Source: a virus. Taken from it: DNA of 36,762 bases. The position numbers were made by a program, and so were the translations under genes. This document shows positions 1-36,762 of this stretch, piece by piece. Every line of letters starts with the position of its first letter. Position 1 is the stretch's first letter. The DNA lies in the IMG/VR virus record IMGVR_UViG_3300044613_000826, positions 1 through 36,762 of that record; one strand, given 5' to 3'. The notes beneath the pieces were generated by a model. It did no database searches, was not told the origin of the DNA, and saw only the letters and a program-made list of their open reading frames with translations.

Positions 1-196
1 CAGATTCGTGTCTTGAGATGCAGAATGAATGGATACAGCTTTCTTTGATTTTACCGCCATCCATTGTTGCTTCGATTTCCAACTTGAATGGACAACTCGA
101 TTTTAATGATTTAAGCCTATTTTTAAGAGTTTTATTGTTTTTTGTAAATCCAATCTTCACCATCATACTGTTTCCTGCTCTTATTACATAGATCAT
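1..196 (-). CDS. GIY-YIG (Mug113/T5orf172-like) nuclease, partial
   Basis: The visible 65 residues start MIYVIRAG and continue with MVKIGFTKN, RLKSLKSSCPF and an EIEATMDGGKIKESCIHSF block; the C-terminus lies off the left edge. The order YVIRAG, VKIG, RLKxL, then an acidic/His block matches the short GIY-YIG domain of the Mug113/T5orf172 type, where VKIG plays the YIG part. Such domains cut DNA and often belong to homing or mobile genes. The gene points left, against the late genes on either side of the cut, and follows a structured region on the same strand. An internal ATG pair at 161-166 could also be the start. No Shine-Dalgarno is visible. Function is inferred from motif order only. Confidence 0.65.
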   Translation of the reverse strand, partial: MIYVIRAGNSMMVKIGFTKNNKTLKNRLKSLKSSCPFKLEIEATMDGGKIKESCIHSFCISRHES

Positions 197-231
197 ATTG
201 TTTCGATTTGGTTTTATTTATTAGACAGTCA

Positions 232-628
232 CCTCGCTTACGCTCGATCAAACTTCCCTCCGAGAGGAAAAAGACATACCGACCTCTTAGGGCTGTGCTT
301 ACAAACCCTATGATTCGTGGTCTACCATGTGGAACCCCTATCTCTAGAGACCCAATTCGGTTGTGCGCTCTTCCCCCCGCTTCGGATTAAAGCCTGTAGC
401 GGACGCTGGATGATAGGTCGGAATCAGAGCCAGCCGCGAGCCTAATGGTAGTGAAGTATTCTCATACCCCTTTGCCCGTCCTAATGGCTGTCTCGTTCCA
501 CTAGGAACTGACCTTTAAAAGAGCAAAGGCCAGTACGAAAGACGGGGGAATCTCGTACTAGCCTTGCGGCTAAACCTTTATGGCTTAGCGAGGAAGATGT
601 TGACTTAGACCCCCGTCTGTCGTCAACG
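232..628 (-). ncRNA. Candidate large structured RNA upstream of the GIY-YIG gene
   Basis: No convincing gene lies here, but the sequence folds on itself repeatedly. Perfect arms (plus coordinates) are: 232-238 with 587-593 (7 bp), 279-285 with 415-421 (7), 288-292 with 306-310 (5), 405-409 with 430-434 (5), 469-475 with 523-529 (7), 495-499 with 504-508 (5), 532-538 with 553-559 (7) and 599-604 with 622-627 (6). The 540-548 segment is also a perfect 9-bp complement of 610-618, linking two hairpin loops. On the minus strand TAGCC-GCAA-GGCTA gets a GNRA loop, and the 569-576/582-589 helix gains a G-U pair where the plus strand has an A-C mismatch; both favour minus-strand transcription. No group I or II intron, tmRNA or RNase P consensus was recognised. 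The class is unknown. Confidence 0.55.
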
Positions 629-630
629 CC

Positions 631-658
631 AAAATACATTATTTTACCGTTCCGTCAA
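631..658 (-). promoter_or_regulatory. Possible sigma70 promoter for the structured RNA
   Basis: Read on the minus strand, TTGACG (658-653) is followed after 16 nt by TATTTT (636-631). A start about 7 nt downstream would fall at the first arm (627-622) of the structured region. The -10 is only 4/6, so this is a weak but well-placed match. Confidence 0.35.
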
Positions 659-710
659 TAGGAAATCTTTAAGGTCGCAATTTGCAACCAAGCGTTAGGC
701 TAACCACTAA

Positions 711-779
711 GACGCATGCTTAGCCCGAAAGACGCATGCTTAGCCCGAAAGACGCATGCCAGACGGGAAAAGACGCATG
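711..779. repeat. Four direct copies of GACGCATG at 20-21 bp spacing
   Basis: GACGCATG begins at 711, 731, 751 and 772. The first two full units are identical 20-mers, GACGCATGCTTAGCCCGAAA; the third and fourth have diverged after the core. Inverted partial copies (TGCGTC) lie at 784-789 and 863-868. The spacing of about two helical turns would put bound proteins on one face of the DNA. Iteron or operator function is an inference. Confidence 0.8.
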
Positions 780-796
780 TTTTTGCGTCAAATCTT

Positions 797-858
797 GTGA
801 CAAAAAGCACCCAGTATTTGTCACGGTTTTGTCAGAAAAACTACACATTATTTCTGAC
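797..858. promoter_or_regulatory. Two inverted repeats with identical 8-12-8 geometry
   Basis: GTGACAAA (797-804) faces TTTGTCAC (817-824), and GTCAGAAA (831-838) faces TTTCTGAC (851-858). Both have 12-nt spacers and begin 34 bp apart. Half-sites share the form GTSANAAA. Neither is followed by a T-run, so they look more like paired operators upstream of the scaffold/capsid genes than terminators. Confidence 0.6.
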
Positions 859-866
859 ATAATGCG

Positions 867-919
867 TCAAGTCTAATACCTTACCAAACTACTTGACTTA
901 GTAAGGATTAAATGCTTGA
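867..919. promoter_or_regulatory. Imperfect inverted repeat upstream of the scaffold gene
   Basis: TCAAG-TCTAATA-CCTTAC (867-884) is matched in inverted form by GTAAGG-ATTAAATG-CTTGA (901-919). The left arm contains ATACCTTA (876-883), a word also present in the 21.2-21.4 kb intergenic region. A regulatory role for the capsid operon is likely by position but unproven. Confidence 0.4.
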
Positions 920-960
920 CTTCGCTCATCGCCACCGCAGGGCGTTAACCAGCGTACAAA

Positions 961-2001
961 ATGACTAATACCAATCAAGCTAACGCCGAAGCTGAAGAAT
1001 CGGTGGACAATATCTCATTCGAGGAGCTTATCGCTCGGAGAATTGGGGAAGCAACTGCACCAGAGGAAACCGAAGAGGAACCCCAGGATGCCGAGGAAAC
1101 CGAAGAAACCGAACCTGCCAGTCAAGATGACGAGGAAGAGGTGGAGGAAACCGAGGAAGAATCCGAGGAGGAATCAGAGGAAGCCGAGGAGCAGTCAGAC
1201 ATAGACCTGTTGAATCTCTCACCGGAGCAGATCCAAGAGCTTGCCAAAAAAGGTAAGAGTCGCCTCCTTCAACGGATTGGTGAACTCACCGCCCAAAAGC
1301 GAACCTTAGAGGAAAAGCTCGCGGCTCAACCGCAGATGACTCGTCAAGTCGAGGAGAACGAGATCCCAGAGGCTATCCGTAAATTGGAGAGCTTCGAGAA
1401 CCTCAAAGACTTCTACGACGAAATGACGAAGACCCTAGAGTCAACGGACGAGATCTTGGACGAACACGAAGACTACGGACCCGATGACATCATCACCGTT
1501 GGCGATAAAGAGTTCACCAAGCGTCAAATCCGCAAAGCCAACAGGAACGCCAAGGAAGCACTAACCAAGTACATCCCAGCCCAACAGCAGCAGTTGATCA
1601 AAGTTGCCCAGTTCGGTGAGATGTCCAAGCAGTACTCCGAGGCAGCACGAAAAGAGGTTCCAGAGATTCAAGACGAAGAGTCCGAGATCGGAAGGAACTA
1701 CAAGGTGCTAGTCGAAGATCCCCTAGTTTCCAGAGTGAAACGCGAAATCCCCGAGATTGGGATGCAAATTGAATACATTCTTGCTCATGCGGCAAGGTCT
1801 ATCTTTGGAAAGAAAGCTAAGGCTATCCAAGCTGGAGCTGGGAACAAGTTGAAGGTGTCACCACCCGCTTCCCCAGTTGGATCTGGTTCGGTTAAGTCTG
1901 GTTCTAATGCCAAAGCAAAGGTCAAAGACGCATACAGCAGGTTTGAAACGACTGGTTCGGTCGATGATTGGGTTGCCTCACGAATCGCTAAGTTAAAATA
2001 A
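961..2001 (+). CDS. Capsid scaffolding protein
   Basis: 346 residues. The N-terminal third (about residues 34-82) is an almost uninterrupted Glu/Asp run, followed by a helical, charged body rich in Glu, Lys and Gln (about 85-260) and a basic C-terminal tail ending VASRIAKLK. An acidic helical protein directly before the major capsid gene is the usual form and place of a podovirus scaffold, which shapes the procapsid and leaves before or during packaging. The basic C-terminus is where known scaffolds contact the capsid protein. The start is the first ATG after the repeat-rich control region and has no Shine-Dalgarno. Sequence similarity was not tested; the call rests on composition and position. 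Confidence 0.75.
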   Translation: MTNTNQANAEAEESVDNISFEELIARRIGEATAPEETEEEPQDAEETEETEPASQDDEEEVEETEEESEEESEEAEEQSDIDLLNLSPEQIQELAKKGKSRLLQRIGELTAQKRTLEEKLAAQPQMTRQVEENEIPEAIRKLESFENLKDFYDEMTKTLESTDEILDEHEDYGPDDIITVGDKEFTKRQIRKANRNAKEALTKYIPAQQQQLIKVAQFGEMSKQYSEAARKEVPEIQDEESEIGRNYKVLVEDPLVSRVKREIPEIGMQIEYILAHAARSIFGKKAKAIQAGAGNKLKVSPPASPVGSGSVKSGSNAKAKVKDAYSRFETTGSVDDWVASRIAKLK

Positions 2002-2020
2002 CCTTTATTAAATCACTATT

Positions 2021-3013
2021 ATGAGTATCTCGAATACCTATCAACCAAATGCGCCCCAAGCCAAGCTCGGCACGGGTTCCGCTATCTCTAACCGCGAGGA
2101 TCTCTCTAACGAGCTGACCCTCCTTGCTCCCGAAGAAACCCCGCTCCTCAGCCTTTGCTCTAAGGGTAAGGCAAGTGGTACTTTCAGCGAGTGGACTGCC
2201 GATGTGCTTTCGGCTCCTTCGACTGCTGGTATCTCTGAAGGTACGGATGTTACCGCCTTTGATGACAAGTTCGCTAGCCGCGCTCGTCTTGGCAACTACA
2301 CCCAGATCTTCCGCCGCGACTACATCGTGTCGAACCTGCAACAAGCCGTTAGCTCCGTTGGCCCAGCAAACGTTGCACAGGCTGAGGCAAAGTCGATGCG
2401 TGAACTGAAGCGCGATGTCGAAGCAGCTATCTGCTCGGACAATGATCGTACCGTTGAAAACGGTGCTGGCACTCCATACGCCCTCCGTGGTCTTGGTGAC
2501 TGGCTCGACTCGGCTGGCCCTTCGGATGTTCCTGCCGCTTATCGCACGCCTTCGGCTTCGATCCTCGGTGCTGCTCCTACGGACACTACCTTCAACGATG
2601 TCATCGCGTCGATCTACACCGTCAATGGCGAGGCCAATAACCTCACCCTCATCGCTGGTGTTGCTCTCCGCAAGGTGATCTCGAACTTCCAACGCTCGTC
2701 TGGTCAAGCCACCAGCCCTGCTGAAGCGGTGTATCACATCAATCAAGACGCTTCGAGCAAGAAGATCACCCATGCAGTTACCCTGTATGAGTCCGACTTC
2801 GGTATCGTAAATGTCATCAATGGCAACCCTTCCTGTATGCCTGCCGCTACCCGTGGCTATGTGGTGAATCCGAAGTATCTCGGTTTCAACACCTTGATCC
2901 CAATGGGTTCGACTCGCCTTGAGAACCAAGGTGGTGGCGAGCGTGGTTTCGTGGACATGGTTGGTACGCTTGTTTGTAAGCACCCTGGCGCACACGGCAA
3001 GATCGCTTACTAA
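2021..3013 (+). CDS. Major capsid protein, SU10-like (HK97 fold)
   Basis: 330 residues. Features fit the SU10-type major capsid family (formerly DUF5309): an N-terminal stretch with LLAPEETPLLSL, a TQIFRRDYIVSNLQQ block, the MRELKRDVEAAI helix followed by a Gly-rich linker and RGLGDWLD, and a late YESDFGIVNVINGNP segment like the family's V-Y-S-D-F-G-x-V strand. The length is typical. It lies 19 bp after the scaffold gene and codon choice is regular, as for a highly expressed gene. The leader is A/T-rich with no Shine-Dalgarno. Large antisense reading frames across it are shadows. Confidence 0.88.
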   Translation: MSISNTYQPNAPQAKLGTGSAISNREDLSNELTLLAPEETPLLSLCSKGKASGTFSEWTADVLSAPSTAGISEGTDVTAFDDKFASRARLGNYTQIFRRDYIVSNLQQAVSSVGPANVAQAEAKSMRELKRDVEAAICSDNDRTVENGAGTPYALRGLGDWLDSAGPSDVPAAYRTPSASILGAAPTDTTFNDVIASIYTVNGEANNLTLIAGVALRKVISNFQRSSGQATSPAEAVYHINQDASSKKITHAVTLYESDFGIVNVINGNPSCMPAATRGYVVNPKYLGFNTLIPMGSTRLENQGGGERGFVDMVGTLVCKHPGAHGKIAY

Positions 3014-3045
3014 TCGCAACTAAACACTAAAAGAAAGAAAATATT

Positions 3046-3498
3046 ATGCCACAACTTGTAAATAACGAGCGTAGCCCCTACACGGATGTTGTTAAGATCA
3101 CTGCCGCTGACCTCATTGCCATTGGCAATGGTGGAACTCGCCGTATCGCTACAATCCCCGCTGGCGGTGCTGTTGAGCTTGTCACCGTGACCAACACCGT
3201 TGACATCGTTGGTTCGTCCAGCCTTGTTGTCGATGTCGGCACTACGCTTGCTGATCCCGATGAGTTCATCAACGCCCTCGATGTAGACGCGATGACCGTT
3301 GGTCTTCCGACCGTCAACACTGGCGACCAGTTCACCGCTGGTACTGCAGTGACGACTTCGGGACTTAGCCAAGCAGTTGCTCAAGCCTCTGCTGCCACCC
3401 CTATCTACATCAAGGTGACCGATGCCGCTGTGGCTTCGATTACCGCTGGTGAGATCATGATTGGCTTCCGCATCTTGGACCTTACCAAGTTTGCCTAA
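3046..3498 (+). CDS. Candidate capsid decoration or head protein
   Basis: 150 residues, rich in Val, Thr, Ala and Gly and low in charge, with alternating hydrophobic/Thr strands suggesting an all-beta protein. It follows the capsid gene after 32 bp and has a purine-rich AGAAAG upstream of the ATG. Phages with SU10-like capsids often encode a small beta cement or head-fibre protein here, so decoration of the capsid is the likeliest role. No family motif was recognised. Confidence 0.55.
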   Translation: MPQLVNNERSPYTDVVKITAADLIAIGNGGTRRIATIPAGGAVELVTVTNTVDIVGSSSLVVDVGTTLADPDEFINALDVDAMTVGLPTVNTGDQFTAGTAVTTSGLSQAVAQASAATPIYIKVTDAAVASITAGEIMIGFRILDLTKFA

Positions 3499-3553
3499 TC
3501 CTTGATGGCGGGGGGTGGGTTCTATCCCCATCCTCCGCTCTCTACTCCATACT

Positions 3554-3835
3554 ATGATTTCTGAAGAAGCGATGACAGATGCGTTGGTAAAGGAGCTTTG
3601 CTCTGGTCGCCAGCTCATGGAAACAAAACAAAAATTCCGCGAGATTTCCGCAGCGCAAGAAGCTGACACTCTCCGTGGAGTAAAAACTGGCGCGTTGGGC
3701 CGAGCCGTTGCGGTTGTCCCTGCGCATGAGTATTTCCTAATCCGCAATAAATACGGTGAAGACGCATGGCATGACCGCGAGTTTATCCGCGACTTCCAGA
3801 AGTTTCACCCAGAACTTTCCCCTAACGCTGTTTAA
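3554..3835 (+). CDS. Small virion-region protein of unknown function
   Basis: With the ATG at 3554 the product is 93 residues (MISEEAMTDALV); a GTG at 3515 would add 13 residues of poor composition. It is helical in the first half (LVKELCSGRQLMETKQKFRE), with a basic middle and a C-terminus rich in Phe and His. Its stop codon overlaps the next start (TAATG), so the two are probably co-translated. Position between capsid and adaptor genes suggests a head-completion or assembly role, but no motif identifies it. Confidence 0.6.
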   Translation: MISEEAMTDALVKELCSGRQLMETKQKFREISAAQEADTLRGVKTGALGRAVAVVPAHEYFLIRNKYGEDAWHDREFIRDFQKFHPELSPNAV

Positions 3836-4566
3836 TGCAAGATAGATCCTACACCGATTTGTTTGACACGACTCAAGCTCTTTGCGGTGTCGTCTTTGCA
3901 AGTATTGAAAAAAGCCGTATTAAAGCCCTAATCAACAGAAGGGCGAGAAAGGCTTACAAATCCTCTAACTACTGGAGTAGGTTCATTGGGGTTGGTGAAG
4001 AAAGGGCAGTTCTCAATGGCGTTATTCCGTTTGATGAGTCTGGACTCGCTTCGGTAGACACATTCCTTCGCGTTTTTGTTAATCGCCCCTATGGAGTTAA
4101 CAGCAACCAAGAATACCAGTACATCGTAGGCCCATACGGAGCTACCCTATTGGCTGGGTCTTTTGAACCAGAAGTGGCCTATGTTACATATAAGGCTCAA
4201 TTCGCAATCACTTATGGGCCGGGGACTTCTGGCGGAGATCCAAGTGGAAGTTCCGCAGATGTTACGGCAGTGCCATCAGAATGGTTTGATTACATGGCGC
4301 ATGGTGCATACGCCGACTATCTCAGGGCTGAAGGGCAGCAGGAAAAGGCTGCTGTTGCCGACCAAGAAGCCAACGAAATGCTGCTTGATGAGTTGATGCG
4401 ATTGGACGAGCAACATACACAAACGGTAATTTCGCCAAGGATATTTACGAACGCTAATATGCAAATGCGTTCGGGTGGCCCATCCGCTGTTGGGGCGGCA
4501 AGCACTACCGCATCTGGCGAGCAGATTTCAGACGAATACGGAGAAGTAATTATTACAGAAGGATAA
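3835..4566 (+). CDS. Putative head-tail adaptor/connector protein
   Basis: 243 residues. The N-terminal half has a helical DTTQALCGV segment and basic RRARKAYKSSNYWSRF. A block SEWFDYMAHGAYADYLRAEGQQEKA (positions about 146-170, written here as its key stretch) leads into a long helix with EANEMLLDELMRLDEQ. This late helical pattern (W-F-D-Y-x-x-H-A-Y-A-D-Y-L-R) resembles podovirus adaptor proteins that join portal and nozzle. The start overlaps the preceding stop and the gene ends one base before the tailspike start. Function is inferred from layout and the helical block. Confidence 0.55.
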   Translation: MQDRSYTDLFDTTQALCGVVFASIEKSRIKALINRRARKAYKSSNYWSRFIGVGEERAVLNGVIPFDESGLASVDTFLRVFVNRPYGVNSNQEYQYIVGPYGATLLAGSFEPEVAYVTYKAQFAITYGPGTSGGDPSGSSADVTAVPSEWFDYMAHGAYADYLRAEGQQEKAAVADQEANEMLLDELMRLDEQHTQTVISPRIFTNANMQMRSGGPSAVGAASTTASGEQISDEYGEVIITEG

Positions 4567-4567
4567 C

Positions 4568-6376
4568 ATGCCAAGGAAAATTTCACAACTTAAGGTTGCT
4601 ACTGATGTAACAGCATCCGACTTGATTCAAGTAATTGACATCGAGGATACGGGAATGGCTGTTAGCGGAACCAATAAGAGGGCTACCGCTCAACTGATGG
4701 CGAATGAGCTTGGGAAGCTGACTAATATCACGGCTACTGGATCTACCACCGCTCGCACCTTGGCAAATCGTTTTGCGGACACCGTGAACGTCAAGGATTT
4801 CGGAGCAGTTGGCGATGGTGTTACGAATGATACAAGTGCCATTCAAACAGCAATTGCCGCTTCCGCAGGTAATACTGTATACTTCCCTTCTGGCACTTAT
4901 CTTGTTTCTGGGGCTACAGCTAACGCAGCTTTAACGCTTCCAGTCGCTGGTGTTTGTCTTATGGGTGATGGGAAGTTCTCATCCACAATTAAATGCTTGT
5001 CTGCTAGTGCAATCCTTGCCGCAGTTGATGCCGAAAAAATTGAGATACGTGATTTAGGTTTTGATGGTGTTTCCACCGCTAGGCTGGCATGGCAACGCGC
5101 AATTGCTTTTCGTGGAGTTTTAAAATCAAGCATTAAGAATTGTTATTTTTATCGTCTTGGGGACTCGGTGATTAACTACGGAAAAACTGGATTTGGTGGA
5201 TCTGACGCTATACCAAACGGGTCGCGTCAACCAGAGGACATCGAGGTGTCTGGAAATTTATTTGAAGATTGCTATGGTTCAGCCGCAGTTATTTCCAAAT
5301 TTGTAGGAATGAAGCAAACAATCATTTCAAACAATGAATTTAAAGATTCCTGCTCTGTTGCGATTTCAATTGAAAGCGAAGGCGGTACGGTTTCTGAATT
5401 AGCTGAAAAAATTGTTGTTTCAGGAAACGTTATTGATGGGATTTCTTACGAAAGAACAAGCGGTCTATCTAACGTTGCGTGGGGCATCAGTATTGCTGAG
5501 CAAGCAAAAATCATAACCGTGTCAGGTAATGTAGTTAATGATGTCAATGGATCGACAATAGCCGCGGGTATTATTATTGGAACATCTGCCGAACAAGACG
5601 ATACGTTCGCGTCTGACGTTTGTGTGGTTGGTAACACAGTCACAAATATCAGCGCAGGCGCAAATAGAGGGCATGGCATTTTATTGCAAACTGGTGACGA
5701 AAATGTTACTGGTATAACAATTTCTGGAAATATCATTGCAAACTGCAAGGATGGAATTTCTTTTCAATCTGCGGCAGGAGACAAAACCACGGGAGTAATT
5801 TCTAAAATATCGGTTATAGGCAATGTAATTCGAGATTGCACTGAATTTGGGCTATTTCATATTAACGTAGGTGGCGCAGGGGAAACCGCAGTCGTTGATT
5901 CGTGCATCAGTAATAACGTAATATCTGGTTCCACCTCTCACGGTGCCGTTTTAAAATTAACAAACAGTGTGGTTAGCGGAAACGTATTCGCTCAAAACGG
6001 TGGAATTGGATTGACCTTGATAAGTGGATCATCTATTAACATCATATCTAACAATGTTTCATTTAATTCTGGGTTAGACGGGTTCCAAATAAATGGAGAT
6101 TTCACAACCATAATTGGCAACACATCAATCAACAATGGGCAAACTGCTGGGACTAGCTATGGAGTTTATTTGGTTACCGGGGCAAACGGCATTTTATCGA
6201 ATAATCGTTGTTCAGATACTCAAGGATCACCAACACAAGACTATGGAATCCGCGCTCCAAATGGCACGACAGTTAGAAACAATGAATATATTGGAAATGC
6301 GGTAGCACCTAACTTTAACGGGATCGCATCACACAATACAGGGACATACGACGCGGGATTGAATCGAACTGCATAA
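4568..6376 (+). CDS. Tailspike with right-handed beta-helix (pectate-lyase-like)
   Basis: 602 residues. A short N-terminal section (MPRKISQLKV, then SDLIQVIDIED, residues 1-30) looks like a virion-attachment segment. Residues 75-89 (VKDFGAVGDGVTNDT) and the NTVYFPSGTYLVSG block that follows are the hallmark of the Pectate_lyase_3 domain. The remainder has repeated N-V-I/V-S-G-N turns typical of parallel beta-helix coils. Such proteins bind and often cut surface polysaccharide at the tail tip. No transmembrane or chaperone domain is seen. GAAGGA a few bases upstream may serve as a ribosome site. Confidence 0.85.
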   Translation: MPRKISQLKVATDVTASDLIQVIDIEDTGMAVSGTNKRATAQLMANELGKLTNITATGSTTARTLANRFADTVNVKDFGAVGDGVTNDTSAIQTAIAASAGNTVYFPSGTYLVSGATANAALTLPVAGVCLMGDGKFSSTIKCLSASAILAAVDAEKIEIRDLGFDGVSTARLAWQRAIAFRGVLKSSIKNCYFYRLGDSVINYGKTGFGGSDAIPNGSRQPEDIEVSGNLFEDCYGSAAVISKFVGMKQTIISNNEFKDSCSVAISIESEGGTVSELAEKIVVSGNVIDGISYERTSGLSNVAWGISIAEQAKIITVSGNVVNDVNGSTIAAGIIIGTSAEQDDTFASDVCVVGNTVTNISAGANRGHGILLQTGDENVTGITISGNIIANCKDGISFQSAAGDKTTGVISKISVIGNVIRDCTEFGLFHINVGGAGETAVVDSCISNNVISGSTSHGAVLKLTNSVVSGNVFAQNGGIGLTLISGSSINIISNNVSFNSGLDGFQINGDFTTIIGNTSINNGQTAGTSYGVYLVTGANGILSNNRCSDTQGSPTQDYGIRAPNGTTVRNNEYIGNAVAPNFNGIASHNTGTYDAGLNRTA

Positions 6377-6418
6377 CCCCATAACCCCCTCAGTCACCCC
6401 ATCGCACCTTTAACAATC

Positions 6419-6505
6419 ATGTCCAAGAAAATCTCACACCTCAATCCTAGGCTGGATCTTGACAAAGTAGTGTTGCGTAATTACAATAACCAAGGAAATG
6501 CCTAA
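6419..6505 (+). pseudogene. 28-codon remnant resembling the tailspike N-terminus
   Basis: ATG at 6419 opens MSKKISHLNPRLDLDKVV and stops after 28 codons. The start copies the pattern of the tailspike's MPRKISQLKV attachment segment. It may be a broken head of a lost fibre gene, left after exchange of receptor-binding modules, or a coincidence over a promoter that overlaps it (6459-6487). Confidence 0.4.
6459..6487 (+). promoter_or_regulatory. Near-consensus sigma70 promoter upstream of the fibre-like gene
   Basis: TTGACA (6459-6464) and TACAAT (6482-6487) are separated by exactly 17 bp. A transcript would start near 6494, about 38 nt before the ATG at 6532. This is one of the best promoter matches in the window and lies inside the late region. 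Confidence 0.6.
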
Positions 6506-6531
6506 CGCAAACATGCAACTTCGCTGGTAAT

Positions 6532-7326
6532 ATGCAATACGCTTACGCATATCAACTCAATGGTACACAGGCTGGTGGTCTTGATCCAGATGCTAGGTCA
6601 TACATTCTTGCCGTGGAAGCTGCTGATAGTCAAACGCTGGAGGCAGGCGTAAAGAATGCATACAACACCTTTGTAAAGGGGTGCAAGTCTGATGGTATCT
6701 GGGATGCTATCAAGGCATCCTGCATCATGGCTGGAGCGCACACGCTTTCTGGAGCACTTGTACCACTAAAAGGAACGGCTCCGACTAACTTCAACTTCGT
6801 TTCTGGTGACTATAATCGAGAAAATGGAATTGTTGGAAATGGAAGCACTAAATACCTAAATTCCAATCGCGCAAATAACGCAGATCCGCAAAACAATAAT
6901 CACCATGCAATTTACATTTCAAGTGTAGTTACTGGGTCTTTAGTTGGATACATTGGTGCAGGCGGAGGAATTACTGGGGCTACAGGAATTTACCAATCTG
7001 CTACATCCGCGACATTTAGAAGCAGGGTGAACCTTGCTCAATCCGCTGGTGCTCAGCACCAAGCTGGATTCACTGGAATTAATAGAAGTTTATCGGCTTC
7101 ATTTGAATATAGGAGGGCTGGAACAAATACCAGCGCAACAGTTACATCTCAAGCTCCATCAACCGATGATGTGTTTGTTTTTGCTAGAAACAATGGAATC
7201 AATATAGCAGAGCTTTTTACATCATCCAGAATGTCGTTTTACTCTATCGGAGAATCGCTCGACCTCGCTAAACTGGATTCTAGGGTTTCAACTTTAATCA
7301 CTGACATTGCCGCTGCAATACCATGA
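6532..7326 (+). CDS. Second receptor-binding/fibre-type protein
   Basis: 264 residues. An N-terminal helical part (AADSQTLEAGVKNAYNTFVKG) is followed by ASCIMAGAHTLSGALVPLKG and a long beta-rich section with G-N-G-S-T-K-Y-L-N, FEYRRAG and FVFARNNG. This pattern recalls phage fibre-tip proteins with a concanavalin/laminin-G-like jelly roll. It is placed after the tailspike, behind its own promoter, and overlaps the next gene by ATGA. It probably contributes to host recognition. The family assignment is from general resemblance only. Confidence 0.6.
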   Translation: MQYAYAYQLNGTQAGGLDPDARSYILAVEAADSQTLEAGVKNAYNTFVKGCKSDGIWDAIKASCIMAGAHTLSGALVPLKGTAPTNFNFVSGDYNRENGIVGNGSTKYLNSNRANNADPQNNNHHAIYISSVVTGSLVGYIGAGGGITGATGIYQSATSATFRSRVNLAQSAGAQHQAGFTGINRSLSASFEYRRAGTNTSATVTSQAPSTDDVFVFARNNGINIAELFTSSRMSFYSIGESLDLAKLDSRVSTLITDIAAAIP

Positions 7327-7628
7327 CACTAGACCAACTTCTTGCCGATACACCTGCGATTGACAATCTGCGTCAGTTGTGGGTCATTCTCGACACCGAG
7401 CTTAAGGATCGTCTTGAGGCCGCGCAACCATCGTATCAGAACCAAGTCTCTCCAATTCGCTTGACCAACGGAGACTATGCTTTGTGCGCCGATCTTGTGA
7501 CGGAAAAGGATGGGCTTTACGCTCCGACCTTCGCGGTTCTCGACCAGTCAACATTCCCAGAAATCCCAGTTGTCCCGCACAGCACGATTGCTAACCTCTT
7601 TCCAAGTAACTCTGGTGACGGAGAATAA
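7323..7628 (+). CDS. Small fibre-associated protein, unknown
   Basis: 101 residues, acidic, starting within the ATGA overlap with the fibre-type gene, which implies translational coupling. It has an N-terminal helical region (QLLADTPAIDNLRQLWVILD) and a beta-like middle (IRLTNGDYALCADLVTE). No catalytic motif was seen. It may be a fibre chaperone or accessory virion protein, given its coupling to the fibre gene. Confidence 0.6.
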   Translation: MTLDQLLADTPAIDNLRQLWVILDTELKDRLEAAQPSYQNQVSPIRLTNGDYALCADLVTEKDGLYAPTFAVLDQSTFPEIPVVPHSTIANLFPSNSGDGE

Positions 7629-7654
7629 CATCACCACAACACATACACACATAT

Positions 7655-7807
7655 ATGAAAACTACCGCACTCGGCATTCTTACTATCGTCGCCACTCTTT
7701 CCAATGTTGGCATCCAAGTCCTTAATGGTGGCGCACCCGACTTCATGGGCGCATTTGCCGCTGTCACCGCAGGCATCGGCCTCATCAAAGCACGCGACAA
7801 CAAATGA
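7655..7807 (+). CDS. Small membrane protein, holin-like
   Basis: 50 residues. Two hydrophobic segments (TTALGILTIVATLSNVGIQVL and MGAFAAVTAGIGLI, residues about 3-23 and 31-44) are separated by a short polar turn, with a charged end KARDNK. Small proteins with an ITAGIGLIKA-type ending are common before phage endolysins and are usually called holins. Its stop overlaps the next start (ATGA), and the endolysin follows shortly. The leader is CA-rich with no Shine-Dalgarno. Confidence 0.65.
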   Translation: MKTTALGILTIVATLSNVGIQVLNGGAPDFMGAFAAVTAGIGLIKARDNK

Positions 7808-7980
7808 GCGCAGATGCCTCTAGAGACGCGCTACACGGCATTGTGGGCAGCGTAGTACCCGTTCTCGGCCTTGTCACCTCCCTGCAAGAGCAGATCGAGT
7901 GGGGGATGCGTGTGACCTCGCTGGGGATCGGCATCATTGTTGGCTTGATTTCTGCCTACCAGCTGCTTAAAAAGCGGTGA
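7804..7980 (+). CDS. Small membrane protein, second lysis-cassette member
   Basis: 58 residues. A moderately hydrophobic N-terminal stretch (HGIVGSVVPVLGLVTSL) and a strong transmembrane segment (VTSLGIGIIVGLISAYQLL) precede a basic KKR tail. It is coupled to the previous gene by an ATGA overlap. Position between a holin-like gene and the endolysin suggests a holin, antiholin or spanin-type partner; no lipobox is present. Confidence 0.65.
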   Translation: MSADASRDALHGIVGSVVPVLGLVTSLQEQIEWGMRVTSLGIGIIVGLISAYQLLKKR

Positions 7981-7981
7981 G

Positions 7982-8004
7982 TAGGTCAAGGTGGTCTTGA
8001 CCTA
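7982..8004. promoter_or_regulatory. Perfect 9-bp hairpin before the endolysin gene
   Basis: TAGGTCAAG (7982-7990) and CTTGACCTA (7996-8004) flank the 5-nt loop GTGGT, starting 1 bp after the holin-like gene's stop. No T-run follows, so it is not a standard terminator. It may affect RNA processing or endolysin timing. Confidence 0.5.
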
Positions 8005-8025
8005 TGGTGTAATATCCAAATAGTC

Positions 8026-8589
8026 ATGCAATACCACCAGATTATCGAGCTTCAGAAGCGTGTAGGAACCACTCCAGACGGGTTCTGGGGGGAGAAGTCC
8101 GTAGCCAAGTGCAAGGAGTACCTCCGCGGTCTCATGCCAAAGGATCACCCTTGGCCCACGCAGGATCAAGCTAGCCTCACCAAGTTTTACGGACGACCGG
8201 GCGTTGAGTCCCAATTGGTCAACCTAGCCGTCAATGACCTCGACATCCGCTATGACGGGAAGAATGTTAAGTCCATCCGCTGCCACCACAAGGTAGCTCC
8301 GAGTCTGCGCCGCATTCTGGAGAACATCGCCAAGACACCCCATGCGTGGGTACTGAAGGAGTATGGTGGGGTCTATAACAACAGACCCATGAGAGGTGGC
8401 TCCCTGCCCTCCCTGCACGCTAGAGGGGCTGCTATCGACCTAGCCCCATCCACCAATGGCAACCGCGAGCATTGGCCCAGCAGATCCAACATGCCCATCG
8501 AGGTGATGGAGGAGTTCGCCAAGGAAGGCTGGAATGGCCTTGGGTGGTCAATTGGGAGGGATGCGATGCATTTCCAAGCCACTAGATAA
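8026..8589 (+). CDS. Endolysin: peptidoglycan-binding segment plus M15 peptidase
   Basis: 187 residues. The N-terminus (LQKRVGTTPDGFWGEKSVAKCKEYL in residues 9-33, key pattern G-T-x-P-D-G-x-W-G) is a peptidoglycan-binding repeat. The C-terminal domain has S-L-H131-A-R-G-A-A-I-D138 and M-H182-F, the zinc triad of D-Ala-D-Ala carboxypeptidase-like (M15) endolysins that cut peptide cross-links. There is no signal peptide, so release depends on the upstream membrane proteins. Its last codons QATR-stop recur at the end of the following HNH gene. Confidence 0.85.
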   Translation: MQYHQIIELQKRVGTTPDGFWGEKSVAKCKEYLRGLMPKDHPWPTQDQASLTKFYGRPGVESQLVNLAVNDLDIRYDGKNVKSIRCHHKVAPSLRRILENIAKTPHAWVLKEYGGVYNNRPMRGGSLPSLHARGAAIDLAPSTNGNREHWPSRSNMPIEVMEEFAKEGWNGLGWSIGRDAMHFQATR

Positions 8590-9206
8590 TACCCACTTGA
8601 CATGCAGCAGGTTTGGTTTATAGTGCTTTTGATGAAAGCAAACAAGCTGCCAGATGTGCATTACTTAAATGAATGTTTCACCATATCAGATGAGTCCCCA
8701 TCAGGGATCGTCTGGAATAAAAGGCCAAGGTGTCATTTCAAAACAAACAGGGGGTGGCGAATGACTCAGACAAGAGATTTCGGGAAGGCGGCTGGACACT
8801 TGGCCTACAGTGGGGATGGTGCGCAATTTTACACAGTAAAGATTAACCAAGTGGTCTACCCAGCGCATAGAGTTATATTTGCTATGGCAAATGGATTTGA
8901 TCCAACGGATAAAGAGGTTGACCACATTGATGGTGATGGAACAAATAACCACCCATCCAATTTAAGGATAGCAAGCAGAAGGCAGAACGCCTGCAACAAA
9001 AGCCTCCAATCCAACAACAAATCTGGACATACAGGGATAACATGGTGTAAAAGAACACAGCTATGGATGGCTCAAATTGGACACAAGGGTGTCACGCTGT
9101 TCCTTGGCCGATACAAAAACATTGAGGACGCCGTGAAAATACGCAGACAAAAAGCAATCGAATTGCATGGCGAATACGCTGGAATCCTCAACCGATGCCA
9201 AGCCAC
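8583..9206 (+). mobile_element. Homing-endonuclease insertion at the endolysin 3' end
   Basis: CCAAGCCAC occurs at 8574-8582, in the lysin end, and again at 9198-9206, in the HNH gene end. Both copies are in the frame that reads QATR-stop, but with different codons (ACT AGA TAA against ACG CGA TGA). The second copy, with its ATGA overlap to the next gene, looks like the original lysin end. The 624 bp between holds a promoter and the HNH gene. Confidence 0.6.
8597..8624 (+). promoter_or_regulatory. Near-consensus sigma70 promoter for the HNH gene
   Basis: TTGACA (8597-8602), a 16-bp spacer and TATAGT (8619-8624) are followed 7 nt later by the ATG at 8632. Transcription would begin at or next to the start codon, giving a leaderless message. 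Confidence 0.65.
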
Positions 9207-9213
9207 GCGATGA
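8632..9213 (+). CDS. HNH homing endonuclease with AP2-like tail
   Basis: 193 residues from the ATG at 8632; an upstream in-frame ATG at 8602 lies inside the promoter and is less likely. YPAHRVIF (76-83) and VDHIDGDGTNN with PSNLRIA (96-114) form the HNH nuclease core, with His79, Asp97-His98 and Asn110 as likely functional residues. Residues about 131-175 (SGHTGITWCKRTQLWMAQI) resemble an AP2/ERF-type DNA-binding segment common in phage HNH homing enzymes. The gene sits between lysin and the next lysis-region gene, has its own promoter, and ends in a copy of the lysin's final codons. Confidence 0.85.
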   Translation: MKANKLPDVHYLNECFTISDESPSGIVWNKRPRCHFKTNRGWRMTQTRDFGKAAGHLAYSGDGAQFYTVKINQVVYPAHRVIFAMANGFDPTDKEVDHIDGDGTNNHPSNLRIASRRQNACNKSLQSNNKSGHTGITWCKRTQLWMAQIGHKGVTLFLGRYKNIEDAVKIRRQKAIELHGEYAGILNRCQATR

Positions 9214-9512
9214 AAATCCCCCCATCGGTCAGCATTGGTGGGCAGGAGGTGGAAATCGTCATCGAAAAGGATTTAGCGGAATATGGTCTTTTTTGTCTTG
9301 ACGACATGAGGATTACCCTTCGTAGTGCCGACACAGACATTATGGAGTCCACATTACGCCATGAGATGATGCACGCTGCATTCAGCATTGCTGGTATCTC
9401 TCACTCGAAAACATTTGAGGACATGGAGGAGTGTGTAGTCCGTTGTCTTGAGAACATCTTCTTTCCTGCGTGGGAGAAGGTGATCGCCAAACCAAAACGA
9501 AAAACAAAATGA
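9210..9512 (+). CDS. Small HExxH metallopeptidase-like protein
   Basis: 100 residues from the ATG at 9210, which overlaps the previous stop (ATGA); an upstream in-frame ATG at 9195 lies in the lysin-end copy. STLRHEMMHAAF (residues 47-58) contains HEMMH, the HExxH zinc site of gluzincin-type peptidases, and later acidic residues (FEDMEECVVR) could give the third ligand. The N-terminal part is beta-like. The substrate is unknown. It was probably coupled to the endolysin before the HNH gene arrived, so a wall or lysis role is possible. Confidence 0.6.
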   Translation: MKIPPSVSIGGQEVEIVIEKDLAEYGLFCLDDMRITLRSADTDIMESTLRHEMMHAAFSIAGISHSKTFEDMEECVVRCLENIFFPAWEKVIAKPKRKTK

Positions 9513-10240
9513 GCTACAAAAAGTTCCTCGTCGCAGCAGATAACCACGGCTGCCTAGTTTCGGAAGAAGCTAAAAAGAAGATACTCGACTTCGCTAAAAG
9601 TTGGAAACCCAACTACAAGATCCACCTCGGTGATTTTATAGACCTTGCCCCATTGCGTAAGGGAGCTTCCTCAGAAGAGCGAGCGGACGGCATTTCCGAC
9701 GATGTCATGATGGGCATGGAATTTCTAAAGGAGTTTAGGCCCAACTATCTTACCATTGGGAATCACGATGATCGCCTAGCCCTGCACTCCACTAACTGCT
9801 CTGATGGCATGATCCGCGAAAGGTGTGCCGCCCTGTGGCGTGACATCGAAGACGAGTTCAAGAAGCTCAAGATCGCCACCTGCCCGTACCATGTGAGCAA
9901 GTTCCTTATGCTCCCCGAAGGTGGGCCTAAGTTCATCCACGGGTTCCGAGCCACAATGTATCCTGCTAGGGCGCACTACGAGAACTGGGGGCCTTGTATT
10001 CATGGTCATGTCCACAAGCCCGATGTCTATGTGGGTCGCCATGTGGACGGACAAGCAGCCTTCTCCGTTGGATGCCTTGCCGACATTGACCAACTATCCT
10101 ACGCTGACCGCACTCCCGCTAAACTAGCTTGGCGCAATGGATTCCTCTACGGAATGATCAACGAGAAGACTGGATCATGGCAGGCTTGGAATGTCATCAA
10201 GGAGGGCAACGACTGGATCTCTCCGATGGGCATTCTGTAG
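9509..10240 (+). CDS. Calcineurin-like metallophosphoesterase
   Basis: 243 residues from the ATG at 9509, which overlaps the previous stop. The metallophosphoesterase motifs occur in order: D11-N-H13, GD42FID, GNHD (84-87), FIHG (143-146) and G-H167-V-H169, giving a complete two-metal centre. Phage enzymes of this fold act on nucleotides, RNA 2',3'-cyclic ends or protein phosphates; the sequence does not say which. It lies in the rightward block after the lysis genes, so it may be expressed late. Confidence 0.8.
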   Translation: MSYKKFLVAADNHGCLVSEEAKKKILDFAKSWKPNYKIHLGDFIDLAPLRKGASSEERADGISDDVMMGMEFLKEFRPNYLTIGNHDDRLALHSTNCSDGMIRERCAALWRDIEDEFKKLKIATCPYHVSKFLMLPEGGPKFIHGFRATMYPARAHYENWGPCIHGHVHKPDVYVGRHVDGQAAFSVGCLADIDQLSYADRTPAKLAWRNGFLYGMINEKTGSWQAWNVIKEGNDWISPMGIL

Positions 10241-10280
10241 TCGCTCGCCAACATCAAACCAATGCATCCGAACGACAACA

Positions 10281-10496
10281 ATGAAAACGAAACAAGCACT
10301 GACCGCATTAGAACAAGCGTTGAAACTAACTGCCATCGAGCAGCCGAAGCGTGACGATGAGTTCACCGCTCATGAGTTCGCAGATAAGGCGGACATGCAT
10401 GTAGAAGGCGCACGAAGGTTGCTGAACCGAGCAGTCAAGGAGGGTAAGTTCGCCCTGCGTAAGACCTCCAAGGGTCATTACTATTCCATTAAGTGA
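10281..10496 (+). CDS. Small winged-helix-like DNA-binding protein
   Basis: 71 residues from the ATG at 10281; upstream in-frame codons give an unconvincing extension. The helix TAHEFADKADMHVEGARRLLNRAVKEG followed by KFALRKTSKGHYYSIK (residues about 28-71) looks like a helix-turn-helix with a C-terminal wing. It is the last rightward gene before a region of symmetric operator-like sites at 10503-10611, so it might act there. This is inference from pattern and position. Confidence 0.5.
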   Translation: MKTKQALTALEQALKLTAIEQPKRDDEFTAHEFADKADMHVEGARRLLNRAVKEGKFALRKTSKGHYYSIK

Positions 10497-10502
10497 CGGA
10501 TA

Positions 10503-10518
10503 TGTACGATTAAGTACA
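10503..10518. promoter_or_regulatory. Dyad TGTAC-N6-GTACA
   Basis: A perfect 5-bp inverted repeat with a 6-bp centre lies 6 bp after the preceding stop codon. It is short and may be one of several operators in this convergent region. Confidence 0.35.
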
Positions 10519-10532
10519 CATTTTAGCAACTT

Positions 10533-10611
10533 ATTGGCTGAAATGCCATACATTGTGGTAAATTACTACTAATTTAGCACTAATTAGTAATTGGCTAGAA
10601 TGCCACACATT
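10533..10611. promoter_or_regulatory. Pair of TGGC-N6-GCCA operators around an AATTACTA dyad
   Basis: Two 22-bp copies (10533-10554 and 10590-10611) agree at 19 of 22 positions, and each contains TGGC-N6-GCCA. They are 57 bp apart. Between them AATTACTA (10561-10568) faces TAGTAATT (10585-10592). Repeated dyads in a gene-free convergent region suggest repressor or other protein binding. A possible binder is the adjacent small winged-helix-like protein. Confidence 0.5.
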
Positions 10612-10668
10612 ACATCGAATTATGTGCAAGCGTACGCAATTATGGACGGAATATGTCCATTCCTGCAT

Positions 10669-10714
10669 AAAAAAATACCACCCCAGAGGCGCATTGTTAA
10701 GAGGCGGGGGTGGT
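10669..10714 (-). terminator. Rho-independent terminator, distal copy
   Basis: GGGGTGGT (10707-10714) pairs with ACCACCCC (10677-10684) in an 8-bp stem. On the minus strand it is followed by seven Ts (10675-10669). It ends the leftward early operon as the second of two tandem terminators. The 22-nt loop shares a conserved word with the other copy. Confidence 0.75.
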
Positions 10715-10723
10715 CTGCTGGTC

Positions 10724-10769
10724 AAAAAATAACCCCAGTTGGTGCGCATTGTCAAGAGGCGTCTGGGGT
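10724..10769 (-). terminator. Rho-independent terminator, proximal copy
   Basis: CTGGGGT (10763-10769) pairs with ACCCCAG (10732-10738), followed on the minus strand by six Ts (10729-10724). It lies 9 bp after the stop of the DnaC-like gene. The loop contains GCGCATTGTCAAGAGGCG, differing by one base from the loop of the distal copy. Confidence 0.75.
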
Positions 10770-10777
10770 GTTGTTGG

Positions 10778-11365
10778 TTAGATGCTACCCTGTTTCCTGT
10801 AGCTTGTCCAGTTGAAGTGCAGCCCAACCCCGTTCTCGCGGATTCTATCTAGGACTGCCGCTGATAATTTAGATGCAAACTCCTCCCGCGAGTGGTTGGA
10901 AATGAGCATGGTCGGCCTTTCGTTTTGATAACGAGCGTCGATAATACTGGTGATCTTCCTATCCTCGAAGGGAGTCTCACCCCGCTCCTGGAACTCATCC
11001 AGCACCAGCAGACCTGCGTCAGTGTACTTCTTGACTAAGGATAGCTCCGATTGCTCCGAGTCTGGACGGAATGTGTCCTTGATCTCCATGAAAAGGTTGA
11101 CCGCTGTAGTGTAAATGGCGGGTCTTTCCTTCTTACCGGCATTCCAACCCATGCCTCCAATGGAATAATGCGAGTCCTTTGGTACGCATTTCTTGGCTAA
11201 CTCGTAGGCCATGCGGGTTTTGCCCGTGCCATTCGTCCCGTACATCACCACAATGCCCCCAGAATCGATTGTAGCGAGGGCTAGGCGGTAATGACCCCAC
11301 CAATCGCCTCCAACGCATTCTGGGGCATTCTCGTACCTCTTTGGAAACCCTTTTAGGGTATTCAT
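10778..11365 (-). CDS. DnaC-like AAA+ helicase loader
   Basis: 195 residues. Walker A is GTNGTGKT (43-50), Walker B is GLLVLDEF (118-125), sensor I is MLISNHS (153-159), and LDRIREN (about 172-178) supplies the arginine-finger region. This order and the length match the ATPase part of DnaC/IstB loaders, which place the replicative helicase on DNA. No phage helicase was found in the window, so it may recruit the host enzyme. It is the last gene of the leftward operon and overlaps the preceding stop by ATGA. Confidence 0.8.
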   Translation of the reverse strand: MNTLKGFPKRYENAPECVGGDWWGHYRLALATIDSGGIVVMYGTNGTGKTRMAYELAKKCVPKDSHYSIGGMGWNAGKKERPAIYTTAVNLFMEIKDTFRPDSEQSELSLVKKYTDAGLLVLDEFQERGETPFEDRKITSIIDARYQNERPTMLISNHSREEFASKLSAAVLDRIRENGVGLHFNWTSYRKQGSI

Positions 11366-11715
11366 GCCTTACGCCCCCTTCTACGGAATGAGGCATCCAG
11401 AACATCCGTGAGCTGGTAGAACTGCCGCTTGGCCTTGTACTCGTCCCAGTTGACCTCCCGTGTAGGCTCGATAGCCTCCGATTCTTGGGTACGGATAAGC
11501 CTTTCTACCGCACTTGAGAGCGAGCAATCCAGCCTCTTGGATAAGCTGTCCACCCGCTTGAATGTCTCCACCGAGAGGGAGACTCGGATGTTAATCTTCT
11601 TGTCTTGGAGCTGGTTCCTTTTCCTCCCCGACCCGAAGCCGAATTTCCGCTTCTGGTTTAGCTTCCTGTTCGATGGTTGTTTCTGTATTTCGTTCGTGTT
11701 CATTGGTTTGTTCAA
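11362..11715 (-). CDS. Ribbon-helix-helix-type DNA-binding protein
   Basis: 117 residues. A basic N-terminus (RKLNQKRKFGFGSGRKRNQ) precedes KINIRVSLSVETFKRVDSL (about 40-58), a beta strand and first helix of the ribbon-helix-helix type, then LSSAVERLIRTQ as the second helix. Such proteins bind DNA as dimers and often regulate. It is placed directly before the helicase-loader gene and coupled to it. An N-terminal part overlaps the previous gene by 125 bp, so the true start could be one of the later Met codons. Confidence 0.55.
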   Translation of the reverse strand: MNKPMNTNEIQKQPSNRKLNQKRKFGFGSGRKRNQLQDKKINIRVSLSVETFKRVDSLSKRLDCSLSSAVERLIRTQESEAIEPTREVNWDEYKAKRQFYQLTDVLDASFRRRGRKA

Positions 11716-11839
11716 GTCCTAGAAGTTTCAATAATTTAATCCTATCTTCAGTACTGGGTTTGCGGAAGATTGAATCGTAGTTCGCCATGTAGACCTCGCG
11801 GTTTACTGGTCTTGGGCTGTCTCCTTTACCTGCTGACAT
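11591..11839 (-). CDS. Small conserved-type phage protein (MSAGKGDSPRPV)
   Basis: 82 residues from the ATG at 11839; a longer upstream form lacks support. The opening MSAGKGDSPRPVNREVY followed by NYDSIFRK is a pattern seen in small phage proteins of unknown role. The C-terminus is Glu-rich. Its last 125 bp overlap the ribbon-helix-helix gene in another frame, which is unusual in length for this operon. Confidence 0.6.
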   Translation of the reverse strand: MSAGKGDSPRPVNREVYMANYDSIFRKPSTEDRIKLLKLLGLEQTNEHERNTETTIEQEAKPEAEIRLRVGEEKEPAPRQED

Positions 11840-11844
11840 GGTGG

Positions 11845-12087
11845 TTATTTCATGGATTTTGAGCCACGGCAACGCCATTTCTTGCGCGAAAGGTTGTTCG
11901 GGCTGTTCGGGTCGTCCTTCCAATCCCCCTTGATCTTCGCGCTCCTTGCACAATAGGCCGAGCCTTTGGCCGTCCCTGGCCGAATCCTATCGCCGCCGTC
12001 TGCTGCTTTACCCGCCTGCCCGTACTTAACCGTCTTTGTTCTACCCGTCTCTGGGTTCTTTACTACTTTGGAAAATCTCTTCTTCAT
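11845..12087 (-). CDS. Small basic protein with a conserved-looking Cys/Arg core
   Basis: 80 residues, strongly basic. It opens MKKRFSKVVKNPETGRTKTVKYG and has RIRPGTAKGSAYCARSAKIKG and NSPNNLSRKKWRCRGSKSMK. This pattern recurs in small phage proteins, but I know no function for it. Two Cys and many Lys/Arg could bind nucleic acid. It ends 5 bp before the start of the next gene in the leftward operon. Confidence 0.65.
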   Translation of the reverse strand: MKKRFSKVVKNPETGRTKTVKYGQAGKAADGGDRIRPGTAKGSAYCARSAKIKGDWKDDPNSPNNLSRKKWRCRGSKSMK

Positions 12088-12119
12088 ATATTCAAATTGT
12101 ATCAGATTCTACGAGAAAT

Positions 12120-12698
12120 TCAATAGCCACTCTTTAGCTCCTTGATGCCTCGATCTAGGTTGTCTTGTCGCCATTGTAGGCGTTTGATTACCGTCTCGAT
12201 CTGAGCTTCTAGGTCTAGGGCTTGTTCGCGCCAGCGTTGGGCCTCTGCTCGCCACAGGTCGCGCTCTGCCATGAGCTTGGCCTCACGCTCCGACCCCATG
12301 CCGAGGAGTCTAGCTTGCTCTTCTCCTTCCTTTCGTTCCTCATCAAGTTCGGCTTGAGCTTTGTTGCGCTCCTCCAATAGAAACTTCATATTTGGGTGGG
12401 ATAAATCCAAAATAGACCGCTTTAAACCATCAAGCTCCTCCGCCAGCCTGTCGCGCTGCTCTTCAGCTTTTTGCGCTGCGTAAATTCGGGATTGCTGCCC
12501 CTTGATGAAGTCGTTGATTATTTCTGGTGTCCCGCCCCAACTCATGAGCGTTCTCCATTCGTTCAGTTGCTCCATCGCCTTAATCGCTGCATCTATCGCT
12601 CGACCGATCTCCCGTGGGTCTGGTTGATCCATATCCTCATCAGCTCTTCGCCACAAGTTGTAGTCACGCAGGACTTGGGTTGCTTGTTCTGTTTTCAT
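12120..12698 (-). CDS. Coiled-coil phage protein
   Basis: 192 residues. The start TQVLRDYNLWRRADED with PREIGRAIDAAI (about 7-40) is a common opening of phage early proteins. From about residue 75 to the end it is nearly all charged helix (AEEQRDRLAEELDGLK, ERNKAQAELDEERKEGEE, AQRWREQALDLEAQIE), a long coiled coil. It overlaps the preceding gene's stop by ATGA. No function is known to me; oligomerisation is likely. Confidence 0.65.
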   Translation of the reverse strand: MKTEQATQVLRDYNLWRRADEDMDQPDPREIGRAIDAAIKAMEQLNEWRTLMSWGGTPEIINDFIKGQQSRIYAAQKAEEQRDRLAEELDGLKRSILDLSHPNMKFLLEERNKAQAELDEERKEGEEQARLLGMGSEREAKLMAERDLWRAEAQRWREQALDLEAQIETVIKRLQWRQDNLDRGIKELKSGY

Positions 12699-12931
12699 GG
12701 TTTCTCCTCCAGCTTCTCGATTTCTTGGATAATCTTATCAATGGCGTTCTCAATGAATGGCCATTCCTCAACATTAAACTTAATGGATTGCTCATCCCCC
12801 TCTTGAGGGAATTGCTTTATTTCAATAAAAGGCCCAGCAGCTTCGTCCACGATGCTAATTTCAGTAGCTTGATAGCTAAAGATTGGCTCGCCTTTTGGCA
12901 GTACGGTTATTCTTGATGTTATTCTATTCAT
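12695..12931 (-). CDS. Small acidic early protein, unknown
   Basis: 78 residues from the ATG at 12931 (MNRITSRITVLPKG); a longer in-frame form to 12979 is possible but starts in poorer sequence. The N-terminal half is beta-like and the C-terminal helix is acidic (WPFIENAIDKIIQEIEKLEEKP). It is translationally coupled to the coiled-coil gene downstream. No motif was recognised. Confidence 0.6.
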   Translation of the reverse strand: MNRITSRITVLPKGEPIFSYQATEISIVDEAAGPFIEIKQFPQEGDEQSIKFNVEEWPFIENAIDKIIQEIEKLEEKP

Positions 12932-13009
12932 GGTTGTTAAAGGTTCCACCTTGCCGGACGCTGGGTGGTGCAGCGACAATGAACTAGGCTACCGGCATGC
13001 CCGATTGTA

Positions 13010-13204
13010 TTAAGCGGCAAGACGATAGCGAGCAAAGATCTTGCCATTTTGCTTTACGCTGTCCGTAAGGATTGGAAACCCCGCATTGCGAAGCTCGTTG
13101 ATCCGTGCCGATAGCCTCATGCAGCCCCATTTATTGAGGGCTTGCAGGGCGGTGATGGTCTTCCCCTTGAGGAGCCATGATTCTAGTTTGTGTGATACGC
13201 TCAT
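13010..13204 (-). CDS. Small helix-turn-helix protein
   Basis: 64 residues. WLLKGKTITALQALNKWGC, then MRLSARINELRNAGFPI and a basic end GKIFARYRL, match the small helix-turn-helix domain (HTH_39 type) found in phage early regions: two helices, an R-L-S-A-R-I-N-E-L recognition helix and a beta wing. It probably binds DNA as a regulator. It is 4 bp downstream of the next gene's stop. Confidence 0.75.
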   Translation of the reverse strand: MSVSHKLESWLLKGKTITALQALNKWGCMRLSARINELRNAGFPILTDSVKQNGKIFARYRLAA

Positions 13205-13208
13205 AGTA

Positions 13209-13391
13209 TTAGTCTAGTCTTGGTACTTCAAACTCGAACTTGTCATCAAGTTCCGTCATAATTGCCGAATGAATCTCGCTTTCCAGCAAGTCCTCGGATG
13301 GTTCGTCGGTGTGTTTATGGGCGCGTCGAATCCCATAACGAATCCCGTTTTCGATGCATTCTCTGATGATGTTATACATTCTCGGTTTCAT
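13209..13391 (-). CDS. Small early phage protein (MKPRMYN type)
   Basis: 60 residues. MKPRMYNIIRECIENGIRYGIRRAHKHTDEP (key pattern R-M-Y-N, G-I-x-Y-G, H-K-H-T-D) and an acidic C-terminus resemble small proteins seen in many phage early operons. The function is unknown to me. The leader upstream is rich in AAC and CAA triplets with no Shine-Dalgarno. Confidence 0.65.
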   Translation of the reverse strand: MKPRMYNIIRECIENGIRYGIRRAHKHTDEPSEDLLESEIHSAIMTELDDKFEFEVPRLD

Positions 13392-13413
13392 GGCTTTATT
13401 GTTGTTTGTTGTT

Positions 13414-13716
13414 TCAGAACGGCTTGTAATGCTCTCTCAAGGATTCCTCTGCCGTTAAGACCTGTCTGACCGCGCTAACGAAGGATCTAGCATCCTCCTG
13501 CGATGTCAACTTGGAAAGTTCCTTCTCAAGGCAGTAGATGCACTCTCTGCCGCCTCTCGCACTATTCCCGCATCCATTGCAGCATACGGAGAATGTCGAT
13601 GGCCACCTTGGGTTCTGATACCAGATGTCTGCGATGAGGTTCTCAATCTCTTGGTACTTCTTCATGTTTTCTAGATACTTATTCCTGTGGCTCATCGTCA
13701 TTCCGTCAATGATCAT
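13414..13716 (-). CDS. Small protein with paired CxxC motifs
   Basis: 100 residues. The centre contains SVCCNGCGNS and RECIYCLEKEL (about 43-66), two Cys pairs spaced like a zinc ribbon. The flanks are helical. It may bind zinc and nucleic acid or protein. Start choices at 13716 (MIID) and 13701 or 13695 (MTMS) cannot be separated, since none has a ribosome site. It starts 4 bp after the stop of the preceding gene. Confidence 0.6.
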   Translation of the reverse strand: MIIDGMTMSHRNKYLENMKKYQEIENLIADIWYQNPRWPSTFSVCCNGCGNSARGGRECIYCLEKELSKLTSQEDARSFVSAVRQVLTAEESLREHYKPF

Positions 13717-13720
13717 GGCT

Positions 13721-13993
13721 TCATCCTTTCACGGCGGCGAGGGCTTGTCGTGCTTGAACTCTCGCTGGGTCGTCCTGCAATGCTGCCAAACCTGCTGTTC
13801 TTTCTAGTTTATCTAAAGCCTCTGCCAGCCTGTCGCGTTGCATCATCATGGCGTTTGCGTCCAAGCGATAGCGTTCAGCTTTATCGCGTAGCTCATAGAC
13901 CTCTCTGGGTGTCCAGTCCACATCGCATCCACATTCGCAACTGCATCGGGCTGAACATTCGCAACCTTCGCCGGGTATGTATTTCTCTTTCAT
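13721..13993 (-). CDS. Cys-rich N-terminus plus coiled-coil early protein
   Basis: 90 residues from the ATG at 13993. Residues 10-24 are CECSARCSCECGCDV, seven Cys within 14 residues, followed by WTPREVYELRDKAERYRLDA and MQRDRLAEALDKLER helices. The Cys cluster could hold one or two zinc ions or an iron-sulfur centre. The helix part resembles the coiled-coil gene at 12120 (both contain QRDRLAE). It overlaps the RuvC-like gene's end by ATGA. Confidence 0.65.
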   Translation of the reverse strand: MKEKYIPGEGCECSARCSCECGCDVDWTPREVYELRDKAERYRLDANAMMMQRDRLAEALDKLERTAGLAALQDDPARVQARQALAAVKG

Positions 13994-14433
13994 TGTTTTG
14001 TTCCGTATAGTGCTATAAGTAATGCGTCCGCCGTAGCGTGAATTATCTTCTTGTCTGGGAATAGCTCTTGGGCCCTCTGCTTGGAAATGTTCTTGTTGCC
14101 TTTCGTCATGCAACCCATGGCCTTCTGCCAGACTTGTGGACGCACACGCTCGAAGGGTATCCCTGCTGCTGTGAGTGCCATCTCAAGGTTGCCGTAGCCT
14201 CGTCCAAACGAGAAGCTGGAGACCACGCCCATCTGCGGACTGCTGGAGACCGCTTCTAGGTAAGCGCGAACTCCCAAGCCTCCAGTCCCTGCGTTCAAGC
14301 TAATCGAAACAACCAGCTCCCACAAATCCTGCAAGGTATCTGGCATCTTCTCGACGCAAGACTTTCCTCGCTCGTCAATCCAAGCGATTGCGCCGCTGGC
14401 TCCAACATCAATTCCTATGGTGATTCTACTCAT
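13990..14433 (-). CDS. RuvC-like Holliday-junction resolvase
   Basis: 147 residues. ITIGIDVGASGAIAWID places Asp9 on the first strand of an RNase H fold. AYLEAVSS supplies Glu60, and IIHATADALLIALYG supplies His132 and Asp136. ERVRPQVWQKAMG and ISKQRAQELFP fit the RuvC-type order. Such enzymes resolve branched DNA before packaging. It sits in the same operon as the RecE/RecT-like pair, which agrees with a recombination role. Confidence 0.75.
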   Translation of the reverse strand: MSRITIGIDVGASGAIAWIDERGKSCVEKMPDTLQDLWELVVSISLNAGTGGLGVRAYLEAVSSSPQMGVVSSFSFGRGYGNLEMALTAAGIPFERVRPQVWQKAMGCMTKGNKNISKQRAQELFPDKKIIHATADALLIALYGTKQ

Positions 14434-14632
14434 TCCAAAGTTTAAGTTTTAATTTCTTGGCCAGTCCTATCACGGCATCCACCTCTGTCTCGTCGGAGTT
14501 GTTGAAGCGGGTTTCGGTCTTGTACGCCACCCATTTCCCGTCGTCGCGGCGCATTGTCTTGATTCCCTTCTTCTCCTGCCATTTGAGGCGAGGTGAAAGC
14601 TCTTCTGGTAGGTCGTTAAATAGCAACTCCAT
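14426..14632 (-). CDS. Small early protein, unknown
   Basis: 68 residues, basic and helical, with LSPRLKWQEKKGIKT near the N-terminus and VDAVIGLAKKLKLKLWNE at the end. It overlaps the RuvC-like start by 8 bp and the previous small gene by 17 bp. SPRLKW-type openings occur in small phage proteins; the role is unknown. No catalytic residues stand out. Confidence 0.6.
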   Translation of the reverse strand: MELLFNDLPEELSPRLKWQEKKGIKTMRRDDGKWVAYKTETRFNNSDETEVDAVIGLAKKLKLKLWNE

Positions 14633-14774
14633 AGTTCTTTGCTAGGCGTTTGAGTGCTTCCATTAGTCCGCTCCTGCGATGCTTGGGCGAGGCCAAGGCA
14701 GACACAAGGGCCACGGTTAAATGCGGGTCGCTGCCAATGGCGCGAACCGGTTTGTAGATTTGTTTCAGTTTCAT
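14616..14774 (-). CDS. Small basic early protein
   Basis: 52 residues, starting MKLKQIYKPVRAIGSD and ending LKRLAKNYGVAI. It is amphipathic and basic, with SALASPKHRRSG in the middle. The 17-bp overlap with the next gene and the tight operon spacing (4 bp from the preceding stop) support it as a gene. No function is recognisable. Confidence 0.5.
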   Translation of the reverse strand: MKLKQIYKPVRAIGSDPHLTVALVSALASPKHRRSGLMEALKRLAKNYGVAI

Positions 14775-14778
14775 AGTG

Positions 14779-14985
14779 TTATTCTTTGATCGTGTTTAGT
14801 TCTTTTTTATCGCGCCAGACTTCAAGCCCCCTGCCAGTATCCACAAGGGAGAAGTTGCATCCCCTCATGTCACGCAGGACGGTGCGAAGCCATCTCATTT
14901 CGTGTTCGTAGTCTTCTCTGTACGGGCGAGTGAGTGGAACATGTCCCAGGCGCTCTGCCTCCATTGGTGTTAGCATTTCAATCAT
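14779..14985 (-). CDS. Small early protein, unknown
   Basis: 68 residues. MIEMLTPMEAERLGHVPLTRPYREDYEHEM leads into a helix (WLRTVLRDM) and a short beta end (LVDTGRGLEVWRDK). GHVPLTRPY-type openings are seen in small phage proteins. The function is unknown. A 25-codon frame upstream (14978-15055) overlaps its start and could be a leader peptide. Confidence 0.6.
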   Translation of the reverse strand: MIEMLTPMEAERLGHVPLTRPYREDYEHEMRWLRTVLRDMRGCNFSLVDTGRGLEVWRDKKELNTIKE

Positions 14986-15074
14986 AAGTGTTATCGGAAA
15001 GTGGTTTGCCCTGCGATGAACCCTCGGGCCAAGGGATGGATACCCATCTTGTCATCACTCAAGATTCCCACATG

Positions 15075-15380
15075 CTAAAAGGGTATTTCGGAGTCCTCAT
15101 CATCCCACTTGTCTGGCTGAAGGATTGCCTTGATTACGCTTGGCTTCTGTGCCTCCCAGTCAACGATCTTGCAGTTTCCGAGGATCGGGCCTTTCTCTCC
15201 TGCGGCTTTGCGCTCCTTGCTGATCTTCTGGACTACGAATCCATCGTATCCGTACTTGTCCTTCTCCTCACGAATCAGAACCGTGACAGAGAGGTACTTC
15301 TTCCCGTTCTTTGGTGACTCGTAGAGAGCGGTCTTGTCGATCTTCGTTGTGTCCAGGCTTATGTCTATTGTTTGCTTCAT
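15075..15380 (-). CDS. Candidate single-stranded-DNA-binding protein
   Basis: 101 residues. The body is beta-rich with aromatic and basic residues (YLSVTVLIREEKDKYGYDGFVVQ), compatible with a small OB fold. The C-terminus ends DDEDSEIPF, an acidic tail with a terminal hydrophobic tip like the bacterial SSB ending DDDIPF, which recruits other replication proteins. The gene lies 9 bp from the RecE-like nuclease. The core sequence does not match SSB families that I can recall, so the call rests on the tail and context. Confidence 0.55.
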   Translation of the reverse strand: MKQTIDISLDTTKIDKTALYESPKNGKKYLSVTVLIREEKDKYGYDGFVVQKISKERKAAGEKGPILGNCKIVDWEAQKPSVIKAILQPDKWDDEDSEIPF

Positions 15381-15389
15381 GGTGTATTG

Positions 15390-16199
15390 TTATTTGATTG
15401 CCCACTTGGGGAATGAGAGTTCTTGGATTCCTTCAACTGCCTTGGGGAACATCTTCTCCGAGACACATTTCTGGTATTTGGCTATGGCGTTCATGTATCC
15501 GATTCGCCCTTGTTCGATGAAATCACCGGACAGGTTGACGATTGCGGTTTCATAAGGCGCAGATGTTTCGACAAAGGCAAGCACAAAATTCGTGCGCTCC
15601 AGCCCCGTGGCGGCGTTGAATAGGTCTAGGTAGAGGGCGGCTTGCCAATGGTAGCCTCGGCGCACCACAAGGGACGCTAGGTCGTCAGCTTTGCCGATGC
15701 TGGAAGTGGTCTTGATGTCCACCAAGTCATCCCCTGCCTGTGGTACAAGGTCAATCATGCCGCGCACCTTGGTTTCCCCGATTTGCGAGTAGACGGCAAC
15801 CTCGGTCTTGTAGCCAGAGACAAACAACGGCTGGAGATCAAGGTCGTTGAGGATTGCCTCCGCGCATTCGTTGGCGGCGTTGAGTTGAGCCTGCGTGATG
15901 CAAACCTTTCCCTGTGCCGTCATCGAATCCCGCCATTCCTGTGCCGCTTTGGTACGGAACGAGTCGTATTCGCTCACGGCGTAGGTTTCGGCGTACTCGG
16001 TAGGCGTGAGAGCAAGGCAATGCACAAGGCTACCAAACTCCATCGCCGGCGTTGTCTCTTTCGGGCCGCTATGGAACCATTTCCAAGGGCTTTGGTCGAA
16101 GTCCCAGAGCATGCTTTTTGACACATACCCGCCCAAGTTGGAGGGGCTTGCGCCACCCTCGTAATACTTGCGCCCGAGGTTGTAGATTAGCTCACTCAT
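15390..16199 (-). CDS. RecE-like PD-(D/E)XK exonuclease
   Basis: 269 residues. MEFGSLVHCL (53-62) is the entry motif with His60; KVRGMIDLV gives Asp150; DLVDIKTTSS gives Asp161 and Lys163 of the D-x-K site; HWQAALYLD (184-192) is the conserved Gln/Tyr helix. This order fits the C-terminal nuclease of exonuclease VIII (DUF3799-type). It would chew 5' strands of duplex ends and hand single strands to the adjacent RecT. The start overlaps the RecT gene end by ATGA. Confidence 0.8.
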   Translation of the reverse strand: MSELIYNLGRKYYEGGASPSNLGGYVSKSMLWDFDQSPWKWFHSGPKETTPAMEFGSLVHCLALTPTEYAETYAVSEYDSFRTKAAQEWRDSMTAQGKVCITQAQLNAANECAEAILNDLDLQPLFVSGYKTEVAVYSQIGETKVRGMIDLVPQAGDDLVDIKTTSSIGKADDLASLVVRRGYHWQAALYLDLFNAATGLERTNFVLAFVETSAPYETAIVNLSGDFIEQGRIGYMNAIAKYQKCVSEKMFPKAVEGIQELSFPKWAIK

Positions 16200-16966
16200 G
16201 GTTCTACCTCCTTGACCATGTTCTGGAACGCTTCTGCGATCTTGTCAGCGTGGGGTTTTGTGTTCCCCTTGGGCTTGTCCTCGACAACCTGCGCCTCGAC
16301 AACCTCAACGGGTTCTGGTTCGGGTTCTGGTTCTGCCACGAACGGGTTCGCCTTCGGGGTCACGTTGCGCGGCGGTTCTGCAAAGTCTCGCACCTCGTCG
16401 GTCGTATACATACCAAGGCTGATATCAGAGGCGTAAGCACGACTCCAGAATGAGGCGGCACGATAGCGGAGCATTTGTCCAGGCATCGTGAGCCATTTTG
16501 ATCCACTTTTTGTACTCCACCCTTCCTTCTTCGCCATTTCGAGGGTGATTTTCTCCCCACGAAGCTCCTCGCCCGTGGATACATCACGGGAAACGGCATA
16601 GCAGCTAGTCGGGCTGTCGTCGTCATCGAAGACGAAACGCAATGGCGTAAAGCTCCCGCACGAACGGATCATCCCGATCAGGGCTGTGGCTCTCCAGCTC
16701 GGCCTTCCGTGGATGATGTCGATGTTTTGCGTCACCATTAACACATCAATTCCCGTGCGCTTTGAGATATTCAATGCGATAGCGCAGTTTGGGACATTGT
16801 TAGCAAAGTCCTTTGGAACCATTGTCGAGGATGCCAGCATTTTCGCCTGCCTTTGGACTAGCTCGAATGCCTGCGTTTCGGCTTGAACCTGTGCAAGGAT
16901 ACCCGTGTTTTGTGCTTCCTGCGGCACAATCGCTTCAGTTTGTGTTTGTGTCTGTGTTGTTTCCAT
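16196..16966 (-). CDS. recT: RecT-family single-strand annealing protein
   Basis: 256 residues. The core has AKMLASSTMVPKDF, NCAIALNISKRTGIDVLMV, QNIDIIHGRPSWRATALI and MLRYRAASFWSRAYASDI, all in RecT order, ending before a Pro/Glu linker (EPEPEPEPVEVVEAQVVED) and a short helical tail. RecT anneals complementary strands with its RecE partner, encoded immediately downstream. The N-terminus is Thr/Gln repetitive (ETTQTQTQTE). No ribosome site is visible; the leader is A/C-rich. Confidence 0.88.
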   Translation of the reverse strand: METTQTQTQTEAIVPQEAQNTGILAQVQAETQAFELVQRQAKMLASSTMVPKDFANNVPNCAIALNISKRTGIDVLMVTQNIDIIHGRPSWRATALIGMIRSCGSFTPLRFVFDDDDSPTSCYAVSRDVSTGEELRGEKITLEMAKKEGWSTKSGSKWLTMPGQMLRYRAASFWSRAYASDISLGMYTTDEVRDFAEPPRNVTPKANPFVAEPEPEPEPVEVVEAQVVEDKPKGNTKPHADKIAEAFQNMVKEVEP

Positions 16967-17009
16967 CGTAGTCTGTAGTTAGTTTGTTTAGTTTCTTTTT
17001 GATTTCGTT

Positions 17010-17198
17010 TTATTTGAGAATATCAATGATGATTGATACTGGTATTGCTGCCAGCACCATAGCCAACACAATAGCGCAAAAAATTACAGGCCAGGGTAAC
17101 TTGTCATCTCCTGCATTAGACGCTAATGCCGCATGAATATCGCGTTTCATTGCGATAATCTCAATAGTCTTTTGCATTATGTTCTCGCTGTTTTCCAT
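17010..17198 (-). CDS. Small tail-anchored membrane protein
   Basis: 62 residues. A polar helical N-terminus (MQKTIEIIAMKRDIHAALAS) is followed by one strong transmembrane segment, WPVIFCAIVLAMVLAAIPVS (36-55), and a short end. Its start overlaps the previous gene by 38 bp in another frame. The role is unknown; early phage membrane proteins sometimes block superinfection. Confidence 0.6.
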   Translation of the reverse strand: MENSENIMQKTIEIIAMKRDIHAALASNAGDDKLPWPVIFCAIVLAMVLAAIPVSIIIDILK

Positions 17199-17382
17199 CG
17201 TCGATTTTGTTTAGTTCGTTCAACTGTTTTGCGATGTGCTTCCCCACCGCAACGGGGTCGAATAAGGGCATTCCTTCCCTCATTACATAAGGTATGTAGC
17301 CATCGGTAGCCCATAGAGCAACCACGGCTGGAGGCAGTTTTAAGTCATCCGCCATCTCTTGCAAGCTAAAAAGTTTAATCAT
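17161..17382 (-). CDS. MerR/excisionase-like helix-turn-helix protein
   Basis: 73 residues from the ATG at 17382. FSLQEMADDLKLPPAVVALWATDGYIPYVMREG is the MerR-type pattern of a helix, turn, recognition helix and wing, then LFDPVAVGKHIAKQL. It probably binds DNA as a small regulator. It overlaps the stop of the DnaA-like gene by ATGA. An upstream reading frame gives an Arg/Pro-rich antisense-type extension and is rejected as the start. Confidence 0.6.
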   Translation of the reverse strand: MIKLFSLQEMADDLKLPPAVVALWATDGYIPYVMREGMPLFDPVAVGKHIAKQLNELNKIDDGKQREHNAKDY

Positions 17383-17735
17383 GCTATTTTTTCTTTCGGG
17401 GTTTCTTCTTCCATAGAGGCTTCGCTTATTAAGCGTTGGAGGCACTCGCGCACCTTGTCTGCGAATCGGTCTTCGTGCTCGATCAAGAACCGAACCCGCT
17501 CCCGTGCGTGGATGATCGCCCCATGATGCCGGTCGAGCCTGTAGCCTGTCTCTTGGAGTGAGTGGTTTTCGCTCCAAATAGTCGCCACAAGTTGCCTTGG
17601 CTCAACCCACCGCGCAAATCGTGAGCGGCAAAGTATCTGTTCGGGCGTGACAGCAAAGACTTCTGCCACGATACGAACCAAAAACGCGAACTTGTCCGCC
17701 TCCGTGTCGTCGTAGAGTTTCCAGTTCACTTTCAT
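17379..17735 (-). CDS. Stand-alone DnaA domain-IV-like protein
   Basis: 118 residues from the ATG at 17735. IVAEVFAVTPEQILCRSR (22-39), WVEPRQLVATIW (43-54) and ETGYRLDRHHGAIIHARERV (62-81) follow the order of the DnaA C-terminal DNA-binding domain, where R-Q-V/L and G-R-D-H-T-T-V-x-H-A are the signature. Here Gly-Ala replaces the usual Thr-Thr. There is no ATPase part. The protein may recognise DnaA-box-like sites; three such sites lie in the long intergenic region at 21.2-21.5 kb. It is coupled to both neighbours. Confidence 0.7.
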   Translation of the reverse strand: MKVNWKLYDDTEADKFAFLVRIVAEVFAVTPEQILCRSRFARWVEPRQLVATIWSENHSLQETGYRLDRHHGAIIHARERVRFLIEHEDRFADKVRECLQRLISEASMEEETPKEKIA

Positions 17736-17920
17736 GCGGTTCCCCCTCCGTCCATGTCGTCTTTGATCACATACGCCCCCCAGACTGCCACGGACAGCAG
17801 GCTTGAGCCGTAGAATGCCCACATTTTCCACCTTGTCGGGGCTTCAAATAGCGAGTCCACAAAAAGGAAAAGGAACAGGTGACCAAAGATAGCCAAGGCC
17901 AGGATCATTTGCTTCCTCAT
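17732..17920 (-). CDS. Small two-span membrane protein
   Basis: 62 residues. Hydrophobic segments at about 5-25 (MILALAIFGHLFLFLFVDSL) and 33-51 (MWAFYGSSLLSVAVWGAYV) with a basic start and acidic end predict two membrane spans. It is placed in the early operon with ATGA overlaps on both sides. The function is unknown. Confidence 0.6.
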   Translation of the reverse strand: MRKQMILALAIFGHLFLFLFVDSLFEAPTRWKMWAFYGSSLLSVAVWGAYVIKDDMDGGGTA

Positions 17921-18147
17921 GCGGCCTCCTTTCTTGCTTTTTTAACTTCTTTCCGTGCCTCCCGTATGGCGTGAGCAAGGCGTTTTCGGTCAACCTCTAA
18001 AGGCTGCCAGCCTACAAAGACCATTGCATATCGGATGCGGCCCCAGCTTGTGACGGCAAGAACCTGATGGTCTCCACCGAACATTTGATTTTTGAAGTGA
18101 TACCAGCACCCCGAGGCGCATGGTTTCGGTTCTCGTTTAATTGTCAT
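17917..18147 (-). CDS. Small basic early protein, unknown
   Basis: 76 residues from the ATG at 18147, which follows the leader CAAACAAACGAAACC. CASGCWYHFKNQMFGGDH and a beta-like middle (VLAVTSWGRIRYAMVFVGW) precede a long basic helix (REARKEVKKARKEAA). Cys10 and Cys14 and His17 could bind zinc. No family is recognised. A longer frame upstream has poor composition and is not chosen. Confidence 0.6.
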   Translation of the reverse strand: MTIKREPKPCASGCWYHFKNQMFGGDHQVLAVTSWGRIRYAMVFVGWQPLEVDRKRLAHAIREARKEVKKARKEAA

Positions 18148-18166
18148 GGTTTCGTTTGTTTGTGGT

Positions 18167-18478
18167 TTATTCAAGCGACCAGTCAACATCATCTGTCGGC
18201 GGGTCAAGGTGTTTTCGCTCCCATAGGGTTTCCAGCCGGTGCAGGTCGATGCCAAGGCATGCCAAGACATCAGCAAATGCTTCCGCATCGATGTTGCAAA
18301 GCGCGGCCTTGTCGTTTCCGTGGTACTCCATGAACAAGGGGAATCGGTCGGCCTCGTCCATTTTCTCGATGTCATCCGCTGCCCGCTGGATGCATTCAAG
18401 CACCCAAGGCGCGTCCTCGTTTGCCACCCCCGCCCCCGTTATGAGGGCAAGGGCTTTGCTTTCCCATTGTGGCATCAT
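18167..18478 (-). CDS. Acidic helical early protein
   Basis: 103 residues from the ATG at 18478, which overlaps the stop of the preceding small gene. It is acidic and mostly helical (CIQRAADDIEKMDEADRF, AEAFADVLACLGIDLHRLETLW). No motif was recognised. Its start is fixed by the ATGA coupling rather than a ribosome site. Confidence 0.6.
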   Translation of the reverse strand: MMPQWESKALALITGAGVANEDAPWVLECIQRAADDIEKMDEADRFPLFMEYHGNDKAALCNIDAEAFADVLACLGIDLHRLETLWERKHLDPPTDDVDWSLE

Positions 18479-18630
18479 GGCTTGCCACCTTTCCCGTTTA
18501 TGCTTTGCAAGTAGGTTTCCACGGGCACGGCGTGAAAGTCGGGTTTCAATAGTGCAACCTTGCGCGGATCGTAAATTTCCGCCACGGCTTTTCCCGTCCT
18601 TTTGTCGATGATTACCCATGATTGAGTCAT
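18475..18630 (-). CDS. Small early protein, unknown
   Basis: 51 residues from the ATG at 18630, in an ATGA overlap with the gene before it. TQSWVIIDKRTGKAVAEIYD is a compact beta pattern, then KPDFHAVPVETYLQSIN. Coupling on both sides supports it as a gene; its role is unknown. Confidence 0.55.
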   Translation of the reverse strand: MTQSWVIIDKRTGKAVAEIYDPRKVALLKPDFHAVPVETYLQSINGKGGKP

Positions 18631-18881
18631 GCCACGCCCCTTCCTACAAATCGAGGCTCGGCACCAACTCGCCGGCAATCCGCGGCAAATTTGCGTTGCC
18701 AGTATGGGGAAAGCTCGATTGCCTTGTCACAAATCAACCCATTACAGATTGTCCCGTTAGGTTTGTCGGTATAAGCCCAGTCACTCCCATTCCGGGGAAG
18801 TCCCGAAACATACAGGACGGGCTTATTTTCAGACCAAAAACGCCACGCCCGGACGTTTTCGGTTGTCCGCGCGGTTTTCAT
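18627..18881 (-). CDS. Small early protein, unknown
   Basis: 84 residues. ENVRAWRFWSENKPVLYVSGLPR, a central NGTICNGLICDKAIELSPYW and a basic Arg-rich end. Two Cys and many aromatic residues are present. It overlaps both neighbours by ATGA. No family was recognised. Confidence 0.6.
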   Translation of the reverse strand: MKTARTTENVRAWRFWSENKPVLYVSGLPRNGSDWAYTDKPNGTICNGLICDKAIELSPYWQRKFAADCRRVGAEPRFVGRGVA

Positions 18882-19201
18882 GCCTCACCCCCTTTCGCCT
18901 TGGCAATGACGGCAAGGGCTTTTCCCATGCGGTCAGCGTTTATCGGGTCGGCTAGGTATTTATCCGCGCAAAGCTCTTCCAAAGCGGCGAGCATTTCCGG
19001 TGCGGCAGCTATCAAGCGGGCGTTTGCCAAGCGTTCTGCCTCCCGATCCTCCCCATCCTCATCCCATAGGTTAAAAAGCTCTCCAATGGCGTCCTTTCCG
19101 GTGGTAATGACGGGCGTGTCACGTCGGGATGGCCTCGATGAATCGTTCCAGAACTGGATTTGCCAAGGGCCTTGCGTGTGTGTGTGTGTGTCTGTGTTCA
19201 T
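18878..19201 (-). CDS. Early phage protein with HTHTHTQGPW start and NARLIAAAPEML motif
   Basis: 107 residues. THTHTQGPWQIQFW near the start and AERLANARLIAAAPEMLAALEEL (about 55-78) form a pair seen in many small phage early proteins of unknown role. The N-terminus is encoded by a run of CA dinucleotides (plus-strand GT, about 19175-19190). The C-terminal helix ends KAKGGEA. Confidence 0.7.
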   Translation of the reverse strand: MNTDTHTHTQGPWQIQFWNDSSRPSRRDTPVITTGKDAIGELFNLWDEDGEDREAERLANARLIAAAPEMLAALEELCADKYLADPINADRMGKALAVIAKAKGGEA

Positions 19202-19219
19202 AGTTTCGGTGGGTTAGGG

Positions 19220-19558
19220 TTAGGCGTTGCGGGAAATAAGGCGGGCCGCTTGTGAAAGACAGCGGGCTTGGCAATCAAGCCAACTTTCCCGGCGGTTTGG
19301 TGGGAGTTCTCCGTTTTTCGTTTTCTTTAGTTCTGATGGATTGCACAAGCGCATTGCGATTTGCCGATCATACACAAGCGAGCTGCCGCCATAGCTGAAA
19401 TGCGTCCAATCATCGGCACCGTTCAAAAGGTTTTTTTCCGTGCATTCTCCCTCTAGGTTTTCCAATAGTTCTAAGGCGTATTCCTTGCGAGCCTTCGCCC
19501 ACGCGCCGCGCGGTTTTGTGGCTTCGATTGCACTCTCGATTTCGTTTTTCGTTTTCAT
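19220..19558 (-). CDS. Phage early protein with a YGGSSLVYD / LCNPSELKKTKNG pattern
   Basis: 112 residues. The segments AKARKEYALELLENL, DWTHFSYGGSSLVYDRQIA, RLCNPSELKKTKNGE and SWLDCQARCLSQAA follow the order of a protein often found in phage early operons. I know no activity for it. The leader contains CAACAACAAACCACG and no Shine-Dalgarno, as for other genes here. Confidence 0.7.
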   Translation of the reverse strand: MKTKNEIESAIEATKPRGAWAKARKEYALELLENLEGECTEKNLLNGADDWTHFSYGGSSLVYDRQIAMRLCNPSELKKTKNGELPPNRRESWLDCQARCLSQAARLISRNA

Positions 19559-19679
19559 TTTGTATCGTGGTTTGTTGTTGTAGTCTCATCAGTGCTGGTA
19601 CTACCAGCAGACCGCCGAAGCGGTTTCGACTTGGCTTCACTTTATGCACACTTGCAGGCAATGCAAGCGGATTTTTACA
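19559..19679. promoter_or_regulatory. Gap with stacked hairpins between early genes
   Basis: The only sizeable break inside the early operon (121 bp). TGCTGGTA-C-TACCAGCA (19593-19609) is a 17-bp palindrome directly followed by ACCGC-CGAA-GCGGT (19611-19624). Neither has a T-run on the minus strand. An operator or RNA-processing site is possible. Confidence 0.45.
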
Positions 19680-19940
19680 TCATGCGAAAATTCCCTTTTC
19701 CGCGATGATTTGGCTCGCCTTTTGCTCCCGGCTTTGCCTTTCATCACTGGCAAGTTCATACTTTGCGCAAACGCGGGCAATGTTAGCCTCTCTCGCGCGC
19801 TTCATGGATGCGGCAACCCCCGCCATGCGCTCCCTTTCCCTTTGCGCGTTCCTAGTTTTGCAAGGCTGGCAAAGCCAGCCAGAATCGCAAAGCATACAAC
19901 GGCCCTGAGCGTCAAATCTGTTCATCGGGTCAATTTTCAT
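19680..19940 (-). CDS. Small zinc-knuckle-like early protein
   Basis: 86 residues. GRCMLCDSGWLCQPCKTR (residues 13-30) gives a CxxC-x5-CxxC arrangement, a likely zinc site, followed by a basic, Ala/Arg/Glu-rich helix. It may bind nucleic acid. A plus-strand frame in the same place also begins with CxxC but is antisense and is not called. Confidence 0.6.
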   Translation of the reverse strand: MKIDPMNRFDAQGRCMLCDSGWLCQPCKTRNAQRERERMAGVAASMKRAREANIARVCAKYELASDERQSREQKASQIIAEKGIFA

Positions 19941-19957
19941 ATTTTCAAGTTTAAGGT

Positions 19958-20092
19958 TTAACGGATGAAAGGTTCACTTGCGCGCTTGCGCATCTCAATA
20001 TCAGACGGCCCGCCAAGTTTCCCGCTTGTCACTGCTACGGCAAGGCCAAGCAAGGCAAGCAAGGCAAGGGCAAGGAAAAGGTCACGGATCAT
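19958..20092 (-). CDS. Small single-span membrane protein
   Basis: 44 residues: MIRDLFLALALLALLGLAVA forms one N-terminal transmembrane segment or uncleaved signal, then a polar tail KLGGPSDIEMRKRASEPFIR. Its start is in an ATGA overlap with the preceding gene. The coding strand uses a repetitive CTTGCC pattern. The role is unknown. Confidence 0.5.
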   Translation of the reverse strand: MIRDLFLALALLALLGLAVAVTSGKLGGPSDIEMRKRASEPFIR

Positions 20093-20250
20093 GCCTCCCC
20101 CTTTCCATATTCGATTTCCCGACCCTTCACAATCAGGGCAAGGGCGTCATCGTATCCCATCCCATAATGAGACGCGAATTCCTCAACGGTTAGGAAGTCA
20201 TTAAACCATTCGATGAATGCCTCGTGCGGTGTCATTTTTTGCGTTGTCAT
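20089..20250 (-). CDS. Small early protein, HTH-like
   Basis: 53 residues from the ATG at 20250 (MTTQKMTPHEAF). DFLTVEEFASHYGMGYDDALALIVKG reads as a compact helix-turn-helix-like unit of the T-V-x-E-F-A-x-H-Y-G kind. An upstream in-frame start at 20289 is possible but overlaps the previous gene. The leader is AAACAAACACTAC-rich. Confidence 0.55.
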   Translation of the reverse strand: MTTQKMTPHEAFIEWFNDFLTVEEFASHYGMGYDDALALIVKGREIEYGKGEA

Positions 20251-20285
20251 TTTTTTGTAGTGTTTGTTTAGCTGATGGTTTGAAA

Positions 20286-20708
20286 TCATGCGTCAAAAGG
20301 TATGATTGTTAGTTTGCAATCATGCGCGGCGTTGATTGGGTTTGCCTTGTCGACAATATCAACGCAAACCTGCCCTTGTTCGGAGTATCTCACCAAGTCA
20401 AAGCCAAGGTATTTTTCATCGTGATCCGTGAGGCAGAACATGGCCCAAACTTTCCCATTGCGGGTGCTGGCGGATCGGGCTTGCCCATCCCTTCCGTTTG
20501 AGACAATCACGGCAAAAATTTCCCCGTTCCCGTGGAAAAGTCGGATAGCCCGTGTACCGCGCTTCTTCGACTTGTGCCGCGTAAAATACCCGTCTGCCGT
20601 TTTCCCGTTTATTGGAGTAAATAGCGTTTCGACGAATCCCGCCTTGTCGGTGAATACTAGGCCGCTCGGTGTGGTGAAGCATTGAATCGTTTTTGTTTTC
20701 GTTCTCAT
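20286..20708 (-). CDS. First gene of the leftward early operon, unknown
   Basis: 140 residues from the ATG at 20708, preceded by CAACAAACAAAAACAACG. KTKTIQCFTTPSGLVFTDK, DGYFTRHKSKKRGTRAIRLF and CVDIVDKANPINAAHD occur in a mixed alpha/beta, basic protein. No family was recognised. Being first in the operon it is probably made earliest and could act on the host. A longer frame upstream to 20888 overlaps the promoter-proximal repeats and is not chosen. Confidence 0.6.
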   Translation of the reverse strand: MRTKTKTIQCFTTPSGLVFTDKAGFVETLFTPINGKTADGYFTRHKSKKRGTRAIRLFHGNGEIFAVIVSNGRDGQARSASTRNGKVWAMFCLTDHDEKYLGFDLVRYSEQGQVCVDIVDKANPINAAHDCKLTIIPFDA

Positions 20709-21146
20709 CGTTGTTTTTGTTTGTTGGGGTGTGCCTTGTTTGCTGGCAACACAGGGAACATGAACCATGCCACCTAAATTGCCAATATTATTTTGCCAAT
20801 AAGTGAAACTTTTTTCATCAAATAAACTTGACCAACAGCCAAACCCCTTAAAAACAAGGCATTTCACGCAATCGCAAGTGAAGAACAAATCTCATGGCCA
20901 GCGTCAACTTTCAGACACTAGGACAAGCGAAACGCCAAGGAACCAAACATCCAAGCCACTAGTCATTCCCTATAAGGTAGGGTGATGAAGTAAAGTAGAG
21001 AGAGAAGAAGAAGCAAAGGGAAGAACCAAAGGCACTGGGAAATCCATTCCCTCAATTGAAAGAATCAAACACCGCTTGAGGATTCGGGCTTGCTTTATTC
21101 GGGCGATGACTTGAAACAAACTTGTACGCCCTCTTGCCTCTGGCGG

Positions 21147-21176
21147 ATTCTACTCATGTTTCGCGGAAGTTGTCAA
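21147..21176 (-). promoter_or_regulatory. Likely early promoter, leftward
   Basis: On the minus strand TTGACA (21176-21171) is followed after 18 bp by TAGAAT (21152-21147). A transcript would start near 21140 and have an unusually long leader (about 430 nt) before the first early gene, so another promoter closer in is also possible. Confidence 0.45.
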
Positions 21177-21216
21177 CGATTGAAAGCTGTGAATAAGTGT
21201 GAACAATTATTATTGG

Positions 21217-21298
21217 CAATCCACAAGCACGAGACGCGCCCATTCGCCAGGTAACATTAGTAAGTTGGTAAGGTATTCCGGCATGCCAATCCACAAGC
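21217..21298. promoter_or_regulatory. Two DnaA-box-like CAATCCACAAGC sites
   Basis: CAATCCACAAGC occurs at 21217-21228 and 21287-21298, 70 bp apart. CAATCCACA matches the DnaA box TTATCCACA at 7 of 9 positions. An AT-rich stretch (about 21190-21216) precedes the first. Confidence 0.5.
21254..21276. repeat. Two-part element ACATTAGT-N7-TAAGGTAT, copy 1
   Basis: ACATTAGT (21254-21261), seven bases, then TAAGGTAT (21269-21276). Both words and the spacing are repeated exactly in copy 2, while the seven bases between differ, so the ends appear selected. Confidence 0.6.
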
Positions 21299-21389
21299 CC
21301 AGCGCATGATTCAAGCCCACGATTTAAACGAGCGTTTCAATCTCCAGCATTGCACGCATGAACACTGTTCGCTTGAACACTAGGAAAAT

Positions 21390-21412
21390 ACATTAGTGCC
21401 ACGCTAAGGTAT
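21390..21412. repeat. Two-part element ACATTAGT-N7-TAAGGTAT, copy 2
   Basis: ACATTAGT (21390-21397), seven bases, TAAGGTAT (21405-21412). It lies 136 bp from copy 1 in the same orientation. A partial inverted relative (ATACCTTA-N7-ACT) is at 876-893 before the scaffold gene. Confidence 0.6.
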
Positions 21413-21465
21413 GGGGGGAGGGGGTCGACCGGCGAAAGTTTTTTATCATTGCTATCCATAAACCA

Positions 21466-21520
21466 GCCCCACAAAAATTGTTACAATGGGGCAGTTCCCG
21501 TTCGGGGTTATTTGTGGATA
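21466..21520. promoter_or_regulatory. Hairpins and a DnaA-box-like site after the HNH gene
   Basis: GCCCCA (21466-21471) pairs with TGGGGC (21487-21492), with ATTGT-T-ACAAT nested inside. CCCG-TT-CGGG follows (21497-21506). TGTGGATA (21513-21520) reads TATCCACA on the minus strand, 8 of 9 to a DnaA box with the adjoining base. Confidence 0.4.
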
Positions 21521-21537
21521 GGTCTAGTGTATTGTGC

Positions 21538-22227
21538 TTAAATGTGCCAGATAGGTAACATTTGTGGCATTTGCGTGCCTTTTTTGAGATTGTCCGAAGC
21601 CCAAAGCGGTCGAAGATTTGTGTAATGGTTTAAGCGGACAACATCCTCAATAGTCTTTGCTGAGGTTAATGGGACGATATGATCCACATGCCATTTGCCT
21701 CGATTGGCCCAGCTCATTCCGTCAGTGAACTGAGCCTCTATGTGATTTTTTAATGCCACCCAATCACATCCAATGATTGACTGTGCCTTGGAGAATTTGG
21801 TGTAATTCCTGTCCCTAAAGGATTGTCGGACGAGATTTCTAATATTCTCTCTAAATGCGTACAATTGGTCTGAGTGTCGCCTTTTAAGCCTCCTTTTGCG
21901 TTTTACCTCATTAGCGTGTTCTTTGTTACGCTGGTAGTAGTCACTTGCGTTCTGTCGGTGCTTTTCTTTATTTGTCTCTCTCCATTGTTTGTTCAGCAAT
22001 TTATGCTTTTCTGGGTTTTTTGCTCTTTGCTTGGAAGCGGCCCTTCTGAGGGACTCTTGTAATTTTATTGCGGAATCCCAGTTTACCCACCATTCTCCAC
22101 TTGTAGTCTTGGTTGTGTATTGCCAAAACACCTTTCCGTCAAGCCTAACATCCCACCTTTTCCACCTCCACTCTGAGGTGTTGACAATATCCTTAATATC
22201 GTGTAATTCCAATTCAGCCTTCTGCAT
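21538..22227 (-). CDS. HNH endonuclease, second copy type
   Basis: 229 residues. A basic coiled middle (KEKHRQNASDYYQRNKEHAN, KRKRRLKRRHSD) leads to the nuclease: IIGCDWVALKNHIEAQF, GMSWANRGKWHVDHIVPL (His180-His183 region) and NHYTNLRPLWASDNLKKG. This is the HNH type with a WxxDHIxPL core common in phages. It is unlike the HNH at 8632. It stands alone between the candidate origin and the late block and is probably a homing gene. A weak TTGACT-N16-TAAAGT match lies upstream at 22286-22313. Confidence 0.85.
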   Translation of the reverse strand: MQKAELELHDIKDIVNTSEWRWKRWDVRLDGKVFWQYTTKTTSGEWWVNWDSAIKLQESLRRAASKQRAKNPEKHKLLNKQWRETNKEKHRQNASDYYQRNKEHANEVKRKRRLKRRHSDQLYAFRENIRNLVRQSFRDRNYTKFSKAQSIIGCDWVALKNHIEAQFTDGMSWANRGKWHVDHIVPLTSAKTIEDVVRLNHYTNLRPLWASDNLKKGTQMPQMLPIWHI

Positions 22228-22320
22228 AACGGTAATTGCTTTAGGTTAGTCGATTCCCTAGCTGCAACTTGGGGCATCGGCGTTAACTTTAAATCAAATA
22301 AACACTTAGTCAATAAATTT

Positions 22321-22581
22321 ATGCCAAGGGGAGATTCTTATCAATTACAAGGCCAAATGGGTGGCATCGTGCTTACTGGTGCTGACAGCGCGACTGGTCT
22401 ATTCCGTTGGATTCAAGCAATTACTGACAGTGTAATTGAGTCTGGTGCTGGTGAGACTGCTGGTAACTTGGATGACATTTCCAACCTTGATGGCAAGACG
22501 CTTGCTGCTGGGGCTGGCATTGGTGGTATCTTTACCAAAGTTCAAATTAGCTCTGGTACAGTTATTGCGTATTACGCATAA
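22321..22581 (+). CDS. Small virion-region protein
   Basis: 86 residues. GGIVLTGADSATGLFRWIQAI and LAAGAGIGGIFTKVQISSGTVIAYYA form a beta-rich, Gly-rich protein of the kind found before podovirus nozzle genes. The A-G-x-G-I-G-G-x-F-T-x-V ending is common in small head or tail proteins of unknown role. Its stop overlaps the nozzle start by one base. It is the first gene of the right-hand rightward block. Confidence 0.6.
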   Translation: MPRGDSYQLQGQMGGIVLTGADSATGLFRWIQAITDSVIESGAGETAGNLDDISNLDGKTLAAGAGIGGIFTKVQISSGTVIAYYA

Positions 22582-25046
22582 TGTCCCAGTTCCGATCCAC
22601 TGGTGGGTTAGATGACGCGATTGCCGATGCTGGTGATCGTGGGTTCTATGGTGTGAACCGTAGGCTTCAGCTCAACCAGTTGCAGGAGGGTGAGGTTAGA
22701 GAGAGCCTTAACGGGCGGATGGAGGGTTACTGGAAGCCTCGTAAGGCGGTCATTGCCCAAAAGACCAGTCTAACTACTGCAGGCACTCCGTTGAGGTTGC
22801 CGTTCTACACCATTGATACCAGTAAAAGCATTACAGCTGCCTCGGTTCTAGATGAGGTGTTAAGCCTTACGATTAACAGTCATGGCTTTGCGGCTGGAAC
22901 TAATGGTTATGCAACTATTTCTGGGCTTGCTGGTGATGTCACGATTGATGGGGTGCGTGAGTTGACCTATGTTGATGCAAACACAATGAGCTGCGTTGTG
23001 GCTGGGTTAACGACTATCAGCGACCAAACAGGAACTCTTAGTGCGACCTTAATCAATGACAATGTGGTGTCTGATGTGCGTGCGTCTTGCTTGTTTAGTA
23101 ATCCCAATGAAACCAATAAGGAATACATCCTTGTTGCCACGAATGCCGGGGTTAAGAAGATTGAGGTGTCCAAGTTGGCGGATGCTGGTACGGCTGGGGT
23201 CACAGATTTGACCTTCCCTACCGGTATCACCTTGGATGCTGGAGTGGAGGTATCGATGCTACAGGCCTTCGATAAGGTAATCATCTTCCGTGGTGGGCAG
23301 TCTGCCTTGCAGTGGGATGGTGTTAGCACCCAGTTCTACAAGGTTCCGGGTGGCCCATACCAAGCAGGTAAGGACTACACTAAAAACAACAACATTGTAA
23401 TTTCAAATGGCACTGCCACAATTGAAATAGATGACGCAGACCTACAGGCATCTAGTGGTATTGCGGTGGGTGGTGGTGGAGCAACTATTGTTTTACCACA
23501 CTTTTTTGACGATGGATTTAAACCATCTGTATTAAATGACTTTTATAATGGTGCAACCCTTGTAATATCTGGGACAACCTACACGGTTTCAGATTATGTT
23601 GGAGCAACAAGAACGCTAACCCTTTCCACTGGTACATTTACCAGTGGCACAAATTACACATTTACGGCACTTGAAGATACCCCATTTTCTATTGGACAAT
23701 CATTAAGGCTCACCCAGACATCAACAGCATTTAAGGTCTTAAATGTTGGCGATATTCTCAATGTGTCTGCTATTCCAACATACAATACTTGGCGGTTCTT
23801 TACGAGCGAACCAGATGTGTCGTCGCACACGATCCACTACTCGCAACAAGAGTCCATTGGTCTTGGTTTCTCCTATATGCCAGGCCCACCTTGGGCAACC
23901 TACTTCCAACGCCGCCTGTGGGTTCCGTACCTGTACGAGAATGGTGGCACATTGACAGTTTCGACTTACACCAATCGTGGGATTGCCGATGAGATCATAG
24001 CGTCCGACATTTTGGACAGCAATACCTATGATCGGGTGCTGAATCAGTTCCGTATTTCTGGTGGTACGGCTGACTACGTGGTAGCCATGCACGGGTTCTA
24101 CGACGATGCGTTGGTAGTAATGAATCGCAATAGCATTCATGCGGTTGTTGGCACTCAAGGAAGCCTTGCTGACACCGTGGTTAAGGAACTAACCAGCGAG
24201 GTGGGTTGTTTGTCTCGCAAGTCCGTTGTAATTCAGGCCAACAACCTGATATTCCTGTCTGATAACGGGGTTTACGCCCTTACCTTCCTTAACGATTACA
24301 ACCTTCGTGGTACGGAGGAACCGCTTTCAAAGAACATCCAGCCATATATTGACCGCATCAACGCTAGACTAGCTGGAAATTCTACTGCGGTTTACTACGA
24401 CAACAGGTATTACCTTGCGGTTCCGCTGGATTCTGTGGTTGGTGCTGACGATGCACAGGGGAATAACGCTATTCTGGTGTTCAACTTCCTAAATAAGGGT
24501 TGGGAGTCTCTTGACACCTATGGAAGCTCTGGGTTTTTGATTACAGACTTTGTAACTGCTGGTGCTGGGGCAAGAAACGACCTTTATGCTGTATCATCTA
24601 GTGGTGGAATCCACAAGATGGAGGCTGCTAATTCTCAAGATGACGAAATTTCCGCAGAATTTGGAAGTTCAAACATTGCATTACAGTCAATTAACTCGTC
24701 TTTGACCACCCGTGGGTACGACCTTGGGACACAAGAGCGCAAAAGGTTCACGGATTTCCAGACACAGATACAATCATTCCCAGCTGGATCACCATCTACA
24801 TTTAATGTTTTGTTCTCAACCGAAGATCCAGACAATGCCTTTCCAATTGGTAATACAACTGACCTAATTGGTGACCTGTCTAACACAGATCAAGAGGAAG
24901 AAACCGCAAATGTTAGGGGTCGCCTTGGAGGCCTACGCGGGTATACAGGAACAATGATCTTGACAAGAACTAGCGGTTCACCCAAGGTGCATTCAGTTAA
25001 AATATCAGGAGCGGTTTCCAACCGAGCAATCATATCACAAAAATAA
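22581..25046 (+). CDS. Tail nozzle protein (T7 gp12/P22 gp10-like beta-propeller)
   Basis: 821 residues. It opens with LNQLQEGEVRESLNGRMEGYWKPRKA, typical of podovirus stabilisation/nozzle proteins, and later has ALQWDGVSTQFYKVPG, WATYFQRRLWVPYLYENG, VVIQANNLIFLSDNGVYAL, STAVYYDNRYYLAVPL and AILVFNFLNKGWESLDTYG: repeated strand-turn blades of a beta-propeller. The middle (about 265-390) is Thr/Gly-rich and looks inserted. The nozzle closes the tail tube below the adaptor and is opened at DNA release. Confidence 0.75.
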   Translation: MSQFRSTGGLDDAIADAGDRGFYGVNRRLQLNQLQEGEVRESLNGRMEGYWKPRKAVIAQKTSLTTAGTPLRLPFYTIDTSKSITAASVLDEVLSLTINSHGFAAGTNGYATISGLAGDVTIDGVRELTYVDANTMSCVVAGLTTISDQTGTLSATLINDNVVSDVRASCLFSNPNETNKEYILVATNAGVKKIEVSKLADAGTAGVTDLTFPTGITLDAGVEVSMLQAFDKVIIFRGGQSALQWDGVSTQFYKVPGGPYQAGKDYTKNNNIVISNGTATIEIDDADLQASSGIAVGGGGATIVLPHFFDDGFKPSVLNDFYNGATLVISGTTYTVSDYVGATRTLTLSTGTFTSGTNYTFTALEDTPFSIGQSLRLTQTSTAFKVLNVGDILNVSAIPTYNTWRFFTSEPDVSSHTIHYSQQESIGLGFSYMPGPPWATYFQRRLWVPYLYENGGTLTVSTYTNRGIADEIIASDILDSNTYDRVLNQFRISGGTADYVVAMHGFYDDALVVMNRNSIHAVVGTQGSLADTVVKELTSEVGCLSRKSVVIQANNLIFLSDNGVYALTFLNDYNLRGTEEPLSKNIQPYIDRINARLAGNSTAVYYDNRYYLAVPLDSVVGADDAQGNNAILVFNFLNKGWESLDTYGSSGFLITDFVTAGAGARNDLYAVSSSGGIHKMEAANSQDDEISAEFGSSNIALQSINSSLTTRGYDLGTQERKRFTDFQTQIQSFPAGSPSTFNVLFSTEDPDNAFPIGNTTDLIGDLSNTDQEEETANVRGRLGGLRGYTGTMILTRTSGSPKVHSVKISGAVSNRAIISQK

Positions 25047-25049
25047 GTT

Positions 25050-25928
25050 ATGCCAGTCGTCGATACAACAAACTCATTTGTTAATAACGAACAGATTACA
25101 TCTGCAAAACTAAACAACATTATGGACAATTCGTTTTTTGTCTCTAGTGCTGTTGTATCCGGTCAAGGATTGCAAATTACTGCTGGAGGTCAGATGACCA
25201 CTTCTAACATTCCGGGTGCTAATATCGCAAGTGGAACTATTACTGGCGGAACAAGTGGAAAGATCGCAAACAACACAATTACTGATCTTAATATTAACGC
25301 GTCCGCTGCTATTGCTGGATCTAAACTGGCCGATAACTCAACTTCTGGTGCTAAAATTACAGATGCGTCAATCCCTGCAACCAAGTTGAATGGAGCACAA
25401 ACTGGAACCGCGCCAGTATTTGGCGTTAGAGCTTGGGTTAATTTTCAAGGTACTGCCACAGCAAACATCAGTGGCACAGCGGTTAGATTATCTGGGTCAA
25501 CTACAGCAACAGTTACAATTACAAATCACGGATTGTTAACTGGCCACAGGGTTTATATTAATTTTGGTGCAACAATAGCAGACTCGTCTTACACTATCAC
25601 AAAAGTTGACAATAATACATTTACAATAGTTACTGGGGCAAGCACCGCAGTAACAACAACAGCTACCGTTGTTTTGGTTGTTATTCGGGCTGGAGGAAAT
25701 GTGTCTTGTGTTTCAAGACCATCCACTGGAGTATTTTTAATCAACTTTACTGAGGCAATGCCAAATGCGTTCTATGCTGGTGTGTGTAGCACCAATAATA
25801 CTAGTCAACCTCGTTTTGCTGCACTTAATAGAGCTGACTCGGTAAATTCATACGCAAAAGTTGAAACAGATGATGCTCAACCATCTCCATCAAATTTTGA
25901 TGAGAATAGTGTAATTATTATTGGATGA
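25050..25928 (+). CDS. Tail fibre-like protein
   Basis: 292 residues. An N-terminal helix (NNEQITSAKLNNIMDNSFFVSSAV) is followed by repeating short blocks (IASGTITGG, IANNTITDLNI, IAGSKLADNSTSGAKITD, IPATKLNG) typical of fibre shafts, then a beta-rich C-terminal domain from about residue 135 with repeated Thr/Val strands. It is placed between nozzle and internal proteins, where podophages keep fibre genes. No enzyme motif is seen, so a binding role is likely. Confidence 0.65.
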   Translation: MPVVDTTNSFVNNEQITSAKLNNIMDNSFFVSSAVVSGQGLQITAGGQMTTSNIPGANIASGTITGGTSGKIANNTITDLNINASAAIAGSKLADNSTSGAKITDASIPATKLNGAQTGTAPVFGVRAWVNFQGTATANISGTAVRLSGSTTATVTITNHGLLTGHRVYINFGATIADSSYTITKVDNNTFTIVTGASTAVTTTATVVLVVIRAGGNVSCVSRPSTGVFLINFTEAMPNAFYAGVCSTNNTSQPRFAALNRADSVNSYAKVETDDAQPSPSNFDENSVIIIG

Positions 25929-26263
25929 ACCAGCACCTAGCTAAAGCAATAGCAATTTATGAACAAGAAGGTATCGACTTCCAACAACTTCTCACATGGC
26001 ACTTGTGTCATGGCGTTGTTATTTGCGATATGGATTGTTTTGCTATGGGCTTTAGTGTGTTCCGTGAAAACCCAACTCAAGCAGTCCATGTTGACGACGG
26101 GGACACCTTATTCGTTACATTCACTACAGGGGATATGCGTGGAGCATTGCGCAAATACATTCAACACCACGACTTTATCGCATTCCAGCGAAGCTTTAAA
26201 GGAAGTGATCGCATAAGAATTTACGACATGTACAAGTTTTATTCAAAATTAAAAGAAAGTTAA
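25925..26263 (+). CDS. Small protein following the fibre gene
   Basis: 112 residues, overlapping the fibre stop by ATGA. LLTWHLCHGVVICDMDCFAMGF, then VHVDDGDTLFVTFTTGDMRGALRKYIQHHDFIAF. The H-G-V-V-I-x-D and late W/F-I-A-F-x-R pattern occurs in small proteins next to fibre or internal protein genes in podophages. It could be a virion assembly factor. The role is not known. Confidence 0.6.
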   Translation: MNQHLAKAIAIYEQEGIDFQQLLTWHLCHGVVICDMDCFAMGFSVFRENPTQAVHVDDGDTLFVTFTTGDMRGALRKYIQHHDFIAFQRSFKGSDRIRIYDMYKFYSKLKES

Positions 26264-26267
26264 AATT

Positions 26268-27308
26268 ATGGGAAGTAGCGTAAGTAGCCCCGACAAAGTA
26301 GAAGCACCAATAGCAAACTACGGACAAGACATTAAACAAATGCTCTCGGCGTATCGCAAGTCGATGCCAGGCATTCTTAAATTTGAGCGGCAATATCGCC
26401 CACAGTTTCAAGACCTCAATCTTCAAGATGTTTCTCGGTTTGGCCTTGGAATGCTTGGCATGTCTCCAGAGTTTACCCAACAAACGGCACAACAACTTGG
26501 AGCGGCGCGTGAGGCTGAACTTGGTCAGATGACTGGACAGGCTGGACTTACCCGTGGGCTGATAGCTGGTCTATCACCCGAACAGGCGAGTGCCGTACAA
26601 CAAGCACAACAAGAGTCACAACGCTCATACGCCTCAGCTCAAGGTGTAACGCCACAGGAGCGGCGCATGTATCAGCAGACTGCCAGAGAAGGCGCACAAG
26701 CCGCTGGCCGCGTTGGGGGTAATGCCGCTATCGCCTCTGAGATCATGGGCCGTGAGGATGTTATGGCACGAAAGCGTGCAGAAGCGGCACAGGCTGGACA
26801 ACAAGCGTTTAATCTTGCAGGTCAGTTTTACACCGCGCCCGGACTCCAGCTTCTTGGCAGCCAGCCTCTTTCCTACCAAGTTGGTAACCAGATGATGGGC
26901 CTTGGACTTGACGCTATCGGTGCTGGTAAGCCTCAGCTTTTTGATGTTGGATCTGCGCTTAACCTTGGTGCGGCTCAAAGGCAGAATATTGTGAATGCAC
27001 AAGCGGCCAACGCGCAAGCACAGGCATCCTACTCATCTGGATTATTTGGCGGACTTGGGGGACTTGCTCAAGGGGTTGGTTCTGCTGCTGCCGCTGCGAT
27101 TCCATTTATGATGTCTGACAAAAGGCTTAAAACTGACATCGAAAAAGTTGGGAAAACCGATGCTGGCCTTCCAATCTACACCTATAAATACAAGGGAGAC
27201 AGCAAAACTCAAATGGGCGTTATGGCTCAAGATGTTAAAAAGAAGACGCCCAAAGCCGTCAAGGAAGTTGGTGGATTCAAAGCAGTAAATTACGCACTCG
27301 TTAAATAA
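26268..27308 (+). CDS. Virion (internal) protein with C-terminal S74 chaperone-like domain
   Basis: 346 residues. Residues 1-280 are Ala/Gln/Gly-rich helix (SAVQQAQQESQRSYASAQG, GREDVMARKRAEAAQAGQQ) with a Gly/Ala segment at about 258-280. Residues 283-346 start SDKRLKTDIEKVGKTDAG and continue YTYKYKGDS, QMGVMAQDVKKK and FKAVNYALV, the peptidase S74 pattern: the Ser-Asp-x-Arg-Leu-Lys motif is where such domains cut themselves off. S74 domains normally trimerise fibres, so one on an Ala/Gln-rich internal-type protein is notable. It is followed 1 bp later by the next virion gene. Confidence 0.7.
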   Translation: MGSSVSSPDKVEAPIANYGQDIKQMLSAYRKSMPGILKFERQYRPQFQDLNLQDVSRFGLGMLGMSPEFTQQTAQQLGAAREAELGQMTGQAGLTRGLIAGLSPEQASAVQQAQQESQRSYASAQGVTPQERRMYQQTAREGAQAAGRVGGNAAIASEIMGREDVMARKRAEAAQAGQQAFNLAGQFYTAPGLQLLGSQPLSYQVGNQMMGLGLDAIGAGKPQLFDVGSALNLGAAQRQNIVNAQAANAQAQASYSSGLFGGLGGLAQGVGSAAAAAIPFMMSDKRLKTDIEKVGKTDAGLPIYTYKYKGDSKTQMGVMAQDVKKKTPKAVKEVGGFKAVNYALVK

Positions 27309-27309
27309 T

Positions 27310-29505
27310 ATGCCATACGGACAAGGACAGATGCTAGGAGCGGGCATAGACCCACGGATGTTTGTGCAGGATTACTCTGGCTTCACAAGGGCTGCGGAGA
27401 TCCAAGCACAGGGGATGCAGAACCTTGGTGCTGCTATTGGTAATGTTGCTGGCCAAGTAGGCGACTACTTCAAGCAGCAGGGGGAGAAGAAGAAACTTGT
27501 CAAACAAAGCAGCCTTCAGATTGACGCTGCGCTCCAATTATTCCCAGACCTTGCCCCATCGCTTCAAAGTGTAAAAGAACGGATGCGCGACGAGAATATC
27601 CCACTTTCTGACCGTGCCGCAGAAGCCGAAGTGGTTGCAAACCTAATCAACACTGGGATCGGTGAGATGCGGGATAGGTCTAATCGTTCATTTGAACAAG
27701 AAAAGTTTGCCGCCGATCAAGCATATCGTCAAGCGGGTCTTGGAATGCAAGCTGCAGAACTCGGTATTAGACAGCAGGCATCTCAACAAGCGGCTGAATC
27801 TGAGGCAGCTAAAAGATCGTTGAAAAAGATTGTCGTATCGACTCCACTTGGCGAAGCGGAACTCGATGTTAGCGTTGACTCGCAAGGAAACCCATACGAC
27901 ATCCAAAGTGGAAAGCGTATTGGAGATCTTAAAAACTACGCAACTGGTGAAGGAACATGGGAAACCCCAGAACAAAATATGCCTCCGACATCTCAAGTCG
28001 GTGGATCAATTAACGAATCAGCTCTTCCAGCTCCTCTTCGCAAATATGCCTCATCATTTAAAGAACAAGGAGCTAAATATGGAGTAGACCCAGCACTGCT
28101 CGCCGCAATTTCAATGCATGAAACCGCCAACGGAAAGTCGTCGGCATTTCGTAATAAAAACAACGCGATGGGCGTGTCAAATGCATCTGGCCCAATTCAA
28201 ATGGGGAGCGTTGAGGCATCTATTGAAAAAATGGCTAATCTTCTTGGCAAGGGAATCAACCAAGGAAAAGGCCCATACGCAAATGCCAAGTCGATTGAGG
28301 ACATTGCTAAACGATATGCTCCTATTGGAGCAGGGAATGACCCCAGAGGTTTGAATAAATACTGGACTAGTGGCGTAAGTTCAAACTACGAAAAACTTTC
28401 ATCTGCGGGGCAATCCGACAACTCAACCTCAATGATTGGTGATCTATCTCGACAAGCAATGGGGACACCAGAGCAACAAGCTGAAGTTGCCCGTATGATT
28501 GAACAAGGTTCTGGAATGGCTACATCTCAAACGATCCCAAGTGGATCAATGGCTACTGAGCCAAGTTTGAGCCAACAACAGCCTCAATTGCCTCAACAAG
28601 CTCAACCAGAGACTCAGCCAAGATTGGCTCGCGGAAGACTGCTTTCTGGTGGAGGGCAACAGCAACAAGGAACTATTATGACCCAGCAACAAGTTAACGA
28701 ACTTGAAGCAAGTGGTAGACAGGTTTCTGCTGTCCCTACGCCAGATGGAAACTTTAGGGTTACTAGCGTTAGAACTGGGACTCCTCAAATGGGATTTGAA
28801 ATGACCTATGATGAACAAGGTCGTCCAATTCTAAAACAATCCGCAACAGGAGTTGGTGCGGCTCCAAAGGTTGGAGAGGGACAAATTCTATCTACTGACG
28901 CAAGCGGAAGGCCATCCATTGTTAATATTCCAGGAGGAAAGGCTGACATTGAAGCTCAGAAAGCGGCGCAAGCAGCAGAAAACGAAAGGAAATTTGAACT
29001 TGATCGGGCTGGCATCGTTCTTTCGGAAATTGACAAACTAATTGGTTATGCTGGTGAAATGAGCCGCCTTCCAGGTGCAAGCACCTATAGAAAATTTGCT
29101 CCAATGGCTGGATTCGAGGGTGCGTCTGAAGTAGAAAACACCCTTGACACAGTTAAAGCTGGATTTAGATTTGAAACGCTCCAACGGCTTAAGGAGGCTT
29201 CCCCAACAGGATCTAGTGGACTTGGTGCGGTAACTAAGCCAGAGTTTGACGCTCTTGCTGAAGAGAAAGGTAAATTGACTCAAGTTGGTGACCCAAGAGA
29301 ATTGCAACGAAGGGCGACCAACTACAAGAAAATGGTTCTTGATACAATTCATGGATCTAAACAAGATCGTGATAAATTACTAAAAGAAGGTAAAATTACT
29401 AGGGAATCTTATGATGCCGTTGAGTCATTGTATCCAGGATTCCAAAAGAAACAACCACTTGCCCCAGAGGTCATAGATATTAGGAAAAGACTACTTGGAG
29501 AATAA
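27310..29505 (+). CDS. Large virion protein with muramidase-like domain
   Basis: 731 residues. A helical N-terminus (to about 200) precedes LPAPLRKYASSFKEQGAKYG, DPALLAAISMHETANGKSS and FRNKNNAMGVSNASG (about 236-295), which fits a glucosaminidase/transglycosylase-type wall hydrolase with Glu of HETANGKS as the probable acid. A Gln/Pro-rich linker (about 415-460) and a charged helical C-terminus follow. Podovirus ejection proteins often carry such a domain to pass DNA through peptidoglycan. Catalysis is inferred. Confidence 0.7.
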   Translation: MPYGQGQMLGAGIDPRMFVQDYSGFTRAAEIQAQGMQNLGAAIGNVAGQVGDYFKQQGEKKKLVKQSSLQIDAALQLFPDLAPSLQSVKERMRDENIPLSDRAAEAEVVANLINTGIGEMRDRSNRSFEQEKFAADQAYRQAGLGMQAAELGIRQQASQQAAESEAAKRSLKKIVVSTPLGEAELDVSVDSQGNPYDIQSGKRIGDLKNYATGEGTWETPEQNMPPTSQVGGSINESALPAPLRKYASSFKEQGAKYGVDPALLAAISMHETANGKSSAFRNKNNAMGVSNASGPIQMGSVEASIEKMANLLGKGINQGKGPYANAKSIEDIAKRYAPIGAGNDPRGLNKYWTSGVSSNYEKLSSAGQSDNSTSMIGDLSRQAMGTPEQQAEVARMIEQGSGMATSQTIPSGSMATEPSLSQQQPQLPQQAQPETQPRLARGRLLSGGGQQQQGTIMTQQQVNELEASGRQVSAVPTPDGNFRVTSVRTGTPQMGFEMTYDEQGRPILKQSATGVGAAPKVGEGQILSTDASGRPSIVNIPGGKADIEAQKAAQAAENERKFELDRAGIVLSEIDKLIGYAGEMSRLPGASTYRKFAPMAGFEGASEVENTLDTVKAGFRFETLQRLKEASPTGSSGLGAVTKPEFDALAEEKGKLTQVGDPRELQRRATNYKKMVLDTIHGSKQDRDKLLKEGKITRESYDAVESLYPGFQKKQPLAPEVIDIRKRLLGE

Positions 29506-29507
29506 AA

Positions 29508-32495
29508 ATGTCAAATACAGATCTATCGCTTCTTGAACTTAAAAGAACCAAAGCTGATGTTCTTTCTAGAATACAGCAACTTGACGCAGAGGTTATTCAA
29601 TTAGGACAAACTGATCCAATTGCCGCTGAAAAACTGAAAGAACAAGCAATCCCACTATTTAGTGGACTTGATGAAATTGACTCCTTGTCTGAGTCTTTAA
29701 CGAATAAGCTAACCTCAAAGATTGCTGATGGTTCGTTTTTGACTGAAGACTTGGAGACAGTTGAAGGAAGCGTCCCTACAACGCCAGAGGCCATTTCGCA
29801 AAAGCTTAAATCTGGAATTTCAACACTTCTTGATGCTGATGTCGATCTTGAGTCTGGGTTGGATTCTGACACAAGGTTTGGACTTGCATTTAAGACAGAT
29901 GATAACAAGGCTAAGTATTTGGCTGATAAGTTCGGGCCAGAAAACATTAAGACCTTGAATGTTCTTGGTTCTCCAATGCAATTGGTAAAAGACGAATCGG
30001 GCAAGTGGAAGGCAACTGATGAGTTTGGCCTATCACTAAAAGACGCTATTGATGTTTCTGGTGAAATCTTCCCAATGATTTCAAGTGGAATTGGTGGGGC
30101 TGGCGGACTTGCACTCTCAAAAACTCCAAGTGGTGCGACTGTTGGTAGTGCTGCTGGATATACATTTGGAGCCGCTCTTCAAGACCAGATCGCAACTGCG
30201 TTTACTGGAACTGGCCCGAGTTTCCTTGAAGCGATTCCAGAAAGGGCTACGCAAGCTACTGTAGGCGCACCCATTGAATATGGGATGATGAAGTTGATTA
30301 GCCCAATCGGAATGGGAGTAGCAAAGTCAAGAAAGGGATTTTTAAGTGAAAGACAGGCTTTGCTTGAAAAAGATGAGGCCTACTTGAACGGCCGTGGTTA
30401 TAATATTAGTTTGGCTAATATTGCTAAAGGAAGCGATGAGAAAACCTTAAAACGACTTCAATTAGCGTCAAAGCTTCCCAATTACCAAATTGGCAAAGAT
30501 GTTCTGTATGGTGCGAAAAGGCTAGAGGCCATTAAAAACAGCGCACTATCCACCGCGCAGAAAAGTGGGGTGATGTATGACGACACTCTTAAAGCGTTGG
30601 CTCATGAAAAGGAGATGCTTGAGGGTACTCTTGCGCTGTATGATAAGGATTTGGCTAGGTCGGTAGCACTACAGTACGACGACGAGATCTACAAATTTAT
30701 GTCTCGTCCTCGTCAAGATAAGACAAGTGCTGGGGAGTTTATTTTTAATGAAATAAAGGCTGGTAGGTCTGCGGCTAATAAAATTAAAGATGAGGTCTAT
30801 ACCCCATTTTACCAGAAAACAAGGGACATGGGCTTGTCCGTTGACCCAATAGAAGTAGCAAAGGCTATTGAGGGTCAGTACTATCAAGACATTGTAAGAA
30901 GCCCGCAGCTAAAAGCTGAGATAGACAGATTATACCAAAGGCCAAAAAACTTAAAGAAGATAGAAAAAATAGACAAAAAGCTAGAAAATAGCAATCTATC
31001 CGAAGACGCTAGGCAAAATCTCCTCAGACAGAGGCAAAGTCTTGAAAGCCTGTCTGGGGATCTTGATGCGAAACAGTTGGATACTGTCGTGAAGATATTT
31101 AGAGAAGCCGTCCCAGAGGGGGGGACTGTAGGCGGAACGACAAAAGAAATAGCTGCAGGCCGCGCGTCAAAAACAGTTGCGCAACTTAGGGATCAGTTGT
31201 ATGCTGACAATGGTCTACTTGACGAGTGGAATTATGCCACGAATGTGCTGCAACAAAGGCTTGGATATAACGAGCAACAACTAGGATCTATTCTTAGAGA
31301 GACTCTTGGTCGTTCAGATATGACCGGCAGTCAGATCAATGAAACTATTTTATCAGACCCACGCATTGCTGGCGATGTGTTAAACGCCGTATCTCTTGCT
31401 GGGCCAGAAAAAGCATTTCAAGTTGCAGGCAAACTTCAGCAAGCGTATCTTGAAAAAATTGGAGTCGCTAGTAGGCGCAAGGGGTTTGTTGATAAATTTG
31501 ATTTTGACCCAGAAATTGTAACCAGAATTTTTGGAATCGGCGAAAATGGAAAAGTTAATCCAATTTACGGTCAAAATATGGTTAAAAAACTTGAAAATCT
31601 TCAAGATGCTATAAGCAAGGCGAAAATTGACCCAAGTAAAATTGATATTTCTGACCTCCAAGAGCTACAAGGCACACTGAGTGAGGATTCGGTCAAAAAA
31701 ATAACTAATATTATAATCGAAAAAGGAAAGACCGCAAAAAAACTCGACGAATTTAAGAACAATGCGCTTCTTAACGGGGCTATGAATGGTCACAGAGAGG
31801 CAATTGAACGGGGCGAGTTTCCAGCCGCAATGTGGGCCGCTAAACCAGATATGGTTAGAAAGGCGTTGTCTAAGTTTGGCCCTAAAGACCAAGAGATGCT
31901 TCGAGGTGATTTTGTTGAACACTTTTTTGGGAGATACCCAGCAGATCAATCTGCAAAGTTCGGTGATGCGAACCTTTGGAATGCAAATCAATTCTTAAAA
32001 GATGCTGCTGAAAGCCCGTCCATTGTCGCAAATATGCGTGCGGTTGTTGGTGATGAATTTACTGATGATATTTTAGCTGCTTCAAGGATGATGGATTTGG
32101 TAAAGAAACCGTCAATTCCGACCGAGGCTCGTCCAGCTGGCGCAGTAATTAACGAGGGGGGGATTAAAGCCTACATTAACCCAATGACATATATTCGCCC
32201 GTTTAAGGATAGATTTGCGGCTGCGGCCTATCGAGTGCAGAACGGAAAGCCATTTAAGAAATACTTAAAAGATATTGGGCGCAAAGAACTTACTCCAGAG
32301 CAAATGGAGCAATACACTCAAGGTATTGTCAACGGCGTTCTTGCTACATCGCAGGGGATTCAAGCCTTAACTCAAACTGGAAAGTACGATCCAGAATGGT
32401 CTGCTGAACTTGGTAAAATAATGGGAACAATTCCAAAGGAAACTCTTGAATACCGAGAGCAATTTGGTGTTGAGCGACCATTTCGTGAACGATAA
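29508..32495 (+). CDS. Large internal (ejection) virion protein
   Basis: 995 residues, the longest in the window, mostly helical. Coiled segments occur near the start (LLELKRTKADVLSRIQQLDAE) and in the middle (KKIEKIDKKLENSNLSEDAR). A Gly/Ala-rich stretch with ISSGIGGAGGLALSK and VGSAAGYTFGAAL (about 183-222) could insert in a membrane. Size, composition and place after the muramidase-type protein match the large ejection proteins of T7-like phages that build the DNA channel. No enzymatic motif was seen. Confidence 0.65.
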   Translation: MSNTDLSLLELKRTKADVLSRIQQLDAEVIQLGQTDPIAAEKLKEQAIPLFSGLDEIDSLSESLTNKLTSKIADGSFLTEDLETVEGSVPTTPEAISQKLKSGISTLLDADVDLESGLDSDTRFGLAFKTDDNKAKYLADKFGPENIKTLNVLGSPMQLVKDESGKWKATDEFGLSLKDAIDVSGEIFPMISSGIGGAGGLALSKTPSGATVGSAAGYTFGAALQDQIATAFTGTGPSFLEAIPERATQATVGAPIEYGMMKLISPIGMGVAKSRKGFLSERQALLEKDEAYLNGRGYNISLANIAKGSDEKTLKRLQLASKLPNYQIGKDVLYGAKRLEAIKNSALSTAQKSGVMYDDTLKALAHEKEMLEGTLALYDKDLARSVALQYDDEIYKFMSRPRQDKTSAGEFIFNEIKAGRSAANKIKDEVYTPFYQKTRDMGLSVDPIEVAKAIEGQYYQDIVRSPQLKAEIDRLYQRPKNLKKIEKIDKKLENSNLSEDARQNLLRQRQSLESLSGDLDAKQLDTVVKIFREAVPEGGTVGGTTKEIAAGRASKTVAQLRDQLYADNGLLDEWNYATNVLQQRLGYNEQQLGSILRETLGRSDMTGSQINETILSDPRIAGDVLNAVSLAGPEKAFQVAGKLQQAYLEKIGVASRRKGFVDKFDFDPEIVTRIFGIGENGKVNPIYGQNMVKKLENLQDAISKAKIDPSKIDISDLQELQGTLSEDSVKKITNIIIEKGKTAKKLDEFKNNALLNGAMNGHREAIERGEFPAAMWAAKPDMVRKALSKFGPKDQEMLRGDFVEHFFGRYPADQSAKFGDANLWNANQFLKDAAESPSIVANMRAVVGDEFTDDILAASRMMDLVKKPSIPTEARPAGAVINEGGIKAYINPMTYIRPFKDRFAAAAYRVQNGKPFKKYLKDIGRKELTPEQMEQYTQGIVNGVLATSQGIQALTQTGKYDPEWSAELGKIMGTIPKETLEYREQFGVERPFRER

Positions 32496-32506
32496 GCACC
32501 ACGCAA

Positions 32507-32644
32507 ATGAAATCAAAAAGCAAAAAGCAAGTAGGCTACCTGCTTAGTAAGGGTTCTCCGCTTTCCTCGACGCAACAGAATAAGCTCAAAAAAGAGTTGC
32601 ACTCTGGGGCCGTTAAGGTTAAAAACGGCAAGAAGACCAAATGA
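32507..32644 (+). CDS. Small basic protein before terminase
   Basis: 45 residues: MKSKSKKQVGYLLSKGSPLS, then QQNKLKKELHSGAVKVKNGKK. Very Lys-rich, with an L-L-S-K-G-S-P-L-S core seen in tiny phage proteins near packaging genes. Its stop overlaps the TerS start (ATGA). It probably binds DNA or protein; the role is unknown. Confidence 0.65.
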   Translation: MKSKSKKQVGYLLSKGSPLSSTQQNKLKKELHSGAVKVKNGKKTK

Positions 32645-33192
32645 GCGACGAAGACCTATCAGCGATTGATAGTAAAGAGGCGATGAAAGAGTTCTTCCTT
32701 GAGGTCAAGGAAAGGGCTAAGCAATTCCCTCGGAACACTATCGAGAACTACAATCCGAATGTGGCGGCACAGATCCTCTGGATGCTGGCGCAGGGTGGGC
32801 GTATCAATGCTATTGCCAAGAAGTGCAGGGTGACGCATGAGACTGTCCGTGCGCTGGAGTGGAGGCATAACGATACGCTGGAGTCAAAGCGTAAAGAGTT
32901 TTCCAAACGCTACGCCATTGCTGCGGCTGAGTACACCGACCTGTTGTTTGAGAAAGCAGAGCAGTTAAGTCGTGATCCAGACCAGCTTAAGGCAATCTCA
33001 CCAGACCGATTGGCGTTGACTATTGGAATTATGACCGATAAGGCTGGACAGCTTTCTGGTATGGCGAGTACCATTGTTGAACATCGCAAGGGGCCGTCTA
33101 TTGATGATGCCGCCAAGATGATCGCAGAAGCAAAGTCTCGTATTGCCAATAAAGTCAAAGCTCAAGCGGTAGAAGCCGAAATCGTAGAATGA
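32641..33192 (+). CDS. terS: Terminase small subunit
   Basis: 183 residues. NVAAQILWMLAQGGRINAIAKKCRVTHETVRALEWRH (residues about 40-76) contains a helix-turn-helix like those of small terminases, followed by helical stretches (FSKRYAIAAAEYTDLLFEKAEQL, SPDRLALTIGIMTDKAGQL) that could form the oligomer core, and a charged tail. Small terminases bind the packaging site and feed DNA to the large subunit, encoded two genes on. Identification is by pattern and position. Confidence 0.75.
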   Translation: MSDEDLSAIDSKEAMKEFFLEVKERAKQFPRNTIENYNPNVAAQILWMLAQGGRINAIAKKCRVTHETVRALEWRHNDTLESKRKEFSKRYAIAAAEYTDLLFEKAEQLSRDPDQLKAISPDRLALTIGIMTDKAGQLSGMASTIVEHRKGPSIDDAAKMIAEAKSRIANKVKAQAVEAEIVE

Positions 33193-33542
33193 TACCAGAA
33201 CCAGAATCAAGATACGCTGATTACGCTAAGAGTGGCGGGAATCTAGTTTGCCACTACATGGTTGAGCATGACGGCGTTCAGCACAAGTGCCACACCAGCG
33301 TTTACGCTTCGTATCTATCAGAGAAGTTTGACGCTAAGATTTGGAATGTGGTGCTAGAGAAGTTCGTCAAGCCCTTCATTGGCGTATGCAAACATTGTAA
33401 GAAGCGTCGAGAGCTTCATTTCGTTGACGGGAATAGAGGATCGTTCCCAGCGGAAGATGATACATTTGGATGCGAGGAATGCGGGAGCGTTTACAGGATT
33501 GTTGACATTCTCATGGAAACAGACGCATACAAAACCAAGTAA
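33189..33542 (+). CDS. Zinc-ribbon protein between terminase genes
   Basis: 117 residues. GVCKHCKKRR (Cys67, Cys70) and GCEECGSVYR (Cys95, Cys98) form a zinc ribbon; an N-terminal CHYMVEHDGVQHKCH could add a second site. It is coupled to TerS (ATGA) and ends at the TerL start. A DNA- or terminase-binding helper of packaging is plausible; no activity is known. Confidence 0.65.
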   Translation: MIPEPESRYADYAKSGGNLVCHYMVEHDGVQHKCHTSVYASYLSEKFDAKIWNVVLEKFVKPFIGVCKHCKKRRELHFVDGNRGSFPAEDDTFGCEECGSVYRIVDILMETDAYKTK

Positions 33543-35140
33543 TGCAGTGGCGCAAACATCCAATCCTCCAGCCTCCCAGCGATGACGAGGTAGCCTTGAT
33601 GGAGCCAGATGATCTTATTGAGCTTCATCGAATCTACCATGAGGCGATTGATAACGCTGAAAAAGATCCATTTCGCTACGGGTTTAGGCTTCCGCATTGG
33701 GAGAAGGCTGAAGAGCAACTAGCGCAAGTCTCTGAGGTTCTGGCACTTGGTGGCAACAGGTCCGGGAAAACTGCGTGGGGTTCTTACTGCGTGGTCAAAG
33801 CCGCCATCGAAAACCCAAAATCAGAGATCTTTTGTTTTGCTCAGACCTCGGAGGTAAGCATTCGCCAGCAACAAAGCGCGGTGTGGAACTGGTTGCCGCA
33901 TGAGATGAGGACAAAGCAAACTTCGGCTAATGCCTACATCTCGTACACGAAAAAGAATGGTTTTACGGATAACTCGTTGATCCTGCCCAATGCGTCACAG
34001 ATTATCTTTAAGACCTACTCCCAGTATCAGAATAACCCAACTATCCTAGAAGGCGCGGAGCTTGGTAGTCGTGACCCCAAGTGGCACAACATCGGAGTAT
34101 GGCTCGACGAATACTTACTTGGTAACGAACTTATTGACACCTTGCGCTTTCGTCTCGCTACCCGCAATTCCAAGATGCTGGTAACATTCACCCCGATTGA
34201 TGGGTGGACGGAAGTTATTAAGGAATACTTAGATGGTGCTACAAGCGTCCAGAGTGTTGAGGCTGAGCTGCTCAACGGTGAGCTTGTCCCCTATGTCCAG
34301 CGGAGTAAGAAGCGCAACGCCAGCGTCCACTACTTCCATAGCAAGGATAACCCTTTCGGTGGCTACGAGCGAATCAAGGAGACCCTAGTTGGAAGGCCTC
34401 GGGAGGAGATTCTAATTCGCGCGTACGGGGTTCCAGTTAAGTCCCACGCCACCAAGTTTCCCAAGTTCAATAAAGAAGTCAATGTTGTCCAGCCATCAGA
34501 GATCCCAACTACGAATGTTACTCGCTATCAGATTATTGACCCAGCGGGTGCGAAGAATTGGTTTATGGCTTGGATTGCTGTGGATGCGTCTGGTACATTT
34601 TGGGTTTATCGTGAGTGGCCGGGTGTCGATGTAGGCGACTGGGCTGAGTGGAAGGGTGGCAAGTGGATGCCGGGACAAGGGGCTAAAGGACAGGGCTTTG
34701 GTATCCGTGACTACATGGACTTGATTGCCGAGCTTGAGGGTGACGAGAAGATCTTTGAGAGACTAATTGATCCTAGGCTTGGAGCGGCAAAATACCAGTC
34801 AGCGGATGGGGCATCTTCCATCATCGAGGATTTGAATGATGCTGGTATGGTTTGCATTCCAGCTCCAGGGTTAGACATCGACGATGGGCTACAGGCGCTT
34901 ATTGGCAAGATGTCATGGGACACCACTAGACCTGCAGATTCGGTCAACCGACCGCATTTCTATGTCTCTTCAGAGTGTGAGAACATTATCCAAGCTCTAA
35001 GTGAATACACGGGTGATGGGGGGCTAAAGGAAGCATGGAAAGATCCAGTCGATGTATTAAGGTATGCCGCCATTGCTGGAATAGATCATGTTGACGAAAC
35101 CAGAAATCTTGCTACAAGACAAGGAGCAGGAGGCTACTAA
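33542..35140 (+). CDS. terL: Terminase large subunit
   Basis: 532 residues. Walker A is GGNRSGKT (70-77), Walker B is GVWLDEY (185-191), and LVTFTP (213-218) is the coupling motif. The nuclease half begins QIIDPAGAKNWF (Asp333), with LIDPRLG (Asp410) and WKDPVDVLRY (Asp501/Asp504) completing a metal site of the RNase H type. This is a full-length motor and nuclease that packages DNA through the portal. Length is normal for a podovirus TerL. Confidence 0.9.
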   Translation: MQWRKHPILQPPSDDEVALMEPDDLIELHRIYHEAIDNAEKDPFRYGFRLPHWEKAEEQLAQVSEVLALGGNRSGKTAWGSYCVVKAAIENPKSEIFCFAQTSEVSIRQQQSAVWNWLPHEMRTKQTSANAYISYTKKNGFTDNSLILPNASQIIFKTYSQYQNNPTILEGAELGSRDPKWHNIGVWLDEYLLGNELIDTLRFRLATRNSKMLVTFTPIDGWTEVIKEYLDGATSVQSVEAELLNGELVPYVQRSKKRNASVHYFHSKDNPFGGYERIKETLVGRPREEILIRAYGVPVKSHATKFPKFNKEVNVVQPSEIPTTNVTRYQIIDPAGAKNWFMAWIAVDASGTFWVYREWPGVDVGDWAEWKGGKWMPGQGAKGQGFGIRDYMDLIAELEGDEKIFERLIDPRLGAAKYQSADGASSIIEDLNDAGMVCIPAPGLDIDDGLQALIGKMSWDTTRPADSVNRPHFYVSSECENIIQALSEYTGDGGLKEAWKDPVDVLRYAAIAGIDHVDETRNLATRQGAGGY

Positions 35141-35146
35141 CCAGCT

Positions 35147-35335
35147 ATGAAGACTCAAAACAAACCGATAGTTGCCGAGGAGCTTATCATCGACTGCTTA
35201 AAAGAAGCGTATCTTAAGAGGGCAAAAATGGAAGAATATGGGAAAACTCCTAGGCTTACGGAGGAGATTGAAACTCTTGAACATGCGATTCGATACATGA
35301 AATCTAAACTAAACCATGAAAACAGCACCAACTAA
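35147..35335 (+). CDS. Small helical protein after terL
   Basis: 62 residues, all helix: EELIIDCLKEAYLKRAKMEEYG and TEEIETLEHAIRYMKSKL. It overlaps the next gene by 20 bp. It may be a coiled-coil helper of packaging; no family recognised. Confidence 0.55.
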   Translation: MKTQNKPIVAEELIIDCLKEAYLKRAKMEEYGKTPRLTEEIETLEHAIRYMKSKLNHENSTN

Positions 35336-35606
35336 CAAAGCAGCAAAGCGCGGTCGCCCACCAAAAGTTAAGCCAGAAACCCTTGATTCCCCAGTGGAAC
35401 CTCAAGATAATACCACCTATGAGGGCGACTATCTAGTTATCCGCAAATGCCCAAACCCTAGCTGGGTAATGGTTCGCATGGATGGTGAGGCCGTCCCAGT
35501 TAAGGCTCCACCTAGGGTATCGCACAAACTAGTTGGCAAACCTATAAAAGTTGTTATGATACGCCCAGAAGTAGGCGAGCAGTTCTACGAATACATGCCA
35601 TCATGA
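35316..35606 (+). CDS. AT-hook-like basic protein
   Basis: 96 residues. KRGRPPK (11-17) is an AT-hook core that inserts in the DNA minor groove. The rest is beta-like (YEGDYLVIRKCPNPSWVMVRM, GKPIKVVMIRP). Its stop overlaps the portal start. A DNA-binding helper in packaging or assembly is possible. Confidence 0.6.
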   Translation: MKTAPTNKAAKRGRPPKVKPETLDSPVEPQDNTTYEGDYLVIRKCPNPSWVMVRMDGEAVPVKAPPRVSHKLVGKPIKVVMIRPEVGEQFYEYMPS

Positions 35607-36762
35607 GCGCACCAACAGAAGAGCAGGAAGAGTCAATGATTTACGCCGAGGACGGCCCTAACGTCATGGCGTTGGCTGATGCCTACGACAAATGCCTTAT
35701 TGACTTGGAGGAATACTTTGAGGCCTGCTTGCGCTCATACGATGACCGCCGTAACCTTTGGGAAGGGAAATCAGACGACCTCCGCAAACAAGGCGCAAAT
35801 GCCTTTCCTTGGCAGGGAGCTAGTGATATTGAGGTCAATGTCGTCGGAGAGCGTATCGACGCATTTGTGGCCATCCTAGACCAAGCATTGCAGCGTTCCC
35901 ACATTAAGGCGTTCCCAACCTCAATGGCATCTATGCCACGGGCCTCAATGGTATCTGGGTTCCTCAAATGGATGCGCTCGTCTTATATCCCAAACTTCCG
36001 TCAACAGATGGAATTGGGTGCTAATTATCTGCTAGAGAAGGGGTTGATGGTGTCGTATGTCGGATGGAAGCGTGAAAAAAGGACATATTTGCAACAGGTA
36101 TCCATCGAGGAAATCGCACAAGTCTCCCCCGATCTAGCGGAACTTATTGTTAGTGGTGCGGATGACGAGATGGTATTTGGTATGCTTCAGACAGCATTCC
36201 CCGACCTGTCGTCAAAGCGTGCAAAAAAAGCCATTATGGATCTTCGTAAGAAGGGTCTGGCTGAAGTCTCTGTTCCTCGTACATCGGTAGATTGCCCAGT
36301 AGTTTACTCATGCGCCCCCGATGGCGAGGTTCTTTTCCCATCGTATGTGACTGATCCTCAACGCGCTCCGTATGTGTTCTGGCGCACATTCCTAACATCT
36401 CAGGAGCTTGAGAAAAAAGTAACCTCCGAGGGCTGGGATGCCGGTTGGGTTGAGAACGCTATCGAGCGACTTCGTGGGAAGGATTCCATGTATTTGGATG
36501 GCGAGAAGCTCAAGACAATCGACCGCTTGCCTATCACGGACGACAACGACCTTGTTATGGTGGTGTATGGCTACCAGCGTTTGATTGACGAGGAGGACGG
36601 TTCTGAGGGCATCTATTGCACGGTCTTCCACCCAACCACAGAAGGCTTCGCCAAACACGAACTCCTTAACGGTTATGACGACTACCCCTTTGTGGTTACG
36701 CGCCTATCGAACGACCAGAAGCGCATGTACGAAACCCAGACCTTCTCGGACATCCTCCGTGG
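35603..36762 (+). CDS. Portal protein, partial (3' end beyond window)
   Basis: 386 residues are visible, in frame to the right edge. DDRRNLWEGKSDDLRKQGAN and FPWQGASDIEVNVVGERIDA (about 46-85) form the R-R-x-L-W-x-G-K, F-P-W-x-G-A-S-D pattern of podovirus and SU10-like portals. LGANYLLEKGLMVSYVGWKRE and APYVFWRTFLTSQELEK follow in family order. The portal forms the packaging and ejection ring. The start is fixed by an ATGA overlap with the preceding gene. Confidence 0.82.
   Translation, partial: MSAPTEEQEESMIYAEDGPNVMALADAYDKCLIDLEEYFEACLRSYDDRRNLWEGKSDDLRKQGANAFPWQGASDIEVNVVGERIDAFVAILDQALQRSHIKAFPTSMASMPRASMVSGFLKWMRSSYIPNFRQQMELGANYLLEKGLMVSYVGWKREKRTYLQQVSIEEIAQVSPDLAELIVSGADDEMVFGMLQTAFPDLSSKRAKKAIMDLRKKGLAEVSVPRTSVDCPVVYSCAPDGEVLFPSYVTDPQRAPYVFWRTFLTSQELEKKVTSEGWDAGWVENAIERLRGKDSMYLDGEKLKTIDRLPITDDNDLVMVVYGYQRLIDEEDGSEGIYCTVFHPTTEGFAKHELLNGYDDYPFVVTRLSNDQKRMYETQTFSDILR

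Follow-up and report, generated by a model that had tools for sequence, protein, structure and literature searches.

A pseudoknotted minus-strand RNA in an SU10-like phage, with a terminator-like 5' unit and exchangeable structured modules

The sequence analyzed was the IMG/VR virus record IMGVR_UViG_3300044613_000826, taken whole (36,762 bases, referred to here as the window). An SU10-type major capsid protein is encoded at 2021–3013, terminase and SU10-type portal genes lie at the right end, and RecT, exonuclease and DnaC-like genes are carried on the minus strand. About 960 nt separate a truncated portal gene from the scaffold gene, and within this gap lies the region, 232–628, in which an earlier note on this DNA had proposed a large pseudoknotted RNA read from the minus strand. 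All the helices that it described were found in place, as were the 9-bp match between loops and the hexamers resembling a promoter. It had also named a protein-coding signal across 232–628 as a check; all frames were inspected and none held a convincing gene. At 709–779, between the promoter-like site and the scaffold gene, are 3.5 tandem copies of an iteron-like 20-bp repeat (AAGACGCATGCTTAGCCCGA). The features of the element are given below in the 5' to 3' order of the minus strand, followed by the adjacent gene.

653–658, minus strand: –35-like hexamer TTGACG; TTGAC/TTGCG stands at the same place in relatives
631–636, minus strand: –10-like hexamer TATTTT; similar hexamers recur there in relatives
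599–627, minus strand: hairpin H1; inner GAC/GUC part conserved, outer part less so
610–618, minus strand: 5' strand of the predicted kissing match, AGACGGGGG, in the H1 loop (own-loop complementarity test)
569–589, minus strand: hairpin H2, which differs among relatives; in the alignment as it stands, 66% of cells pair
526–565, minus strand: hairpin H3, a 13-bp stem resembling a terminator; 99.7% of cells paired, with changes on both sides in 6 pairs
540–548, minus strand: 3' strand of the predicted kissing match, CCCCCGTCT, in the H3 loop (own-loop complementarity test)
517–527, minus strand: U-rich tract TTTGCTCTTTT 3' of H3; stronger in most relatives
222–516, minus strand: 3' structured module of type A (~290 nt), 3' end approximate; its alignment fold beats column shuffles (alifold z = −6.3)
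479–506, minus strand: module A hairpin of 9 bp; 4 pairs changed on both sides
453–470, minus strand: module A hairpin; 100% paired, with a GNRA-type loop GCAA in one subgroup
445–451 (5' strand) with 322–328 (3' strand), minus strand: long-range helix; 100% paired, 3 pairs changed on both sides
405–434, minus strand: hairpin with the pseudoknot strand 415–421 in its loop; 100% paired, 3 pairs changed on both sides
415–421 (5' strand) with 279–285 (3' strand), minus strand: pseudoknot; 99.5% paired, 2 pairs changed on both sides (in 12 and 9 sequences)
377–402, minus strand: module A hairpin, less well supported; 92.3% paired, no pair changed on both sides
333–352, minus strand: module A hairpin with a GNRA-like loop; 100% paired, 3 pairs changed on both sides
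288–310, minus strand: module A hairpin; longer in relatives, where a GNRA-type loop often closes it
1–196, minus strand: GIY-YIG (T5orf172-type) gene, cut by the window edge; family assigned on the intact copy at locus L006

Relatives of the element were gathered from IMG/VR capsid relatives and by a core pattern scan, giving 27 distinct full-length elements of the window's type (type A). Covariation was scored on an alignment of 26 type A homologues with 13 manually defined helices. One of the contigs, IMGVR_UViG_3300043424_000052 (loci L013 and L020; 40.8 kb), carries two capsid genes (94% and 92% identity) near its ends and is possibly a concatemer, a redundancy or a chimeric assembly.

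The minus strand from 640 to 215 had a predicted folding energy of −152.3 kcal/mol (z = −3.55), which none of 100 shuffles equaled; the plus-strand fold was unremarkable against shuffles (z = −1.20). Predicted pairs comprised 294 G-U cells and 11 A-C cells, and this large excess of G-U over A-C identifies the minus strand as the RNA strand. The 13 helices paired in 90.3% of cells across the 26 homologues, compared with 84.9% when shuffled and 34–48% when slid. Thirty-five pairs were changed on both sides against 21.7 in shuffles, and 0 of 500 shuffles reached 35 (a null that ignores kinship); at the level of cells, 157 were changed on both sides against 55. Covariation among homologues, a further check named in the earlier note, was found in 11 of the 13 helices tested, the pseudoknot included, under the same shuffle null ignoring kinship. 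The best-supported parts were H3, the hairpins at 479–506, 405–434 and 333–352, the long-range helix 445–451/322–328 and the pseudoknot 415–421/279–285, which the earlier note had picked out. H2 and the outer part of H1 were weakly supported, and in H1 and the 377–402 hairpin no pair was changed on both sides. That the element is a real structured RNA is in our judgment virtually certain, and this RNA is on the minus strand; the large pseudoknotted minus-strand RNA of the earlier note is borne out by homologue covariation and by the G-U to A-C count. A DNA-level element, such as a replication or packaging signal made of inverted repeats, might draw on the tandem repeats nearby, but the strand bias of G-U over A-C and the covariation of the long-range helix and pseudoknot speak against it, and we find it hardly credible.

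No match was obtained for the whole window in Rfam 15 at the gathering threshold (GOLLD, ROOL, OLE, HEARO and group I/II introns included), and with E up to 5 the sole match in the region 1–1000 was to mir-3, attributable to chance and lying outside the element, which agrees with the statement of the earlier note that it recognized no RNA class. Two resemblances considered for module A were set aside: an RNase P-like topology had no Rfam support, and in a group I intron the order of the pseudoknot strands differs. Literature searches found no description of the element.

The architecture was not the one first proposed. The helix 232–238/587–593, which had been thought to close nearly the whole region, was paired in 55.2% of cells against 54.6% when shuffled and is not conserved. 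Of the single fold of about 400 nt, the large structured RNA stands, but it is not one closed fold; rather, it is a terminator-like 5' unit followed by an exchangeable 3' module. The 5' unit comprises the promoter-like site, H1, and H3 with its U-tract. The hexamers that had suggested a promoter of its own are at that site and recur in relatives, but alone they are near chance in the window stretch (3 found against 1.4 expected); a permissive promoter pattern was matched in 75 of 76 elements (raw count, run with no control). In 68 automatically parsed elements a GC-rich stem is followed by a U-tract, the 12-nt stretch at the end of the stem having 7.2 T on average. The parser could not resolve another 8 elements; in several of these the same arrangement was recognizable by eye, and units that have diverged strongly retain both stem and U-tract. 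In the window itself the U-tract is weak, and the H3 loop of about 12 nt is long for a terminator. In its sequence features H3 looks like an intrinsic terminator, and from these features we infer termination.

The 9-bp match between the H1 and H3 loops was register-shifted in the type A alignment and was examined register-free. Complementarity of at least 7 nt between an element's own loops was present in 65 of 68 elements (types A–D; mean 9.0 nt), against 6.8% for swapped loops, and the match of the earlier note is re-formed in these 65 with different sequences, about 25 in number. Two of the three exceptions (L065 and L014) were script misparses that are complementary by eye. The third, L099 (626–1079), has H1 and H3 loops from different alleles with two mismatches, and is possibly a natural recombinant or a chimeric contig. 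When a blind detector was built on a terminator with a complementary upstream loop, 14 of 1500 control windows fired; a stricter detector, applied to 31 relatives with no sequence match, recovered the diverged units L051 and L079, and a pattern scan seeded from these two gave more units. Within the H1 loop, the first three bases can pair inside H1 in 14 of 24 alleles (swapped mean 8.2; p ~0.006, ignoring phylogeny), and the inner H1 stem thereby gives a weakly supported hint of a switch. In a different phage (L187, ~1037–1067) the same terminator stem has a loop, TCTACCAC, of which 7 nt are complementary to GTGGTAG lying upstream of it; this may be chance or a distant unit.

Past H3 the sequence varies by phage, and module types A, B, C, D and F were distinguished together with two B-like forms (L079/L177/L178 and L181/L182). 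Type F occurs in L173, L179, L183 and L186, behind diverged kissing-terminator units with the loop GGTAGTAGC. The type A model matched the window only (E = 1.2e-55), with 0 matches at E ≤ 1 in the 44 loci that have other modules or none. Measured against column shuffles, the alignment folds of types B and C reached z = −4.5 and −6.1, respectively, the opposite strand of B being nearly as good (z = −4.0); those of D and F, whose sequences are few and similar, beat the shuffles weakly. Modules B, C, D, F and the B-like forms had no Rfam matches of their own. A single loop allele is found with several module types, for example CGAAGTAGGA with A, B and C, and the presence of an identical allele beside different modules indicates that modules recombine behind the 5' unit. 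In L060 and L074, module D includes a T-arm-like hairpin (GGTTCAATCCC) with a compensatory change; ARAGORN called neither a tRNA nor a tmRNA in module D.

These arrangements bear on two other readings of the element. One takes it as a single ornate RNA of ~400 nt, perhaps a homo-oligomer held by intermolecular kissing loops in the manner of ROOL and GOLLD, with the U-tract a mere linker. All modules with an intact 5' flank are indeed preceded by the 5' unit, always in one orientation, the U-tract of the window is weak, and kissing loops and pseudoknots are typical of ROOL and GOLLD assemblies (PMC12286853). We nevertheless consider it rather unlikely: in L073 and L076 the 5' unit stands alone, with ORFs instead of a module behind it, modules are freely exchanged behind one and the same loop allele, different modules share no sequence immediately 3' of the U-tract, the end-joining helix fails, and the GC-rich stem with its U-tract is kept in very diverged units. 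The other, in which the 5' unit is an independent sRNA with phage-specific loop recognition (cf. the antisense immunity RNAs c4 of P1/P7 and CI of P4) and the modules are unrelated neighbors, would account for some 25 loop alleles among close relatives and for the stand-alone units. It is the less probable of the two, as the complementary partner lies within the same RNA, where the flank was intact no module was found without the unit, and other matches to the loop sequence in the window (at most one mismatch) numbered 6 against 5.7 expected, a chance level at which a trans target within the window was rejected.

Among 75 capsid relatives with enough flank, the unit was present in 46 (44 by sequence, 2 by architecture) and absent in 29. 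Type A elements sit just upstream of the scaffold gene wherever the contig of the relative includes that gene. Named phages and plasmids gave no match to the element beyond chance, and in the nearest named phage, C75C1, the 56 nt between the genes leave no room for the RNA. In bacterial genomes, the capsid search found no relatives, and a scan with the type A core pattern produced 8 matches that look like chance, the best with an nhmmer E of 0.02 over ~20 nt. A position between portal and scaffold/capsid genes, combined with loop-to-loop pairing, recalls a DNA-packaging RNA like the phi29 prohead RNA; however, the unit is missing from those 29 of the 75 close capsid relatives, the modules are unrelated to each other, and the window phage encodes both a terminase large subunit and a small-terminase-like protein, which makes a packaging role highly improbable.

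Genes following the element were also compared. Apart from the GIY-YIG gene, these include HNH-like (by motif; no Pfam hit), Sigma70_r4 and PAPS-reductase-like (by motif) genes; in L007, L015, L006 and L139 a cargo gene downstream of the element, in the orientation of the RNA, codes for a small sigma-70 region 4 protein (PF04545). The earlier note had drawn a parallel to RNA-plus-nuclease mobile units such as HEARO, and an element of this sort (HEARO/IscB-like or intron-like) would explain why GIY-YIG (T5orf172) or HNH-like genes follow some elements. Most elements, however, have no GIY-YIG or HNH-like ORF, and at L006 the same GIY-YIG gene follows module C rather than A, so the parallel is unsupported. 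With no Rfam match to intron, ribozyme or HEARO models and with insertion always at one place in the phage, a mobile unit is very unlikely. The GIY-YIG gene is exchangeable cargo and no part of the RNA.

Matches to the abiF motif (RF03085) were found in 18 of 40 records searched, 11 of them above the Rfam cut-off. The window has two tandem abiF-like motifs on the minus strand, at 10732–10768 (35.1 bits) and 10677–10713 (25.0 bits), both below the cut-off of 37; they lie 10 kb from the element, just past the end of the early operon, and each hairpin is followed by a U-run. Another lies at ~18668 in L002. In three loci abiF motifs stand, as hairpins of their own, 5' of the unit in the same orientation: two copies in L179 (~9275–9438), one in L181 (539–574, 29.5 bits) and one in L183 (3449–3485, 45.3 bits over the full 37 positions). 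The abiF RNA is an antitoxin that binds and silences AbiF (PMC12373285), and phage PhiTE mimics an RNA antitoxin against ToxIN (PMC3475682). No Abi_2 protein was detected in the window or in any of the 12 abiF-bearing relatives, most of whose records are fragments. The simplest reading of these orphan copies in phages is a decoy function against host AbiF.

The mechanism that we infer, comprising termination and read-through, kissing in cis, a working role for the module and counter-defence, is put forward tentatively. The cassette would be transcribed leftwards from the sigma-70-like promoter, and its first ~110 nt would fold into H1, H2 and the intrinsic-terminator hairpin H3. During transcription the H3 loop would kiss the H1 loop in cis, and this contact would set how often RNA polymerase stops at H3. 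Stopping would release a short RNA, and read-through into the ~290-nt module would give the ~400-nt RNA. The 3' module would then be the exchangeable working part of the cassette, acting against host systems as a decoy or inhibitor of RNA-based defence. Because orphan RNAs resembling the abiF antitoxin occur in this family, in some phages immediately next to the unit, counter-defence is the most attractive guess for the modules, whose action would most likely be anti-host. In sum, a kissing terminator may gate read-through into a swappable structured-RNA cassette, perhaps one of counter-defence. The more specific proposal, that SU10-like aquatic phages keep a kissing-terminator slot for RNAs each neutralizing a different RNA-based defence, alongside orphan AbiF antitoxin RNA decoys, is a conjecture that we hold to be improbable as it stands. 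The findings add to phages several families of structured RNA not described before, whose covariation warrants immediate experiments, and show unrelated RNA modules exchanged behind the unit as protein genes are in accessory loci. Should the modules counter host defences, phage RNA mimicry would extend beyond ToxIN and would offer concrete targets, AbiF first.

Several known systems may be compared with the element. Like ROOL and GOLLD, it is a large, highly structured phage ncRNA with a pseudoknot and predicted kissing loops; unlike them, it measures ~400 nt rather than 600–800 or more, has no profile match, is built as a terminator-like unit with swappable modules, and occurs in a window with no tRNA, whereas ROOL and GOLLD are often near tRNA genes. 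In GOLLD the 5' part varies and the 3' part is conserved (PMC12286853), and both families are only analogies to the element. With the abiF RNA (RF03085) it shares a structured, phage-borne RNA with a terminator-like hairpin, but abiF is a 37-nt hairpin and the window element itself has no RF03085 match. The phi29 prohead RNA is similar in its loop-to-loop complementarity covarying between phages and in its capsid-gene neighborhood; the element differs in being much larger, in its exchangeable 3' parts, in having no Rfam match and in being dispensable in close relatives. Transcription attenuators and processive antiterminator RNAs (HK022 put) have promoter-proximal hairpins and a terminator-like hairpin, as does the element; in contrast to these, its upstream loop is predicted to pair with the terminator loop, it has no leader peptide or known ligand motif, and a structured RNA rather than a gene lies downstream. 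To our knowledge, a terminator loop paired to an upstream loop in ~25 alleles, with unrelated modules swapped behind it, is an architecture known nowhere else. Large structured phage RNAs are a known kind, and the kissing-terminator unit with exchangeable, unrelated modules is new.
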